Source: Bacteroidota bacterium (GTDB lineage: Bacteria; Bacteroidota; Bacteroidia; M30B66). From it: a DNA stretch of 64,000 nucleotides. The DNA lies in the NCBI GenBank assembly GCA_027490225.1, contig JAIXYK010000017.1, forward strand, positions 1 through 64,000, given 5' to 3'. Shown one piece after another: positions 1 through 64,000 of the stretch; the stretch's first letter is position 1; each line of letters starts with the position of its first letter. A model generated the notes under the pieces. It saw nothing but the letters and a program-made list of their open reading frames with translations. It ran no database searches and was not told where the DNA came from. Position numbers and translations under genes: made by a program.

Positions 1-1
1 A

Positions 2-501
2 ACAGCTTCTTCAAATCCAACGCTTTGTATCAACACAGCATTAACCAACATCACCAGAACAACAACTGGAGCGACAGGTATCGGAACTGCAACTGGACTT
101 CCAGCTGGTGTAACAGCAGCTTGGGCTGCAAACGTACTTACCATCAGCGGAACCCCAACTGCATCTGGAACTTTTAACTATAGCATTCCTTTAACGGGAG
201 GCTGTGGTTCAGTAAATGCAACTGGTACGATTACTGTTACTCCTGCAAACACTGCTGGAACGGCGTCATCGAATCCTACACTCTGCGAAGACACGCCATT
301 AACTGCTATAACTCGCTCCACAACTGGGGCAACAGGCATTGGTACCGCTACTAATCTTCCAGCGGGTGTTACTGCTGCTTGGGCAGGAAACGTAATTACT
401 ATTACTGGTACACCAACAACTCCAGGAACATACAACTACAGCATTCCTTTGACTGGCGGTTGTGGTTCAGTAAATGCAACTGGAACTATTACTGTAAATG
501 T
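2..501 (+). repeat. Two tandem He_PIG-like Ig repeats
   Basis: Two copies of an ~83-residue unit, the first truncated by the window edge. Shared signposts are a CxxT-type start ([22 protein letters not shown]), GLPAGV or NLPAGV, ISGTPT or ITGTPT, and a closing [18 protein letters not shown]. Each unit has two Cys that could form an internal disulfide. The same unit recurs six times in the 13241 gene with visibly similar DNA. Confidence 0.8.
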
Positions 502-3500
502 AGCGCCAACTGTAAATGTAGGTTCAGGTTTAGCTGCAATTTGCGCAGGCGGTACTTCAGCGGCATTGGGAGGTAGTGTTACATTGCCTGCTACTGGCGG
601 AACATGGACATCGTCTGCGGGTGGAACATTCAGTCCCAATGCAACAACATTAAATGCAACATGGACAGCGCCTGCAGCTTTCTCTGGTACAGCAACACTT
701 ACCTTAACTTCATCAGGTGGTGCTTGTGGAACTGCCACCGGTTCTAAATCTATAACAGTTAACCCTCTACCTGCAAACGCAGGAACCATAACAGGAACAG
801 CCACAGTTTGTCAAGGTCAATCTGGTGTTGTTTACTCCATTGCAGCTTTGACAAACGCAACAAGTTATTCATGGTCGTACAGTGGAACTGGCTTCACTGC
901 CTCAGGAAGTACTGCTTCTATTTTTGGTAGCTTCTCAGCTTCTGCAACTTCGGGAATATTGACTGTTCGTGGGGTGAATACTTGTGGAAATGGTGTGGTG
1001 TCTGCAAACTATAATATAACTATAAGCAGTGTGCCTGGAGCAGCTGGAGTTATTACGGGAAGCCCTTCTTTATGTCAAGGTCAATCTGGCGTAGCATTCT
1101 CGGTGCCTGCAATAGCCGGTGCAACAAGTTACCAGTGGAGTTATTCTGGAACAGGATTTACACCATCTGGAAACACAGCAGCTATTACTGCTAACTTCTC
1201 TGCAACAGCAACTGCTGGGGTATTAACCGTTAGAGGAGTTAACAGTTGCGGCAGTGGTGTTGCATCAGCGAACTACAGCATCAGCTTGGCACAATTGCCA
1301 GGAACTCCAGGAACTATTCTTGGGCCATCTACCGTTTGTAAAGGTCAAGCTGGATTTACATTTACCATTCCAGCCATTGCAAATGCCACTAGTTATAACT
1401 GGGTGTATACAGGAACAGGTATTACTTTCTCTGGAAATACAGCGATGGTAACTGCTACAATTAGCAATACAGCAACATCTGGAGTAATAAGGGTTAGAGG
1501 CGTAAGTGCCTGCTTAAATGGTGCATTTAGTGCCGACTTCCCTGTAACTGTAACCAATGCACCAGTTGTAACAATCACTAGTAATTATTGTGGAAATCCA
1601 GGATTTGTAATCTTAACAGCGAGCTCGGGATTCTCAAACTATTTGTGGAGCACAGGTGCATCTACATCATTTATCAATGCAGATATTGCAGGTCAATACT
1701 CTGTTACCGTTGCAAATTCAGCTGGTTGTATGGCAACTGCTTCGGTTGGTGTTGCAACAGAATTGGTTACCAATGGTAACTTTAATGCAGGAAACACTGG
1801 TTTTACAACAAACTATACTTACGTTGTTGACGGAGCAGGTGCAACTGAAATGTATCCTGAAGGTACCTATGCGGTTGTTCCAAATGCCAATACAGTTCAC
1901 AACCTCTTTTGGGGAACCGGACATACACCAAGTGGTGGAAATTACATGGTTGTTAACGGAAGTCCAGCGCTTGGACAAGACGTTTGGAGCCAAAATAATA
2001 TTACTGTTCAACCAAACACGACTTATTATTTCTCAGCTTGGGGAATGAGTGTTGTGAATGGAAACAATGCAGTATTGCGTTTCTCAATCAATGGCAGTCA
2101 AGTAGGTACTATCGCATTTCTTCCAAACGGTTACACTAGTACTGCTGGTCCTTTTAATTGGGTTCGATTCTATGGCTCATGGAATTCTGGTTTTGCCACC
2201 GAAGCTGATTTAAGTATCATCAATCTCAATACGATTCTTGGAGGTAACGACTTTGGTCTTGACGATATTTCATTTGGTACACTTTCTCCAGTAGCTTTGT
2301 CTGTGTCACCGGGAACTGCCATAGGAAACTCGGTTTGTCAAGGAAGTGAATTGGTTCTTAACGCTAACCAAATTGGAGGAGCAAGTCCATACACATTTGC
2401 TTGGACTGGGCCAAATGGTTTTACCTCTAACTTAATGAATCCTGTTGTAACAAGTAATGCTACTACAGCAGATGCAGGTATTTATTCTGTTACATTAACA
2501 GATGGTTTTGGTTGCTCAGTTTCTAGTAGTTTTACCCTTGCAGTGAGTGCATTACCACTAGACAAAACACCTCTTGCTACATCACCAACAATTTGTGCAG
2601 GTAGCAATTCTTCAATAACCATTGCATCCACACAATCCGGTGTGAGTTATCAATTGCGAAAAGATTTGGATGACAGTCCTGTAGGCGACCCTGTGGCAGG
2701 AAATGGCGGAACAATATTTTTCCTAGTCGAAGGGCTTACCGAAACTACAACATACAATGTTCTTGCAACAGGAAACCTGAGTCAATGTCCTGTTGAAATG
2801 ATCAATACAGTTACGGTTACAGTTGCTACCACTCCGGAGCTTACTATTACCAATCAGGCGGTATGTTCAGGAACAGTTAATTTAACAGCAGCAGCAGTTA
2901 CTGCTGGAAGTACAGGTTCTGGAACACTTTCATATTGGACTAACCCAACAGCAACAACTGCCTTAGCCACACCTACAAGTGTTGCAACATCAGGTATTTA
3001 CTATATCAGAAGTGTTGTTGGAAGCTGTGTTGATATTGAACCAGTTACCGTTTCTATTAGCGCTACTCCAATTACTGGCTTTACTTACCCAGGCTCACCA
3101 TATTGTAGCACCGAAATGGATCCTGCAGCAACGATGAATGCAAGTGCTGTTGCGGGTGTATTTTCATGTACAAATTCTGGTTTGGTTTTCGCTAATACAT
3201 CAACAGGAGCCATCGACTTGTCGGCAAGTACACCAGGTACTTACACTGTTCGCAACACAGTTTCTCCTGCAGGAGGTTGCCCGAGCGTAAATTCAACAAC
3301 CTCGGTGGTAATTACAGGTGCCCCTCTTACCGATTTCACTTACGATGCAGGTAACGATTTTTGTCAAGTTTATAGTGCTGAAAATCCTTCTCCAATATTT
3401 GGACCTGGCGCTGCAGCAGGAACTTTCGCTTCTACGTTTGGTTTGAATTTCGTAAACACAAGCACAGGAGTGGTAAACCTAGCAACATCAACACCAGGTA

Positions 3501-6500
3501 ATTATGCTATCTGGAATACCCGTCCAGCAATTGGTGGTTGCTTGGCAGAAAGCGACACCGTATTCATCGATATTAACCCTTATGTATTTGCTGGTTCGGT
3601 TAATACTTCCATTTCGGACGATATTGTTTGTTTAGGCGAAACGATAGATTTGTTCTCTCAAACAACGGCTTACAATAGTGTGTTGCTGAGAGAGCGCTTT
3701 AACGGAACGATTAACAACTGGGTAAGAGGAAATGCATCTGTAGGTGGTACAACAGCAAATGCAGCATGGACGCTGAGACCTAATGATTACAATTATACAA
3801 ACAATCACCGTTCAAACGACAATACTCAGTTTTATATGTCGAATAGTCAAGCGCAAGCAGGAACAACGACATTAACTACGCTTCGTTCACCTGTATTGAA
3901 TACAGTTGGTTATACTACTTTAAGTCTCGACTTTTTCCATTATTTCAATGCGAACTCTGTTGATACTGCACAAGTTCAGGTTTCATTGAACAATTCAACA
4001 TGGACAACAGTAGCAACTTATACCACCACTCAAGGTAGCAGGACAGGATTCACTAACCCAGTAATTAACTTGAATGCTTATATTGGCCAACCGATATTCT
4101 ACGTAAGATTCAGATACCGTGCTACTGACGATCGTTTATGGGCAATAGACAATGTATCTCTTACAGGTAACTGCAATAAGTACTACTATGATTGGGTTTC
4201 TGCACCTGCCGGTTTCACATCTACCTTGGCAGATCCGACCAACGTTGTTCCTCCACAGAATTCATTCTACGTTGTGAATGCTACCAACACATTTGGTTGT
4301 AGCAATCCTTCGTCACCACTTCCAGTTACAGTTAATGCGTTGCCAATCCTTACCAGTTCTTTAACGCCTCCATCAGTTTGTGGAAACGAAGTTTTCACAT
4401 ATCTGCCTACAAGTACACCTTCGAGTGCATTAATTACCTGGACAAGACCCGTAGCAGCTGGTATTACCAATCCAGCTATTTCAACAGCACAATCTGGGAA
4501 TCCAAGCGAAACATTAGTAAATCTTAGCAATTCAGATAAAAATGTAATCTATAACTTTAGTCTCGATAACAATGGATGCTCACAAGTAGTTCCTGTAACA
4601 GTAGCAGTGAAACCGATCCCTGTGATTGATATTGGAAGTAACCTTAGCGTATGTAATGGCTCGCCTGCACAGCTCAACACTACCATTACTAATGGTTTAA
4701 CAGTTGACAATTATTCTTGGTCTCCATCTACCGGATTAAGTGATGCCACGATTTCAGATCCAACAGCGCTAGTAACTACAGCAAGTCAAAGCTATGCTGT
4801 AACAGTTCAATCTTCTAACGGATGTAGCAATTCAAGTTCTACTGTATCAGTTACAAATAATGGATTCGGAGGCACTGCAGGTTTATGGTTAGGTACTCAA
4901 AACAGCAATTGGGAAGATTGTCGCAATTGGGCAGATGGAAAAGTGCCTGATGCTACAACTAATGTTACAATTGATGGGAATTCAACCAATAACATTCTAA
5001 TTACGGGTACACAGATTTGCAACAACTTATTTTTCCTTTCAAACAACAATGTAAGCAGAAGCATCACAATTGATGCAAATGCAACTTTAACAGCAAGCGG
5101 AGATATTGGATTGAGTAAAACATCTGGCACTGGCAATATACGTATCAGAGTAATGAATAGCGCAAGTTTAACATGTAACAACCTCTCTGTAACTGGCAGT
5201 GCTGCCGGAGCTGCAAATTCAGTTCTTCAAAAAGACATGACGAATTCAACTGTCGTAGTTAATGGAAACTTGAGCATGGACCCAGGATCTTACCTAGACC
5301 TAACCGACAACGTAAATAGTACTTCAGATGGAGTAATGATGGTGAAAGGAGATTTTGTAAACAATGGCAGTTCGGCAGATTTCGCTGTAGGAAATACAAA
5401 TCTTGTTTTCAATGGAAGCGGTTTGCAGTTAATTACTTGTCCTTCAAATCAAGATTTTGGAGTAATCACCCTTGATAACAGCTCTGCGGTAGGTGTAAAA
5501 TTAAACAATGATATAATTGTTTCGCAAGGGTTAAATTTTGTAAATGGAGTATTGGATTTAAATCAAAAAACACTCACTTTAGGTACATCCACTTCAAATG
5601 CTGTGTTAACAGGAAGCGGAAACAACAGTTACATACTTGCTTGGGACGGAAGTGATAATGGAACTGTGGTACACAATGTAAACACTATTGGAGGTAACTA
5701 TCTTTTTCCGATTGGTGATTTAAATGATTACACTCCATTTTCAGTTAGTTTCAACAGTGCAACGTTAAGCAATGCTTCATTGACCGCAAAACTAAAAGTT
5801 AATTCACATCCTGCAATTGTTTCAAGTACCAACTATTTAGGTCGTTACTGGAGCATAGAACCAACAGGTATAACCAACCCGAATTACAATGTAGAATATA
5901 ATTATGCAGCGAGTGATATTTTTGGTTCTGAAGGGACATTATTTCCTGCCAAGTATAATGCAGGAGGATGGCAAAGTTGTATTGAAAGTGCTTCTGAAGC
6001 TATGATTGGTTCAGGTGGTGTTAATGTTTCCACAAAAGCTTTATCATGGAATGGAATTACCACTTTTAGCGAGTTTACTGGTATAGGAAACGGAACAGCA
6101 TTACCAATAGAGTTACTTTCATTTACTGCTGATGCAACTGATAAAGATGTAATTTTAAATTGGACAACTGTTTCAGAAATAAATAATCATTATTTTGAGG
6201 TAGAAAGAAGTACTGATACCAAAAATGCGAAAGCAGTTGGTAAAGTGGATGGAGCAGGTAACAGCAATGCGCTGCTTACATACAATTTAATCGATAAAAA
6301 TCCTGAATCAGGCACAAGCTATTACAGACTAAAACAAGTAGATTACGATGGTAAATTTACTTATAGCGAATGGGTTCCTGTGAAATTTGAAGGTGAAGAG
6401 AAAATGCAATTGACACAATTTGCAGTAAACAGAGAGGCTTCTGCAGTAAACTTCACATTTAGTAACTTGCCAATAGAATCGGTAAATGCAACTATCACGG

Positions 6501-6658
6501 TTTTTGATGTAGCTGGAAGATTAGTTTACGATAAAACGGTATCAAATATTTCAAGATCATGGAATGGTGATATTGTATTAGGTAATCTTAGCAAAGGAAA
6601 TTACATAGCTCGCTTTGGTTTAGGAACACAAACCATTATTAGAAAATTCTATTATTAA
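2..6658 (+). CDS. Giant modular T9SS-sorted surface protein, 5' end outside window
   Basis: The frame is open from base 2, so the real start and signal peptide lie upstream. About 2218 codons are visible. In order: two He_PIG-like Ig repeats (2-501); a Thr/Ser-rich stretch; three PKD-like repeats (767-1556); a galactose-binding-like jelly-roll module opening with [15 protein letters not shown] (1755-2285); several Cys-paired Ig-like modules; a MAM-like module with DNVSLTGN (3670-4175); a beta-helix-like tail (4870-5700); an fn3-like segment [17 protein letters not shown] (6104 on); and a C-terminal sorting domain ending in GNYIARFG and a basic/aromatic tail. The family is Bacteroidota secreted adhesin-like protein exported by T9SS. 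It is a paralogue of the 13241 gene. The ligand is unknown. The architecture call is strong, the function only inferred. Confidence 0.85.
767..1556 (+). repeat. Three tandem PKD-like repeats
   Basis: Three ~88-residue units run back to back, each with a CxGQxG opening ([21 protein letters not shown]), an ATSYxW core, a YSGTGF or YTGTGI step and a closing VRGVNxCG or VRGVSAC. This matches the PKD-like modules common in Bacteroidota secreted proteins. They probably act as rigid spacers. The family assignment is by motif recognition only. Confidence 0.7.
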
Positions 6659-6803
6659 CAAAATTTGAATAATTTTCTGAATAAAGAATTTGTGTTGTTT
6701 GCATTAATTTCAAATTAAATTGAAGTGTTAACAAATTTAAATCAAAAAAAAATCCACTACATATAATCGGCCCTTTTGGTTTTTGATTAGATTATATAGA
6801 AGA

Positions 6804-6842
6804 ATTGCGTGAACAAGATTTTAACAATCGTGTTCACGCAAT
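6804..6842. terminator. Bidirectional hairpin terminator between convergent genes
   Basis: Perfect 12-bp arms ATTGCGTGAACA (6804-6815) and TGTTCACGCAAT (6831-6842) enclose a 15-nt loop, with T-rich DNA beyond the right arm. It lies between the stop of the giant gene (6658) and the stop of the kinase gene (6846), so it can serve both strands. A weaker AT-only inverted repeat (AATCAAAAA / TTTTTGATT) lies just upstream around 6742-6790. Confidence 0.75.
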
Positions 6843-6845
6843 CGT

Positions 6846-8741
6846 TTATTTTTCAACAGATACAGAAATAATCGTATTCAAATTTCCATCAAATTTCCAA
6901 TGAACATTTCCATCAATACTCTCTATTCTTTTTTTAATTGATAATATTCCATTTCCTTCTTTGAATGGAAGAGGATTTTCTTTTGAATCGAATTCAATAA
7001 GGTTAAATTCAATTGAATTATTATCTGATTTAAATGTAATAGAAAGTTCTTTCGAGCTTGAATGTCTTAAAAAATTAGTGAATATTTCACGACAAGTAAT
7101 TATCAGTTGATCGGAAGTTAATTGTGGAAATTCAAAATTTTCGTTGGTAATTAATCTGTCGATAATAAATTTCTTTTGAGAAGTTTGAGCAAATTCATTA
7201 ATCATTTCTACAAGTTCTTTTATAAAACTAGCCAGAGTAGTTTTAGACGAATCGTTTAACTCAATAATAACTGACCTTGTTTTATCTGCAATTGTATCGA
7301 GTAATAAGCGTAATTCGTTTAGCTGTTCGAATAATTCTGGTGATTTTGTTTTGTTTTTTATGGCTTCTGTCATCATCCGAACGCCAAAAATTCGGCTAGC
7401 AATTTCGTCATGGATATTATCAGAAATCCGTTTTCTTTCTTGTTCACGAAAAACAATGGATGCATTATTTAATTCAATTTGTTTCTTAATAATTTGCTTT
7501 TGGAAATCATCACTCTCTTTTTTAAATCGGTTGTATCGAGAAACAATACCCAAACAAACTATAATTACTTCACCCATAATTCCATAAACAAGCGTGTTGG
7601 GAATAATATTTTTGAATAAAAGATTGTCGGTAATGATGCCATTTGTGTTTAAGGAATATTCAATGCCTCCAATATAAAGAAGTCCTATGGCGACAATAAA
7701 AAACAATGCGGGTTTGAATCCCGATCGGTATTTCTGAATGGCAGAAATAATAATCAGGCCCATGGTTAAAAAATTTGTTACTGAGAATACTCTTAAAAAC
7801 AAAGTTTTAGAAATAACAACATTTTCATATTCATTAAAAACAAAGAAAGAAAATGGTATGAAAAATAGGTTACAAACTAAACAGATTGTTAAAAGTATTT
7901 GAATAATATTTCTTCGGTCCCATACTGGAATTCCTACAAACTTACGGTAAAGTACAGTGGCCATTGCCAATTCAATACACGTAGAAAAATAGCGAGATAT
8001 ATTGCTAAATTGGGGATAATTCGGATAAAAAAGCTGAAAATCGATTCCTTCAAAAGAGAGGATTACAAATAAATTAGCAAAAACATAAACAATATAATAT
8101 AGATGGATGGAATCTTTGAAAGAAAAATAAAGGAATAAATTAATGAGTGCCATTAAAATTAATACACCTATAAATAAACCATAAATTAAATACAAATGAT
8201 TTTTAAATTGTTGGTAGTATTTGGGATAATAGAAATTAAATGGAAGAAAAAGATTTTCATTTCTTTTATCTATCTTGAGAATGAAAGTAGTTGAAGTATT
8301 CGCAACGATATTCAATGGGACTCCCAATAAAAAGAAGTCATCTGGCCGTTTGTCGAATTTGTAATAATCACCAAATTCTTCATGGACTACTATTTTATTA
8401 TGCGTTCTACTATACAATTGAATTCTATTTATTGCCGAATTTTTAATTAGCCAATAAATAAGTTCATTATTTGTTTTGGTATTTATTATTTCAACCGATA
8501 AATAATGATAAGAATTAGTAGAACCTGCATTGTAAATGTTTTGTTTGAGTAATTTGAATTTATGTTCATCGAGTGCCTTAAATAACTCATTCGGGTTCAG
8601 GTTAGTTACGTTGGAGTAATGACTTACATAAATATTAGGTTTGAAAAAAGAAAATACCTCAGGCTTTTCTCCTATGGTAATAGAATTTCCGAATGAAATG
8701 ATTACTTTCAGTATGAAAGCAAAAACTAGAAAATATTTCAC
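6846..8741 (-). CDS. 7TMR-DISM sensor histidine kinase
   Basis: A 631-aa membrane sensor kinase. Residues 1-20 are a signal peptide. Residues ~40-170 fit the 7TMR-DISM extracellular domain (DISMED2-like). Residues ~180-402 hold about seven hydrophobic helices. A coiled coil (~405-435) leads to a HisKA_3-type dimerisation helix with RKRISDNIHDEI, where H444 is the expected phosphorylated His. An N-box (REIFTNFLRH, 551-560) and a short G-box (EGNGILSIKKR) mark the ATPase domain; the usual DxGxG is reduced to GNG. Such kinases pair with LuxR/NarL-type regulators, and one is encoded divergently at 8840. The ligand is not predictable; carbohydrate or another extracellular small molecule is typical for DISM sensors. 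It ends against the hairpin at 6804-6842. Confidence 0.88.
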   Translation of the reverse strand: MKYFLVFAFILKVIISFGNSITIGEKPEVFSFFKPNIYVSHYSNVTNLNPNELFKALDEHKFKLLKQNIYNAGSTNSYHYLSVEIINTKTNNELIYWLIKNSAINRIQLYSRTHNKIVVHEEFGDYYKFDKRPDDFFLLGVPLNIVANTSTTFILKIDKRNENLFLPFNFYYPKYYQQFKNHLYLIYGLFIGVLILMALINLFLYFSFKDSIHLYYIVYVFANLFVILSFEGIDFQLFYPNYPQFSNISRYFSTCIELAMATVLYRKFVGIPVWDRRNIIQILLTICLVCNLFFIPFSFFVFNEYENVVISKTLFLRVFSVTNFLTMGLIIISAIQKYRSGFKPALFFIVAIGLLYIGGIEYSLNTNGIITDNLLFKNIIPNTLVYGIMGEVIIVCLGIVSRYNRFKKESDDFQKQIIKKQIELNNASIVFREQERKRISDNIHDEIASRIFGVRMMTEAIKNKTKSPELFEQLNELRLLLDTIADKTRSVIIELNDSSKTTLASFIKELVEMINEFAQTSQKKFIIDRLITNENFEFPQLTSDQLIITCREIFTNFLRHSSSKELSITFKSDNNSIEFNLIEFDSKENPLPFKEGNGILSIKKRIESIDGNVHWKFDGNLNTIISVSVEK

Positions 8742-8826
8742 GGCACAAATTAGCTAAAAAACATCTATAAAATAACACTATGCTTTTTCATAGTACCTGT
8801 GAATGTATTCATTATGGGCAAAATAA

Positions 8827-8835
8827 TACTTTTGC
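8827..8835 (+). promoter_or_regulatory. Putative Bacteroidota -7 element before response regulator
   Basis: TACTTTTGC fits TAnnTTTG and ends 4 nt before the ATG at 8840, implying a leaderless or very short-leader transcript. No clear -33 TTTG was found, so this is a weak call. Confidence 0.35.
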
Positions 8836-8839
8836 TCCT

Positions 8840-9445
8840 ATGAAAGTAATAAAGATTTCAATTGTTGATGATCATTCCGTTGTGAGGTCTGGACTTTCGG
8901 CACTTATTAATAGTTGGAATGGAATGCGCGTGGTGCATGAATTCGAATCAGGCGAGGATTTCTTAACGAGCATTAAAAAAGAGAAACATTCTGATGTCAT
9001 TATTTTAGATAACCATTTGAAGGGAATAACTGGCGAACAAACTTTTTTTAACATGCAGAAATCGGGTATTTTCTTGCCTGTAATTTTGTTAACAGCCAAT
9101 GACAATCAAGAAATGTTTGATCGTTTATTGAAGGACGGTCTTTTTTCAGCAGAATCCAAAACAATTAAACCTGAAATATTAAAACAACGCATTATTCAGG
9201 CGTCCGAGAAAAGTGTTATAGTAAACAAATCTGCAGATGAGCTGATAGAAAAGATCTCTCCACGCGAAATGGAGTTTATGCGATTAATCTGCAACGATCG
9301 GGAATATACCTACCAAGAAATTGCACACATTATGAATGTTCATGTGCGCACTATTGATGGCTTCCGGAAATCTTTATTTACTAAACTCAGTATGAAATCG
9401 AAAACAGGTTTAGTGATGTTTGCCATTAAAAATAAGCTTGTTTAA
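8840..9445 (+). CDS. LuxR/NarL-family response regulator
   Basis: A 201-aa regulator if started at the ATG at 8840 (MKVIKISIVDDHS), which puts the receiver at the N-terminus as usual. The frame opens 20 codons earlier at 8780, but that extension is atypical. The receiver has D10/D11, phosphoacceptor D57 (VIILDNHL), T85 and K107. A LuxR-type helix-turn-helix covers ~136-196 (ISPREMEFMRLI, YQEIAHIMNVHVRTIDGFRK). It is divergent from the 7TMR-DISM kinase (98 bp between starts) and is its likely partner. Targets are unknown; the neighbouring giant surface-protein genes are candidates by position only. Confidence 0.88.
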   Translation: MKVIKISIVDDHSVVRSGLSALINSWNGMRVVHEFESGEDFLTSIKKEKHSDVIILDNHLKGITGEQTFFNMQKSGIFLPVILLTANDNQEMFDRLLKDGLFSAESKTIKPEILKQRIIQASEKSVIVNKSADELIEKISPREMEFMRLICNDREYTYQEIAHIMNVHVRTIDGFRKSLFTKLSMKSKTGLVMFAIKNKLV

Positions 9446-9513
9446 ACGAAATATAAGTTCATTACGACCTGTAATAAAAATAAATTGCAGTCCAGAACCC
9501 AATTTCAAATCGC

Positions 9514-9966
9514 CTACTTCGACTTATCAATCACCACATAAATGGTATCGATAATTCTACCAGTTCTTTCTGGTTGATTGCTTCCATTAAACGCTTTCCC
9601 GAAATTCTTTTCCAATACTTCAACTTTGGTAATGAAATGGTTCGTTTCTCCTCTGTTACTTAACCAATTTTTGCCGGCCGTTTCATGATACACTAACTTC
9701 ACCTTCCATCCATATTGCGCTGCAGAATCGAGCGTGTTAATTACTTTTTGGTCGGGGCTGTCGTTATCAATAGAAAAATCAAACGGAACACTGCTATTCA
9801 TTCCTGTTTGTGTTACGTTGAGATGTCCCTCCCAACTTTTCCAAATTAAACCCGTTTCCGAAAATTGAGTAATAACTCCAATTCGTTCGCCGTTTGAATA
9901 GTTCTCAGAACAGCTTGTGAGCATCAATGATGCAGATGCTAGTGCTAAAATAAATTGTTTTTTCAT
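9514..9966 (-). CDS. Small hypothetical lipoprotein
   Basis: 150 aa with a lipoprotein signal peptide and lipobox LTSC (C19), so it is likely anchored in the outer or inner membrane. The mature part carries no domain I recognise: it contains GVITQFSETGLIWKSWEGHL and ends in a short Lys tail. A related-looking start (ERxGxxxxFSxxGLxxKSxEG) occurs in other small bacterial lipoproteins, but I cannot name the family. The downstream 64-aa gene is on the same strand 23 bp upstream in coordinates of transcription, so the two may be co-transcribed. Confidence 0.75.
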   Translation of the reverse strand: MKKQFILALASASLMLTSCSENYSNGERIGVITQFSETGLIWKSWEGHLNVTQTGMNSSVPFDFSIDNDSPDQKVINTLDSAAQYGWKVKLVYHETAGKNWLSNRGETNHFITKVEVLEKNFGKAFNGSNQPERTGRIIDTIYVVIDKSK

Positions 9967-9989
9967 TATTAAATTATTTATGAAAAGAA

Positions 9990-10184
9990 TTAATCCACTT
10001 TTTCCTTATTTAAAAGAACACCTGCTATGATCACCAATGAGATACCGGGAACAATTGTTAATGCAGTTTCACGTCTCCAAGATGAGACAATAACATAGAG
10101 CATATAAGCACTGCCCAAAGCTAAAAGTAAATATCCAAATCCTTTTCTCTGTTTTGAGCTGAGTAATTTTTTTTCTGAAGTCAT
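9990..10184 (-). CDS. Small two-helix membrane protein
   Basis: 64 aa. A Lys-rich N-terminus is followed by two hydrophobic helices (~residues 16-33 and ~43-58) separated by a SSWRRET loop. No family recognised. It is transcribed just ahead of the 9514-9966 lipoprotein gene. The small size and the lack of a conserved motif keep confidence moderate. Confidence 0.6.
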   Translation of the reverse strand: MTSEKKLLSSKQRKGFGYLLLALGSAYMLYVIVSSWRRETALTIVPGISLVIIAGVLLNKEKVD

Positions 10185-10211
10185 AATTGTTTAGTTAAAT
10201 TTTAAATGTGC

Positions 10212-10322
10212 TCACCGAATTTGAACACCTTTTTTCCAAACATGGTTTATGGAATTCAAGCGTTTGATGTCGGTTAAAACATCGCCTTCAATCAACACAA
10301 AATATGCACTAAAGCTTGTTTT
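10212..10322 (-). pseudogene. C-terminal remnant of an amidohydrolase
   Basis: A ~36-codon open stretch ends at a TGA (10212-10214) and reads YFVLIEGDVLTDIKRLNS then INHVWKKGVQIR. This matches the closing strand of imidazolonepropionase-like and other metal-dependent amidohydrolases, which end in a pattern like (A)DxVLLxGDPLxDI ... VxxVWKxGxxV. An in-frame stop lies a few codons upstream and no other amidohydrolase sequence is present, so only the tail survives. It lies between the small membrane protein gene and the T9SS hydrolase gene. Confidence is limited by the short length. Confidence 0.5.
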
Positions 10323-10360
10323 GTGCCTTTATTTTTAAGTTTATATGTAATTAAAATCAA

Positions 10361-11629
10361 TTATTTCTTTATTAACTTCTTCACGTTCCGATTTCCATCC
10401 ATGGTTAATTCCATAAAATAAAGGCCTTCGGGCAGAAATTCGAAATCAAACGTTTTTACATACCCATTACTTTCCACGATATCCGATGATTTATAAAACT
10501 CTTCACCAATCATGGATCGAACGATTAATGTATAAGCACTTCCTTTTTTATTGGGAATGGAAATGTTAAGTGCCGATTGAAATGGATTGGGATAACAGGT
10601 AAAGTAATCAGACGCTTGTTTCGTTGAGGTTATTCCCGCAGAAATATTCTGTTGTCTGAGCCAGTATACAATGGTGTCGGATATTGTTTCCGAAAACTGC
10701 GGATTGTTGATGGGTGTCATATAATGTATCAAATCGGGGATGCTCCAAAAATCATTGGTGCAGGTTATTTCGTTTTCAAATCGAGTTAGTTCAGAAGGTG
10801 GCACATTAAAATCTAGGCCCAAGCCCAAGAATAGCGTTGGTAGATTGACGGTATTGTAATGAATCGAAACCGAATCTACAACATTTACATACTCTTCCCA
10901 AGCACTTGCAGGAATGCCAAACAAAGCAGGCGTACTCGCATTCCAAGTGCCGTTGCGAATGATTGTAAAATAATTCAGAATTTGATCTGTCTGAGCTTGC
11001 GTTTGAGCGGTATCACCTCCACACAATTGTGCGATGCTGTTTAGTTGGTAAGCAAGAATGGAGTCGAGCGGAGTGCGAGGCCCCGCAATGGAAATGAGTG
11101 CTTTAACATCGCTTCGGCCCTTGGCAATGTATGGAATCAAAGACGAACCTTCGCTGTGGCCAATTAGAATGATATTACTTGTATCAACATCCGTTCGGGT
11201 TTTAATATAATTGATGGCACTTTCTACAGGAAGCCAAAGTTTATGAAATGTTATTGCGCCCAGTGAAGTAGGGTAGGAGTATTCGAGTTTGTCGTAACGT
11301 AATACTGCATAACCCGAATCAACCAATGCATCCGAAAGATCCTTGTAAGGTCGAAGTGTATCGCCCAACAAATCGGGATAGAGGCAAGCTACATTCCCAC
11401 CTTCCATCGCGATTGTTCCATTTCGGTCGTTTGCGCCGCTACCTGAATTTATAATAATGGTTGGAAAACGCCCCGTTCCATTGGGTTTCGTAAATGTACC
11501 TAGCACATTTTTTCCGTCGTGGTTAAAAGTAATTTCGAACGATTGCTGGGCATTACTAAATTTCCATGTAAATAAAAAAAGAAGTAAAAAGCAAATGCTA
11601 CCAAGTCTTTGGTTGTAAGAAAATGTCAT
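10361..11629 (-). CDS. Secreted alpha/beta hydrolase with T9SS sorting domain
   Basis: 422 aa. Residues 1-27 are a signal peptide (ends SNA-Q). The body is a serine alpha/beta hydrolase: oxyanion-side motif SGSGANDRNG (~62-71) and nucleophile elbow GHSEGS with S159. A candidate acid lies in GLGLDFNVPPSE and a candidate catalytic His in IPDLIHYMTP. From ~residue 340 a C-terminal sorting domain follows (CYPNPFQSALNIS, then FLPEGLYFMELTMDGNRNV and KKLIKK), so it should leave the cell through T9SS. The substrate is unknown; related enzymes are esterases or peptidases. Its start is 6 bp from the stop of the 171-aa gene, so the two are probably one operon. Confidence 0.85.
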   Translation of the reverse strand: MTFSYNQRLGSICFLLLFLFTWKFSNAQQSFEITFNHDGKNVLGTFTKPNGTGRFPTIIINSGSGANDRNGTIAMEGGNVACLYPDLLGDTLRPYKDLSDALVDSGYAVLRYDKLEYSYPTSLGAITFHKLWLPVESAINYIKTRTDVDTSNIILIGHSEGSSLIPYIAKGRSDVKALISIAGPRTPLDSILAYQLNSIAQLCGGDTAQTQAQTDQILNYFTIIRNGTWNASTPALFGIPASAWEEYVNVVDSVSIHYNTVNLPTLFLGLGLDFNVPPSELTRFENEITCTNDFWSIPDLIHYMTPINNPQFSETISDTIVYWLRQQNISAGITSTKQASDYFTCYPNPFQSALNISIPNKKGSAYTLIVRSMIGEEFYKSSDIVESNGYVKTFDFEFLPEGLYFMELTMDGNRNVKKLIKK

Positions 11630-11635
11630 GGTTAA

Positions 11636-12151
11636 TTATAAATTAGTTAGGTTAATTAAAGCATTACAAGCCATAGTAACCATCATAATTATTCCCACTT
11701 GATATTGTTGATTATAATTTAGCGCATAAACCGCAATTAAACTCAGAAGTTCTGCTTGAGGGGTTTCACTATTTTCAAATTCATACTCGTATCTCCAACG
11801 CTTCCAATTGTATTTAGATTTTATCTCAATCAATTCATTGTTGTCTTGGTTTTTAAGGAAAGTGCGAATTTTAAAAATTCCTTTTGTGATAATTTTATAT
11901 TCTAGCCCATTTTCCATAATTATTGAAAAACGCCCTCGAAAATTCATTTTGAGTTTTATTTTCTCAATGTCATCTTGAGTAATTTTAAATTTTGCAAACC
12001 AAGAAAAAACTCGTTTTATTGCATGGTTCTCATCTGTACTTGTTCGGATATCAGCTGAGTAGGTAAATATACTTTTGTAGGTTAGCGTTCCTTTTACTTC
12101 ATCGTTTTTAAGTAATTCGTAGGCGTTTCTTTTTTGGGGAATTGCAATCAT
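11636..12151 (-). CDS. Uncharacterised 171-aa protein
   Basis: No signal peptide. The protein is a Lys/Phe/Ile-rich beta-strand-like body (GTLTYKSIFTYSADIR, NFRGRFSIIMENGLEYKI, KYNWKRWRYEYEFEN) followed by one C-terminal hydrophobic segment (~residues 135-168). The body recalls LURP-one/scramblase-like folds, but I cannot support that by motif. It is transcribed first in a pair with the T9SS-sorted hydrolase. Confidence 0.65.
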   Translation of the reverse strand: MIAIPQKRNAYELLKNDEVKGTLTYKSIFTYSADIRTSTDENHAIKRVFSWFAKFKITQDDIEKIKLKMNFRGRFSIIMENGLEYKIITKGIFKIRTFLKNQDNNELIEIKSKYNWKRWRYEYEFENSETPQAELLSLIAVYALNYNQQYQVGIIMMVTMACNALINLTNL

Positions 12152-12620
12152 GTGTAATAATTTGATTGTCGATTAAGGTTTAGTTATTTAAAAATCAAAA
12201 GTATATTTTTGAAACGCGATGGGCAAAGCTGTTTTGCTATGAAAAAACATGGTATCGTATTTTGTGAACTATGTCAATAATATATGTTGATAAAAAATCG
12301 CTTATTCTTTAAGCTGTAAATTTTAGATAAGAAAGCACAAGTTGTTCGAAATGAAACCCGAATGTGAGTTGCGAAAAGTTAAAGTAGTGAAGCCCTAATT
12401 ATTGAATATTTTCATTTAATCAGGTGAAACAAAATAATACCATAATTCTAAAGTGTTTGGGTAAGCTCTTTAGTTAAAATTAGAAAATTTAGTTGAACCC
12501 CTTAAAACACTGTTTGGTCGAAATAAATAGAAAACTAATCGAAAAGATGCGGCGGGCTACTTGCAAAAACTTGAAATTTATAAATAATTAAAAAATAAAC
12601 CCCTAACCAGTTTATTCATT

Positions 12621-12794
12621 ATGTTTTCAACTTCTCTTAACAACCAGGTGCTAAAAAAGAAAATTTCGCAACCTGATTTTCTCAATTCTAATTCTTCTGA
12701 AGCATGTGCTTCAGTTAATCTGAAATATGTCTCAAAAGAAACATGTTTTTTAAAGATTGTAGATCACTTTTCAGGCATAAAAATCATACTATAA
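12621..12794 (+). CDS. Possible 57-aa ORF, doubtful
   Basis: ATG-initiated, 57 codons ending in TAA, reading MFSTSLNNQVLKKKISQPDF at the start. There is no domain, signal peptide or membrane segment. It contains the palindrome at 12697-12714. It could be a small gene, a leader peptide or chance. Confidence 0.2.
   Translation: MFSTSLNNQVLKKKISQPDFLNSNSSEACASVNLKYVSKETCFLKIVDHFSGIKIIL
12697..12714. promoter_or_regulatory. Palindrome, possible operator
   Basis: CTGAAGCA and TGCTTCAG form 8-bp arms around a 2-nt centre. Short, tight symmetry of this kind suits a dimeric regulator site better than a terminator. No function is established. Confidence 0.3.
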
Positions 12795-12825
12795 GACACT
12801 AAAGATAAGATTAGGTTTCGCATAA

Positions 12826-12854
12826 CTACCTGCTTTGCAGTTTAGAGCAGGTAG
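12826..12854. other. Stem-loop in leader region
   Basis: CTACCTGCT (12826-12834) and AGCAGGTAG (12846-12854) make a 9-bp stem with an 11-nt loop. No T-tract follows, so it is not a standard intrinsic terminator. It could be an RNA structure in the leader of the giant gene. Confidence 0.35.
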
Positions 12855-13240
12855 CTGGTAATCTACGTTCTTACTAATAGATGTAAGATTTAACGTCCAG
12901 TAAATAGTAATTAGAAATGTATACGACTAGAAATTATTGCAATTAAGAAGAAATTACTTCGATTTCAACTTAATGTGAGCACTTGTCAAATCTCTCAGAA
13001 CATACGGTTTATCAAGTAAACAGCTTTAAGTTTTCCGAAAATCTACTTCTAATAAATTCTTGCTTGATATTTTTTCTTAGCAATTTTTTACACAACCTAA
13101 CAACAAACAATCTCTGCACATTTCAACATAGTTCATATAAAATCTGCGCTATTTAACAGAAACCTTTTCAAAATTACATAAAAGAGTAACCCTTAAATCA
13201 ACTTGTCGTTATAGGACAGCAAACTTACCATAAACTACCA

Positions 13241-16200
13241 ATGAGAAACATTTTACTTTTCATCAAAATTACTCTTCAATTCATTGTTTCCACTTTAACA
13301 GCTTGGAGGGAAGATTCCCATAGGAAAGAAGACGAAACTACAGTCCCTTTAATTAAACAAGATGTGGCGATTTTTCGTCATTGGAAAAGCATAAGTATCT
13401 ACCGCAACCTGCGACTGATTCTGAAGATGCTTGATATAACATCCTGGAATTACAAGCAATCAATTAGCTTAACCAAGAAATCGCTTATTCAAAAGCAGGT
13501 TTCTTGGATTGCTGCGTTTTTATTATTGATTAGTATAAATGTTTCAGCACAAATTGCTCAGAGAGGGACATCTACAACCGCATCAATTGCTACAGCCGCC
13601 GCAGCGATGACAATCAACAAACCCACGGGCGTGGTTGCTGGTGATGTGATGATTGCTACAGTTTTACAGAACGAGACAGACAATGACAACGGAGGTCTAA
13701 GCAATGTTACCTCCACAGGATGGACGTTAGTGGATGGAAGAAGTATTTTCGTTCAGGGAATAGCAAATAACGATAACGCATGGCACGGTACTGTGCTCTA
13801 TCGCGTAGCCGATGGAACGGAAGGGGCTTCATTCGCTTTCGCCTTGCCCAATTCACGTGCTGACATGGCCATTGGTAGCATCGTTGCCTTTTCTGGCGCC
13901 ACATCAACGGGCGGCTTTAAGGCTGATGGAACTGCCGGCGGACCTTTTGACGCTGATCCGGGAATAATCAATGTTGGAACATCGGCTACGGCTTCTGCCT
14001 TTTCAATAAATGCAGCAACCTCGAACTCGGCAGTAATCATGTTGAGCATGGTGGCAAACGATAGGACCCATTCTGCATGGGCTGCAACATCCCCAACATC
14101 TCTAACGGAACTAAATGATAACATAACAACCAATCAGGATGACGGTGCCGTGGCAGCTGCTTGGGCAATTAAAACCTCTGCCGGTGCAATCGGTAATGGA
14201 ACCGTAACATTATCTGCGAGCGATCCCTTCGGAGCTATGCTCTTGGCTTTGCGTCCTGCTGCTAGTGTTGCCGTAAACTCAAGCGCTGCTTCTGTTTGCG
14301 GAACCTCCACCATAAACCTATCGAATACATTGGCTGGAAATATGAGCATCGCTCCCATCGGTTTTCAAGGTTTTGAATCTACCGGTAGCACCATGACATA
14401 TACCGTATCTGGTGGTAATACACAAACGGGAACGATCGCCCTCGGTGAGGGGCCTGCATCTTCGCCATATGGATACAACAGTGCTACAGGATATCGCATT
14501 AACAACGGAACGGCAACGGTGACATTTGCCAACGTAACGGGATTAGCTTCTTACACGAACAAGTCTGTTACATTGGATTTGGCGTCGTTTTCATTGGGTA
14601 GCCAAACTAACGGTGCTGATAACGGTGACAATGTAACAGTGGCCATTTCACTTGATGGTGGAACAACTTATTCCAATGAATTGAACGTTAACGGTAATAG
14701 TAATGCTTTTTGGGGGTATACTACGGGAACCGGTGTTGCTTCGGCGACTTATGACGGCAACAATACACCTACTGCTTTTACTCCCGGAGGAGGCGGAAAC
14801 AGAACCACCGACGGTTATAGCAACTTAGTCATTAACCTTCCCAACAGCTCCACGCAAGTGCGGGTGCGCGTTACAATGTTCAATGATAATGCAAATGAAG
14901 TTTGGGCTATCGATGATGTGACGCTTTCGGGTACTCCCACACCGGTTTATTCCTGGACATCCTCTCCAGCAGGATTCACCTCATCGGCTGCCAGTCCAAC
15001 GAGTGTGAGCATTTCAGCAACAACAACCTATAACCTTACCGTTACAGATGCAACTGGTTTTTCTGCATCAGGTTCAACTGCAGTAACCTTTGTTACAGCG
15101 CCGAATGCGGGTACAATAAGCGGTACTCAAAACATTTGCATAGGTGGGGCGACTACCTTTTCGAGCAACGGTAATACTGGCGGTGCATGGTCGACTAGCA
15201 ATGCTGCAGTAGCAACTGTAAACGCATCAACCGGAGCCATATCGGGCGTTGCCGCAGGAACGGCTACCATCACTTACACGGTAACTGGAACAGCACCTTG
15301 TACAAACGCAACAGCTACCAGAACTGTTACGGTAGCGCCTAATAATACAGCTGGTGCTGCTTCATCCACTCCAACACTTTGTATCAATACTGCATTAACC
15401 AACATCACTCATACTACCACTGGGGCTTCTGGTATCGGAACTGTAACTGGACTTCCTGCAGGTGTTGCAGCAGCTTGGGCTTCAAATACAATTACCATCA
15501 GCGGTACACCAACAGCAGCTGGAACATTTTCTTATACAATTCCTTTGACAGGTGGTTGTGGTTCGGTAAATGCAACTGGAACCATTACTGTTTTAAATGG
15601 TACGATAGATTATGCTAATCTACAATTTCCGGGCAGTCAGACGATTTGTATTGGGAATAACCTAACGGCTTACGGCCGAATATATGAGGCGGGCGTTACA
15701 GAAGCTGCGGGCGCCAATGCAATTGTTGAAGCACAGGTCGGATATAATGCTTCAAATACAAATCCCAATACATGGGCGGCCGGTAACTGGACAAATGCAA
15801 CCTACAATGTGCAATCTGGCAACGACGATGAATATTCTGGTTCGTTTGGTTCTGCGCTTGCTGCAGGAACTTATTACTATGCATTTCGCTACAGGATGAA
15901 TGGCTGCGCATGGCAGTATGGGGGCTTTAGCGGTTCCGGAGGCGGTTTTTACAATGGATCGACTAACATCAATGGTGTATTGACGATAAGTCCAAACAAC
16001 ACAGTTGCTGCTGCATCATCCACTCCAACACTTTGTATCAATACAGCATTAACCAATATTACACATGCAACAACAGGTGCTACTGGAATCGGTTCAGCAA
16101 CAGGACTTCCAGCTGGTGTTGCTGCTTCATGGAATAGCAATACGATTACTATTTATGGAACTCCCTCCGCATCTGGAACTTTTTTATACAGCGTCCCATT

Positions 16201-19200
16201 AACAGGTGGTTGTGCTTCGGTAAATGCAACAGGAACAATCACAGTTACTCCTGCAAATACAATTTTATTAACCTCTGCAGTCGGAACCAACGCTCAGTTA
16301 AAATGTGTCAACTCAGCCATTACAAATATAACCTACAGCACAGCTGGTGCTTCAGGCGCAACATTCAGCGGATTACCTTCTGGTGTTTCTGGTGCGTGGG
16401 CTGCGAATGTGGTTACCATTAGCGGAACACCAACTGCCTATGGATTTTACAATTATACAGTTACTCTAACTGGCGGATGCGGTAGTGTAACTGCAACAGG
16501 TTCGATTAATGTGAATGGACTTGATTATGGAAATCTTCAGTCTCCGGGATCTCAAACCATTTGTGTTGGGAATAGTTTCCCTGTTTACGGTCAGGTATAT
16601 GAACCAGGCATTACAGAAGCTGGAGGAGCGAATGTAAATATTGTTGCTCAAATTGGTTACAATACTAGCAATACTGATCCATCTACTTGGCCTGCAGGTA
16701 ACTGGACAAATGCAAGTTACAATATTCAATCAGGAAATAACGATGAATATGTTGCAAATTTCGGAGCTGCTTTAGCTGTTGGAACTTATTACTATACTTT
16801 CCGCTATTCTATTAATGGCTGTTCGTATCAATACGCTGGTGCATTTAGTGGTTTCTGGAATGGAACTTCTAATGTGAATGGTGTTTTAACAGTTAGTCCA
16901 AACAATACAGTGGGTGTTGCATCATCTACCCCAACTGTATGTATCAACACAGCAATGACTAACATTACGCACACAACTACAGGCGCAACAGGAATTTTAA
17001 ATGCTGGAACACAAGGTGCAAATGGTCTTCCTGCTGGTGTAGCTGCTTCTTGGAATAGTAACACAATTACAATTTATGGAACACCTTCTGCTTCGGGAAC
17101 TTTCAATTACAGCATTCCTTTAACAGGAGGTTGTGGATCTGTAAATGCAACAGGAACAATCACGGTTACTCCGAACAATACGGCTACACTTTCTTCTGCA
17201 GCTGGTACAAATGCTCAAACAAGATGTATCAACACAGCAATTACGAATATCACCTACGCTACAACAACTGCAACAGGAGCAACATTCAGCGGCTTACCTA
17301 CAGGTGTTAATGGCAATTGGGCAACGAATGTTGCAACCATCAGCGGAACACCAACAGTTTCTGGAACATTTAACTATACTGTTACTTTAACAGGTGGTTG
17401 TAGTTCAGTAACTGCAACAGGAACAATCACGGTTACTCCTGCAAATACCATCAGCTTAACTTCTGCTGCAGGAACAAATGGACAAACAGTTTGTCGCAAT
17501 ACAGCCATTACAAATATTACCTATAGCACAACAGGTGCAACGGGTGCAACATTCAGCGGATTGCCTGCAGGTGTTTCTGGTAATTGGGCAGCTAACGTTG
17601 TTACCATTAGCGGAACAACTACAACTGCTGCAACTTATAACTATACAGTAACATTAATAGGTGGTTGTGGGGCTGTTACAGCAACAGGCTCTGTTATTGT
17701 AAATCCGCTTTCAGTTGGAGGAACCATTGCTGGTTCAGCTTCAAGATGTGCAGGTACAAATACTACAACGCTAACTTTAAGTGGCAATACTGGTGCTGTG
17801 TTACGCTGGGAATCTTCAACTTCGAGCACTTTTGCGACAGCAGTAACCAACATTGCTAATACAACTACAACATTAACTGCTACTAACTTAAATGTAACTA
17901 CATATTACAGAGCAGTTGTTCAAAGTGGTGTATGTAGTTCTACAAATAGTTCAACAGCAACAATCACCATCACCCAGCCAGGTTCAGGTACTTTTGCCTA
18001 CTCGAACTATGGTTTCTGTACATCTACAACAGGTGCTCAGGCGGTTGCTTCATCAAACTTTACAGGTGTTGCAGGAGCATACAGTTCATCTCCGGCGGGA
18101 CTTAATATAGATGGTACCTCAGGTGCGGTTACACCATCAACCAGTGCAGCAGGAGCCTATGTGGTTACCTATACAATTCCTGCATCTGGTGGTTGTGCTG
18201 CTTATTCAACAACAACCAATGTAACCATTGATCGTGCTGGAAGCGGAACAATTTCGTATACTCCATCTACTATTTGCACAGGAACAGCCGGAACAGTTTC
18301 GCCAACCATTACAGGTGACGGTGGATCAGGTGCTTCTACTTGGTTTACAGCCGCTCCTGGAACAATTACTATGGATGCGAACGGAGTAATTACACCATCT
18401 TCTAGTGCTGCGGGTTCATATACAATAACATACAGCCGCAGTTCAACCGGTTTGTGTCCAACTTATTCTACTACAACCTCTGTTACTGTAAATGCTTCTC
18501 CAACAATTTCTTCTTCTACACCAGCTTCTCGTTGTGGAGCAGGTTCTGTTGTTTTAGGAGCTGTTTCAAGTTCAGGAACAGTGAATTGGTTTGATGCACC
18601 TACAGGTGGAACAAACTTAGGTTCTGGTATTACATTCAATACACCATCTATTTCTACAAATACAACTTATTACGCAGATGCTGTGAGTGTGAATGGTTGT
18701 GTAGCAGGAGCAAGAACAGCAATATTGGCTACAGTATTTGCAATACCAACCATTGCCACTACAACACCTGCAAGTCGTTGCGGAACTGGTACAGTAACTT
18801 TAAGCGCTACAGCTTCGGCTGGAACGCTCAACTGGTATGATGTTTCAACAGGAGGTACCATTCTTGGAACTGGAGCGTCTTTTACTACTCCAAGTATTTC
18901 AAGCACTACAAATTACTTTGTTGAAACAGTTGCCAATGGTTGTAGCTCTGCTCGTTCAGCTGTAACTGCTACTATTTTTGCAATTCCTACGGTTACTTCA
19001 ACTACACCTAACTCTAATTGTGGTCCAGGTACAGTAACATTGGGTGCTACATCATCTGCAGGAACAATAAACTGGTATAATGTTTCTACAGGAGGATCAT
19101 CATTAGGAACAGGTACATCTTTTACTACACCGAGTATTTCTACCAATACTCCGTATTATGTTGACGCAACTGAAAATGGTTGTACATCACCTAGAACAGC

Positions 19201-22200
19201 AGTAATTGCTGGTATTGCAACTTCACCATCAATCAGTTCGTTTGTTAATGGCGACCGTTGTGATGCTGGAACAGTTAACCTTTCGGCAACACCTTCTTCT
19301 GGAGCAACCATCAAATGGTACAGTGCTGCAACTGGTGGTACTTTATTGGCTACTGGAAATTCATTCACAACTCCATCTTTATCAACTACAACAACTTATT
19401 ACGCGGAAGCTACTGCGGGTGCATGTATACAACCTAGTAGAACTGCTATAACAGCTACTATTAATGCTAATCCTGTGGCTGCTATTACAGCTGATTATTG
19501 CTCAGTGCCTGGTATTGTGGTTCTTTCTACCAATCTAGGTATGGCCGAATATTCTTGGAGCACAGGAGCTTCTACTCAATCTATAAATGTAGATCAGGCT
19601 GGTAATTACACTGTTGTAATTAAAAATTCTCAAGGATGCGCATCAAGTGCCAGTATTTCAGTTGCAACTGAATTGGTAACTAATGGTAGCTTCGATGCTG
19701 GTAATACTGGTTTTACCACTGCATATAATTATGTTACAGACATCTCAGGCTTTACTATACGAAATGAAATGTATCCAGAGGGCACATATGCGGTTGTTCC
19801 AAACGCAAACCTTGTACATAATGCGTTTAATGGGCAAGATCGTAATGGCGGATCAGGAAACATCTTGGTAATCAATGGTTCTCCAACACTTTTATCGGTT
19901 TGGAATCAGAACAATATTTCTGTAGTGCCTAATACTACCTATTATTTCTCAGCCTGGGCTATGAGTGTAGTAAATGGTAACAATGCCATTCTACAATTCT
20001 CTATCAATGGAAGTCAAGTGGGTACGATTGCTTACTTGCCTAATGGCTACACAAATGATGCAGGACCATACACATGGGTGCGTTTTTATGGGCAATGGGA
20101 ATCAGGGCCTTTAACATCTGCCAACCTTTCTATTGTTAACTTGAACACTATTGCAGGTGGTAATGACTTTGCATTGGATGATATTTCATTCGGAACAATG
20201 TCACCTATAGGTCTTAGCGCAAACCCCATTTTAAATGGTAACAGTGTTTGTCAAAATGATCCGCTTATTTTAAATGCAGGTGCTCTTGGAGGTGCCAGTC
20301 CATTCACTTATTCTTGGACAGGTCCAAACAGCTTTACATCAACCTCAGAAAATCCTTTGGTAACTTCAAGCGCAAGTTCAACTCAGAATGGTACATACAC
20401 AGTTGTAGTTACCGATGGGTTTGGATGCACAAAAACTAATAGCGTATCAGTAACAGTTTCTGCTATTCCAAACAATGTTACAGTAAGTGCTGCTGCAGCT
20501 GCAGTTTGTTCTGGTGGTTCTACCAATATAAATCTAAGCACATCTGAAATAGGTGTGTATTACCAGCTTCGCAACAATGCAAATAATGCAAGTATTGGAG
20601 CCTTGGTTCAAGGAACAGGTTCAGCTATTTCATTACCAACGGGCGTGTTAACAGCATCTACAACATTCAATGTGCTTGCAACACGATATCCTGCCAATTG
20701 TGACCGTCAAATGTCAAATACAGTTCCTGTTACTTTATCTACAACTCCAGAAATTAATATTACCAACCAAGCAGTTTGCTCAGGAACTGTAAACCTTACA
20801 GCTTCGGCTGTAACTGCAGGAAGTACAGGTTCAGGAACATTGACCTACTGGATAGATCTTGCAGCAACAACAGCAGTAGCAAATCCTACATCAGTAGGAA
20901 GCGGTACTTACTTTATAAGAAGTACAAATGGAGCTTGTTCAGATATTGAACCAGTAGTTGTTTCTGTAGCTCCTATAAGCGCAAATTTCACAATCGGAGG
21001 TCCTTATTGCACAACTGGAACAGATCCTTTACCAACAATTACAGGTACAGCAGGAGTGTTTTCTTCTACAACAGGTCTTGTTTTTGTGAATACCAATACA
21101 GGAGAAATCGATTTATCGGCTTCAAGTCCTGGAACATATAATATAGTAAATACAATAACACCTAGTGGAGCTTGTGCGCCATTGAGTCAAACCCGTTCGG
21201 TTACAATTACTGCAGCTCCTTTGGCTGGATTCAATTATATTTCAAATGATTTGTGTCAAAGTATAAATCCGAATCCATCAGCTCCATTAAATGTAGCTCC
21301 AATATTTGATGCTGGCGCTGCTGCTGGAACTTTTAGCACTTCAGCAGGGCTTACTCTGAACACTACTACAGGTGTTATTAACGTTTCAACTTCAACTCCT
21401 GGGAACTATGCGGTTGTAAACACACGCGCTGCCACTGGTGGATGTTTAGCATTTAGTGATACTACTTTCTTGGATGTTAATCCTTATACTTTTACAGGAG
21501 CTGTTACATCCAGTAGTTCAGATGATGTTATTTGTTTGAATGAGAACGTTGATTTGTATTCAAATGCAACAAGCTATGCAACAGTGTTGTTACGTGAAAA
21601 ATTTAATGGTTCCATTAACAATTGGATTACAACGAATAATTCAACTGGAGGAACATTTGCAAATGCGGCTTGGACTTTAAGAGATGAATTATATAATTAT
21701 GGAGGAAACAATTACAGCTCGAATGATGACTCTCGTTTTTATATGAGTAATAGCCAGGCGCAAGGAGGAGGTGGAAATACAAGCACAATACTTCGCTCTC
21801 CTGTTATGAGCACAATAGGATTCAGTACTTTGAGTCTTGACTTCTTTCATTTTTATGACGATCGTGATGCTGGCGATAATGCGAAAGTGCAGATTTCAAC
21901 CAACAATACAACTTGGACAGATTTGGTTACCTATACTTCTGACCAAGGGTCAACAACAGGATTCTTAAATGCAGTTTTCGATTTGAATGCATACATTGGT
22001 CTACCAACAATTTATATTCGTTTTGTTTATACAGCATCAAATGATCGTGCTTGGGCTATTGACAATGTAAGTGTAACTGGTAATTCAATCAATTACGGAT
22101 ACGCTTGGGCTACTTCACCAGTTGGATTTACATCAACATTACAAAATCCTACAGCTGTAGCTCCTACAGTAAATAGTTTCTATACAGTAACTGCTACCAA

Positions 22201-25165
22201 TACTTATGGTTGCTCTAGTACCAATACACCAGTTCCGGTAACTGTAAATCCTCTTCCTGCAGACAATGCTGGTTTAGACCAAAACATCTGCGGTTCAGGA
22301 AGTGTAACCTTAGGAAATGCCACAACTGCTGGTAATACTTATGTTTGGACACCTGCTGCAACGTTAAGCAGTGCAACAATTGCTCAACCTTTAGCAAGCC
22401 CTGTTACTAACACAACTTATACATTAACAGAAACCATTACAGCTACCGGATGCTCTGCTACAAATATTGCTGTAGTAACAGTAACACCTCTTCCAACCAT
22501 TATTTCAACTGCACCTGCAGGAAGATGTGGTACCGGAACAGTAACATTGAGTGCTGTATCATCAACAGGAACTATGAAATGGTATGCGAATCCTACTGGA
22601 GGACTTCCTCTTGGAACTGCAAACAGTTTCACAACGCCTTCCATCTCAGTGAATACAACCTATTATGCAGAAGCGACTACAGCTAATTGTGTTGCAGCAT
22701 CTCGTGTTGCTGTAGTTGCAACTATCAATGCAGCTCCAACTATTTCTTCACAATCAACTGCTGCAGCATCTTATAGTCAAAACGTAACAGCAACTGCGCT
22801 TTCGGTTACAGCAACTGCAGGAAGTGGAACAATTACAGGCTACCAGTGGTATTCAAACGCGATTGCTAGTAATGCTGGTGGTACTTTAATTCCTTCAGCA
22901 ACAACAACTACATACACGCCATCAACTGCAATTGTTGGAACACTTTATTACTACTGTGTTGTAACAAATAGCAATGGTTGTACAGTAAATTCCGCAGTAT
23001 CTGGTGCTATCATCATTTTAGTAACTCCTGCAATTACAAGCATAACAGGGTCACTTCCTGTTGTGAGTGGTCAAGCGGCATCTACAGGATATCGTGGACA
23101 AATAGTTACCATTAACGGAACTAATTTCGAATCTAGTTCAACAGTAAGTTTCAATGGTGTGTCTGCAACATCTGTTACTTTTGTAAACACGAATCAGCTT
23201 ACTGCGGTAGTTAACAATGTTGGAATTAATAGTTCTGGAAATGCAGTTGTTACCAATACTTCAAATGGAGCTTTTACAAGTGCCGCCTTCAACTATATTG
23301 GGTACCTTACATCTGGCTTAAGTTCAGATTGGAGTGCGAATGGAACCTGGTTAGGTAATTTAACTCCAACTACAGGCTCAAACGCTACAATAGCTCATGC
23401 CAATACTTGTAACTCGGCTGTAACAAATGCAATGAATCTTGTTACAATAAATGCAGGTGCGAGTTTAACTTTTGGTTCGGCAAGTTCGGCTCTAACTACA
23501 ATTGACATTGTTGTAAACAATGGTTCAGTAATTTGGACAAACTCAGGAACTTTAACAATTGGGAATACTTTAACACTTTCACCTACTGCTGTATTTACTG
23601 CAGGTGCAGGAAACGTTGTTTACAATAAAGCTGGAGACCAGCAATTGTTCAGTGGTCAATCCATTGTAACATTTAACAATGTTTCACTTGCTGGTTCTGG
23701 AAACAAATCACTTGCTTTGAATACTGATATTGTGGTTAGGAATTTAATCATCAATACAGGAACAACATTCAATTTGTCGACTAGTGATTCAGAGGTATTA
23801 TTGAGAGGTGATTTAATAGTTGATGGAAACCTTGCAGTTGGAACCAGTAATTTCCAATTTGTTGGAACAGTAGATCAACAAGTTTCTCTAATTGCAGCAG
23901 GAGGGACAGCAGTATTTAGTTCAATGAAAGTAAATAAAACAGCAGGATTGTTGTTAATGAATGACAATATTCAAGTGCAGGATTCATTGATTATGGTTCA
24001 GGGAAATATCAATACACAAGGATATATTCTTGAAGTTGGATCCAGCATAACTCAAAGAGGAACGTTAACTTATACGGCAGGTTATGTAAATGGAAAAATG
24101 CGCCGCTGGTATGCAGCTGCAACAAATGCTTCTATTGCATCTGGTATTTTCCCAATAGGTGAATTCTCGAATAATCTTTGGGAAAGCAGAAGAGCTCAGT
24201 TGAATTACACCGTAGCTCCTAGTAACGGAGGGCACTTAACAATTGAATTCATTCCAATTCCAATGATTGATAGTTTAGGTACACAGAATTTTATTCCTTC
24301 AGCAAACACTGGTGGTGCAGGATTCGTAGTATCAAACTTCTCAAATGATGGTTATTGGAAAATTGATAATCTAGCAAATACATTGATAGATGGTGAATAC
24401 AACATTTCATTAACGGGTGAAGGTTTTTCTCTTCCTGGCGGATTGACTGACATGACCATTGTGAAACGCGTTCTATTAGGAGACTGGTTCTGTCCTGGAA
24501 CACACTTGGCACCAACAGGAAACGCATCAATACCTACACTTCGTCGTTCTGGAGTGAGTGGATTCTCTAATTTTGGATATGCTGGAGGACCAAACAATGC
24601 ATTACCTATTACACTTGTGAATTTTGACGGTACATGTGATGGAGAAAAAATTCAGTTGAATTGGAGCACTGAGTCTGAGTCAAACAACAAAGAGTATCAA
24701 ATTGAATCTAGCTACGATGCTTACAACTGGACAATTGCCGAAATCGTTCCTGGGGCAAATAATAGCAACACATTGATTAATTATTCTGGAGAACTTAGAC
24801 TCGAAAGCACTAATGGAATCTACATTCGTTTGAGACAAGTAGATTTCAATGGAAATTCTAAGGCTTTTGATCCGATTTTTGTAAAATGTGGCGAAGTAAA
24901 ATTGGGTAATTCAATTCAGATGTATCCAAATCCAACCTTAGATATTAGTCGAATTGAAATTCAATCTGAATTCCAAACTGCTGTACAATTATGCATCTTC
25001 AGTTCTAATGGGCAGATTGTACTAAATAAATCAATGCAATTAAATAAAGGTAAAAACCTTGTTGATTTTGATATGTCAGGACTTGCTCCCGGAGCATATT
25101 TTGTAAAATTGTCAAATAACAATCACATAAAGTTTACAGGAGATAAGTTGCTAATCAAACAATAA
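13241..25165 (+). CDS. Giant modular T9SS-sorted surface protein, 3974 codons
   Basis: A likely surface adhesin-like protein. The signal peptide runs [17 protein letters not shown] and is preceded by ~85 residues if the ATG at 13241 is used; an in-frame ATG at 13427 would give a conventional 42-residue signal. In residue order: a [19 protein letters not shown] beta-sandwich (~105-340); a MAM-like jelly roll (~344-568); a bacterial Ig module (~625-698); six He_PIG-like repeats with two intercalated EPGxTEA modules (~700-1488); Ig_7 (CHU_C-type) repeats (~1751-2074, one more ~3084-3163); a galactose-binding-like module (~2144-2327); a second MAM-like module (~2780-2948); IPT/TIG (~3266-3354); beta-helix-like tail (~3357-3643); fn3-like; and a type-A sorting domain (~3890-3974, [14 protein letters not shown]). 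The first ~2 kb is more GC-rich than the rest. Ligand unknown. Confidence 0.88.
15337..17703 (+). repeat. Six He_PIG-like repeats with two inserted modules
   Basis: Units start near 15337, 15991, 16255, 16897, 17173 and 17440. Each has a Cys in a (L/R)CINTAxTNIT-like strand, GLPAGV or GLPSGV, ISGTPT or IYGTPS, and GGCxSV(N/T)ATGTITV. Two ~125-residue modules (15598-15990 and 16513-16896) are inserted, each with GSQTIC, EPGITEA or EAGVTEA, NWTNA, a (D/N)DEY step and a TYYYxFRYxxNGC step. The DNA of units is visibly similar to units at 2-501. Confidence 0.8.
18490..19461 (+). repeat. Four tandem Ig_7 (CHU_C-associated) repeats
   Basis: Four ~79-residue units, each with CGxGxVxLxAxxSxGTxxWY, a GGxxLGxGxxFTTPS step and a TNTxYYxxA closing strand. 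A fifth unit is at ~22490-22728. This is the Ig-like module widespread in Bacteroidota T9SS clients. Confidence 0.75.
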
Positions 25166-25187
25166 TCTTAAACTAAGATGTTTACAT

Positions 25188-25226
25188 AAAAGCACAGTTC
25201 CTCATTGAGGTGCTGTGCTTTTTTTC
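25188..25226 (+). terminator. Rho-independent terminator of giant gene
   Basis: AAAAGCACAG (25188-25197) pairs with CTGTGCTTTT (25213-25222), followed by a T-run, 22 bp after the stop at 25165. Confidence 0.8.
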
Positions 25227-25344
25227 TTTGATATAAGTCTTAAAACGGTTGTCTTTATTCAGTTCGATAGGTAAGACAAAAACCTAATAATTACTTTATA
25301 GCTTTATTAATAGCTATAATTCTTAATTCGAATTAAAAATATTA

Positions 25345-26673
25345 TTAAATAGCTTCTTCAATAAATTGAATTCCATGTTTATGCTCCAGTTCATCTAAAA
25401 TTGGAGCATAAATATTTGGTGTAATTGGAAGAATTAAGCCTTTCTCAATTAATTTACCTTCTAAAAATAACTTCACTGCTATGGCTAGCGGTAAACCTAC
25501 TGTTTTGGCCATTGCAGTTTTTATTTGACTTTCACCCGTTAAACTTAAAGATGAGGTTAGTTTATAATTTTCATTATTTAATTGGTATTCAAACAAATGT
25601 TGCATTACGATTAAGTCTTTATCGTCTTCTTGTAATCTCCATTTATCCTCCAGCAGTGCCTGAACTATCTGTGCAGGAGTTCCGTTTTTAACTTTGACCT
25701 TTTCTTCTGAAAGTATGCCTGTCCATTCCAGTTTTTCAAAATCAACATCACTGTAATCATTTCCAAGTAATTTTTTGAAATCTGATTTTAAATCACCACT
25801 CACTTCTGGCAAAAATGCTTCGATAAAAGAGCGGTAAGTTAAATCTTCAGATATCGGAAATTGAAATGTATCATCAGTAATGCCTAATTGAACCAAAAAA
25901 TTCCAAGATTTACAAAAACCTGCATGTCTTAATGTTCCTCTGATTAAAGTATCTACTTCTTTCAAGCCATAAATATTTTTGTATTCTAACGAATCTCTGT
26001 TAGGATATCCATCATAACTGGTATCGTCAGACATTAGAATACTTTTAGGCTGAGCAAAAACTCTTTGATAAGGCACAAACTTAAGTTTCCCATTTTCTAG
26101 AAAACGAGCTGTTCCTTGTCCAGCAAGTATTACATTTCTTGGATTCCAGCTAAATTTATATGCCCATGGCCCGTCAATACTTTCCTTTGCAATCAATCCT
26201 CCACAATAAGAATGAAATCCAGTAATTTTTGCTCCAATATTTTGCAAATGATGAATAACCTTCATCGCCGACATATGGTCTATACCGGGGTCTAATCCGC
26301 ATTCATTTATAAAAAAAAGAGATTTCTCCTTAATTTCTTCAGCATGTTTTTTAAGAAAATCGCTTTCATAAGACGCTGTAGCTAAATGCACATTATTTAG
26401 TATGCATTGTTCAGCTATGAGCGGATGCATAAAAGCAGGTAACATTGAAACTACAATATAACTTTCCTCAATTAGCTTGGTTCTGTTTTCCTCATTAGAG
26501 AGGTCAACATCAACAAGAGTGAGGTGAGCATTTTCAATTTTTAAATTAGAAATATGTTTTGTATTGAAATCTGCAATCTTTATTTTCCAGTGGTTTTCTA
26601 AGGTCCATTGCAAAAGGTATTCAATCAGATATATGGCAGATTTACCTGATCCCAGTATTAAAACTTGTTGCAT
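25345..26673 (-). CDS. Saccharopine dehydrogenase-family protein (LYS9-like)
   Basis: 442 aa, the length of the LYS9-type reductase. The N-terminal Rossmann fold starts MQQVLILGSGKSA. The diagnostic NECGLDPGIDHMSAMKVI follows (~residues 130-147), then the substrate-domain motifs GGLIAKES and WAYKFSWNPRNVILAGQGTA. Family members interconvert saccharopine with glutamate and aminoadipate semialdehyde (or, in bacteria, act in lysine degradation), using NAD(P). No lysine-pathway neighbour is seen here, so the pathway is uncertain. It is 15 bp downstream of the lipoprotein gene at 26689, probably in one transcript. Confidence 0.88.
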   Translation of the reverse strand: MQQVLILGSGKSAIYLIEYLLQWTLENHWKIKIADFNTKHISNLKIENAHLTLVDVDLSNEENRTKLIEESYIVVSMLPAFMHPLIAEQCILNNVHLATASYESDFLKKHAEEIKEKSLFFINECGLDPGIDHMSAMKVIHHLQNIGAKITGFHSYCGGLIAKESIDGPWAYKFSWNPRNVILAGQGTARFLENGKLKFVPYQRVFAQPKSILMSDDTSYDGYPNRDSLEYKNIYGLKEVDTLIRGTLRHAGFCKSWNFLVQLGITDDTFQFPISEDLTYRSFIEAFLPEVSGDLKSDFKKLLGNDYSDVDFEKLEWTGILSEEKVKVKNGTPAQIVQALLEDKWRLQEDDKDLIVMQHLFEYQLNNENYKLTSSLSLTGESQIKTAMAKTVGLPLAIAVKLFLEGKLIEKGLILPITPNIYAPILDELEHKHGIQFIEEAI

Positions 26674-26688
26674 TATTTTTTTATCAAA

Positions 26689-27198
26689 TCAATTATTAGT
26701 GATGTTGATAAAAGCACCATCTTCAACTGTGGTTTTAACAACTATTGATGTTTCAGGTAAAACTTCTGTAAAGTACGAAACAAAAGAAAATCCTCCTGAA
26801 ACTTTAAAAGTTCCATCTCTATTAATGTACTCATCAATTACAACTTTACCTGAATCAGATCTGAAAACACGGGCATTTGCATCAACATATTCTAATTTCA
26901 AACTATCTGAACCAATCTCTCTAACTCCTTCTTCAGTTCCATAGAAAATAATGCGCACTTTGGTATTGTTTGTTCTTGATAGCGTTATGAAATTTTTCAA
27001 TCTTGTACCTTCTTGAATAATATAAAAATCAGCACGGGTAAAAGTGTTGAATGCCCCATTAACAGATGCTGAACCATAAACTTGTGCAAGTTCTACTTCT
27101 TCCTCTTCCTTTTTGCAGCCTACCATTATTGAAGAAAGTAATACAATAGATAAGGTAATGAATGTGAAAAACTCTAATCTTAGTGAAACAAAACGCAT
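26689..27198 (-). CDS. Hypothetical lipoprotein
   Basis: 169 aa from the ATG at 27198; a TTG-started extension to 27231 is unlikely because the -7 element lies in it. A lipobox VGC (C28) is followed by an acidic spacer KKEEEEVEL, as in many Bacteroidota outer-membrane lipoproteins. The rest is beta-strand-like (YGSASVNGAFNTFTRADFYI, RIIFYGTEEGVREIGSDSL) with no domain I can name. It precedes the saccharopine dehydrogenase gene by 15 bp and is divergent from the DHH gene. Confidence 0.75.
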   Translation of the reverse strand: MRFVSLRLEFFTFITLSIVLLSSIMVGCKKEEEEVELAQVYGSASVNGAFNTFTRADFYIIQEGTRLKNFITLSRTNNTKVRIIFYGTEEGVREIGSDSLKLEYVDANARVFRSDSGKVVIDEYINRDGTFKVSGGFSFVSYFTEVLPETSIVVKTTVEDGAFINITNN

Positions 27199-27219
27199 GA
27201 AGTATATTTTTTTTAAAAA

Positions 27220-27228
27220 GCGAAAATA
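27220..27228 (-). promoter_or_regulatory. Putative -7 element of lipoprotein/LYS9-like operon
   Basis: TATTTTCGC on the minus strand fits TAnnTT(T/C)GC, 22 nt before the ATG at 27198. It forms a divergent pair with the element at 27276-27284. Confidence 0.35.
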
Positions 27229-27275
27229 CAAAAAAATGTGTTATTACTTCTGTAATTCATTTAGGGTTTATTTAG

Positions 27276-27284
27276 TAGGTTTGC
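27276..27284 (+). promoter_or_regulatory. Putative -7 element of DHH-FKBP operon
   Basis: TAGGTTTGC fits TAnnTTTG exactly and ends 6 nt before the ATG at 27291, so the leader would be very short or absent. No obvious -33 box. Confidence 0.4.
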
Positions 27285-27290
27285 TCCAAT

Positions 27291-28307
27291 ATGTTTACAC
27301 AAGAAAATTGCAATCAAATCAATGAATTGCTTAAAAATGCTGATTCAGTTATCATCACTACACATCGAAATCCTGATGGTGACGCTTTAGGTTCAACGCT
27401 TGGTTTAAAACTTTTAATTCAAAAGTTTTATAAAGTTAAAACCACCGTGATGGTTCCAGATTCATATCCAACTTTTTTGAACTGGATGCCTCATGCGAAC
27501 GAAATTGTTGTATTTGATCAGAATCCTTCAGAAAATTCAGCAATATTGAATTCCGCTTCTGTAATTTTCTGTCTCGATTACAATAATCCTGGCCGAACAG
27601 CAGATATGGAAGTCCCATTATTATCTTCCAAGGCAATTAAAATTATGCTAGACCATCATCAACAACCTGATGGATTTGTAAATTTTACCTGGTCAGATAC
27701 CTCAGCCAGTTCAACATGCGAAATATTGTATCGATTTGCGGCACAAATGAGTTGGATAAATTCACTCGACATCGATATTGCAGCTTGCATTTATACAGGA
27801 ATTATGACAGATACCGGTTCATTTAGATTTCCTGTAACTACATCTGATACATTCAGAATTATTTCCCACTTAAAAGAAACTGGTCTCGAGCATTGGAAAA
27901 TTCATGAGTCTTTGTTTAATAATAATTCTTTTAATAAACTAAAACTTTGGGGATTTGCTTTAGGAAATGCAATGGTAAACATCCCTGAAATTAGCACAAC
28001 TTATATTGCTTTAACAGCAGAATCACTTTCAAAATATAATTATAAAGAAGGAGATACAGAAGGGCTTGTTAATTATGCTTTAAGCGTAGAAGGAACAATT
28101 TTGGGTGTCTTGTTAAGCGAAAAAGATGGTAAAGTCAGAATTTCTTTTCGGTCAGTCGGTGATTTTTCTGTAAATAAGTTGTCAAGAGAAAATTTCGAAG
28201 GTGGAGGTCATGAAAATGCAGCAGGAGGGATTTCATACCTTTCTATGCAAGATACTATTGATAAACTTATTGCCGTTTTAAAAGACACTCCAGCGCTAAA
28301 GAAATGA
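27291..28307 (+). CDS. DHH/DHHA1 phosphoesterase (NrnA-like)
   Basis: 338 aa. The DHH metal-binding set is complete: HRNPDGDALGS (D29, D31), LDYNNPGR, and LDHHQQP with D121-H122-H123. The DHHA1 nucleic-acid-binding GGGH is at 304-307. NrnA-type enzymes degrade nanoRNA and dephosphorylate pAp, in the cytoplasm. The family assignment is firm; the substrate is inferred. Its ATGA stop overlaps the start of the GldI-like gene by 4 nt, and it heads a five-gene operon with four exported FKBP-family proteins. Confidence 0.9.
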   Translation: MFTQENCNQINELLKNADSVIITTHRNPDGDALGSTLGLKLLIQKFYKVKTTVMVPDSYPTFLNWMPHANEIVVFDQNPSENSAILNSASVIFCLDYNNPGRTADMEVPLLSSKAIKIMLDHHQQPDGFVNFTWSDTSASSTCEILYRFAAQMSWINSLDIDIAACIYTGIMTDTGSFRFPVTTSDTFRIISHLKETGLEHWKIHESLFNNNSFNKLKLWGFALGNAMVNIPEISTTYIALTAESLSKYNYKEGDTEGLVNYALSVEGTILGVLLSEKDGKVRISFRSVGDFSVNKLSRENFEGGGHENAAGGISYLSMQDTIDKLIAVLKDTPALKK

Positions 28308-28825
28308 ATCTTAAATCCATTTTTATCTTTATTTTATTTACTTGGTTTGGATGCAAAGACCCAGTAAAACCAGTGAAGAAATTAAATGAACAACAAATTC
28401 AAGAAGCTTTAATTAAGGCAAACCAAAAATTAGCTAAAAATGAGTTAGCCGATATTGATGCATACATTCTGAAAAACTCTTTGAAAATGGATAAAAGCGG
28501 AACTGGGCTTAGATTTTCAATTATTGGAGAAGGAGTAGGTAAATTTGCAGAAGCAGGAATGAAAGCAACTGTAAAGTATAAGATAAGTTTATTGAATGGG
28601 AGGGTCTGTTACAGTTCTGATAATAAAGGTCTTGAGCAATTTGTTGTAGATAACGACCAGGTTGAAAGTGGCCTGCATGAAGGAATCAAAAGAATGAAAG
28701 TTGGAAATAAAGCTAAATTTATTCTACCTTCGCACCTTGCTCACGGCTTAATTGGAGATGAGGATAAAATTCCTTCCCATGCGCCTTTAGTTTATGATAT
28801 TGAATTACTTGAATTAAATAAATGA
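28304..28825 (+). CDS. gldI: GldI-like FKBP-family lipoprotein
   Basis: 173 aa. Lipobox FGC (C17). A single FKBP fold covers ~80-172, with GLHEGIKRMKVGNKAKFILP and PLVYDIELLEL. The residues normally lining the prolyl isomerase pocket are changed: the usual FDSS is CYSS, the WDEG Trp is Leu (GLHEG) and the YG Tyr is His (LAHG), a pattern close to GldI, the gliding-motility FKBP lipoprotein of flavobacteria. GldI is required for gliding in Flavobacterium johnsoniae. I call it GldI-like by pattern and by its place behind a DHH phosphoesterase, as is common in Flavobacteriia. Overlaps both neighbours by 4 nt. Confidence 0.65.
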   Translation: MNLKSIFIFILFTWFGCKDPVKPVKKLNEQQIQEALIKANQKLAKNELADIDAYILKNSLKMDKSGTGLRFSIIGEGVGKFAEAGMKATVKYKISLLNGRVCYSSDNKGLEQFVVDNDQVESGLHEGIKRMKVGNKAKFILPSHLAHGLIGDEDKIPSHAPLVYDIELLELNK

Positions 28826-29733
28826 AGTTAAACATCGTTAAAATTGCAGCGTTTTCATACGCATTTTTTACAATTATTGGAATCAATTCCTGCAAACAGT
28901 CTAAAAAAGATGGTTTTGAAGAAACCGAAACAGGACTTTTTTATAAGTTTCACAAACAATCTAAATCGGGGCTTAAAGCTAAGCTAGATGAAGTGCTTTT
29001 TTGTAGTATGGAGTACCGTACCAATGATAAAAAAGACTCTCTTGTTTTTACTTCAAAAGGAAGAAAAGATAATGTGCTTTTTGTACAACTTATGAAACCT
29101 GCTTACAAAGGAGATATTATGGAAGGTTTAGCTATGATGGAAGTAGGAGATAGTGCATCATTTATAGTAAATGCTGATTCTTTTTTCTTTAAAAATGCTG
29201 GTCTCAAAGAATTACCTCCAGGATTGAAACCAGGTGGTGAATTAAAATTTGATATTTCAATAAAGGATAAGAAAACTTTAGAGCAGATGCAAATACTTGC
29301 TGGAAATGAAGCAAGCGCTAGAAAAGCTCAAGCCGACCAATTACAAGCTGAAGAACCAGCTACGATTCAGGAATATATCACCAGAAAAGGAATCAAAGAA
29401 AAACCTTTAAAAAGTGGCCTTTATTTTATAGAAAGCCAAGCTGGTAATGGAGCTAGTCCTAAAAAAGGACAAAAAGTAACTGTTCATTATTCAGGTTTCC
29501 TAACAAATGGTAAAAAATTCGATTCAAGTTACGATAGAAATGAACCATTTACTTTCGTTTTGGGTGAAGGTCAGGTAATTGGCGGTTGGGATGAAGGAGT
29601 TGCTTTAATGAAAGTTGGAAGCGCTGCCACATTGGTTATTCCATCTGTTTTAGGTTATGGTGCTAATGGTAGTGGGCAAATCCCTCCTTTTGCTCCTTTA
29701 GTATTCGAAGTTCAATTGTTAAAAGTAGAATAA
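28822..29733 (+). CDS. Two-domain FKBP lipoprotein
   Basis: 303 aa. Lipobox NSC (C24). Residues ~35-155 are a degenerate FKBP-like domain that lacks pocket residues ([11 protein letters not shown], then [18 protein letters not shown]). A linker of ~40 residues ([18 protein letters not shown]) follows. The C-terminal FKBP domain (~205-303) is complete: [43 protein letters not shown] peptidyl-prolyl isomerase anchored in the periplasm or outer membrane is expected. 4-nt overlap with the previous gene and 2 nt to the next. Confidence 0.85.
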
Positions 29734-29735
29734 TC

Positions 29736-30638
29736 ATGAAAAAAATAATTTGTTTAGCACAATTAATCACTATAACCTTATCTCTATCAGCTTCTAACGT
29801 TGAAGGAGTGAATGATAAAATTGAAAAAACCAAAAACGGAGTAAGCGTTAATTGGGTTCGGAGAAATCCAGATGCTGCATTAGTGAAAGTTTCTGATATA
29901 GCTGAAATTAATATCAGTTATTATACAAAAGGGAAAAAGGACTCATTAATATTCGATTCTAAAAATACCCCTCAAAAAGCGATTTTGGTACAAATAAAAG
30001 AATCAGCTTTTAAAGGTGATATTATGGAGATTCTAACATTAATGCACCTTGGAGATAGCGCTATTTTTAATCTTTCAGCAGATTCGTTTTTCTTTAAAAC
30101 AGTTGGAGTAAAAGAACTACCAAAAGGAATAACAAAAGGTTCTGAGTTGCAGTTTTTTGTAGGATTGAAAGATTTCAAAACCGAAGAACAAATGAGGGCA
30201 ATGCAAGCCCAGCTTGAAGAACAAGAAAAAATTAAAGGACAAGAAAGTCAAATGAAAGAAGGCACAATCATAAAAGAATATCTTGAAAAAAACGGTATCA
30301 CACAGACACCTACAGCCTCAGGATTAATTATTGTTACTAAAACCAAAGGAAATGGCGTAAAACCAGCCAAAGGACAAAAAGTTACTGTACATTACACAGG
30401 AACGTTAATGGATGGAACTAAATTCGATTCAAGCGTCGATAGGGGAGACCCTTTCGTATTTACTTTGGGACAAGGACAAGTAATTTCAGGTTGGGATGAA
30501 GGTATTGCTGAACTTGAAGTTGGTGGTTCAGCAACTTTAATAATCCCTTCGTCTATTGCTTATGGACCTAGAGGAACAGGACCAATCGGCCCATATAGTC
30601 CCTTAGTCTTTGAAGTTCAACTTCTTAAAGTGGAGTAA
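29736..30638 (+). CDS. Two-domain exported FKBP
   Basis: 300 aa, same architecture as its neighbour at 28822 but with a classical signal peptide rather than a lipobox. The N-terminal domain (~35-150) keeps [10 protein letters not shown] and [18 protein letters not shown] without the pocket residues. The C-terminal domain has [29 protein letters not shown] and [12 protein letters not shown], so it should be catalytically competent. It looks like a tandem duplicate of the 28822 gene. Spaced 2 nt from both neighbours. Confidence 0.85.
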
Positions 30639-30640
30639 GT

Positions 30641-31441
30641 ATGAAATTTTATCTTCTTCATCTTATTTTTTTGTTTTTTTCATTATCAGCTAAAGCACAG
30701 CCATCTGTTAAGTTAAAAGTTGATGATGAAATTACCACTGCAAGCGGCTTAAAAATAAAGTTGACTGCAAGCGGGAAAGGTAAAAATATCAATAAAGGAG
30801 ATAAAGTTAAAATACATTTTTTAGGAACATTAGTAGATGGTCGAGTATTCGATAATTCTAAAGAAAGAAATCAACCTTTCGAATTTGTTCTCGGAATGAA
30901 GCAAGTAATTGCAGGTTGGGATGAAGCATTTCTTTATTTTAAATTGGGAGATAAGGCGATAGTTACTGTTCCTCCTGATTTGGGTTATGGTGATGTCCAA
31001 ATGGCGAAAATTCCAGCAGGTTCATATTTAGTATTCGATATAGAAATACTGGATGTCTTTAGGGATTTCGCTCCTAAACAATTTACAATAAAACCTAAAG
31101 AAGTAGTTAAATCCCCTTCAGGATTAGAGTACTTTATTGTTTCACAAGGAAAAGGATTAAAAGCAGAGAAAGGTAAAACTGTTGAAGTTCATTATACGGG
31201 TTTCCTCGAAAATGGAGATATTTTTGATTCTTCAGTTTTAAGAGGACAACCAATTTCTTTCAGGTTAGGAACAGGGATGGTTATACCTGGATGGGATGAA
31301 GGTGTTTCGTTTTTATATACAGGGGGCAAAGCCCTCCTTATTATTCCGTATGAACTTGCATATGGAGAAAATGGAAGACCTCCATTAATTCCACCAAAAG
31401 CAAAATTGATTTTTAATATTGAGTTGATTTCTGTTAAATAG
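30641..31441 (+). CDS. Exported FKBP with two complete domains
   Basis: 266 aa. Signal peptide ends LSAKA-Q. Unlike the two genes before it, both FKBP domains look intact: domain 1 (~30-145) has VKIHFLGTLVDGRVFDNS, VIAGWDEA and LGYG; domain 2 (~165-266) has VEVHYTGFLENG, FDSS, VIPGWDEG, LAYGENG. Likely periplasmic prolyl isomerase. It is the last gene of the DHH-FKBP operon; the next gene is convergent, 12 bp away. Confidence 0.87.
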   Translation: MKFYLLHLIFLFFSLSAKAQPSVKLKVDDEITTASGLKIKLTASGKGKNINKGDKVKIHFLGTLVDGRVFDNSKERNQPFEFVLGMKQVIAGWDEAFLYFKLGDKAIVTVPPDLGYGDVQMAKIPAGSYLVFDIEILDVFRDFAPKQFTIKPKEVVKSPSGLEYFIVSQGKGLKAEKGKTVEVHYTGFLENGDIFDSSVLRGQPISFRLGTGMVIPGWDEGVSFLYTGGKALLIIPYELAYGENGRPPLIPPKAKLIFNIELISVK

Positions 31442-31453
31442 AATCTTACAGAA

Positions 31454-31819
31454 TTACATAGAATTCATTTCTATTTGTAAATCAGACATTACCTTTTTCA
31501 ATACAATTTCCAACTTTTCTAATAACTCGGGAATATCCGATAGGTTTGAAAGTTCTTTTGCGTTTCTTTCAATAGTTCTTATATCTTCTTTTAAAAGTTG
31601 AATTCCTACAGTATCTATAGAAGGCTTAATTTTATGGGCAATAGCGCCAAGGTCAGACCAATTAGAAGTACTCAAATGCTGTTTTAGTTCGGCAATTGCA
31701 GGTGGCATTGTTTCAATAAAAAGCGACATCATTTTCTTTACAAAATCATTATTCCCATGAGAAATTTCTTTTATCATGGATAGATCGTATAATTTTCCTT
31801 CAGGTATTGTAAAACTCAT
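31454..31819 (-). CDS. Histidine phosphotransfer (Hpt) protein
   Basis: 121 aa, one Hpt four-helix domain. The phosphorylated His is H62 in AIAHKIKPSIDTVG. The N-terminal YDLSMIKEISHGNNDFVKKMMSLF is the usual first helix. No kinase or receiver lies next to it, so it is an orphan relay in a multistep phosphorelay whose partners are elsewhere. Convergent with the FKBP operon; a -7-like motif lies upstream. Confidence 0.85.
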   Translation of the reverse strand: MSFTIPEGKLYDLSMIKEISHGNNDFVKKMMSLFIETMPPAIAELKQHLSTSNWSDLGAIAHKIKPSIDTVGIQLLKEDIRTIERNAKELSNLSDIPELLEKLEIVLKKVMSDLQIEMNSM

Positions 31820-31836
31820 TTCTTAATTGTTTAATT

Positions 31837-31845
31837 GCAAAAGTA
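31837..31845 (-). promoter_or_regulatory. Putative -7 element of Hpt gene
   Basis: TACTTTTGC on the minus strand fits TAnnTTTG; 17 nt separate it from the ATG at 31819. Confidence 0.35.
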
Positions 31846-31851
31846 TTATTT

Positions 31852-33585
31852 TCAGCTAAGTTCTTTTGATTGTTTTATTAATTTATTGCGGTATCCCGCT
31901 AATGCATCAGATTTGCTTATCATTCCAACATATTTTCCTCCATCAGCCACAGGAAGTTCGTTCGAATTTGATTGCTCAAATAAATCTATCACAACTGTCA
32001 TAGAATCATTTATTTGAATTACCATATTTGCATTCTTCATTTCACTTTTAACGAGCTTTTTATAAGAAAGTTCCGAATCCAAAAAAAAGTTTTTTAAATC
32101 ATCAATCTGCAGAGTACCAAGCAAAAAATTGTCTTCATCAATTACTGGAAAAATATCATGATGACTTGATGCTATTATTGGCAAAACTACCTTTAATTCC
32201 ATCTCTGGATGAAAGCATTCAACAGTCTTTCTTAAATAGGTTTTTAATCGCATTGATCTCAAAATTGCATAATCCTTATTCTGCTTGGACCACACTCCTT
32301 TTTTAGCTAAACGAGTAGTATATACAGAATAAGGTTCAAAAACCCTTGATATAAAAAATGCACTTGAAGAAACTATCATTAATGGAATGAAAAGTGAATA
32401 ACCACCTGTTATTTCTGCAATTAGAAATATGGCTGTTAATGGTGCATGTACGACACCACTTAAAATGGCAGCCATACCTGCCGCAACAAAGTTCGAAATC
32501 GGTAAATATACCCAATTAAGTAAATTTACTCCGTAAGCAACGCCAAACCCTAAAACACCTCCAGTGAAAAGTGAAGGAGCGAAGATACCACCGTTTCCAC
32601 CTGAACCAATTGTTAATGAGGCGGCAACAACTTTTAGAAACACAATTAATGCAACCATCAATAGAATAGCCCATGATGGTACCTCATTCATTTTAAAGAT
32701 ACTATTATGAAATAGTGTTAATCCATTTCCATTGAATAGCTGTTGAAGGGTGCTATAACCTTCACCATAAAGGGGAGGAATAAGAAATGTTAATCCTCCT
32801 AAAAGTAATCCTCCTAAAAGTACTTTGAAGTAAACCCTCTTTGATTTTTTAAAACTACTTTCTATGAAAAGGGTTGTTCTTGTCATGTAAGCTGACAATA
32901 CACCTCCTAAGGTCCCTAGCAAGATATAAAAGGGAATGCTTGCTAGATTCCATTCGTCGCTAATAAGATAGAATAATTGGCCAGAATACAAAGTTCTAGA
33001 AACTACTGTAGAAGTTGCCGCCGCAACCAATAAAGGAATAAATGCTGGAATTGTAAATCCATCCAGTAAAACTTCTAATGCGAATATTACCCCAGCGATT
33101 GGACAGTTAAAAACAGCTGCTATTCCAGCTGCCGCTCCACAACCCAATAGTAATGTGCGTTCTCTATAATTTAACCTGAGTAATTGACCAATATTAGAAC
33201 CAATTGCAGAACCAGTTACAACTATTGGAGCTTCCAATCCAGCAGATCCCCCAAAACCAGCAGTTAAAGCACTTGTAGCAAGATGAGACCAGGTTTTATG
33301 CCTTTCTATTCTTGAACGTTTTCGAGAAATATTAAATAATATTGGACTGATTCCTCTTCCCAGTTTACCATTTAATACCCGCTGAACCAAAATAACGGTA
33401 AGTAGAATACCTATTCCAGGGAAAATAAAATACAAAGAAGTATGGTAAGGAAAATCAACTTCATATTGAAGATAATGCTGAATCCAATGAACAGAAGCTT
33501 TTAGAGCGACAGCTGCAAGGGCACAAATTACGCCCACACAAATTGCCATAATAACCAGAAAATGCTCTCCAGAAATATTCTTCAA
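31852..33585 (-). CDS. ClC-family chloride channel/transporter with CBS domains
   Basis: 577 aa. The ClC core (~1-430) shows the selectivity-filter motifs GSAGLEAPIV (~115-125), with the gating Glu of the GxExP motif kept, and GSGGNGGIFAPSLF (~326-340). Residues ~445-570 form a cytoplasmic CBS pair (HPEMELKVVLPI, DEDNFLLGTLQIDDLK, QSNSNELPVADGGKY). It conducts or exchanges Cl- across the inner membrane; whether channel or H+ antiporter cannot be decided by eye. It is monocistronic or follows no close upstream gene (LOG gene starts 54 bp away in the same direction). Confidence 0.9.
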   Translation of the reverse strand: MKNISGEHFLVIMAICVGVICALAAVALKASVHWIQHYLQYEVDFPYHTSLYFIFPGIGILLTVILVQRVLNGKLGRGISPILFNISRKRSRIERHKTWSHLATSALTAGFGGSAGLEAPIVVTGSAIGSNIGQLLRLNYRERTLLLGCGAAAGIAAVFNCPIAGVIFALEVLLDGFTIPAFIPLLVAAATSTVVSRTLYSGQLFYLISDEWNLASIPFYILLGTLGGVLSAYMTRTTLFIESSFKKSKRVYFKVLLGGLLLGGLTFLIPPLYGEGYSTLQQLFNGNGLTLFHNSIFKMNEVPSWAILLMVALIVFLKVVAASLTIGSGGNGGIFAPSLFTGGVLGFGVAYGVNLLNWVYLPISNFVAAGMAAILSGVVHAPLTAIFLIAEITGGYSLFIPLMIVSSSAFFISRVFEPYSVYTTRLAKKGVWSKQNKDYAILRSMRLKTYLRKTVECFHPEMELKVVLPIIASSHHDIFPVIDEDNFLLGTLQIDDLKNFFLDSELSYKKLVKSEMKNANMVIQINDSMTVVIDLFEQSNSNELPVADGGKYVGMISKSDALAGYRNKLIKQSKELS

Positions 33586-33639
33586 GCGCCACTTTAGGAA
33601 CCTGAACAGTAATTTTTGCAGGTTAAAAGTTGTAATAGC

Positions 33640-34365
33640 CTAAAAATTTGGTCTGAAAATATACTTATTATAAAACTCGTTAATTACTTTTACAGCCTCT
33701 TCGGCAGTATCAACAAGGTTAAAAAGATCAAGATCTTCTTTATGAATAAATGGATTTTCGGCAAGTTGTTGTTCTTTAACCCATTCAATTAATCCTCCCC
33801 AGAATTTTTTTCCTACAAGTACAAGCGGAAAGCGAGCTATTTTATTGGTTTGTATCAAAGTTACTGCTTCAAAAAATTCATCTAACGTTCCAAAACCTCC
33901 TGGCATGATGATAAATCCTTGAGCATATTTCATGAACATTACTTTGCGAACAAAAAAGTAATCAAAGTTTATAATTTTATCTCTATCGATATATCTATTT
34001 CCTTCTTGCTCGAATGGAAGTACTATGTTCAATCCAACTGATTTTCCTCCTCCACGGTGCGCACCTTTATTGCCAGCTTCCATAATTCCAGGACCTCCTC
34101 CAGTTATCACTCCATAACCCTCTAAAGTTAAACGATATCCAATTTCTTCTGCTAAGATATAGTATGGGTCTTCAGGTTTTGATCTTGCAGAACCAAAAAT
34201 TGATACGCATGGACCAATTTTTCCTAGCTTTTCAAAACCTTCTACAAATTCGGCCATGATCTTAAAAATCTGCCATGAATTTGTTGTCTTTATTTCAAAA
34301 TTATCTTTTTCTTTGAATGCATCAATGATTTTATCTTCATGTCCGCGTTGATTGTTAAATTCCAT
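33640..34365 (-). CDS. LOG-family Rossmann protein (cytokinin-activating type)
   Basis: 241 aa. The LOG signature PGGFGTLDEFFE and the nucleotide-binding GGGPGIMEAGNKGA are both present, with SVFGSAR upstream. LOG proteins cleave ribose-5-phosphate from nucleoside monophosphates; in bacteria the physiological role is often unclear. Its first 11 nt overlap the 3' end of uvrA, so the two are translationally coupled. Confidence 0.88.
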   Translation of the reverse strand: MEFNNQRGHEDKIIDAFKEKDNFEIKTTNSWQIFKIMAEFVEGFEKLGKIGPCVSIFGSARSKPEDPYYILAEEIGYRLTLEGYGVITGGGPGIMEAGNKGAHRGGGKSVGLNIVLPFEQEGNRYIDRDKIINFDYFFVRKVMFMKYAQGFIIMPGGFGTLDEFFEAVTLIQTNKIARFPLVLVGKKFWGGLIEWVKEQQLAENPFIHKEDLDLFNLVDTAEEAVKVINEFYNKYIFRPNF

Positions 34366-37210
34366 AAACGTGTTTTGTGTTTAATTCTTTTTTTAAAAAT
34401 TGAGCTGTAAAACTTTTTGGATGCTTTGCGACTTCTTCAGGGGTGCCAAATGCTATGATTTCTCCACCACGATTTCCACCTTCTGGCCCCATATCAATAA
34501 CATAATCAGCAACTTTAATAATATCCATATTGTGTTCGATTATTAAAACAGTATTTCCTCTGTCTACCAATTTTTGTAATACTTCGAGCAATATACGTAT
34601 ATCTTCGAAATGCAAACCTGTAGTTGGTTCATCTAATATGTAAAAAGTGCTTCCTGTATCTTTTTTTGATAATTCAGTAGCTAATTTTACACGCTGTGCT
34701 TCACCACCAGAAAGAGTTGTTGAGGATTGTCCAAGTGTAATATAGCCTAATCCAACATCCTGAAGCGTTTTTATTTTATGTAGAATGTAAGGAATGTTTT
34801 CAAAAAATATGACTGCTTGCTCAATTGTTAGATTCAAAATATCACTTATAGATTTTCCTCTGTATCTTACTTCTAAAGTTTCTCGGTTGTATCTTTTCCC
34901 TTGGCAAGTAGGACATTGAACATAAACATCTGGTAAGAAGTTCATTTCAATTACTTGCATTCCACCTCCTCTGCATGTTTCACATCTTCCACCTTTTACA
35001 TTAAATGAAAAACGCCCTGCTTTATAGCCTCTAATACTAGCCTCTGGTAATGATGCAAATAAATTTCTTATATCAGTAAATACACCAGTGTAAGTCGCTG
35101 GATTAGATCGGGGTGTTCTTCCAATTGGACTTTGGTCAATGTCAATTACTTTATCTAAATGAGCAATTCCTTCTATTTTCTTGTAGGCCAATGGCTTTTT
35201 TAAAGCCCTAAAAAAGTAATGATTTAGTATAGGGTAAAGAGTTTCATTGATTAATGTCGATTTACCGCTTCCAGAAACGCCAGAAATACAAACAAGCATT
35301 CCAAGAGGAATTTCTATATTAACCTTCTTTAGATTATTACCGGAAGCACCTGTCAATTTTATTGATTTGCCGTTTCCTGTTCTTCTTTGCGCAGGTATTG
35401 CAATTTCCAATTCATTTCGAAGATATTTTGCAGTTAAAGAATCTCCTGCATAAATAGTTTCAGGACTGCCTTGAGCAACAATTTTTCCTCCAAGAACACC
35501 AGCTCCAGGTCCAATATCTAATACGTGATCTGCCGCAAGAATCATGTCCTTGTCATGCTCTACGACAATAACAGAATTGCCAGCATCTCTTAGGTTTTGT
35601 AATGCAGTAATTAATCGCACGTTATCTCTTTGGTGCAAGCCAATACTTGGCTCATCCAAAATATATAATACACCAACTAATTGAGACCCAATTTGAGTCG
35701 CAAGTCTAATTCTTTGTGATTCTCCTCCTGATAGGGTACTTGAACTTCTATTCAAAGTAAGATAGTCAAGGCCAACGTCCAATAAAAAACCAATTCTAGT
35801 TTTTATTTCCTTCACCACTTCAGCGCCAATTTGCAATTGCTTACCGTCTAATCTTGACTCAATATCACTAAACCAACTTGAAAGGTGTGTAATATCTAAT
35901 CTAGACAATTGTGCAATATTTTGCCCATCAATTTTAAACCAAAGAGATTCTTTCTTTAATCTGTTTCCTTCACAATCAGGGCATTCAACATGGTTCATAA
36001 ATTCACCGGCCCAATTTTTTGTGCTATCAGAACTACTTTCTTCATGTTGTTCTGAGATGAAATTTACAATGCCATTAAATTGCATGGCAAAACCATTAGT
36101 TGAATAGTTTGGATTTTTTATCTTTAATATTTCTTCTGTTCCAAAAAGAATCGCGTTGATAGCATCTTCATCAATATCCTCAATTGCATCATCTAAACTA
36201 AATCCATACTTTTCTGCAATAGCTTCTATTTGAGCAAAAATCCAATTGTTTTTATATTCTCCTAAAGGTAATATTCCACCTTTTTTTAAGCTTTTCTTTT
36301 TGTCAGGAATTATCTTTAATAAATCTACTTGCTGAATTTCGCCTAGACCATGGCATCTTTGGCAAGCTCCATAAGGTGAATTGAATGAAAAAATATTAGG
36401 TTGAGGTTCATCATAAGAGATTCCAGAAGTTGGACACATTAGGAATTTACTAAAATGACGAATTGTATTTTCTTCGGTGTCCCAAACCATCATACTTCCT
36501 TTCCCATGTTTCATAGCAAGTCTTAATGATTCTGTAATTCTTTGATGCTGGTCATCAGAAACTTCAATTCTATCGATAACTATTTCAATATCATGAATTT
36601 TATAGCGGTCCAATCTCATTCCGAAACTAATATCGACCATTTTGCCATCTACCCTTACTTTGAGAAATCCCATTTTCCTGATTTGCTCAAATAGCTCTCT
36701 GTAGTGCCCCTTTCTTCCTTTAATTATTGGAGCTAAAATTCCAATTTTTTTATTAGAAAATGATTCTACTATCAATTGAAGAATTTGTTGTTCAGAATAG
36801 CGAACCATTTTTTCTCCGGTTACATAAGAATAAGCATCACCGGCTCTTGCAAAGAGCAAACGCATGAAATCATAAATTTCTGTAATTGTACCAACAGTGG
36901 AGCGAGGATTTTTATTTGTAGTTTTTTGTTCAATAGAAATCACAGGACTAAGACCTGTGATCTTATCTACATCTGGTCTTTCAAGGTTTCCTAAAAATTG
37001 TCTAGCATATGCTGAAAAGCTTTCAATATATCTTCTTTGTCCTTCAGCGTAAATTGTATCAAAAGCAAGAGATGATTTTCCACTTCCACTAAGTCCTGTA
37101 ATTACTACAAGTTTATTTCTTGGAATAATTACATCTATATTTTTTAAATTATGTTCCCTGGCACCATAAACTTCAATAGTGTCATCAGTTTTAACATTAA
37201 ATTGATCCAT
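34355..37210 (-). CDS. uvrA: UvrABC excinuclease subunit A
   Basis: 951 aa, full length. DNA-damage recognition ATPase of nucleotide excision repair, acting with UvrB. Two ABC ATPase modules: Walker [10 protein letters not shown] (39-47) and [10 protein letters not shown] (~640-650), signatures [12 protein letters not shown] (~491) and [12 protein letters not shown] (~833). Zinc-finger regions are [15 protein letters not shown] and CETCRGGGM with [20 protein letters not shown] is the conserved UvrA step. The LOG gene follows with 11-nt overlap. A -7-like TAACTTCGC is at 37225-37233. Confidence 0.97.
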
Positions 37211-37224
37211 AAGTTTCTTAACGC

Positions 37225-37233
37225 GCGAAGTTA
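37225..37233 (-). promoter_or_regulatory. Putative -7 element of uvrA
   Basis: TAACTTCGC, 14 nt before the ATG at 37210, fits TAnnTT(T/C)GC. Confidence 0.3.
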
Positions 37234-37295
37234 CGTATTTGTTGGTCTATTCGCTGTATAATGTAATAGTAAAAGTAATTAACTATAGTCGCTGC

Positions 37296-38330
37296 TTATT
37301 TGATACTATCAATTATTGCTTCATTGTTTTGTGGTTGTTCCTTTTCTATTGTTTTTAATAGATCATCATAGTTTTTAACTGAAGGATGAGGGATTTTTAT
37401 TAGGAACTTTTTTCTATCTGAGTTAGTCAGTTTATCAGTTCTGAGCCATGGATTAAAATACTTTAAGAGTTTATAATTTATTCCATTTGAAGCGGAGAAT
37501 AATGATAAATCATTTATTGTTGAGTCTACTTCTATTGTTTTAAATGGCAATGGAGCGTAAAGGTCTTTTTTTCTAAGATTGAATCCATAATCTTTTGGAA
37601 ATTGAAGAATTTGTTTGAGTGCAAGTACCCTGAAAATATACCTTGAAGTTTCTTCATTCAACAAAAGATCATAATAATTATTTACCTTTTGTTTCTGTAA
37701 TTGTTTACTGATTCCTGTTATTCCTAAGTTATATGAAGCAGCTACAAGTGTCCAATTTTTAAAATTTGAATAACTTTCTTTAAAGAATTTGCATGCTGCT
37801 TCAGTAGATTTTTCAATGTGATATCTTTCATCGATTTCCTCGTTTATGGTTAAACCGTAGGCCTCAGCTGTTCCAGGTATGAATTGCCAGAAACCAGCTG
37901 CTCCTTTGCTAGATACGCCATGTAAAAAACCACTTTCAGCTACGGCTAAGAATTTAAAGTCCGATGGAATACCATTTTTTTTCAAAATTGGCTCAATTAG
38001 TGGCATCCATCTATTAGCTCTTTTTATTAGCAATAAGGATTGGCTTTGCCAGTAAGTGTTTACAAGGAATTCTCTGTCTATTCTTTCTCTTACTTCAAAA
38101 TCTTGTATAGGAACGCTTTCGCCTGCAAAATTTAAATTGTCGGGAATGTTTACAGCAAAAATTTTATAATTCTCATTAAAGTACTTATTATATAAAGAAT
38201 CATTTGTATTGAACTCACTTGAAAAACTGAATAAGCGAATAATTCCTAAAGAAATAAGTAAAAAGGAAAGTGAAAATATTACTTTCCAGATCGTATGTGG
38301 GTTTTTAGATAAAAGAGATTTTAGATTCAC
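37296..38330 (-). CDS. Membrane-anchored lytic transglycosylase (SLT domain)
   Basis: 344 aa. One N-terminal helix (~15-34) anchors it. The SLT domain (~105-220) has catalytic E132 in LAVAESGFLHGVSSKGAAGFWQF, then GTAEAYGL, NLGITG and the RYIFRV segment. It cleaves peptidoglycan glycan strands. It is the last gene of the polysaccharide cluster, overlapping the WecA-like gene by one base, so it may open the cell wall for assembly of the export machinery. Confidence 0.88.
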   Translation of the reverse strand: MNLKSLLSKNPHTIWKVIFSLSFLLISLGIIRLFSFSSEFNTNDSLYNKYFNENYKIFAVNIPDNLNFAGESVPIQDFEVRERIDREFLVNTYWQSQSLLLIKRANRWMPLIEPILKKNGIPSDFKFLAVAESGFLHGVSSKGAAGFWQFIPGTAEAYGLTINEEIDERYHIEKSTEAACKFFKESYSNFKNWTLVAASYNLGITGISKQLQKQKVNNYYDLLLNEETSRYIFRVLALKQILQFPKDYGFNLRKKDLYAPLPFKTIEVDSTINDLSLFSASNGINYKLLKYFNPWLRTDKLTNSDRKKFLIKIPHPSVKNYDDLLKTIEKEQPQNNEAIIDSIK

Positions 38331-39418
38331 TATTTGGCTTTAGGCTTACTTATTTTTGTTATTGCAAATAAGCCAGAAACGATGCACAAAAATAATGCCC
38401 CAAAACCAATAGTGTGAGCAATTCCCCAATTAGAAATATGATTGATAATCAAAACACTAAGTGACATTGTAAAAATTGAAAGGAGAATTAAAACGAAAGC
38501 TACTTGTCTGTCGCTTAGTCCCATATAAGACAAGTGATGTGTAGTATGATCTCTTCCCCCTACAAAAGGCGATTGTCCTCTCATTATTCTATTTATTGAA
38601 ACAGTTGTAGTATCTGCTATTGGAACAATGAAAATTAATATAGCGACAATTATTTGTTTAGATGGAATTGATTCTCCAAAACTATCGGGAGCATTCCAGA
38701 AAAATTCAGTTCCAACACAAGCTAAGAATGCACCAAGAAATTGACTTCCACTGTCTCCCATATACATTCTTGATGGATTCCAATTAAAATAAAGAAAGCC
38801 TCCTATTCCAGCAATAACGCCAATTAAGATAATGAAATATAGATTTAAATAATCATGATTTATTAGAATTATCATACAAGCAGCAATACATATTATTGTT
38901 GAAATGCTTGCAGTTATACCATCCATGTTATCTAACATGTTTATGGAATTCATCATTCCAACTACCCAAAATACTGTAATAAGGTAATTTAGCCAATCAT
39001 ATGAAAATACTGAAATCGAATTTCCTGTAATTACCAGAACAATTCCACAAACAAATTGTACTAAGAATTTGAGAAATGGTTTTGTATTGTAAGCGTCGTC
39101 TGCCAATCCCATCATAAACCCCATAGAAGTAGCAGTAAAGCAACCAAGGAATTTAGTATTTAATAGCAACTTTGAATTCCCAAAGAAAATCGCATAAAAA
39201 ACAATTGAAAATAAAAATAAAATGTAAAAAGAAATTCCTCCCAAAGCTGGTTTTGTTGTTGGTGCCCATCTTACTTGTTCTTGTTCATTTTTTGTTCCAA
39301 GGTTTAATGAGAATTTTAATAACAATCCATTTGTTATTATTGATAATAACAACATTACTGAAGCAAAAACAATAATAATAACAGGATTAGAAAAATAGCT
39401 TATGTCAACGTTTTCCAT
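38330..39418 (-). CDS. Undecaprenyl-phosphate phosphosugar transferase (WecA/MraY-like)
   Basis: 362 aa, about ten hydrophobic helices. Motifs fit the polyprenyl-phosphate N-acetylhexosamine-1-phosphate transferase family: LADDAYNTKPF, NMLDNMDGIT, NWNPSRMYMGDSGSQFLGA and GGRDHTTHHL. It would start lipid-linked assembly of the surface polysaccharide by transferring a phosphosugar to undecaprenyl phosphate. MraY itself is less likely because of the context. Overlaps rmlC by 14 nt and the transglycosylase gene by 1. Confidence 0.87.
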   Translation of the reverse strand: MENVDISYFSNPVIIIVFASVMLLLSIITNGLLLKFSLNLGTKNEQEQVRWAPTTKPALGGISFYILFLFSIVFYAIFFGNSKLLLNTKFLGCFTATSMGFMMGLADDAYNTKPFLKFLVQFVCGIVLVITGNSISVFSYDWLNYLITVFWVVGMMNSINMLDNMDGITASISTIICIAACMIILINHDYLNLYFIILIGVIAGIGGFLYFNWNPSRMYMGDSGSQFLGAFLACVGTEFFWNAPDSFGESIPSKQIIVAILIFIVPIADTTTVSINRIMRGQSPFVGGRDHTTHHLSYMGLSDRQVAFVLILLSIFTMSLSVLIINHISNWGIAHTIGFGALFLCIVSGLFAITKISKPKAK

Positions 39419-39983
39419 TCAACGAATTTTGAAGTTTATAATCAAATGGGCTTTCGAAATCAACAAAAGAAACATTTAACTCGTCTTTAGCAGACAGTAT
39501 TGGATTTGTGATATTCCATTCTATTCCTAAATGCTTATCATTCCACATTATTCCTCTTTCAGATTCTTTATTATATGCATTCCCGCATTTGTAAGAGAAT
39601 ATTGTTTCATCTTCTAATGTTAAAAAGCCATGTGCAAAACCTTCAGGAATATAAAGCACATATTTATTTTGTTCACTAAGAACCAATGATATGTGCTCTC
39701 CGTAAGTTGGGGAGTTTTTTCTAATATCAACAGCAACATCTAAAACAGAACCTTTAATTACTCTGACTAATTTAGATTGTGCAAAAGGAGGAATTTGAAA
39801 ATGTAAACCTCTTAGAACTCCTTTTTGAGAAAGGCTTTGATTGCTTTGAATAAAATCATCAATTATTCCCGCTTCTTTAAATTTGTTTTTGCTGTATGAC
39901 TCGAAGAAATAACCTCTACTATCTTCAAATATAGTTGGTTTAATTAATGCAATATTGGGAATAGAAAAATGTTCAATTTCCAT
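39405..39983 (-). CDS. rmlC: dTDP-4-dehydrorhamnose 3,5-epimerase
   Basis: 192 aa, the normal length. The cupin active-site strand RGLHFQIPP holds the catalytic His; GSVLDVAVDIRKNSPTYG and YIPEGFAHGFLTLED follow; the FSYKCGNAYN step supplies the Tyr region. The enzyme makes dTDP-4-keto-L-rhamnose. The rest of the dTDP-rhamnose pathway (RmlA, B, D) is not in the window. It sits 1 nt from the tyrosine kinase gene and overlaps the next gene, within the exopolysaccharide operon. Confidence 0.92.
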   Translation of the reverse strand: MEIEHFSIPNIALIKPTIFEDSRGYFFESYSKNKFKEAGIIDDFIQSNQSLSQKGVLRGLHFQIPPFAQSKLVRVIKGSVLDVAVDIRKNSPTYGEHISLVLSEQNKYVLYIPEGFAHGFLTLEDETIFSYKCGNAYNKESERGIMWNDKHLGIEWNITNPILSAKDELNVSFVDFESPFDYKLQNSLNGKR

Positions 39984-39984
39984 T

Positions 39985-42399
39985 TTATTTACTTATTAAA
40001 TTTTTAAAAAATTCTTTCAAATTGAATTTGTCTCTTCTAATATCTTCATCATAATATCCAAATCCATAACCGTATCCATATCCATAATCATAATCGTAAA
40101 CTCCACTATATCCATATCCTGAACGTTTAATATCTACAGAATTTACGATAATTGAGAGGTTGTTTATATTATTATCATTAATTAGTTTTTTTACATTTTG
40201 AACAAAATTTCTTTTCGAAAAATTTTCCCTAAAAACATAAACTGGATAATCTGCCATTTTAATAATTTTTATTCCATCAGTTACAAGTCCGATTGGAGGA
40301 TTATCTATTACAATTAAATCATATTTCTTTTTGAGTTCGTTTATTACTTCCACCATCTTAGCGCTTATAATTAATTCTGATGGATTTGGTGGAACAGGAC
40401 CCGCAGTAATAAAATCTAAATTATTTAAGCTTGATTTAAAAATACAATCTTCAATTGAGTTTCTATTAATTAAAATAGTACTCATCCCTTTATCATTAGG
40501 TACACCAAAACCAACATGAATTTTTGGTTTTCTCATATCCAAATCTAGAATAATTACTTTCTTTTCAGAAAAAGCTATAATACCTGCTAAGTTTAAGGCA
40601 ACAAATGTTTTTCCTTCTCCAGAAATTGTTGAAGTAATTGCAAGCACTTTTGGACCTTCTGATGTTGAAAGAAATTCTAGATTAGATCTAATTGACCTTA
40701 GTGATTCTGCAATAATTGATTTAGGTTTTTTATCAACTAATAATTGTGAAATAGGAATTGTATCTCTGTAGTTTGGAACAATTCCAAGCATAGGAACTGA
40801 TATATGTTTGAATATTTCTTTCATTGATGTTATTTCATTGTGAAATAAATAACGAATAACAATCAATGCAAGACTTACTATAATCCATCCAATTAATGCA
40901 CTTAATACAACAATTCTCTGACTTGGGAAAAAGGGTACAGTTGGAGTAGTTGAGGCTTCTAACAATCTATTTTCAGAAGTTATTCCTGCATTAGAAATTG
41001 AAAGTTGTGATTTAATTTCTACAAGTTTATTATAATAACCTTGGTTTATATTATTTAATATTTGTAGTCTAATAAACTCAATCCTATCAAAGCTTAAAGC
41101 ACTTCTTTTAATCTCATCTTCATAACTTAAGATTCTATCTTCTATCTCAATTTTTTTATTATAAATATCACTAAGATTAGCTTTAATTGTCTCATATATT
41201 AGCTTTCTCTGAACATCAATTTGATAATCAATTACTGAAATTAAATTAGAATTTTTTGTTCTGGAATATAATATATCTTGTTTTTTAAAAATAAGCTTTC
41301 TTAATTCTTTTAGAAAAGATTCTAAAACAGATTCTTGTCGAACACCCGAGAGCAAAGATATTAACTTATAAATATCCATGTTTTCATTTTCCGAAATTGC
41401 TTGTTCAATTATTTTTAATGAACTTTCTTGCAATTGTAGGTCATTCAATTGTTTTTCTAAATCATTGATTCGATTGCTAAAATCTGGTAATGGAGTATCG
41501 TCATTTAACTTGTTTGTGGTTTTGAAGTTTTGCAGCTCAACTTCGCTATCGTATAATTTATCGTAGAAGATTTTAAGCTGATTATCAACAAACTTTATCG
41601 TATTGTCGGCACTTTCTGATTGTTTAGCTATATCATATTTTTTAAATTCTTCAACAAGCGTATTCACAATATTGCTTGCTTTTGCAGCATTTCTTTCATT
41701 ACAATAAATCTCGATTGTTCCTGCTGCCTCATTTTCTACTGATATTTCTAATGTTGAAGAATATTGCCTTACAAGATTTTCTTTCCTTGAAAATATTACA
41801 TAATAAGGGTATTCATTTACCCCTTTCATATCTTTTCTTATTTTATCATAATTTTTTACGTGAACAATTAAAGAATCTATAATCGGAAGTCTTACCCATT
41901 TTTCTGTTTGAATCCTGAAAGTTCGTTCTATGTTATTTACATTGGCATTTATGTTAACATTCTTTTCATCTGTAAATGAAAAATAAACAGGCACATTATT
42001 TAATTCATTTATTTGATTTCTATATTCAATCTCAAAAGGAGAAGTTTTGTACATTTCAAAATTAAGTACATTACCAATCTGGTAATAACTTGCATCTAAA
42101 GGGAGCTTTGAAAAAACTGTATCTAGAAATACTGGTGATTTTAATAATTCTATTTTACTAGGTAAATCTGTTTTAACAGAATAATCTTTTACTTGAAGAA
42201 CATTTGTTTGGTCATTTTTTTGTTGAATTTGAATAACAGCTTTTGCTGAATATATTGGATAAGTGTATCTTAAATAAAGAAATGCCATTAAAAAGGCTAT
42301 TATAAAGAACAAAATAATCCAAGCAATATTATTCTTAACTACTTTTATAAAAAGTCCAAGATCAAATTCATCATTTAAATTAGAGATTCGCTTTTCCAA
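39985..42399 (-). CDS. Wzc-like polysaccharide chain-length/tyrosine autokinase
   Basis: 804 aa. A Wzz chain-length domain with TM1 (~25-47), a periplasmic coiled-coil region (~235-450) and TM2 (~495-520) is fused to a BY-kinase domain with Walker A STISGEGKT (~585-593), Walker A' ILDLDMRKP and LIVIDNPPIGLVTDGI. The C-terminal tail has ten Tyr within ~22 residues, encoded by TATCCA-like hexamers on the plus strand. Autophosphorylation of such a cluster controls polymer length and export with the Wza-like protein upstream. First gene after it is rmlC (1 nt). Confidence 0.9.
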   Translation of the reverse strand: MEKRISNLNDEFDLGLFIKVVKNNIAWIILFFIIAFLMAFLYLRYTYPIYSAKAVIQIQQKNDQTNVLQVKDYSVKTDLPSKIELLKSPVFLDTVFSKLPLDASYYQIGNVLNFEMYKTSPFEIEYRNQINELNNVPVYFSFTDEKNVNINANVNNIERTFRIQTEKWVRLPIIDSLIVHVKNYDKIRKDMKGVNEYPYYVIFSRKENLVRQYSSTLEISVENEAAGTIEIYCNERNAAKASNIVNTLVEEFKKYDIAKQSESADNTIKFVDNQLKIFYDKLYDSEVELQNFKTTNKLNDDTPLPDFSNRINDLEKQLNDLQLQESSLKIIEQAISENENMDIYKLISLLSGVRQESVLESFLKELRKLIFKKQDILYSRTKNSNLISVIDYQIDVQRKLIYETIKANLSDIYNKKIEIEDRILSYEDEIKRSALSFDRIEFIRLQILNNINQGYYNKLVEIKSQLSISNAGITSENRLLEASTTPTVPFFPSQRIVVLSALIGWIIVSLALIVIRYLFHNEITSMKEIFKHISVPMLGIVPNYRDTIPISQLLVDKKPKSIIAESLRSIRSNLEFLSTSEGPKVLAITSTISGEGKTFVALNLAGIIAFSEKKVIILDLDMRKPKIHVGFGVPNDKGMSTILINRNSIEDCIFKSSLNNLDFITAGPVPPNPSELIISAKMVEVINELKKKYDLIVIDNPPIGLVTDGIKIIKMADYPVYVFRENFSKRNFVQNVKKLINDNNINNLSIIVNSVDIKRSGYGYSGVYDYDYGYGYGYGFGYYDEDIRRDKFNLKEFFKNLISK
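40055..40119 (-). repeat. Hexamer-rich tract coding the Gly-Tyr tail
   Basis: Imperfect tandem repeats of a TATCCA-type hexamer (plus strand) encode alternating Gly-Tyr and Asp-Tyr pairs in the kinase tail. In-frame slippage would change the number of Tyr without disrupting the reading frame. Confidence 0.6.
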
Positions 42400-42405
42400 A
42401 ACTAG

Positions 42406-43164
42406 TTATTTAGGTAAAATAGAATAAACAAATAATGTAGCTCCCAAAAGACCTAAAACACTAGAAATTCTGTTAGTGAAATTAGAAACTCTATCATCAA
42501 TAGGTTGTACGTAGATAATATCGTTCCCTAACAAGGTTAAATCTGCTTGTTTTAATCCATCTATAGTGGATAAATCAATTAAATAGACTTTAGGATTTTT
42601 TAAATCACCTCTAATCAGTTTTATCTTTTTTGCTTTTCCAAAAACTCCCCCTGTTGCAGCTAGTGCCTCAAGAAGAGATGTGTTTTGATTTGTTAAGTAT
42701 AAAACACTTGCTGCCCCACCTCTCCCAGGAAATAACAAAACCCTCTTATTCACAACTTTTATAACAACAAAAGGGTCAATAAATATAAGCTTGTATTTTT
42801 CCTCCATAAGTAATTCGGCTTCTCTAATGCTTAAATCTTTTAAGAGTATTCTGCCAAGTATTGGAATTTTAACAGTGCCGTCAAAATCTACGGTAACAGT
42901 TACTTTTTGTTTAACTACAATCCCGTTATCGTTAGTGGTAAGATTTTCGAGTTCGCCCGCTCCTTTGTTTGTAGAAAGAGATATTTCAACATTATCATTT
43001 AATCCAATCTTATACTGCTCTTCAGAGGTAATTTGATTAAAATCATCAAATTTGAAATCCCTTGGTGTTCTTAACATTATTGATCTATTTCTGCAAGACT
43101 CGCCAAGCAGAACAACAATAGAGAGAATTAAAAAAAATATAAACCTGAGGTTAACTATTTTCAT
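42406..43164 (-). CDS. Wza-like polysaccharide export lipoprotein
   Basis: 252 aa from the ATG at 43164; a TTG extension to 43173 is possible but overlaps the -7 element. Lipobox ESC (C24). The polysaccharide export domain covers ~45-140 (YKIGLNDNVEISL, TVTVDFDGTVKIPILGRILL), with a SLBB-like segment after and a C-terminal hydrophobic end (VLGLLGATLFVYSIL). It forms the outer-membrane pore with the tyrosine kinase next to it (6 nt). Part of the exopolysaccharide operon. Confidence 0.88.
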   Translation of the reverse strand: MKIVNLRFIFFLILSIVVLLGESCRNRSIMLRTPRDFKFDDFNQITSEEQYKIGLNDNVEISLSTNKGAGELENLTTNDNGIVVKQKVTVTVDFDGTVKIPILGRILLKDLSIREAELLMEEKYKLIFIDPFVVIKVVNKRVLLFPGRGGAASVLYLTNQNTSLLEALAATGGVFGKAKKIKLIRGDLKNPKVYLIDLSTIDGLKQADLTLLGNDIIYVQPIDDRVSNFTNRISSVLGLLGATLFVYSILPK

Positions 43165-43169
43165 GGGTG

Positions 43170-43178
43170 GCAAAGCTA
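43170..43178 (-). promoter_or_regulatory. Putative -7 element of Wza-like gene
   Basis: TAGCTTTGC (minus strand) fits TAnnTTTG and lies 5 nt before the ATG at 43164. Its presence argues against the TTG start at 43173. Confidence 0.4.
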
Positions 43179-43218
43179 ATAAAATAGATCATGCATTTTT
43201 ATGAATTCACGAATAGAA

Positions 43219-44415
43219 TTAAACTTTGTCTTTTAATAAATTATCATACAAAAAGGCCATGTCTCTTATTAGTCTAGTATAATGAAATTTATTTTTAACA
43301 TGTTCCCATCCAACCCTTCCTATTTCCTTCCTTTTGAGTTCGTTTTCAGTTAATTGCAAAACGAGTTCGGCGAATTGCTTAAAATCTGTTTTTGAATGAC
43401 ACAACAATGCAGTTACTCCTTCAATCACTACATTTTCAATTCCTCCAACATTAGTTGAAACTATTGGTTTATTAGCCGCTTGTGCTTCTATTAGACTAAC
43501 GGGAGTACCTTCATTTAATGATGTTAGTGCAATAATATCAAGTCCTGCGCAGGCCATATCAATATCTTTAATCCATGAAGTAAATGTTAATGGAGCTTTT
43601 TTTTGCTCCAACATTGCGTCTGTAAATTGGATTTCTAATTCTGATGATTTGGCTTCTATTTTTAATCTGTCTTCACCATCTCCTATAATGAAGAATCTTA
43701 TTTTGAAATTTGATTTTTCTAGTACAATTTTAGCTGCCTCTAAGAAAAGCTGATGGTTTTTTATTGGGACCAATCTTCCTATAATTCCAATAGCAATTTC
43801 ATCTTCATCTAATAAGTACTTTTTCCTGAATTTATCACGTTTCACATCCATATTTTCTGTAAACCTTGATAAATCAAAACCTAATGGAATTACTTTTATC
43901 TTACTTGGCTCACAAATTCGATGCATTAGACTTAATTCAGCTTTTTGTTTATCACTTATAGCGATTATTGTTGAGCTCCTTCTTGCTAAATTACGTTCAA
44001 TGTTTTTATACATAACGGTTTTCATCTTTCCAAAATAAGAATGAAAAACGTGTCCATGAAATGTATGTACAATGGCCTTTACTTTCATGTTTGAAGCCGC
44101 AAGTCGACCTATGGTTCCAGCTTTTGATGCATGTGTATGCACAATGTCTGGCTTGAATTCCTTTATCAAAGAAACAATTTTCCGATAAGCTTCAAAATCA
44201 TTTTTTAAATCCACTTCCCTTTTCATTTCGGGAATTATTATTGGATTGAGTCCTAAGTTTTTGACAATAAACTCAGAACTGTCTTCAGAATCATCTTTTT
44301 CTCCTCCAACTAACATTGTTTCATATTCATTTGGCATATAACGCGATAAATAAGCGGCGTTATAGGTGGGGCCTCCGAGGTTAAAACGATTTATAATTCT
44401 TAAGATTTTGGGCAT
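43219..44415 (-). CDS. GT-B glycosyltransferase (GT4 family)
   Basis: 398 aa. Two Rossmann domains: N-terminal RFNLGGPTYNAAYLSRYMP and the acceptor-side HTHASKAGTIGRLAA and HTFHGHVFHSYFG; C-terminal donor side IGIIGRLVPIKN and the GT4 catalytic EGTPVSLIEAQAANKPIV with VGGIENVV. It transfers a sugar in the cytoplasm to the growing lipid-linked oligosaccharide. The exact sugar cannot be inferred. It lies 28 bp from asnB and 54 bp ahead of the Wza-like gene. Confidence 0.9.
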   Translation of the reverse strand: MPKILRIINRFNLGGPTYNAAYLSRYMPNEYETMLVGGEKDDSEDSSEFIVKNLGLNPIIIPEMKREVDLKNDFEAYRKIVSLIKEFKPDIVHTHASKAGTIGRLAASNMKVKAIVHTFHGHVFHSYFGKMKTVMYKNIERNLARRSSTIIAISDKQKAELSLMHRICEPSKIKVIPLGFDLSRFTENMDVKRDKFRKKYLLDEDEIAIGIIGRLVPIKNHQLFLEAAKIVLEKSNFKIRFFIIGDGEDRLKIEAKSSELEIQFTDAMLEQKKAPLTFTSWIKDIDMACAGLDIIALTSLNEGTPVSLIEAQAANKPIVSTNVGGIENVVIEGVTALLCHSKTDFKQFAELVLQLTENELKRKEIGRVGWEHVKNKFHYTRLIRDMAFLYDNLLKDKV

Positions 44416-44443
44416 GCTGGTTGTTAAGCCTTAGTAAATATAA

Positions 44444-46327
44444 TTATTTTATCCATTTTAAATACCATTGTTGAAAAACAATAAGTCCCCAGATTCTTGC
44501 TACAGCATCTCCTGGGTTTGAAGAATTTAACTGTAATTTTAAGTTTTTAATGCTCTCAATTGTAAATAAACCTTGGTCTTTTAATTGTTTATCATTCAAT
44601 AAATCATCAAAAATCCAAGAATTTAATTCTTGTTGGAACCATTTTAACAAGGGTACTTCAAATCCATGCTTGGGCCTATTATATAGTTCAGGAGGTAAAA
44701 TATTTCTAAAAGCGTCTTGAACAATTCTTTTTCTTCCTTGTCCATTAATCTTATAATCTGGTGGTAATTTAAATGCGAAATCAACCACATTAACATCCAT
44801 AAAAGGAGATCTTACTTCAAGGCTGTTTGCCATAGACATTAAATCAACTTTGGTAAGCATATCGCCTGGCAAAACAAGACTAACATCACTTCTTAATACA
44901 TCGTTCATGTTGTTTTCTTTTCCGATGCTTCTTGTATGATAGGTTTTTAAATTCTTAGTCTTCTCTTCATCATAACTAAAGGAAATAAGTTCTTTTAAAT
45001 ATTTTCCATCTGCATAACCGCACCATTGCCAGTATCTATCTGCATTTGATTGACTAAGTCCGTCATTAAACTTTCTTAACTTTCTTACAATATTTCCAAA
45101 AGTTGAATTTCTTGAAGCTGGCAAAACATTCCAAACAGGACCTAACATCTTTACTACTTCCGATTTAAAACCACCGTTTCGCAACACCCATTCGCCATGG
45201 TGTTTCATATAACCCCCAAATATTTCGTCTGCCCCATCACCCGAAAGTGCAACAGTAACATGTTTTCGTGTCTCTTTACTGAGAATATATACTGCCAGCG
45301 CGGAAGAATCTGCAAATGGCTCATCTATGTATTCTAAAACATCTTGAAGGTGATTGAATAAGTCTTTATTGGTTAATGAAAAAACTGTATGATTGGTTTG
45401 AAATTTATTTGCAACTAATTTGGCATACTTTGTTTCATCAAACAAAGGCTCATCTTTATAACCAATAGAAAAAGTTGAAAGATGTTTGGTATGCTTTGAT
45501 GCCAAGGCAACAACAACTGATGAATCAATTCCACCTGAAAGAAAAGCTCCCAAAGGAACGTCTGAAACTAATCTTCTTTCTACAGCTTCATCCATTTTAC
45601 TTTGTAAAGTATTCTGAGCGTTTAAATAAGAAGGAACAGGCGTTTCTGTAGTAGATGGAAGATTATACCATGTATTTTCTTCTACTTTAGAATTTTGAAT
45701 AAAAATTGAATGCCCCGGAAGTAGTTTTCTTACTTTTCTAAATATTGTTTCAGGTGCTGGAATATAATTTAAATGCAGATATTCATAAAGGGCTTCATAA
45801 TTGAGGCTTTTATCAATATCATAAGCCATTATTGCTTTCATTTCAGATGCAAAAATCAAACAATCTGAATCTTGGAAAATCAATAAAGGTTTTACTCCAA
45901 ATCTATCTCTTGCAATAAATAATGAGTTGTCTGAACGGTCGTGTATCGCAATGGCAAAAAAACCATTTACTTTATGGAGACATCCAGCTCCTTCTCTAAT
46001 ATACAACTCGAGTAGAACTTCAGTATCGCTAGTTGACCTGAAGACCACTCCTTGTTTCTCTAGTTCTCTTTTGTGTTCTTTAAAATTGAAAAACTCTCCA
46101 TTGAAAACTATTGTGTACCTGCCAGTTGCGTCTTTAAAAGGCTGAGCTGCGTTATTACTAACATCTATAATTGATAAACGCGCATGTCCAAGACCAATAT
46201 TCTTTTCTTTAAAAATACCATTTCCATCAGGTCCTCTTTTACGAAGTGCTTTAACAGAATCTTCCAGTTTATTTAACTTAACTTCTCCTGCATATGAAAA
46301 AGCTACGACTCCGGTTATTCCGCACAT
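44444..46327 (-). CDS. asnB: Glutamine-hydrolysing asparagine synthetase (AsnB-like)
   Basis: 627 aa. Residue 2 Cys (MCGITGVVAF) is the Ntn glutaminase nucleophile; the glutaminase part runs to ~205 with GHARLSIID and FNGEFFNF. The synthetase part has the PP-loop LSGGIDSSVV. Head genes of EPS clusters often encode AsnB-like amidotransferases, which may amidate sugars instead of making free Asn, so its role here is uncertain. It is at the promoter side of the cluster; only 36 bp separate it from lpdA. Confidence 0.85.
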   Translation of the reverse strand: MCGITGVVAFSYAGEVKLNKLEDSVKALRKRGPDGNGIFKEKNIGLGHARLSIIDVSNNAAQPFKDATGRYTIVFNGEFFNFKEHKRELEKQGVVFRSTSDTEVLLELYIREGAGCLHKVNGFFAIAIHDRSDNSLFIARDRFGVKPLLIFQDSDCLIFASEMKAIMAYDIDKSLNYEALYEYLHLNYIPAPETIFRKVRKLLPGHSIFIQNSKVEENTWYNLPSTTETPVPSYLNAQNTLQSKMDEAVERRLVSDVPLGAFLSGGIDSSVVVALASKHTKHLSTFSIGYKDEPLFDETKYAKLVANKFQTNHTVFSLTNKDLFNHLQDVLEYIDEPFADSSALAVYILSKETRKHVTVALSGDGADEIFGGYMKHHGEWVLRNGGFKSEVVKMLGPVWNVLPASRNSTFGNIVRKLRKFNDGLSQSNADRYWQWCGYADGKYLKELISFSYDEEKTKNLKTYHTRSIGKENNMNDVLRSDVSLVLPGDMLTKVDLMSMANSLEVRSPFMDVNVVDFAFKLPPDYKINGQGRKRIVQDAFRNILPPELYNRPKHGFEVPLLKWFQQELNSWIFDDLLNDKQLKDQGLFTIESIKNLKLQLNSSNPGDAVARIWGLIVFQQWYLKWIK

Positions 46328-46363
46328 AACAAAAGTGTATTAATTAGAATTGAAAAAGGGAAC

Positions 46364-47752
46364 TTATAAGTGAATCACTTCGCCATAAGCCGCTGCTGCC
46401 GCTTCCATTATAGCTTCAGACATAGTTGGATGAGGGTGCACAGATTTAATTATTTCATGGCCAGTAGTTTCCAAATTTCTAGCTACTACGGCTTCTGCAA
46501 TCATTTCTGTAACGTTAGCTCCGATCATATGACAACCTAGCCATTCCCCATATTTAGCATCAAAAATTACCTTTACGAAACCGTCTTTATTTCCTGCAGC
46601 AGAAGCTTTACCAGAAGCAGAAAATGGGAATTTACCAATTTTAACTTCATAACCTGCTTCTTTTGCAGCTTTTTCAGTTAAACCAACAGAAGCAATTTCT
46701 GGACTGCTGTAAGTACAACCAGGAATGTTTCCATAATTTAGTGGAGTAGGGTGGTGACCAGCTATTTTTTCAACACAAATAATTCCTTCAGCTGAAGCTA
46801 CGTGGGCTAAAGAAGGCCCCTTCACTACATCTCCAATTGCATAGATTCCTTTAATGTTTGTCGCATAAAAGTCGTCAACAGTAATTTTACCTTTATCAGT
46901 TTTTACTCCAACATCTTCTAAACCGATATTTTCAAGATTTGCAATTACTCCAACCGCACTTAAAACAACATCTGCTTCAATTATTTCTTCTCCTTTTTTA
47001 GTTTTTACTTTAACTTTTAAAGTAGCGCTAGAGGTATCAACAGATTCAACAGAAGAGTCGGTCATTACCGAAATTCCTGATTTTTTAAAAGAGCGTTCTA
47101 ATTGTTTGCTAACTTCCTCATCCTCAATAGGTACAATATTAGGAAGGTATTCAACTATCGTAACTTTTGTACCAATAGAATTGTAGAAATATGCAAATTC
47201 AACCCCAATTGCGCCAGAGCCCACAACTACCATAGTTTTAGGCTGTTTTTGCATTGTCATTGCTTCGCGATATCCTATAATTCGTTTACCATCTTGTTTT
47301 AAATTAGGTAATTCTCTACTTCTTGTACCTGTTGCAACAATTATATTTTTGGCTTCATACACAGTAGTTTTGCCATCTGCAGCAGTTACTGAAACTTTTT
47401 TGTCTTTTGTTAGCTTACCAGTTCCAATTATTGCATCAATTTTATTTTTCTTGAAAAGAAACTGAATTCCTTTGCTCATTCCTTCTGCAACACCTCTGCT
47501 TCTCTTAATCATCGCATCAAAATCAACCTCTGCACCCTGCACTTTAATTCCGTAATCTGCTGCATGATTTAAATAGTCAAATACTTGCGCACTTTTTAAT
47601 AATGCTTTAGTTGGAATACAACCCCAGTTTAGGCAAACTCCACCTAATTCTTCACGTTCTACAACTGCTACTTTAAGTCCTAATTGAGAAGCACGAATAG
47701 CAGCAACGTATCCTCCAGGCCCACTGCCTATTATGATTAAATCGTAATTCAT
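46364..47752 (-). CDS. lpdA: Dihydrolipoyl dehydrogenase
   Basis: 462 aa. FAD site GSGPGG (9-14), redox pair C40/C45 in GGVCLNWGCIPTK, NAD-binding VVVGSGAIGVEFAYF, second FAD motif YAIGDV, and the His-Glu pair in HPHPTMSEAIMEAA (~440-453). E3 subunit of 2-oxoacid dehydrogenase complexes. The other subunits are not nearby. A TAATTTCGC -7-like motif lies at 47792-47800. Confidence 0.95.
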   Translation of the reverse strand: MNYDLIIIGSGPGGYVAAIRASQLGLKVAVVEREELGGVCLNWGCIPTKALLKSAQVFDYLNHAADYGIKVQGAEVDFDAMIKRSRGVAEGMSKGIQFLFKKNKIDAIIGTGKLTKDKKVSVTAADGKTTVYEAKNIIVATGTRSRELPNLKQDGKRIIGYREAMTMQKQPKTMVVVGSGAIGVEFAYFYNSIGTKVTIVEYLPNIVPIEDEEVSKQLERSFKKSGISVMTDSSVESVDTSSATLKVKVKTKKGEEIIEADVVLSAVGVIANLENIGLEDVGVKTDKGKITVDDFYATNIKGIYAIGDVVKGPSLAHVASAEGIICVEKIAGHHPTPLNYGNIPGCTYSSPEIASVGLTEKAAKEAGYEVKIGKFPFSASGKASAAGNKDGFVKVIFDAKYGEWLGCHMIGANVTEMIAEAVVARNLETTGHEIIKSVHPHPTMSEAIMEAAAAAYGEVIHL

Positions 47753-47791
47753 ATTAAAAATGTCTAATTAAATTCTAAATTATTTTTCGCT

Positions 47792-47800
47792 GCGAAATTA
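47792..47800 (-). promoter_or_regulatory. Putative -7 element of lpdA
   Basis: TAATTTCGC, 39 nt before the ATG at 47752, fits TAnnTT(T/C)GC. No -33 was found. Confidence 0.3.
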
Positions 47801-47816
47801 GAAGAAAAAAATTGCA

Positions 47817-48635
47817 TTATGCCATTTCTCCTACTAAAGCTTTGAAAATTGCTGTCATTTTTACTTCCGCCTTTGAAGCTGCTGCAATAACATCTTCATG
47901 TGTAACTTCCACAATGCGACCTTCAACGCCAATATCAGTTATTACAGAAACTGCAAAGCATGGAATAGACATGTGTCGAGCAGCAATAACTTCTGGTACA
48001 GTTGACATTCCAACAGCATCTCCTCCAATATTTCTCATGTATTTATATTCAGCTGGGGTTTCAAAGCATGGCCCACTTACGCTGACATAAACTCCTTCAT
48101 GTACCTTATACCCCAAATTAGTAGAAATTTCCTTGGCTCTGGCAATTAGTTTTCTATCATATGGCTCACTCATATCAGGAAAACGAGGGCCTAATTCAGC
48201 TATATTTTTTCCAATAAGCGGATTGTCAGGATTTAAATTGATATGGTCATTTAAAATCATTACATCACCTATTTCATGAGCTGGATTTACACCACCGCTT
48301 GCATTGCTCAAGAATAAAGTTTTAATTCCCAGAAATTTCATTACCCTAACAGGATAAACTACCATTTGCATTGAATATCCTTCATAGAAATGAAAGCGGC
48401 CTTGCATTACAACTACTGGTTTTTCATTAAGATATCCAAAAATGAGTTTCCCGCTATGCCCTTCTACAGTTGAAACTGGGAAATGTGGAATTGATTCGTA
48501 TGACAATGTAAATTTAATATCAATCTCTTTTACAAGACCTCCAAGTCCCGTTCCTAAGATTATTCCTGCAATTGGCTTAAAACCATCTGTTTGAGCATTA
48601 ATATATGCTACTGTTTCTTCAATCTTTGCTAACAT
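47817..48635 (-). CDS. Purine nucleoside phosphorylase
   Basis: 272 aa, the length of trimeric PNPs. GIILGTGLGGL opens the phosphate site; VVMQGRFHFYEGYS, SNASGGVNPAHEIGDVM and SGPCFETPAEYKYM are the family's core motifs, ending with GMSTVPEVIAARHM. It phosphorolyses purine nucleosides for salvage. It overlaps lpxK by 17 nt. Confidence 0.94.
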   Translation of the reverse strand: MLAKIEETVAYINAQTDGFKPIAGIILGTGLGGLVKEIDIKFTLSYESIPHFPVSTVEGHSGKLIFGYLNEKPVVVMQGRFHFYEGYSMQMVVYPVRVMKFLGIKTLFLSNASGGVNPAHEIGDVMILNDHINLNPDNPLIGKNIAELGPRFPDMSEPYDRKLIARAKEISTNLGYKVHEGVYVSVSGPCFETPAEYKYMRNIGGDAVGMSTVPEVIAARHMSIPCFAVSVITDIGVEGRIVEVTHEDVIAAASKAEVKMTAIFKALVGEMA

Positions 48636-49644
48636 ATTCTAAAATTAATTTTTCAAATAAAACACTATTATCAATTGCAACCTCAATTTTTATGTAAAAC
48701 CAGTCATTTTTTTCTTTCTCAATCAATAATTCTTTCAACTTTACGGCGTCTTTTTCAGTTGTTACTATTACACTATCAGCATTTTGTGTTGAAAATTCTT
48801 TTCTTAATTTTTCAATATCTGTTATACTATAGTTGTGATGGTCTGGAAAAGAAATATGATTTACAACTTTCGCAATATTATTAAGGTAGTTGACTAACTG
48901 ATTAGGAGCAGCTAAACCAGTTATCAATGTTATGTTCTTTTCTTTTAAAAATGATAAAGATTCTTTTCTTTCATTGTTAATAGAGTTTAAAGTTTTGTAA
49001 TTGTAAGATGAAAAGAAAATATTTTGATTTTCATTTAGTTGAAGCTTCTTTTTTAAAGAAATAATATCCATTGATTCTGGACATTTTGTAATTACAACAA
49101 TTTCAGCATTTCTTCTTCTCGACCAAACATCACGTAAATTACCAGCTGGAAGTAGGATTTGAGAATCATTTAAGGAACTATAATCAATAAGTAAAATTTT
49201 AAATCCAGGTTCTAAAGCTCTGTGCTGAAGGGCATCATCTAAGATTATTACTTCTAACTTATTTGAACTTTGTAACATTTTCTCTATTCCAGCGACTCTT
49301 TTCTCACAAACAGCAACCATTGTGCTTTGTAGATTATTTTTAATTAGTACTGGCTCATCTCCGCAAATTTCTGTTTTAGAGTTTTCTAAGACTTCAAAAT
49401 AACCTTTTGAAGTTCTTCCATAACCTCTACTTAAAACTCCAACTTTGAAAGATTTCTTAAGCCGTTCAGCAATGTAAATTGTATGGGGTGTCTTTCCTGT
49501 GCCGCCAAGACTTAAATTTCCAATCGCAATAACTGGAATATCAAATTTTTTTGATTTGATAATACTATTATCATATAAGAAGTGCCGTATTCTTAATACT
49601 ATGGTATATAAAATTGAAAAGGGCAAAAGTATTTTGCGAAACAT
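48619..49644 (-). CDS. lpxK: Tetraacyldisaccharide 4'-kinase
   Basis: 341 aa. N-terminal hydrophobic stretch (~5-20) and Walker A IGNLSLGGTGKTP (41-53). SRGYGRTSKGYF and ILDDALQHRAL (the family DDGxQH-like region) follow. It phosphorylates lipid A precursor at the inner membrane. The pnp gene follows, overlapping by 17 nt; it is divergent from the Nif3 gene. Confidence 0.93.
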   Translation of the reverse strand: MFRKILLPFSILYTIVLRIRHFLYDNSIIKSKKFDIPVIAIGNLSLGGTGKTPHTIYIAERLKKSFKVGVLSRGYGRTSKGYFEVLENSKTEICGDEPVLIKNNLQSTMVAVCEKRVAGIEKMLQSSNKLEVIILDDALQHRALEPGFKILLIDYSSLNDSQILLPAGNLRDVWSRRRNAEIVVITKCPESMDIISLKKKLQLNENQNIFFSSYNYKTLNSINNERKESLSFLKEKNITLITGLAAPNQLVNYLNNIAKVVNHISFPDHHNYSITDIEKLRKEFSTQNADSVIVTTEKDAVKLKELLIEKEKNDWFYIKIEVAIDNSVLFEKLILEYVSKD

Positions 49645-49676
49645 GGGCGAAAATTACGAAATCAATGCAATTCAAC

Positions 49677-49685
49677 TAATTTTGC
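49677..49685 (+). promoter_or_regulatory. Putative -7 element of Nif3-like gene
   Basis: TAATTTTGC fits TAnnTTTG and lies 3 nt before the ATG at 49689, again implying a leaderless or very short-leader transcript. Confidence 0.35.
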
Positions 49686-49688
49686 TTC

Positions 49689-50780
49689 ATGAAGATTGAA
49701 ACAATAATTTCTCAGCTCGAATCCTGGGCTCCACCTCATTTACAAGAAAGTTATGATAACTCTGGATTAATAGTTGGGGATTCAAAAATTGAAATAACTA
49801 GTGCTATCATATGTTTAGATAGCACAGAAGCTGTTATAGATGAAGCTATTTCTATTGGTGCAAATTTAATTATTGCACATCATCCTATAGTTTTTGGGGG
49901 AATAAAACGATTAACCGGGGAAGACTATGTTCAAAAAGCAATTATCAAAGCGATAAAGAATAATATTGCTATTTATGCCATTCACACAAATTTAGACCAT
50001 GTTATAACGGGGGTAAATGCGGAATTTGCAAAAAGATTAGGATTGGAAAATCAGAGAATATTGCTTGAAAAGCCAAATCTGTTAATTTCTTTAGTTACAT
50101 ACGTACCCAAAAGCTATGCTCTACAAGTAAGAAACGCATTGTTCGAAGTTGGAGCAGGAGCAATCGGTAATTATGATAATTGTAGTTTTAATTCTGAAGG
50201 TTTAGGAACATATAGAGCAAAGGAAGGAGCTGCTCCATTTATAGGAAATATTGGAGAAAACCATACAGAACTAGAAGAGCGCATAGAGATTGTGTCTTAC
50301 AAATGGTTAGAAAAATCGTTGCTTAAAGCATTAAAATCATCCCATCCGTATGAAGAAGTTGCATACCAGCTAACAGCTTTAAACAATACAGCATCACAAT
50401 TTGGAGCGGGAATAATTGGAGAATTGAAAGAAGCTATTCCTTTTGAAGAGTTCCTAGTTAAAGTAAAAACAATTTTTGGAGGAATGGTTAGATACACCCA
50501 ATCTTCAAAGAGGGAAGTTAAAAAGATTGCGTTATGCGGTGGTTCAGGGAGTTTTTTATTGAAAAACGCAATTCAACAACAAGCAGATGTCTTCTTAAGT
50601 GCCGATTTTAAATACCATCAATTTTTCGATTCGAATGATAAAATTTCAATAGTTGATATTGGGCACTTTGAAAGTGAGCAATTTACAATGAATTTAATTC
50701 TTGGTTTTCTTATGGAAAAAAATACTAACTTTGCCGCCCGTTTGACAAGTATCCAAACCAACCCAATCCAATATCTCTGA
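49689..50780 (+). CDS. Nif3-like dinuclear metal-centre protein
   Basis: 363 aa, the length of the longer form with a PII-like insert (~125-230, PKSYALQVRNALFEVGAGAI). The metal site is H64, H65 (IIAHHPIVFGG), D103 (HTNLDHV), H326 and E330 (GHFESEQF). Members are annotated as GTP cyclohydrolase 1 type 2-like, but the substrate is unproven for most. Followed after 6 nt by the zinc-ribbon gene, a pairing often seen in Bacteroidota. Confidence 0.93.
   Translation: MKIETIISQLESWAPPHLQESYDNSGLIVGDSKIEITSAIICLDSTEAVIDEAISIGANLIIAHHPIVFGGIKRLTGEDYVQKAIIKAIKNNIAIYAIHTNLDHVITGVNAEFAKRLGLENQRILLEKPNLLISLVTYVPKSYALQVRNALFEVGAGAIGNYDNCSFNSEGLGTYRAKEGAAPFIGNIGENHTELEERIEIVSYKWLEKSLLKALKSSHPYEEVAYQLTALNNTASQFGAGIIGELKEAIPFEEFLVKVKTIFGGMVRYTQSSKREVKKIALCGGSGSFLLKNAIQQQADVFLSADFKYHQFFDSNDKISIVDIGHFESEQFTMNLILGFLMEKNTNFAARLTSIQTNPIQYL
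50701..50734 (+). promoter_or_regulatory. Putative internal promoter before zinc-ribbon gene
   Basis: TTG at 50701 and TAACTTTGC at 50726-50734 have the spacing of a Bacteroidota -33/-7 pair. It lies in the 3' end of the Nif3 gene, so the zinc-ribbon gene could also be transcribed alone. Confidence 0.35.
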
Positions 50781-50786
50781 TCATAC

Positions 50787-51557
50787 ATGAGTACACAAAT
50801 TTCAGCAGAAACCAAGTCGGAAATTACAGTTGAAGAAAAATTGCGCGCATTATTTATGCTGCAAACAATCGACACCCAAATTGATAAAATCAGAACTATT
50901 AGAGGTGAATTACCTTTAGAAGTTCAAGATTTAGAAGATGAGCTAGCAGGCCTACAAACTCGTATTGCTAATTTGTCAGATGAGGTATCTCAACTAGAAA
51001 ATTCTATTAACGATAAAAAGAATGCTATAAAAGACTCTTTAGCTTTGATAAAGAAGTATGAGGCACAACAAGGAAATGTTAGGAATAATAGAGAGTTTGA
51101 TTCAATTAATAAAGAAATTGAATATCAAACTTTAGATATTCAACTTTCTGAAAAACGAATTAAAGAATTTAGAGCAGGAATTGATGCTAAGAATGATTTA
51201 GTTACGCTTGCAAAAACAAGTTTAGATGAGCGAAGCAGAGATTTGGATCATAAGAAAGGTGAATTAAACGATATCATTGCAGAAACCGAAAAGGAAGAGC
51301 AGAGTTTGACAAATGAGTCTGAAAAAGCTGAATCAAAAATTGAAGAACGTTTGATTAATGCATACAAACGAATTCGTGATAACGCAGTGAATGGTCTTGC
51401 TGTTGTTACTATTCAGCGTGATGCTTGTGGTGGATGTTTCAATAAAATTCCTCCTCAAAGACAAATGGATATTAGATTACGTAAGAAAATTATTGTTTGC
51501 GAATACTGCGGAAGGGTATTGGTAGATCCAGAAATAGCAGCTGAAACTGCTATTTAA
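50787..51557 (+). CDS. Coiled-coil protein with C4 zinc ribbon
   Basis: 256 aa. A long coiled coil (~30-185; EVSQLENSINDKKNAIKDSL and similar) is followed by a C4 zinc ribbon with CGGC and CEYC (~208-245). This is the CT398/DUF164-type family, proposed to act in nucleic-acid or ribosome/secretion-related roles; function uncertain. Terminator follows directly. Confidence 0.85.
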   Translation: MSTQISAETKSEITVEEKLRALFMLQTIDTQIDKIRTIRGELPLEVQDLEDELAGLQTRIANLSDEVSQLENSINDKKNAIKDSLALIKKYEAQQGNVRNNREFDSINKEIEYQTLDIQLSEKRIKEFRAGIDAKNDLVTLAKTSLDERSRDLDHKKGELNDIIAETEKEEQSLTNESEKAESKIEERLINAYKRIRDNAVNGLAVVTIQRDACGGCFNKIPPQRQMDIRLRKKIIVCEYCGRVLVDPEIAAETAI

Positions 51558-51575
51558 ATAAAAAATACTATTTTT

Positions 51576-51606
51576 AAAGGGATTTCTTAAAAGAGTCCCT
51601 TTTTTT
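51576..51606 (+). terminator. Intrinsic terminator of Nif3/zinc-ribbon genes
   Basis: AAAGGGA (51576-51582) pairs with TCCCTTT (51596-51602) and a T-run ends at 51606, one base before the next gene's ATG. Confidence 0.7.
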
Positions 51607-53091
51607 ATGCGCATTAAACTGATATTTGTTTTTCTTTTTGCCGGTTTTTCTGCGATTGCGGGGGAAGAGTTTATTTTATCTAAATCTATAGTCAAAGCGT
51701 ACACTTCATGTTTTAATTTTAAATTAGATGATGCAAGAGGTTATTTGTCTGAAGATAAGGTAGTTAATAAGGGCAATGCATTTCGATATTTAATCGAAAA
51801 TTATATTGATGCAATTAGCTTAATTGTTGAAGATGATCCTATTTTTTACAAAGTCGCATTATCCAGAAGATTAAAACGAATTGAAGCGTTGCAAGATTGT
51901 AATAAGGAATCTGTTTTTTACAATTATGTTTTGAGTGACGTTCACTTACAATGGGCATTCATCAGAATTAAGTTTGGCGATCAGGTTAAAGCAGTGAATG
52001 AATTAAGACTAGCTGCAAAGTATAATAAATTGAATAAATCAAAATTTCCTGCTTTTGTATTGAATGATAAAAATGATGCTGTTATTCAAGCAATTGCATC
52101 TTCAATTCCGCCAAAATTTGCATGGATTGGGCGACAAATAAATATTGAAGGGAAAATTGAATCAGCAACCGCTAAAATTGAGGAATTGTTATTATTCACC
52201 AGAATTAATCGGCAATTTTATTTCCTTCATTCTGAATTGAACTTAATTAAATTATTTATTGAATTTAATTTATCTAGCAATTTACTTGAATCGAGTGATT
52301 TATTAAAATATTTGGATGATAAAGAATTTGACTCTAATATATTGAAATTTTACTTGTCAATTAACCTTATAAAAAATGGTCAGAATAGCACAGCCTTGAA
52401 TTTGTTGAACGAAATATCAAATAATAAAAATGGAATTGAATTTAGCTATTTGAACTATTTGAAAGCTGAGATAAACTTAAATACTAAATTGAATGACGCT
52501 AATTATTTTGATGTTTTTCTTGTTAAATATAAAGGCTCAAGTTATATAAAATCAGCATTAAGAAAGAAAGCATGGATGGCGATTTTGTCTAATAATATTG
52601 ATCAATATAAGTTTTTGATGAATAAATTACTCAGTGAAGGATCTGAAAATACTGATGATGATAAACAAGCAATGTTGGAAGCTAAAAGCAAGTTGATTCC
52701 CAATTTACATTTACTATCTGCAAGACTTTATTTTGACGGAGGTGAGTATAACTTGAGCCTCAATCAACTCTCATTAGTTGATATTAAATTGCTAAGAATT
52801 GATGAAAAATCAGAGTTTTACTACAGAAGAGGAAGATGTTTGCAACGATTAAACAGGTTAGAGAATGCTCAATCCAATTTTAATAGTGCAATTGCCATTT
52901 CAAGATTTTCTAACGCATACATTCATGCAGTAGCTTGTTTTAATCAGGCTCAAATTTATGAGCAACTGCACGACAAAGTACAATCTGAGAAATTCTATAA
53001 AATGGTGTTGGAGACGAAGCTACATCCTTATAAGATGAGTTTAGATGCTAAATCAAAATCTGCACTAAATAGATTAAATTCAAGTAATTAG
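51607..53091 (+). CDS. Exported TPR-like protein
   Basis: 494 aa. Signal peptide MRIKLIFVFLFAGFSAIAG. The rest is alpha-helical and repeat-like (YFDGGEYNLSLNQL, YYRRGRCLQRLNRLENAQSN, ACFNQAQIYEQLHDKVQSEKF), consistent with TPR repeats near the C-terminus (~365-490). Function unknown. Its start lies immediately after a terminator U-tract; its TAG stop (53089-53091) lies inside the inverted repeat of the MITE-like element. Confidence 0.75.
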   Translation: MRIKLIFVFLFAGFSAIAGEEFILSKSIVKAYTSCFNFKLDDARGYLSEDKVVNKGNAFRYLIENYIDAISLIVEDDPIFYKVALSRRLKRIEALQDCNKESVFYNYVLSDVHLQWAFIRIKFGDQVKAVNELRLAAKYNKLNKSKFPAFVLNDKNDAVIQAIASSIPPKFAWIGRQINIEGKIESATAKIEELLLFTRINRQFYFLHSELNLIKLFIEFNLSSNLLESSDLLKYLDDKEFDSNILKFYLSINLIKNGQNSTALNLLNEISNNKNGIEFSYLNYLKAEINLNTKLNDANYFDVFLVKYKGSSYIKSALRKKAWMAILSNNIDQYKFLMNKLLSEGSENTDDDKQAMLEAKSKLIPNLHLLSARLYFDGGEYNLSLNQLSLVDIKLLRIDEKSEFYYRRGRCLQRLNRLENAQSNFNSAIAISRFSNAYIHAVACFNQAQIYEQLHDKVQSEKFYKMVLETKLHPYKMSLDAKSKSALNRLNSSN

Positions 53092-53342
53092 GGCCTACTT
53101 AAAAACACTCAGTCACATTATAGTGAGTTACTTGCATGTTAAAAAGAGAATCTAAAGTGCAAGGGATTTTTAGCTAATTGGCCAATTCTCTCGTACAATT
53201 AATTATTGAATATGATTGTTTTTTCGTTAGCCAGAAATACAACATCTGCTTCGTTGCCTGCGGCTCGCAGTATTAAATATACAGCTTCGCCTTATCGCCT
53301 CGCATCTGCTGCATTTCTGACTTTTTCAGTAGGCCCTAATTA
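53085..53342. mobile_element. MITE-like element with perfect terminal inverted repeats
   Basis: 258 bp between two convergent genes. Ends TAATTAGGGCCTACT (53085-53099) and AGTAGGCCCTAATTA (53328-53342) are perfect 15-bp inverted repeats; one mismatch later AAAAA matches too. TAATTA is self-complementary, so it may be a 6-bp target duplication around GGGCCTACT ends. The right half holds a second imperfect dyad (around CAGAAATACAACATCTGC / its partner near 53301-53320) and is GC-rich. No ORF, so it is not autonomous. Both flanking stop codons fall in the ends. Confidence 0.6.
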
Positions 53343-54806
53343 AAACCTTGACCCAATTGTAAAAAACAAATTATGCCTCGTAATACTTAGTTCAGCCGGC
53401 TGAACATCAGTTAAATTAGGGCTATAAGAGTAATATTGCGTTTTTTGAAATCCTAAGACATATGCCAAATCAAAAAAGTAATCATCATTTCTAAATCCTC
53501 CCCCAATGCTGAAATTATTTATTTGATTGATTGCTGTTTTGTTTAACAATGGACTACCAATCATTTGAAAACCACCTCTCAAGTATGAATCACCAAATCT
53601 AGCTTCTGCACCTATTCTTAAATTGTTGCTAATTGAAAATTTGGAAGGAATCTGTTCATTTATTTTATCAAAAATAGCTTCGTTGCTTATCAATAAATTT
53701 CTTGAATTATTTACAGTCTCGTAATCAATCGAAATAATTCCATTCTTTTTGATAATGAATGCTGCGCTCCCTGTAATACGCGCCGGTTGTCTTAATTTAT
53801 AACTATAACTAGCTTCTGGCGAAGAGAAAGAAAATTCACCAAATGAAAGTGAAGATGATAAATTAGCATTATAAGTTCTGTTGATATTGAAATCCAAAGG
53901 AATTGCTGCAGCCGCTCCTAATCTTAACCAATCAACAACGCGATAAATTGCTCCTAAATTAAAAGTTAGAGAGGTTCCTTTGTCTGTTTTATTACTTACG
54001 TAATTAAGATTGTTAAAATTAATGATTGAATCAGTTTCATTGGTTTCTGAATAGGTTCTGGTTTCATTATAAACTATTCTGCGAATTCCGATGGTAGCAC
54101 CTAAGTATAATCTATTGCTATGATTTGCGGCAAATGATATAGAAGATTGACTGAATTTTCCAGAAGATTCAATTGCATCTCTTTGCGTGGCTCCCCCGTT
54201 TATTGGACCTGAAAAGCTTGAATAGCCTAAGGTTCCATCAGGATTTCTTAAAGTATCGATTAAGTATGTTTGCCAAGCTAAATCGGCTGAATATGGTGAT
54301 GAAAATTGAAGCTTATCAGGCAAACTTGAGCCCGCTTCGGCAGCAAATGCGTTTACAATAGAGCTTTCAGTGTTTATTCCCCTAATTGTAGTCATTTGGT
54401 GAAAAGAATTAGACCTGTTAAAACCAAATGCAAGGGTAGAACTCATCCAGCCATTCGTTTTTAATCTGTTCACAGTTGGGAAATGCAAAACAAGATTTAG
54501 ATTTGGAATATTAAAATTAAATTTTCTATCTCTTGTTTGCGTTCCGTAGTAACTTGCTTTATTTGAGTAATTAAAAATTGCCAATGAGCCAGCAAATTCT
54601 GACTTTCTATAAAGACCTATACCTGCCGGATTTACTGTTGCACTTGAAAAATCCGCACCCACAGCACCCACCGCTCCACCCATTCCACTAGCATATGCTG
54701 TTCCTGGCGTACCTACTTGAGAATATCTAGCAATATCATCAAAACCTTGAGCATTGATATTGCTAGATAAAATCATAAAAAGGGCAATTAATTTAAATAA
54801 TCTCAT
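53340..54806 (-). CDS. FadL/OmpP1-like outer-membrane protein
   Basis: 488 aa. Signal peptide ends NINA-Q. The N-terminal RYSQVGTPGTAYASGMGGAV and ADFSSATVNPAGIGLYRKSEF match the OmpP1/FadL pattern (GTARAMGMGGA..ATVNPAGL). The rest is alternating beta-strand, ending in the aromatic NLFFTIGSRF, as expected for a barrel. It would import hydrophobic compounds or serve another transport role. Its TAA stop is in the right inverted repeat of the MITE-like element; 11 nt from the lipoprotein gene upstream. Confidence 0.8.
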   Translation of the reverse strand: MRLFKLIALFMILSSNINAQGFDDIARYSQVGTPGTAYASGMGGAVGAVGADFSSATVNPAGIGLYRKSEFAGSLAIFNYSNKASYYGTQTRDRKFNFNIPNLNLVLHFPTVNRLKTNGWMSSTLAFGFNRSNSFHQMTTIRGINTESSIVNAFAAEAGSSLPDKLQFSSPYSADLAWQTYLIDTLRNPDGTLGYSSFSGPINGGATQRDAIESSGKFSQSSISFAANHSNRLYLGATIGIRRIVYNETRTYSETNETDSIINFNNLNYVSNKTDKGTSLTFNLGAIYRVVDWLRLGAAAAIPLDFNINRTYNANLSSSLSFGEFSFSSPEASYSYKLRQPARITGSAAFIIKKNGIISIDYETVNNSRNLLISNEAIFDKINEQIPSKFSISNNLRIGAEARFGDSYLRGGFQMIGSPLLNKTAINQINNFSIGGGFRNDDYFFDLAYVLGFQKTQYYSYSPNLTDVQPAELSITRHNLFFTIGSRF

Positions 54807-54817
54807 ACTTCTAATGC

Positions 54818-56761
54818 TTAACGTCTTGGAGAGTTCATTCTGCTGCCTCCTCCACCTGAACCTGAAGAAGGTCTGTTGCTTCCCCCACCAGAATTATTTC
54901 TCGGTGCACTTTCAAATGATCTGTTTGAAGGAGTACTGTTTTGTCTTGGCGTAGAATAATCAGAACCACTTCTGTTTGATTCTCTAGGCTGTTGGCGGGG
55001 AGCTTGGTATTCTTGGCGAGGTTGAGAATAATTATTTCTTTCCTGACGAGGTTGAGAATAGTTGTTTCTTTCTTGACGGGGTTCCGTATAATTGTTTCGT
55101 TGTTGAGGAACTTGATATTGTTGGTTTTGATTGCTCCTATTTTGTTGATTAGAATTATTCTGATTAAATCTATCTTGTTGTTGATTATTGTATTGTTGAT
55201 TATTTGGACGTTGCAGAGGCGTTTGCTCTGTATTGTTGGGTCTGTTAAAATTTTGAGGTGATTGATATTGCTGATAATTGTTCCTTTGTTGATTAACTGC
55301 GGGTTGTTGATTTATTGAATTGTTATCTCTTACTATATTACCAGAACCATTTTTTGGAGAAACTTCAGTATTAGGTTGAGAAATTATGGGTTGAGGTCTT
55401 TCTGGTCTATTGAAATTGTTGTATTCAACAGGCGTATTTGTTTTTGGAGTTAAATTATTTGTTCGAATAGGATCTTGTGCTTGAGCTGGCCTATTTGAAG
55501 GAGCACTGGTGTAATTATTTATTGGAGATCGAGTAGGTGCAACATTGTTATTAGGGTTAACTCCACTATTTATAAGATCATTTTTATTTTGTTGCGAGTT
55601 TACGGGTTTACTTTGGGTTATTGTTCCTGGCTTTACTTGCTCTGGTGCAATAGATTGGGAAGGTTTTCCATCTTTAACAGGTAAAGTGTTTTGAGGTGAA
55701 GCAATTGCAGGTTGAGTATTTGTAAGGTTATTGCCAGTAACTGGTTTTGTAACACCTGAATTTATTGCTGGTTGAATAACTTGTGGTGAACTTAATTGGT
55801 TTTTCCCACCTAAAATCGGATTGGAGTGATTAGGTATTTCTTTCGTAAATTGTTCAGCTAATGTTGGTTGTGCAATTTTAAAAACTGAGCCTCCTCCTAC
55901 ATTTACACCAACAGGTGTGGTAATTATTGGTTGAAGAGAATTATTATCAAAGCTATTAAAATACATCTGATTATTCATCATTTGATTCATCATCAGACCA
56001 TTGTAGAAGCCATTGTTATATCCCATAGAAAATTGGTTCATTCCAAAACCATAAGGGTTGTAGCCCCAAGGGTTATATGAAAAAGGCGAATTAAAAGGGC
56101 TGTAACCCCAATTATTCCATCTCCAAGGATTATTCCAAGCCCAGGGATTGTTGAATCCCATTCCATAATTCATATAGAATCCAGACCAAGAATTCCAGCC
56201 AAAATTTAAACCTGGGCCACCTCCGAAGGAATTCCAGCCCCAAGGGGTATATGGATTAAAGAAATTGCAAGTTGAATAAATGCTATTTCCAAACATAAAT
56301 GGATCATAGTTATACCAAAACATATTGGTCATATATGGGTCATAATAGCCCATATTTCCCCAGTTATTGTGGAACCTGCGAAAACGTGATGCATATTGGA
56401 AATCGTAATTATCGTCTAAGTCATTGTAGTAGTAATTATTAACATTTCCCCCACCGTTATTTGTTTGCGGGGCAGGAGTATAATTATAATTCGGGTTATA
56501 ATTCGGGTTTTGAGTGGATGGCTCTGTGTTGTTATAACCATCAATATTGCTATTATTACTTGTAGCGTCCTGATTCGAATTATAGTTTTGTTCAGGTTGA
56601 TTATTTAATTTTTGATATTGTTTTCTTTCTCTTTTTGCATCTGCTAAAGAAAAGTACCTGTCGTCTGGTTCATATCCTTTTGCACTTGAATTTCTTGAAC
56701 TTGTGCAGGAAGTGCTCAATCCTATGAGCAACAGTCCGAATAATTTGAAGATGCTTTTCAT
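54818..56761 (-). CDS. Asn/Gln/Trp/Tyr-rich low-complexity lipoprotein
   Basis: 647 aa. Lipobox TSC (C19). Residues ~45-120 are Asn/Pro-rich; ~125-270 are dominated by Asn, Trp, Phe, Tyr and Gly (WNNPWRWNNWGYSPFNSPFS); ~300-500 are Pro/Gln/Asn-rich; a tandem 10-residue repeat ERNNYSQPRQ covers 55012-55102; the end is Gly/Ser/Arg-rich. No folded domain is visible. The composition is prion-like and suggests a disordered, possibly self-associating surface or periplasmic protein. Operon with the OmpP1-like gene (11 nt). Function unknown. Confidence 0.75.
   Translation of the reverse strand: MKSIFKLFGLLLIGLSTSCTSSRNSSAKGYEPDDRYFSLADAKRERKQYQKLNNQPEQNYNSNQDATSNNSNIDGYNNTEPSTQNPNYNPNYNYTPAPQTNNGGGNVNNYYYNDLDDNYDFQYASRFRRFHNNWGNMGYYDPYMTNMFWYNYDPFMFGNSIYSTCNFFNPYTPWGWNSFGGGPGLNFGWNSWSGFYMNYGMGFNNPWAWNNPWRWNNWGYSPFNSPFSYNPWGYNPYGFGMNQFSMGYNNGFYNGLMMNQMMNNQMYFNSFDNNSLQPIITTPVGVNVGGGSVFKIAQPTLAEQFTKEIPNHSNPILGGKNQLSSPQVIQPAINSGVTKPVTGNNLTNTQPAIASPQNTLPVKDGKPSQSIAPEQVKPGTITQSKPVNSQQNKNDLINSGVNPNNNVAPTRSPINNYTSAPSNRPAQAQDPIRTNNLTPKTNTPVEYNNFNRPERPQPIISQPNTEVSPKNGSGNIVRDNNSINQQPAVNQQRNNYQQYQSPQNFNRPNNTEQTPLQRPNNQQYNNQQQDRFNQNNSNQQNRSNQNQQYQVPQQRNNYTEPRQERNNYSQPRQERNNYSQPRQEYQAPRQQPRESNRSGSDYSTPRQNSTPSNRSFESAPRNNSGGGSNRPSSGSGGGGSRMNSPRR
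55012..55102 (-). repeat. Tandem 30-bp repeats
   Basis: Copies at 55021-55050 and 55051-55080 with a weaker one beyond; they encode ERNNYSQPRQ-type decapeptides. Copy number could vary by slippage. Confidence 0.6.
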
Positions 56762-56859
56762 AATATCTTTATTTTTTGATGAATGTAGCTTTTGTTGAAT
56801 TGTACTATTTTAGCCAACGTTTTCAAAATTTACAAATACCATACCATATTAAACTTTCA

Positions 56860-58338
56860 ATGAGCAAAGACCTAGTAACACGTGAAGCCAATTATTCTCA
56901 ATGGTACAATGATATAGTAACAAAAGCAGACTTAGCAGAAAATTCTGCTGTAAGAGGCTGCATGGTAATTAAGCCATATGGCTATGCAATTTGGGAAAAA
57001 ATGCAACAAGCATTAGATAAAATGTTTAAGGAAACTGGCCATGTAAATGCTTATTTTCCATTGTTTGTTCCTAAAAGTTTGTTTGAAGCTGAAGAGAAAA
57101 ATGCAGAAGGTTTTGCAAAAGAATGTGCTATAGTAACTCATTACAGATTAAAGAATGACCCTGACAAACCAGGTAAATTAATGGTTGATCCTCATGCTAA
57201 ATTGGAAGAAGAACTGATAGTTAGACCAACCAGTGAGGCCATTATTTGGAGCACTTACAAAGGTTGGATACAATCTTATAGAGATTTGCCTTTATTAATT
57301 AACCAATGGGCGAATGTTGTAAGATGGGAAATGCGTACACGTTTATTCTTAAGAACAGCTGAGTTTTTATGGCAGGAAGGTCACACAGCTCATTCTTCAG
57401 AAAAAGAAGCTATAGAAGAAACTGAGAGGATGTTGGAAGTTTATGCTGACTTTGCTGAAAATTTCATGGCTATACCTGTATTGAAAGGTGTAAAAACAGA
57501 AAACGAACGATTTGCAGGAGCTGTGAATACATATTGCATAGAAGCGCTTATGCAGGATGGAAAGGCTCTACAAGCAGGAACCTCGCATTTTTTGGGTCAA
57601 AATTTTGCGCATGCATTTGATGTGAAATTTGCAAATAAAGAAGGGAAATTAGAACATGTTTGGGGCACTTCATGGGGTGTTTCTACTAGGTTAATGGGCG
57701 CATTAATTATGTCTCATTCTGATGATAAAGGGTTGGTTCTTCCTCCAAAATTGGCTCCATTTCAAGTGGTGATTGTACCGATTTACAGAACAGATGAAGA
57801 ACAAAGTTTAGTTAGTAGTAAATCATTGGAAATAAAAAAGGAACTGGAAAAGGTTGGAGTATCAGTTAAGTTTGATAATAGAGATACACATAAACCAGGA
57901 TTTAAATTCGCAGAACACGAGTTTAAAGGAGTGCCACTTCGCATTGCAATTGGTCCGCGAGATGTGGAGAATGGAACAGTAGAGGTTGCAAGACGTGACA
58001 CTCTTGAAAAATCGACTTTACTAACCAGCGACTTGTCTGTTAAAATTGTGCATTTGTTGGAACAAATTCAGCAGAATTTGTATGATAAAGCACTTGATTT
58101 TAGGACAAACAATACGCATAAAGCTGATACTTGGGAAGAATTTCAACGACTATTGGATGATAAAGGTGGATTTATTTCAGCACATTGGGATGGCACTCCA
58201 GAAACGGAAGAGAAAATAAAAGAACTTACCAAAGCTGCAATACGCTGTATACCTTTGAATAATAACAAGGAGCAGGGGAAATGTATATTCTCAGGTAATC
58301 CTTCTAATGAAAGAGTTATTTTTGCAAGAGCTTATTAA
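56860..58338 (+). CDS. proS: Prolyl-tRNA synthetase, archaeal/eukaryotic type
   Basis: 492 aa from the ATG at 56860 ([20 protein letters not shown]); an earlier in-frame ATG at 56776 adds 28 residues that fit no synthetase. Class II motifs RPTSEAIIW and [15 protein letters not shown] are present; the C-terminal end FARAY and the shorter length match the type without the YbaK-like editing insertion. Charges tRNA-Pro. The downstream 58350 gene is 11 nt away and shares the terminator. Confidence 0.95.
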
Positions 58339-58349
58339 ATAGAATAAAT

Positions 58350-59036
58350 ATGCCAACAGCCGAAGAATTAATTTTAAATACACTTTCTGAAAAGGCTTCT
58401 TTAAAACAAGATATTTTTAGGGGTACCATAGAGAATTTCGATTCCTTTAAGAAGGAATTAAAGGGGCTTGCGAATAGCCTACACCAGAAGATAAATAAAA
58501 TAGATTCAAGGATTGTAATTGAGTATCATGAGAATTCACCATTTGCTATTCAAATTAGAATAGCAGGAGATATCTTGATATTCGAAATGCATACCAATGT
58601 TTTTCTTTTCGATAGTACACATAAAATATGGAATCTTTCCTATGTTGAAGAAGATGCAAGTCGCGCTTATTGTGGTTTAATAAGCATTTATAATTTCCTT
58701 TCAGATTCCTTGAAGTACAAAAGAGTTAACGATGTTGGATACCTAATAGCAAGGGTTTTTGTGAATAAGGATAATCACTTTTTTGTCGAAGGCAAAAGGC
58801 AAATGGGATTTTTATACAATAATTTTTCAACTGATGAGCTTACGCCAACTAAGATCAAGGAGGTAATTGAATCGGCTATTTTGTTTTGTTTGAACTTTGA
58901 TTTATTGATGCCTGCATATGAAACAGTGCAAGAAGCTACTTTTTCAGCAATTACAGAAAACGCACAAGTTTTGAACGCAGCAACAGGTAAAAGACTTGGA
59001 TTTCGTTTTCAGTTTGATGAAGATCAAATAGTTTAG
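58350..59036 (+). CDS. Uncharacterised protein co-transcribed with proS
   Basis: 228 aa, soluble by eye with no signal peptide or membrane segment. Sequence features: DSRIVIEYHENSPFAIQIRI, FLFDSTHKIWNLSYVEEDAS, and GKRQMGFLYNNFS. No family recognised. Location 11 nt after proS and ahead of a strong terminator implies a shared transcript. Confidence 0.75.
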   Translation: MPTAEELILNTLSEKASLKQDIFRGTIENFDSFKKELKGLANSLHQKINKIDSRIVIEYHENSPFAIQIRIAGDILIFEMHTNVFLFDSTHKIWNLSYVEEDASRAYCGLISIYNFLSDSLKYKRVNDVGYLIARVFVNKDNHFFVEGKRQMGFLYNNFSTDELTPTKIKEVIESAILFCLNFDLLMPAYETVQEATFSAITENAQVLNAATGKRLGFRFQFDEDQIV

Positions 59037-59071
59037 TTAGAAATACGCAAACAGCGCAATTCTAATTTTTT
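59037..59071 (+). terminator. Intrinsic terminator of proS operon
   Basis: TTAGAAATACGC (59037-59048) and GCGCAATTCTAA (59054-59065) pair at 10 of 12 positions, then six T. It starts at the stop codon of the 58350 gene and also lies before the convergent TonB gene. Confidence 0.75.
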
Positions 59072-59082
59072 GAACAATCCCT

Positions 59083-61278
59083 TTATATACTCACTCCAAA
59101 TCCTAAAAACCAAGTTCTTGCCATTCCTGGTAATATTCCTGGACCTGGATAGCCGCCTGCTCTCCTTGTAAAATATTGCGTATTGTTTAAATTATTGATA
59201 CCACCATTCACCCTGTAGTATTTAAGGAATGTGTAGGAAAACGAAATGTCGGAAATAACGTATGCAGGAATAACTCCAACAGTTGCTGTTGTATTTGGTT
59301 TTTCGGTATTTAAGGCATCTGCGAAAGCTGCTCCAACAGAATTTATTTGATAAGAAACTGAGAATTTTTTGCAACTATAGTTTACTCCAAAACGGTGAAT
59401 GTATTGTGGTGCATTTTCAACTCTTCGTTTAACTAAAGTTTTTGTTGGGTCATTAATTTTACTAGGATCATCCCATCTAGTATAAGTAGCATCTATAAAA
59501 GAAAGTGATGCAAATGCGCTAAGGTTTCCAATTTTTCTTAATATTTTAAATGGTTGAAAGAGATTCAATTCAGCGTAAATCTCTGCACCTTTGCTTACAG
59601 AAGCGCCAATGTTAGTTCTAAATTGATTGCCGTTTCTTACCAAGTTCCCTATTCTGTTGTTGTAATAGAGATAAAAAAGACTTGCATCAAAATAAAAGAC
59701 GTTTTGGATTTCTCCTCTGTAACCTAGGTCAGCGTTGTAACCTGAGGCGTCTTTTAGGTTAGGATCTATTGTATCTGTTGTTGCTGAAGGAGTAATTTCA
59801 GAGAATGTTACTGGCCTAAAACCCTGACTAAAATTTGTATAAATGTTTGTTGATTTAGTGGCCTTAAATTCCGCTCCAATTCCTGCTAGAATAACTGTTC
59901 TTTTTCGTTGTTGGGGAATCGTTAGACCTGTGGCGCTGGTATTTATATAACCTTCACCTTTTGCTTCCAGCATTTCTAGCCTAAGGCCCGGTGTTATTGT
60001 TAATTTTGGTGAGATTCTAAAAATATTTTCCACAAAAGCTGCTTGGTTTAAGGTTTGAAAAAACATGTTTCTTCCCCATGTTCCAAAGGCAAGATTCAGG
60101 TCTAGGTCATTGCCTGTACTTCCTTTTCCATTGGCTTTTCTGTAAGTATTTCCTCTGAATAATCTAGCACCAATAGCTAAAGTGTTGCTTTTGTTAAAGA
60201 GGTTCCAATTAGAAAGAAACCTTAATTCAGCACCTAAATTTGAATATCTATCTCTATCTAATTGGCGATTGTTATAGTTATTTGTAGAGGCATTTATAGT
60301 ATCCTGAGTGAAAATATTACCTAAAGTACCTACGCTATTTCTTTCAGCTTCTAAAGCAAAAATCTTTAATTGGATTTTTGTATTCATATTAAAATTGTAT
60401 CCTGTTTCGAGATTGATAACATTCCATGGAGTGCTCATCCAATTGCGAGAACGAAAAGACTTTCTTGAATTGTCATTAAATAAAGAGTCGGTAAGTCCAC
60501 CTGGTTGTTGACTTTCATAATTCATTTTTGTGTATTGTGCTTCCACATAAAATTTTGGTGAAGGAGCATATCTTAAAGAAATATATCCTGTATTGATATG
60601 ATATTTGCTGTTTTCTCTCCAACCATCTGCCGAGCGATTGTGAAAATAAGCAAAAAGTGAAAATGCTCTTTTATTGAGACCTATTGAGTAGTAAGAGTTC
60701 ACTAAACCATAAGCTCCAATTGTTTGTCTTGATTCGAATGATGCCGCTTTATCTATTGGAGCTTTTTTAATAACGTAATTTAATAATCCACCGAATTGCG
60801 GACCAAACTGCAAGGAAGCAGCACCTCTTACAATTTCAATTTTTTGAACAGCTTCTGTAGGAGGTGTGAAATAAGCTTCAGGATATCCGAAAACATCAGA
60901 ACTTATATCAACTCCATTTTGGCGAACGTTAAATTCCCAACTCCTATTAGGATTTAGACCTCTTGTTGCGATACTAGTTTGAATCCCTGAACCATCATTT
61001 TCCCAAATACTAACTCCTGGAACTTTTGAGAATAATTGTCTTGCGTTGTTTATAGACAGGTCTGCATCTAAAGAAGAAACATTTATCACTTCATTTTTTT
61101 TACCAGCCATTATATTCATTTCATTTACCTCATTCATTCGGTAAACCTGCTTCGGAATTTGGATTGTACTAATTTCTACCATTTGAAGAGTATTTACTTT
61201 CAATGTGTCTGTTTTTTGGGCATTCAGTTTGAAAACAGAAAAAATGAGAAGAGGGGAAATGAAATTTGAAATGCGCAT
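59083..61278 (-). CDS. TonB-dependent receptor (FecA-like)
   Basis: 731 aa. Signal peptide ends LNA-Q. Plug domain ~65-175 (NARQLFSKVPGVSIWENDGS, IATRGLNPNRSWEFNVRQNG, IVRGAASLQFGPQFGGLLNY), then a 22-strand barrel ending with an aromatic-rich ARTWFLGFGVSI. No carboxypeptidase-like N-terminal domain. The ALQFGPQFGG plug motif is typical of FecA-like receptors for Fe(III)-dicitrate or related chelates. No sigma or anti-sigma gene adjoins it, so substrate and control are uncertain. -7-like element at 61298-61306. Confidence 0.9.
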   Translation of the reverse strand: MRISNFISPLLIFSVFKLNAQKTDTLKVNTLQMVEISTIQIPKQVYRMNEVNEMNIMAGKKNEVINVSSLDADLSINNARQLFSKVPGVSIWENDGSGIQTSIATRGLNPNRSWEFNVRQNGVDISSDVFGYPEAYFTPPTEAVQKIEIVRGAASLQFGPQFGGLLNYVIKKAPIDKAASFESRQTIGAYGLVNSYYSIGLNKRAFSLFAYFHNRSADGWRENSKYHINTGYISLRYAPSPKFYVEAQYTKMNYESQQPGGLTDSLFNDNSRKSFRSRNWMSTPWNVINLETGYNFNMNTKIQLKIFALEAERNSVGTLGNIFTQDTINASTNNYNNRQLDRDRYSNLGAELRFLSNWNLFNKSNTLAIGARLFRGNTYRKANGKGSTGNDLDLNLAFGTWGRNMFFQTLNQAAFVENIFRISPKLTITPGLRLEMLEAKGEGYINTSATGLTIPQQRKRTVILAGIGAEFKATKSTNIYTNFSQGFRPVTFSEITPSATTDTIDPNLKDASGYNADLGYRGEIQNVFYFDASLFYLYYNNRIGNLVRNGNQFRTNIGASVSKGAEIYAELNLFQPFKILRKIGNLSAFASLSFIDATYTRWDDPSKINDPTKTLVKRRVENAPQYIHRFGVNYSCKKFSVSYQINSVGAAFADALNTEKPNTTATVGVIPAYVISDISFSYTFLKYYRVNGGINNLNNTQYFTRRAGGYPGPGILPGMARTWFLGFGVSI

Positions 61279-61297
61279 AAGCTGTTGTAAGAATGCA

Positions 61298-61306
61298 GCA
61301 AAAATA
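61298..61306 (-). promoter_or_regulatory. Putative -7 element of TonB receptor
   Basis: TATTTTTGC on the minus strand fits TAnnTTTG, 19 nt before the ATG at 61278. Confidence 0.35.
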
Positions 61307-61390
61307 GTTATTTAGAATTAATCTAAATAAGAATAAGTAAAATATTTTTTAAGATATACATAAGTTACTGATAAGTAAATTTTTACAAAT

Positions 61391-61427
61391 AAAAAACCCC
61401 CAAATGCAACGCAGATGGAGGTTTTTG
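61391..61427 (-). terminator. Terminator of third giant gene
   Basis: On the minus strand, AAAAACCTCC pairs with GGGGGTTTTTT (one mismatch) around a loop, 19 nt after the stop codon at 61446. Confidence 0.65.
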
Positions 61428-61445
61428 CAACGGTTAAGGTTAGGT

Positions 61446-64000
61446 TTACCGTTTAATTATTGTTCGTGCACCTTCTATTTCTATTTTCTTATCATTACTT
61501 ATATTCAAATGATAAGAACCAGGAGGTAACGCGCTGATGTCTAGGTTTAAAGGATTTGAGCCAATTGTTAAAGAAACTTTTTGAGAAAATAGTATTTGAC
61601 CCGTTGAACTGAATAGGGTTAATGTTGAGTTCATTTCCATTTCAGTTTTAATTGTCACTGTAACATTATCAACTGCAGGGTTTGGGAAAATGCTAACTTG
61701 ATTCTTTGCAGCAACTTTACAGGTAACAAATTTTGGGTCGAAAGCTTCAAAATTTCCATTGTAATCTATTTGTTTCAATCTGAAATAGCTTCCATCTGGA
61801 TATGAAGTTTCTGTAGTTGCTTTGTAGGTTATATTCGTATTACTGTTACCCGCACCTTCAACTTTTGCTAAAACTGTCCAGCTTTTTGCGTCATTGCTTT
61901 CTTCAATTTCAAATTCTTTATTGTTACTTTCAGAAGCTGTTTCCCATGTTAAATCTATTCGACCATTGTTACATTTAGCTTCAAAACTAATTAATGTAAT
62001 TGGGAGCGCATTGTTGGTTAAAGAACCTGAAGTCCAAGTTGAGAATTCAGGTATTCCAGTTTTAACCAACTGGTTATTTACCATATCAAGCGTAGCCCAT
62101 TGATTGGTCCAGAATGCTCCATCAAATCTCCATAAGTCCAGTTCAGCTTCGGTTATTGAGCCACTTGGTGTGATTAATTCATCATCAAAATAATTAAATT
62201 TTAAGGTAGCATTTAAACTTGAATTATTAGTTGGGTGAATTTCATAATAGCGATTCAAACCAAATCCCGCATTGTAAGTTTTTTGCTGGTGTCCTCTGAT
62301 TATTTGAGTTAGGCCTAAATTGTTTGGGGCGCTTAATTCTGCTCCAAGTCCTGCAACATTGTCTGCTGTTGGAGCATTTAAGATTCTTGTTGCTTTAATA
62401 GTACCAGAAGTTCCATAAACTCTATTGTCAGAAGTTTCACCAGATAATGATCCAGTTGTACCAAGGTCAATTTCATTTCCATTCAAATTGATATCTCCCA
62501 TTACAAGTAAAATTGTTCCATTTACTTTAATGTCTTTTTGCAAAGTAAGTCCAAACTCAGGGTTTGATTTTGTTATGTAAAGGTCTTTTAAAGTAATTGA
62601 GCTAGCTGCAGTAAGGTTTGAATTCTGACCTCCACTAAAAATTAACTTCGCTTCATCCGAATTAAGAATTCCATATATAGATAGGTTTCTTTTTATTTCT
62701 ACTGTTGAAGTTGGATTTAAATTGAAAGCAGCAGCAGCTCCAATTACCATATTGGATTCTACGATTAAGTTTCCCTTTAAATTACTACTTGTTGCAGAAA
62801 TTTGAAATGTGCCTAGCCCCGATATTTTAGCTCCCGTACTATTTATGTTACCAAAAACCGAAAGTTGATGTGTAACAGGAATAGTTACTGTAGTTCCTGA
62901 TAACAAAGTAATATTTGCACATTGTCCGTTTGCTCCTGAAGTAAAGTTTGGTTGATTGGCAACTAGCCCAATAATTACATTATCGTTATTTGTGGGAACT
63001 GTTTGAGGTAACCAATTGGATGCGGTGTTCCAATTTGTATTAGTAGCACCAGTCCAAATTATACCATCAAGATATTCTCCAAGTTGAAAAGTTCCAAATT
63101 GAGTAAGTCCATTTAATTGTGTTGCGTTTGCGTAAACATCTGCGCTATTTACTAAAGCCCAAGTAGTTCCATTATTTCGAGACCCAATAAAATTGCTAGT
63201 ATTTGCTGAAGGGTCGATGTCTGTATCTACAAAATTAAATCGAGCGCTATAACTTGTAAATCCAGTTATTCCAGTTGCTGTTAAGTTCCACGATCTGTTG
63301 CAAGATTTATCTTGATTTATTCCTGAGGTGTAGATAGCTGAATGATCTCCATCAATTGTGTTTGCTGTGATGCTACCAGATCCTGAAACTGTACCCAGGA
63401 AATTCAAATTAATTGGAGCATAATTGGTTTGGTCTCCTACTTCAAAGTTTACAGTTAATGTTGATGCTGGTATTGTCTTTTTTAAATTTCCAAAAACATA
63501 ACTTGCGGAAGATCCTCCAGAAACACCATTTTGCGCAGTTACATGAATAATATTGTTTCCTGTGCTTACAAGCCCTTCATTTAAATTTAAAGTTGTTACA
63601 AACATTGAGCTGTTTATTGTCTTTGTTCCTCCTCCTGAGATTGTTATTTTCCCTAGATTAGTTGTTCCAATTAAATTTTGATTAAATCCTCCTAAGTTAA
63701 TTAAGCCATTTCCTGCAGTATATCCTCCCACACCAATATTATTAGTCCAATTTCCTTTTAAGAAAATATCTTTGCTGAAAGCATTGTTTAGTGAGCCTCC
63801 AATTATTGAAAGATTTCCATTAACAATTAGGTTTACATTGGCAAAAGATTTAGTTCCATTTCCTGTGAAAGTCAAGTTGTTGTATGAAGTCTGAGTAGGG
63901 AGACTTGCTGCATTACTTGCATTAAACTCAATTGTTCCTCCTCCGCTATTGTTGAAAGAGGCGAAATTCCCACCTGGAAACAAAAATTGATTGGAAGCAT
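61446..64000 (-). CDS. Third giant T9SS-sorted protein, 5' end outside window
   Basis: About 851 codons; the frame is open to the right edge, so the N-terminus is missing. Visible: beta-helix-like repeats (GGGTIEFNASN, VNGNLSIIGGSLN, VFGNINSTGA), an fn3-like segment LPITLISFEAKCNNGRIDLT (~ residue 675 on), and a type-A sorting domain (VSIFPNPAVDNVTVTI ... LPPGSYHLNISN). Its C-terminal third is the closest local relative of the end of the 13241 gene. Secreted by T9SS; function unknown. Confidence 0.85.
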   Translation of the reverse strand, partial: ASNQFLFPGGNFASFNNSGGGTIEFNASNAASLPTQTSYNNLTFTGNGTKSFANVNLIVNGNLSIIGGSLNNAFSKDIFLKGNWTNNIGVGGYTAGNGLINLGGFNQNLIGTTNLGKITISGGGTKTINSSMFVTTLNLNEGLVSTGNNIIHVTAQNGVSGGSSASYVFGNLKKTIPASTLTVNFEVGDQTNYAPINLNFLGTVSGSGSITANTIDGDHSAIYTSGINQDKSCNRSWNLTATGITGFTSYSARFNFVDTDIDPSANTSNFIGSRNNGTTWALVNSADVYANATQLNGLTQFGTFQLGEYLDGIIWTGATNTNWNTASNWLPQTVPTNNDNVIIGLVANQPNFTSGANGQCANITLLSGTTVTIPVTHQLSVFGNINSTGAKISGLGTFQISATSSNLKGNLIVESNMVIGAAAAFNLNPTSTVEIKRNLSIYGILNSDEAKLIFSGGQNSNLTAASSITLKDLYITKSNPEFGLTLQKDIKVNGTILLVMGDINLNGNEIDLGTTGSLSGETSDNRVYGTSGTIKATRILNAPTADNVAGLGAELSAPNNLGLTQIIRGHQQKTYNAGFGLNRYYEIHPTNNSSLNATLKFNYFDDELITPSGSITEAELDLWRFDGAFWTNQWATLDMVNNQLVKTGIPEFSTWTSGSLTNNALPITLISFEAKCNNGRIDLTWETASESNNKEFEIEESNDAKSWTVLAKVEGAGNSNTNITYKATTETSYPDGSYFRLKQIDYNGNFEAFDPKFVTCKVAAKNQVSIFPNPAVDNVTVTIKTEMEMNSTLTLFSSTGQILFSQKVSLTIGSNPLNLDISALPPGSYHLNISNDKKIEIEGARTIIKR

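Follow-up and report, generated by a model that had tools for sequence, protein, structure and literature searches.

A MITE-like element with IS5-family ends at the stop codons of two convergent genes in a Bacteroidota bacterium

Short elements that share the inverted ends of an insertion sequence (IS) have been described in Bacteroidota. MITECca01 of Cardinium is about 240 bp long, carries the inverted ends of its parental IS, has no transposase and is present in many copies (PMC9769881), and the Porphyromonas gingivalis MITE, as described in the source for that element, holds a minisatellite (PMC4596501). Among autonomous elements, IS5 elements of the transpos_IS5_1 type (ISMae6; ISAcma17 and related elements) have the terminal inverted repeat (TIR) TAGGGNYTGCTGAAAA and insert at TA-N2/3-TA sites; they are about 1.63-1.77 kb long, with a transposase of about 500-570 aa.

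Here, we analyzed a 64,000-bp stretch of the genome of a Bacteroidota bacterium (contig JAIXYK010000017.1, positions 1 to 64,000; hereafter the window) that contains a 250-bp non-coding element with TIRs and insertion sites like those of the transpos_IS5_1 type. The element resembles MITECca01 in its size, its ends in common with a parental IS, its lack of a transposase, its many copies and its Bacteroidota host. However, the parent of MITECca01 belongs to the IS982 family and is intact in the same genome (PMC9769881), whereas the window element has IS5 as its parent type, which the home genome lacks by our searches. It is, like the P. gingivalis element, a Bacteroidota MITE, but we looked for a tandem repeat in it and found none, in contrast to the minisatellite of the former (PMC4596501). 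We consider it very likely that the window element is a non-autonomous MITE with IS5-family ends, of the NCBIfam transpos_IS5_1 type and ISMae6-like.

Structure and dispersal of the element

The limits of the element, its ends and its main internal structure are as follows.

53089-53338, no strand assigned: whole element, TAGGG...CCCTA, 250 bp, from TIR to TIR and by full-length alignment with 248-250-bp copies in relatives
53089-53105, + strand: left TIR, TAGGGCCTACTTAAAAA; the same ends bound IS5-family elements
53322-53338, - strand: right TIR, TAGGGCCTACTGAAAAA, matched to the left end
53229-53322, + strand: imperfect hairpin within the right module, with arms at 53229-53249 and 53302-53322

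The inverted ends have the form TAGGGCCTACT(T/G)AAAAA; the TIRs are 17 bp long with one mismatch, and the subterminal sequences are CACTCAGT and GTCAGAAATGCAGC. A preliminary description, made from the letters of this DNA, had noted perfect 15-bp inverted ends, and we located these as TAATTAGGGCCTACT (53085-53099) and AGTAGGCCCTAATTA (53328-53342); the match between them continues to 21 bp at 95%. An inverted pair of this kind is rare by chance. The window holds just one further perfect 15-bp inverted pair with a separation of at most 300 bp, which is AT-rich, and 29 of 30 simulated windows generated with a dinucleotide model had no such pair; the remaining one had a pair with a single G/C in its arm. 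The interior was also as first described: no ORF of 60 aa or longer lies inside the element, which, as is typical of a MITE, has no transposase or other coding capacity; the core (53250-53309) is GC-rich, with 52% GC vs about 33% around it; and an internal dyad is present, although it is imperfect (76%).

The home genome (3.77 Mb in 66 contigs) contains, by sequence search alone, a single complete copy and a degraded relic of 109 bp (contig C11, 74% identity). In a similarity search of 60 relatives, matches were found at 19 places in G006, 22 in G007 and 11 in G050, while G008 had one full copy and G009 fragments only; best E values reached 1e-64. G006 and G007 belong to the home genome's family and to another genus, and G050 represents a different family of the class. 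Dispersal is therefore evident from the relatives, where dozens of copies are scattered over unrelated sites and surroundings, rather than from the home genome with its single full copy, and a search for further copies, as the preliminary description had proposed, thus supports its MITE-like assignment. Copies were mostly 247-250 bp long, with some shorter or longer forms. The TIR pattern, with up to one mismatch, matched 103 times in G006 and 70 times in G007, and the reversed control matched 0 times. Of 395 genomes searched in the class, only six contained the core sequence, namely the home genome, G006-G009 and G050. Among named genomes, a scan returned exact matches in two Bacteroidetes MAGs, D1_MAG_00037 (pond) and RE-18aug17-170 (corresponding to G006/G007); a plasmid search yielded no copy of the element and viral contigs no exact match to the pattern. 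By crude ORF calling, 14 copies had a classifiable gene context (8 tandem, 6 convergent and 0 divergent), too few for a claim.

Some copies have unusual arrangements or surroundings. An 89-bp version in G006 (L064, 159-247, on contig C13) is nearly all palindrome, retaining both ends and the hairpin arms with the middle missing. At L007 (1372-1809), a copy of 248 bp and one of 187 bp stand in tandem, and TAACTA is present at the middle junction as well as the outer ones. At L061 (359-1556; G006, contig C4, 43500-46500), a gene for an AbiEii-like nucleotidyltransferase adjoins a left MITE end (Pfam match of 24.2 bits, cut-off 22.5). A small gene just upstream of it had no Pfam match, and the two genes could possibly form a type IV toxin-antitoxin pair.

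IS5-family ends and the source of transposase

Scanning the 395 class genomes with the pattern TAGGGNYTRCTGAAAAA returned end pairs 1.6-1.8 kb apart, among them seven elements of 1,627-1,766 bp (L134-L138, L142 and L146) with transposase reading frames, that of L134 being read in two frames. The three transposases tested of these seven matched DUF772 and DDE_Tnp_1_2, and scored 344-381 bits against the IS5-family model NCBIfam NF033578 (cut-off 275). The ends of ISMae6 fit the pattern at 16/16 positions, and IS5-type elements from Persicobacter, Nostoc, Alicyclobacillus and Oscillatoria plasmids have the same ends (14-16 of 16 positions when ISMae6 is included). ISAcma17 is a good match at its right end only, with one mismatch; its left end fits poorly, and its own two ends agree at 12/16 positions. 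Full transposase elements with these ends, which the preliminary description had suggested looking for, were thus found as intact IS5-family elements in other Bacteroidia and as ISMae6, and the ends of the window element are common to them.

We did not detect a match to one IS5-type transposase query (E 1e-5) in the home genome, G006-G009 or G050, nor any DDE_Tnp_1 match in the home genome (G000). Pfam DDE_Tnp_1 and DDE_Tnp_1_6 had few matches in the MITE-rich genomes, all of them without these ends. A parent IS in the same genome, which is usual and not strictly required for an IS5-derived MITE, was not found, and by these searches such an IS appears to be absent from the home genome and its closest relatives in the searched set. 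The copies in these genomes are therefore either stranded or mobilized by an undetected source, that is, a transposase that is unassembled or too dissimilar. Two TIR pairs in G006 (908 and 2,677 bp) were considered as the parent and rejected, as neither has a transposase inside.

The interior of the window MITE was found within no IS examined. In G120, a MITE (L139) and an IS (L137) have subterminal sequence in common, and an origin by deletion is apparent for L139. Together with L140 and L141 in G136 and L152 in G013, L139 is a TIR-bounded element of 233-272 bp with the same ends and another interior; judged by their sequences, these four probably represent further MITE families of the same IS type.

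Left and right halves of the copies

The copies differ between their two halves, which we separated where the right 117 bp begins and compared by global alignment.

53106-53221, + strand: left variable part, with four main types in the family; the window type is that of the G008 copy
53222-53338, + strand: conserved 117-bp module on the right, sharing 97% identity with a consensus-like sequence that was built from copies in G006, a genome of another genus

The four main left types are those of the window and G008, of G007 with some G006 copies, of G006, and of G050; besides these there are a few outliers, single or paired. The main types are mutually mostly 55-62% identical, whereas shuffled sequence gives 51% with a maximum of 57%; within the first type, the window and G008 left parts share 77% identity. 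Right parts have median identities of 79-92% between most groups, with single comparisons up to 97%, and G006 combines two left types with one common right part. Four G006 copies (L031, L045, L059 and L069) have the G007 left type, and copies of G006 and G007 reach a pairwise identity of 1.00 in each half, which suggests recent exchange, close relation or mis-binned contigs.

This conserved right module is left unexplained by simple MITE decay. We regard it as possible, somewhat short of an even chance, that the right 117 bp is a functional module under selection, for example a binding region for the transposase or a host factor, rather than ordinary MITE filler. The difference in identity between the halves points that way, as does the right-part hairpin (alignment columns 12-29 and 84-101), in which 87.1% of cells are paired vs 84.4% after shuffling. 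However, most double changes in the hairpin come from one GC/UA swap between two subfamilies, the RNAalifold consensus on the core is weak (-2.0 kcal/mol), and exchange of halves between MITE copies or the recent spread of one right half gives the same pattern; selection, exchange and recent spread all fit. The more specific proposal, that the right 117 bp is a functional cis-acting module which selection has maintained in MITE subfamilies from two bacterial families, with the remaining sequence being replaced, appears doubtful. If true, this would be a modular MITE that needs an internal site in addition to the TIRs in order to spread.

Target site and flanking genes

The element lies between two convergent genes, and the bases around it are assigned as follows.

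51607-53091, + strand: upstream gene, TPR protein, with stop codon TAG at 53089-53091
53085-53086, no strand assigned: outer TA of the TA-NN-TA target, left (flank comparison)
53087-53088, no strand assigned: left copy of the likely 2-bp target duplication, AT (NN agreement among copies)
53339-53340, no strand assigned: right copy of the likely 2-bp target duplication, AT (NN agreement among copies)
53341-53342, no strand assigned: outer TA of the TA-NN-TA target, right (flank comparison)
53340-54806, - strand: downstream convergent gene, FadL/OmpP1-like outer-membrane protein (sub-threshold Pfam match to OMPP1/FadL/TodX)

Copies occupy TA-NN-TA targets. Taking TAGGG...CCCTA as the element and pooling MITE and IS copies (n = 66), we found that the central NN was identical on both sides in 45 copies, compared with a mean of 9.7 and a maximum of 19 in 2,000 shuffles, consistent with a 2-bp target duplication. 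Some copies have a 3-bp centre, such as TA-ACA-TA at the Alicyclobacillus IS. The preliminary description had pointed to TAATTA at both outer edges as a possible target duplication, in which case the element would be GGG...CCC. These hexamers are present, perfect 6-bp repeats flank 27/74 copies (shuffled mean 4.1), and at L088 TGATTA stands on both sides. Among the copies with agreeing NN, however, the outer TA deviates on 19 flank sides while its inner partner stays TA, and only 1 deviation is shared, which fits a TA within the TIR plus a 2-bp duplication. We therefore think a full 6-bp duplication improbable; since outer-TA deviations are not copied to the other side, a duplication of the central 2 bp (sometimes 3) seems better supported by these comparisons, and TAATTA is more likely composed of target, TIR and a 2-bp duplication (AT). 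The window target is TA-AT-TA under either reading.

Both stop codons had been placed inside the element ends. This holds for the upstream TAG (53089-53091), which coincides with the first 3 bp of the element; the TAA of the downstream gene is the complement of 53340-53342 and lies outside it, in the right duplicated/target bases. When we joined the flanks with one TAATTA, the two proteins ended in ...NRLNSSN and ...TIGSRF, the same last residues as with the insert. Only the upstream stop codon changed, to the present TAG from a TAA inferred for the reconstructed empty site.

Eight relatives (L168-L173, L176 and L178) have both genes convergent and adjacent with the element absent. In four of them (L170, L171, L172 and L176), the stop codons overlap and are offset by one base, just as in the reconstructed site; in L170, for example, the sequence is TTGAATTAAAATC. 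These overlapping-stop empty sites indicate that the insertion hit a stop-codon sequence common to both genes and that both stops survived. G008 has an empty site here (L171) yet carries the window's MITE subfamily elsewhere, consistent with the element having inserted in the lineage of the window itself, as far as the compared genomes indicate. In the proposed mechanism, a transposase made elsewhere would recognize TAGGGNYTRCTGAAAAA ends and move the element in trans into TA-NN-TA, duplicating the central 2 (sometimes 3) bp. The target here would have been the TAATTA of the overlapping stops, and the insertion would have preserved the ends of both frames, so that about 250 bp now separates formerly overlapping genes.

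The earlier proposal that the insertion trimmed or redefined both C-termini draws on the upstream TAG being taken from the element's first bases, but is very improbable: both proteins end at the same residue in the reconstructed empty site (assuming a TAATTA target), alignments of the downstream protein with most homologues, those of G006, G007 and G008 included, reach its last residue (488), and half of the element-free relatives have the same stop overlap. It is just as improbable that the element is a conserved bidirectional terminator or structured RNA of the gene pair that merely resembles a transposon, as its position between convergent genes and folding better than shuffles (z -2.34) might suggest; such an origin is refuted because the relatives have empty sites, and copies elsewhere have unrelated surroundings, the Rfam search of the element gave zero matches, a consensus scan found no terminator-like site and the core consensus RNA structure is weak, as noted above.

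The window element, a MITE with IS5-family ends, is an ordinary kind of mobile DNA at an insertion site that is unusually tidy. We searched the literature for MITEs inserted at convergent stop codons, and nothing relevant was returned. With eight empty sites among relatives, the locus is a clean case of insertion, in which a preference for TA-rich targets lets the element enter overlapping stop codons with neither protein harmed. The analysis also connects IS5-type ends with a repeat family that was unannotated in metagenome genomes of Bacteroidota.
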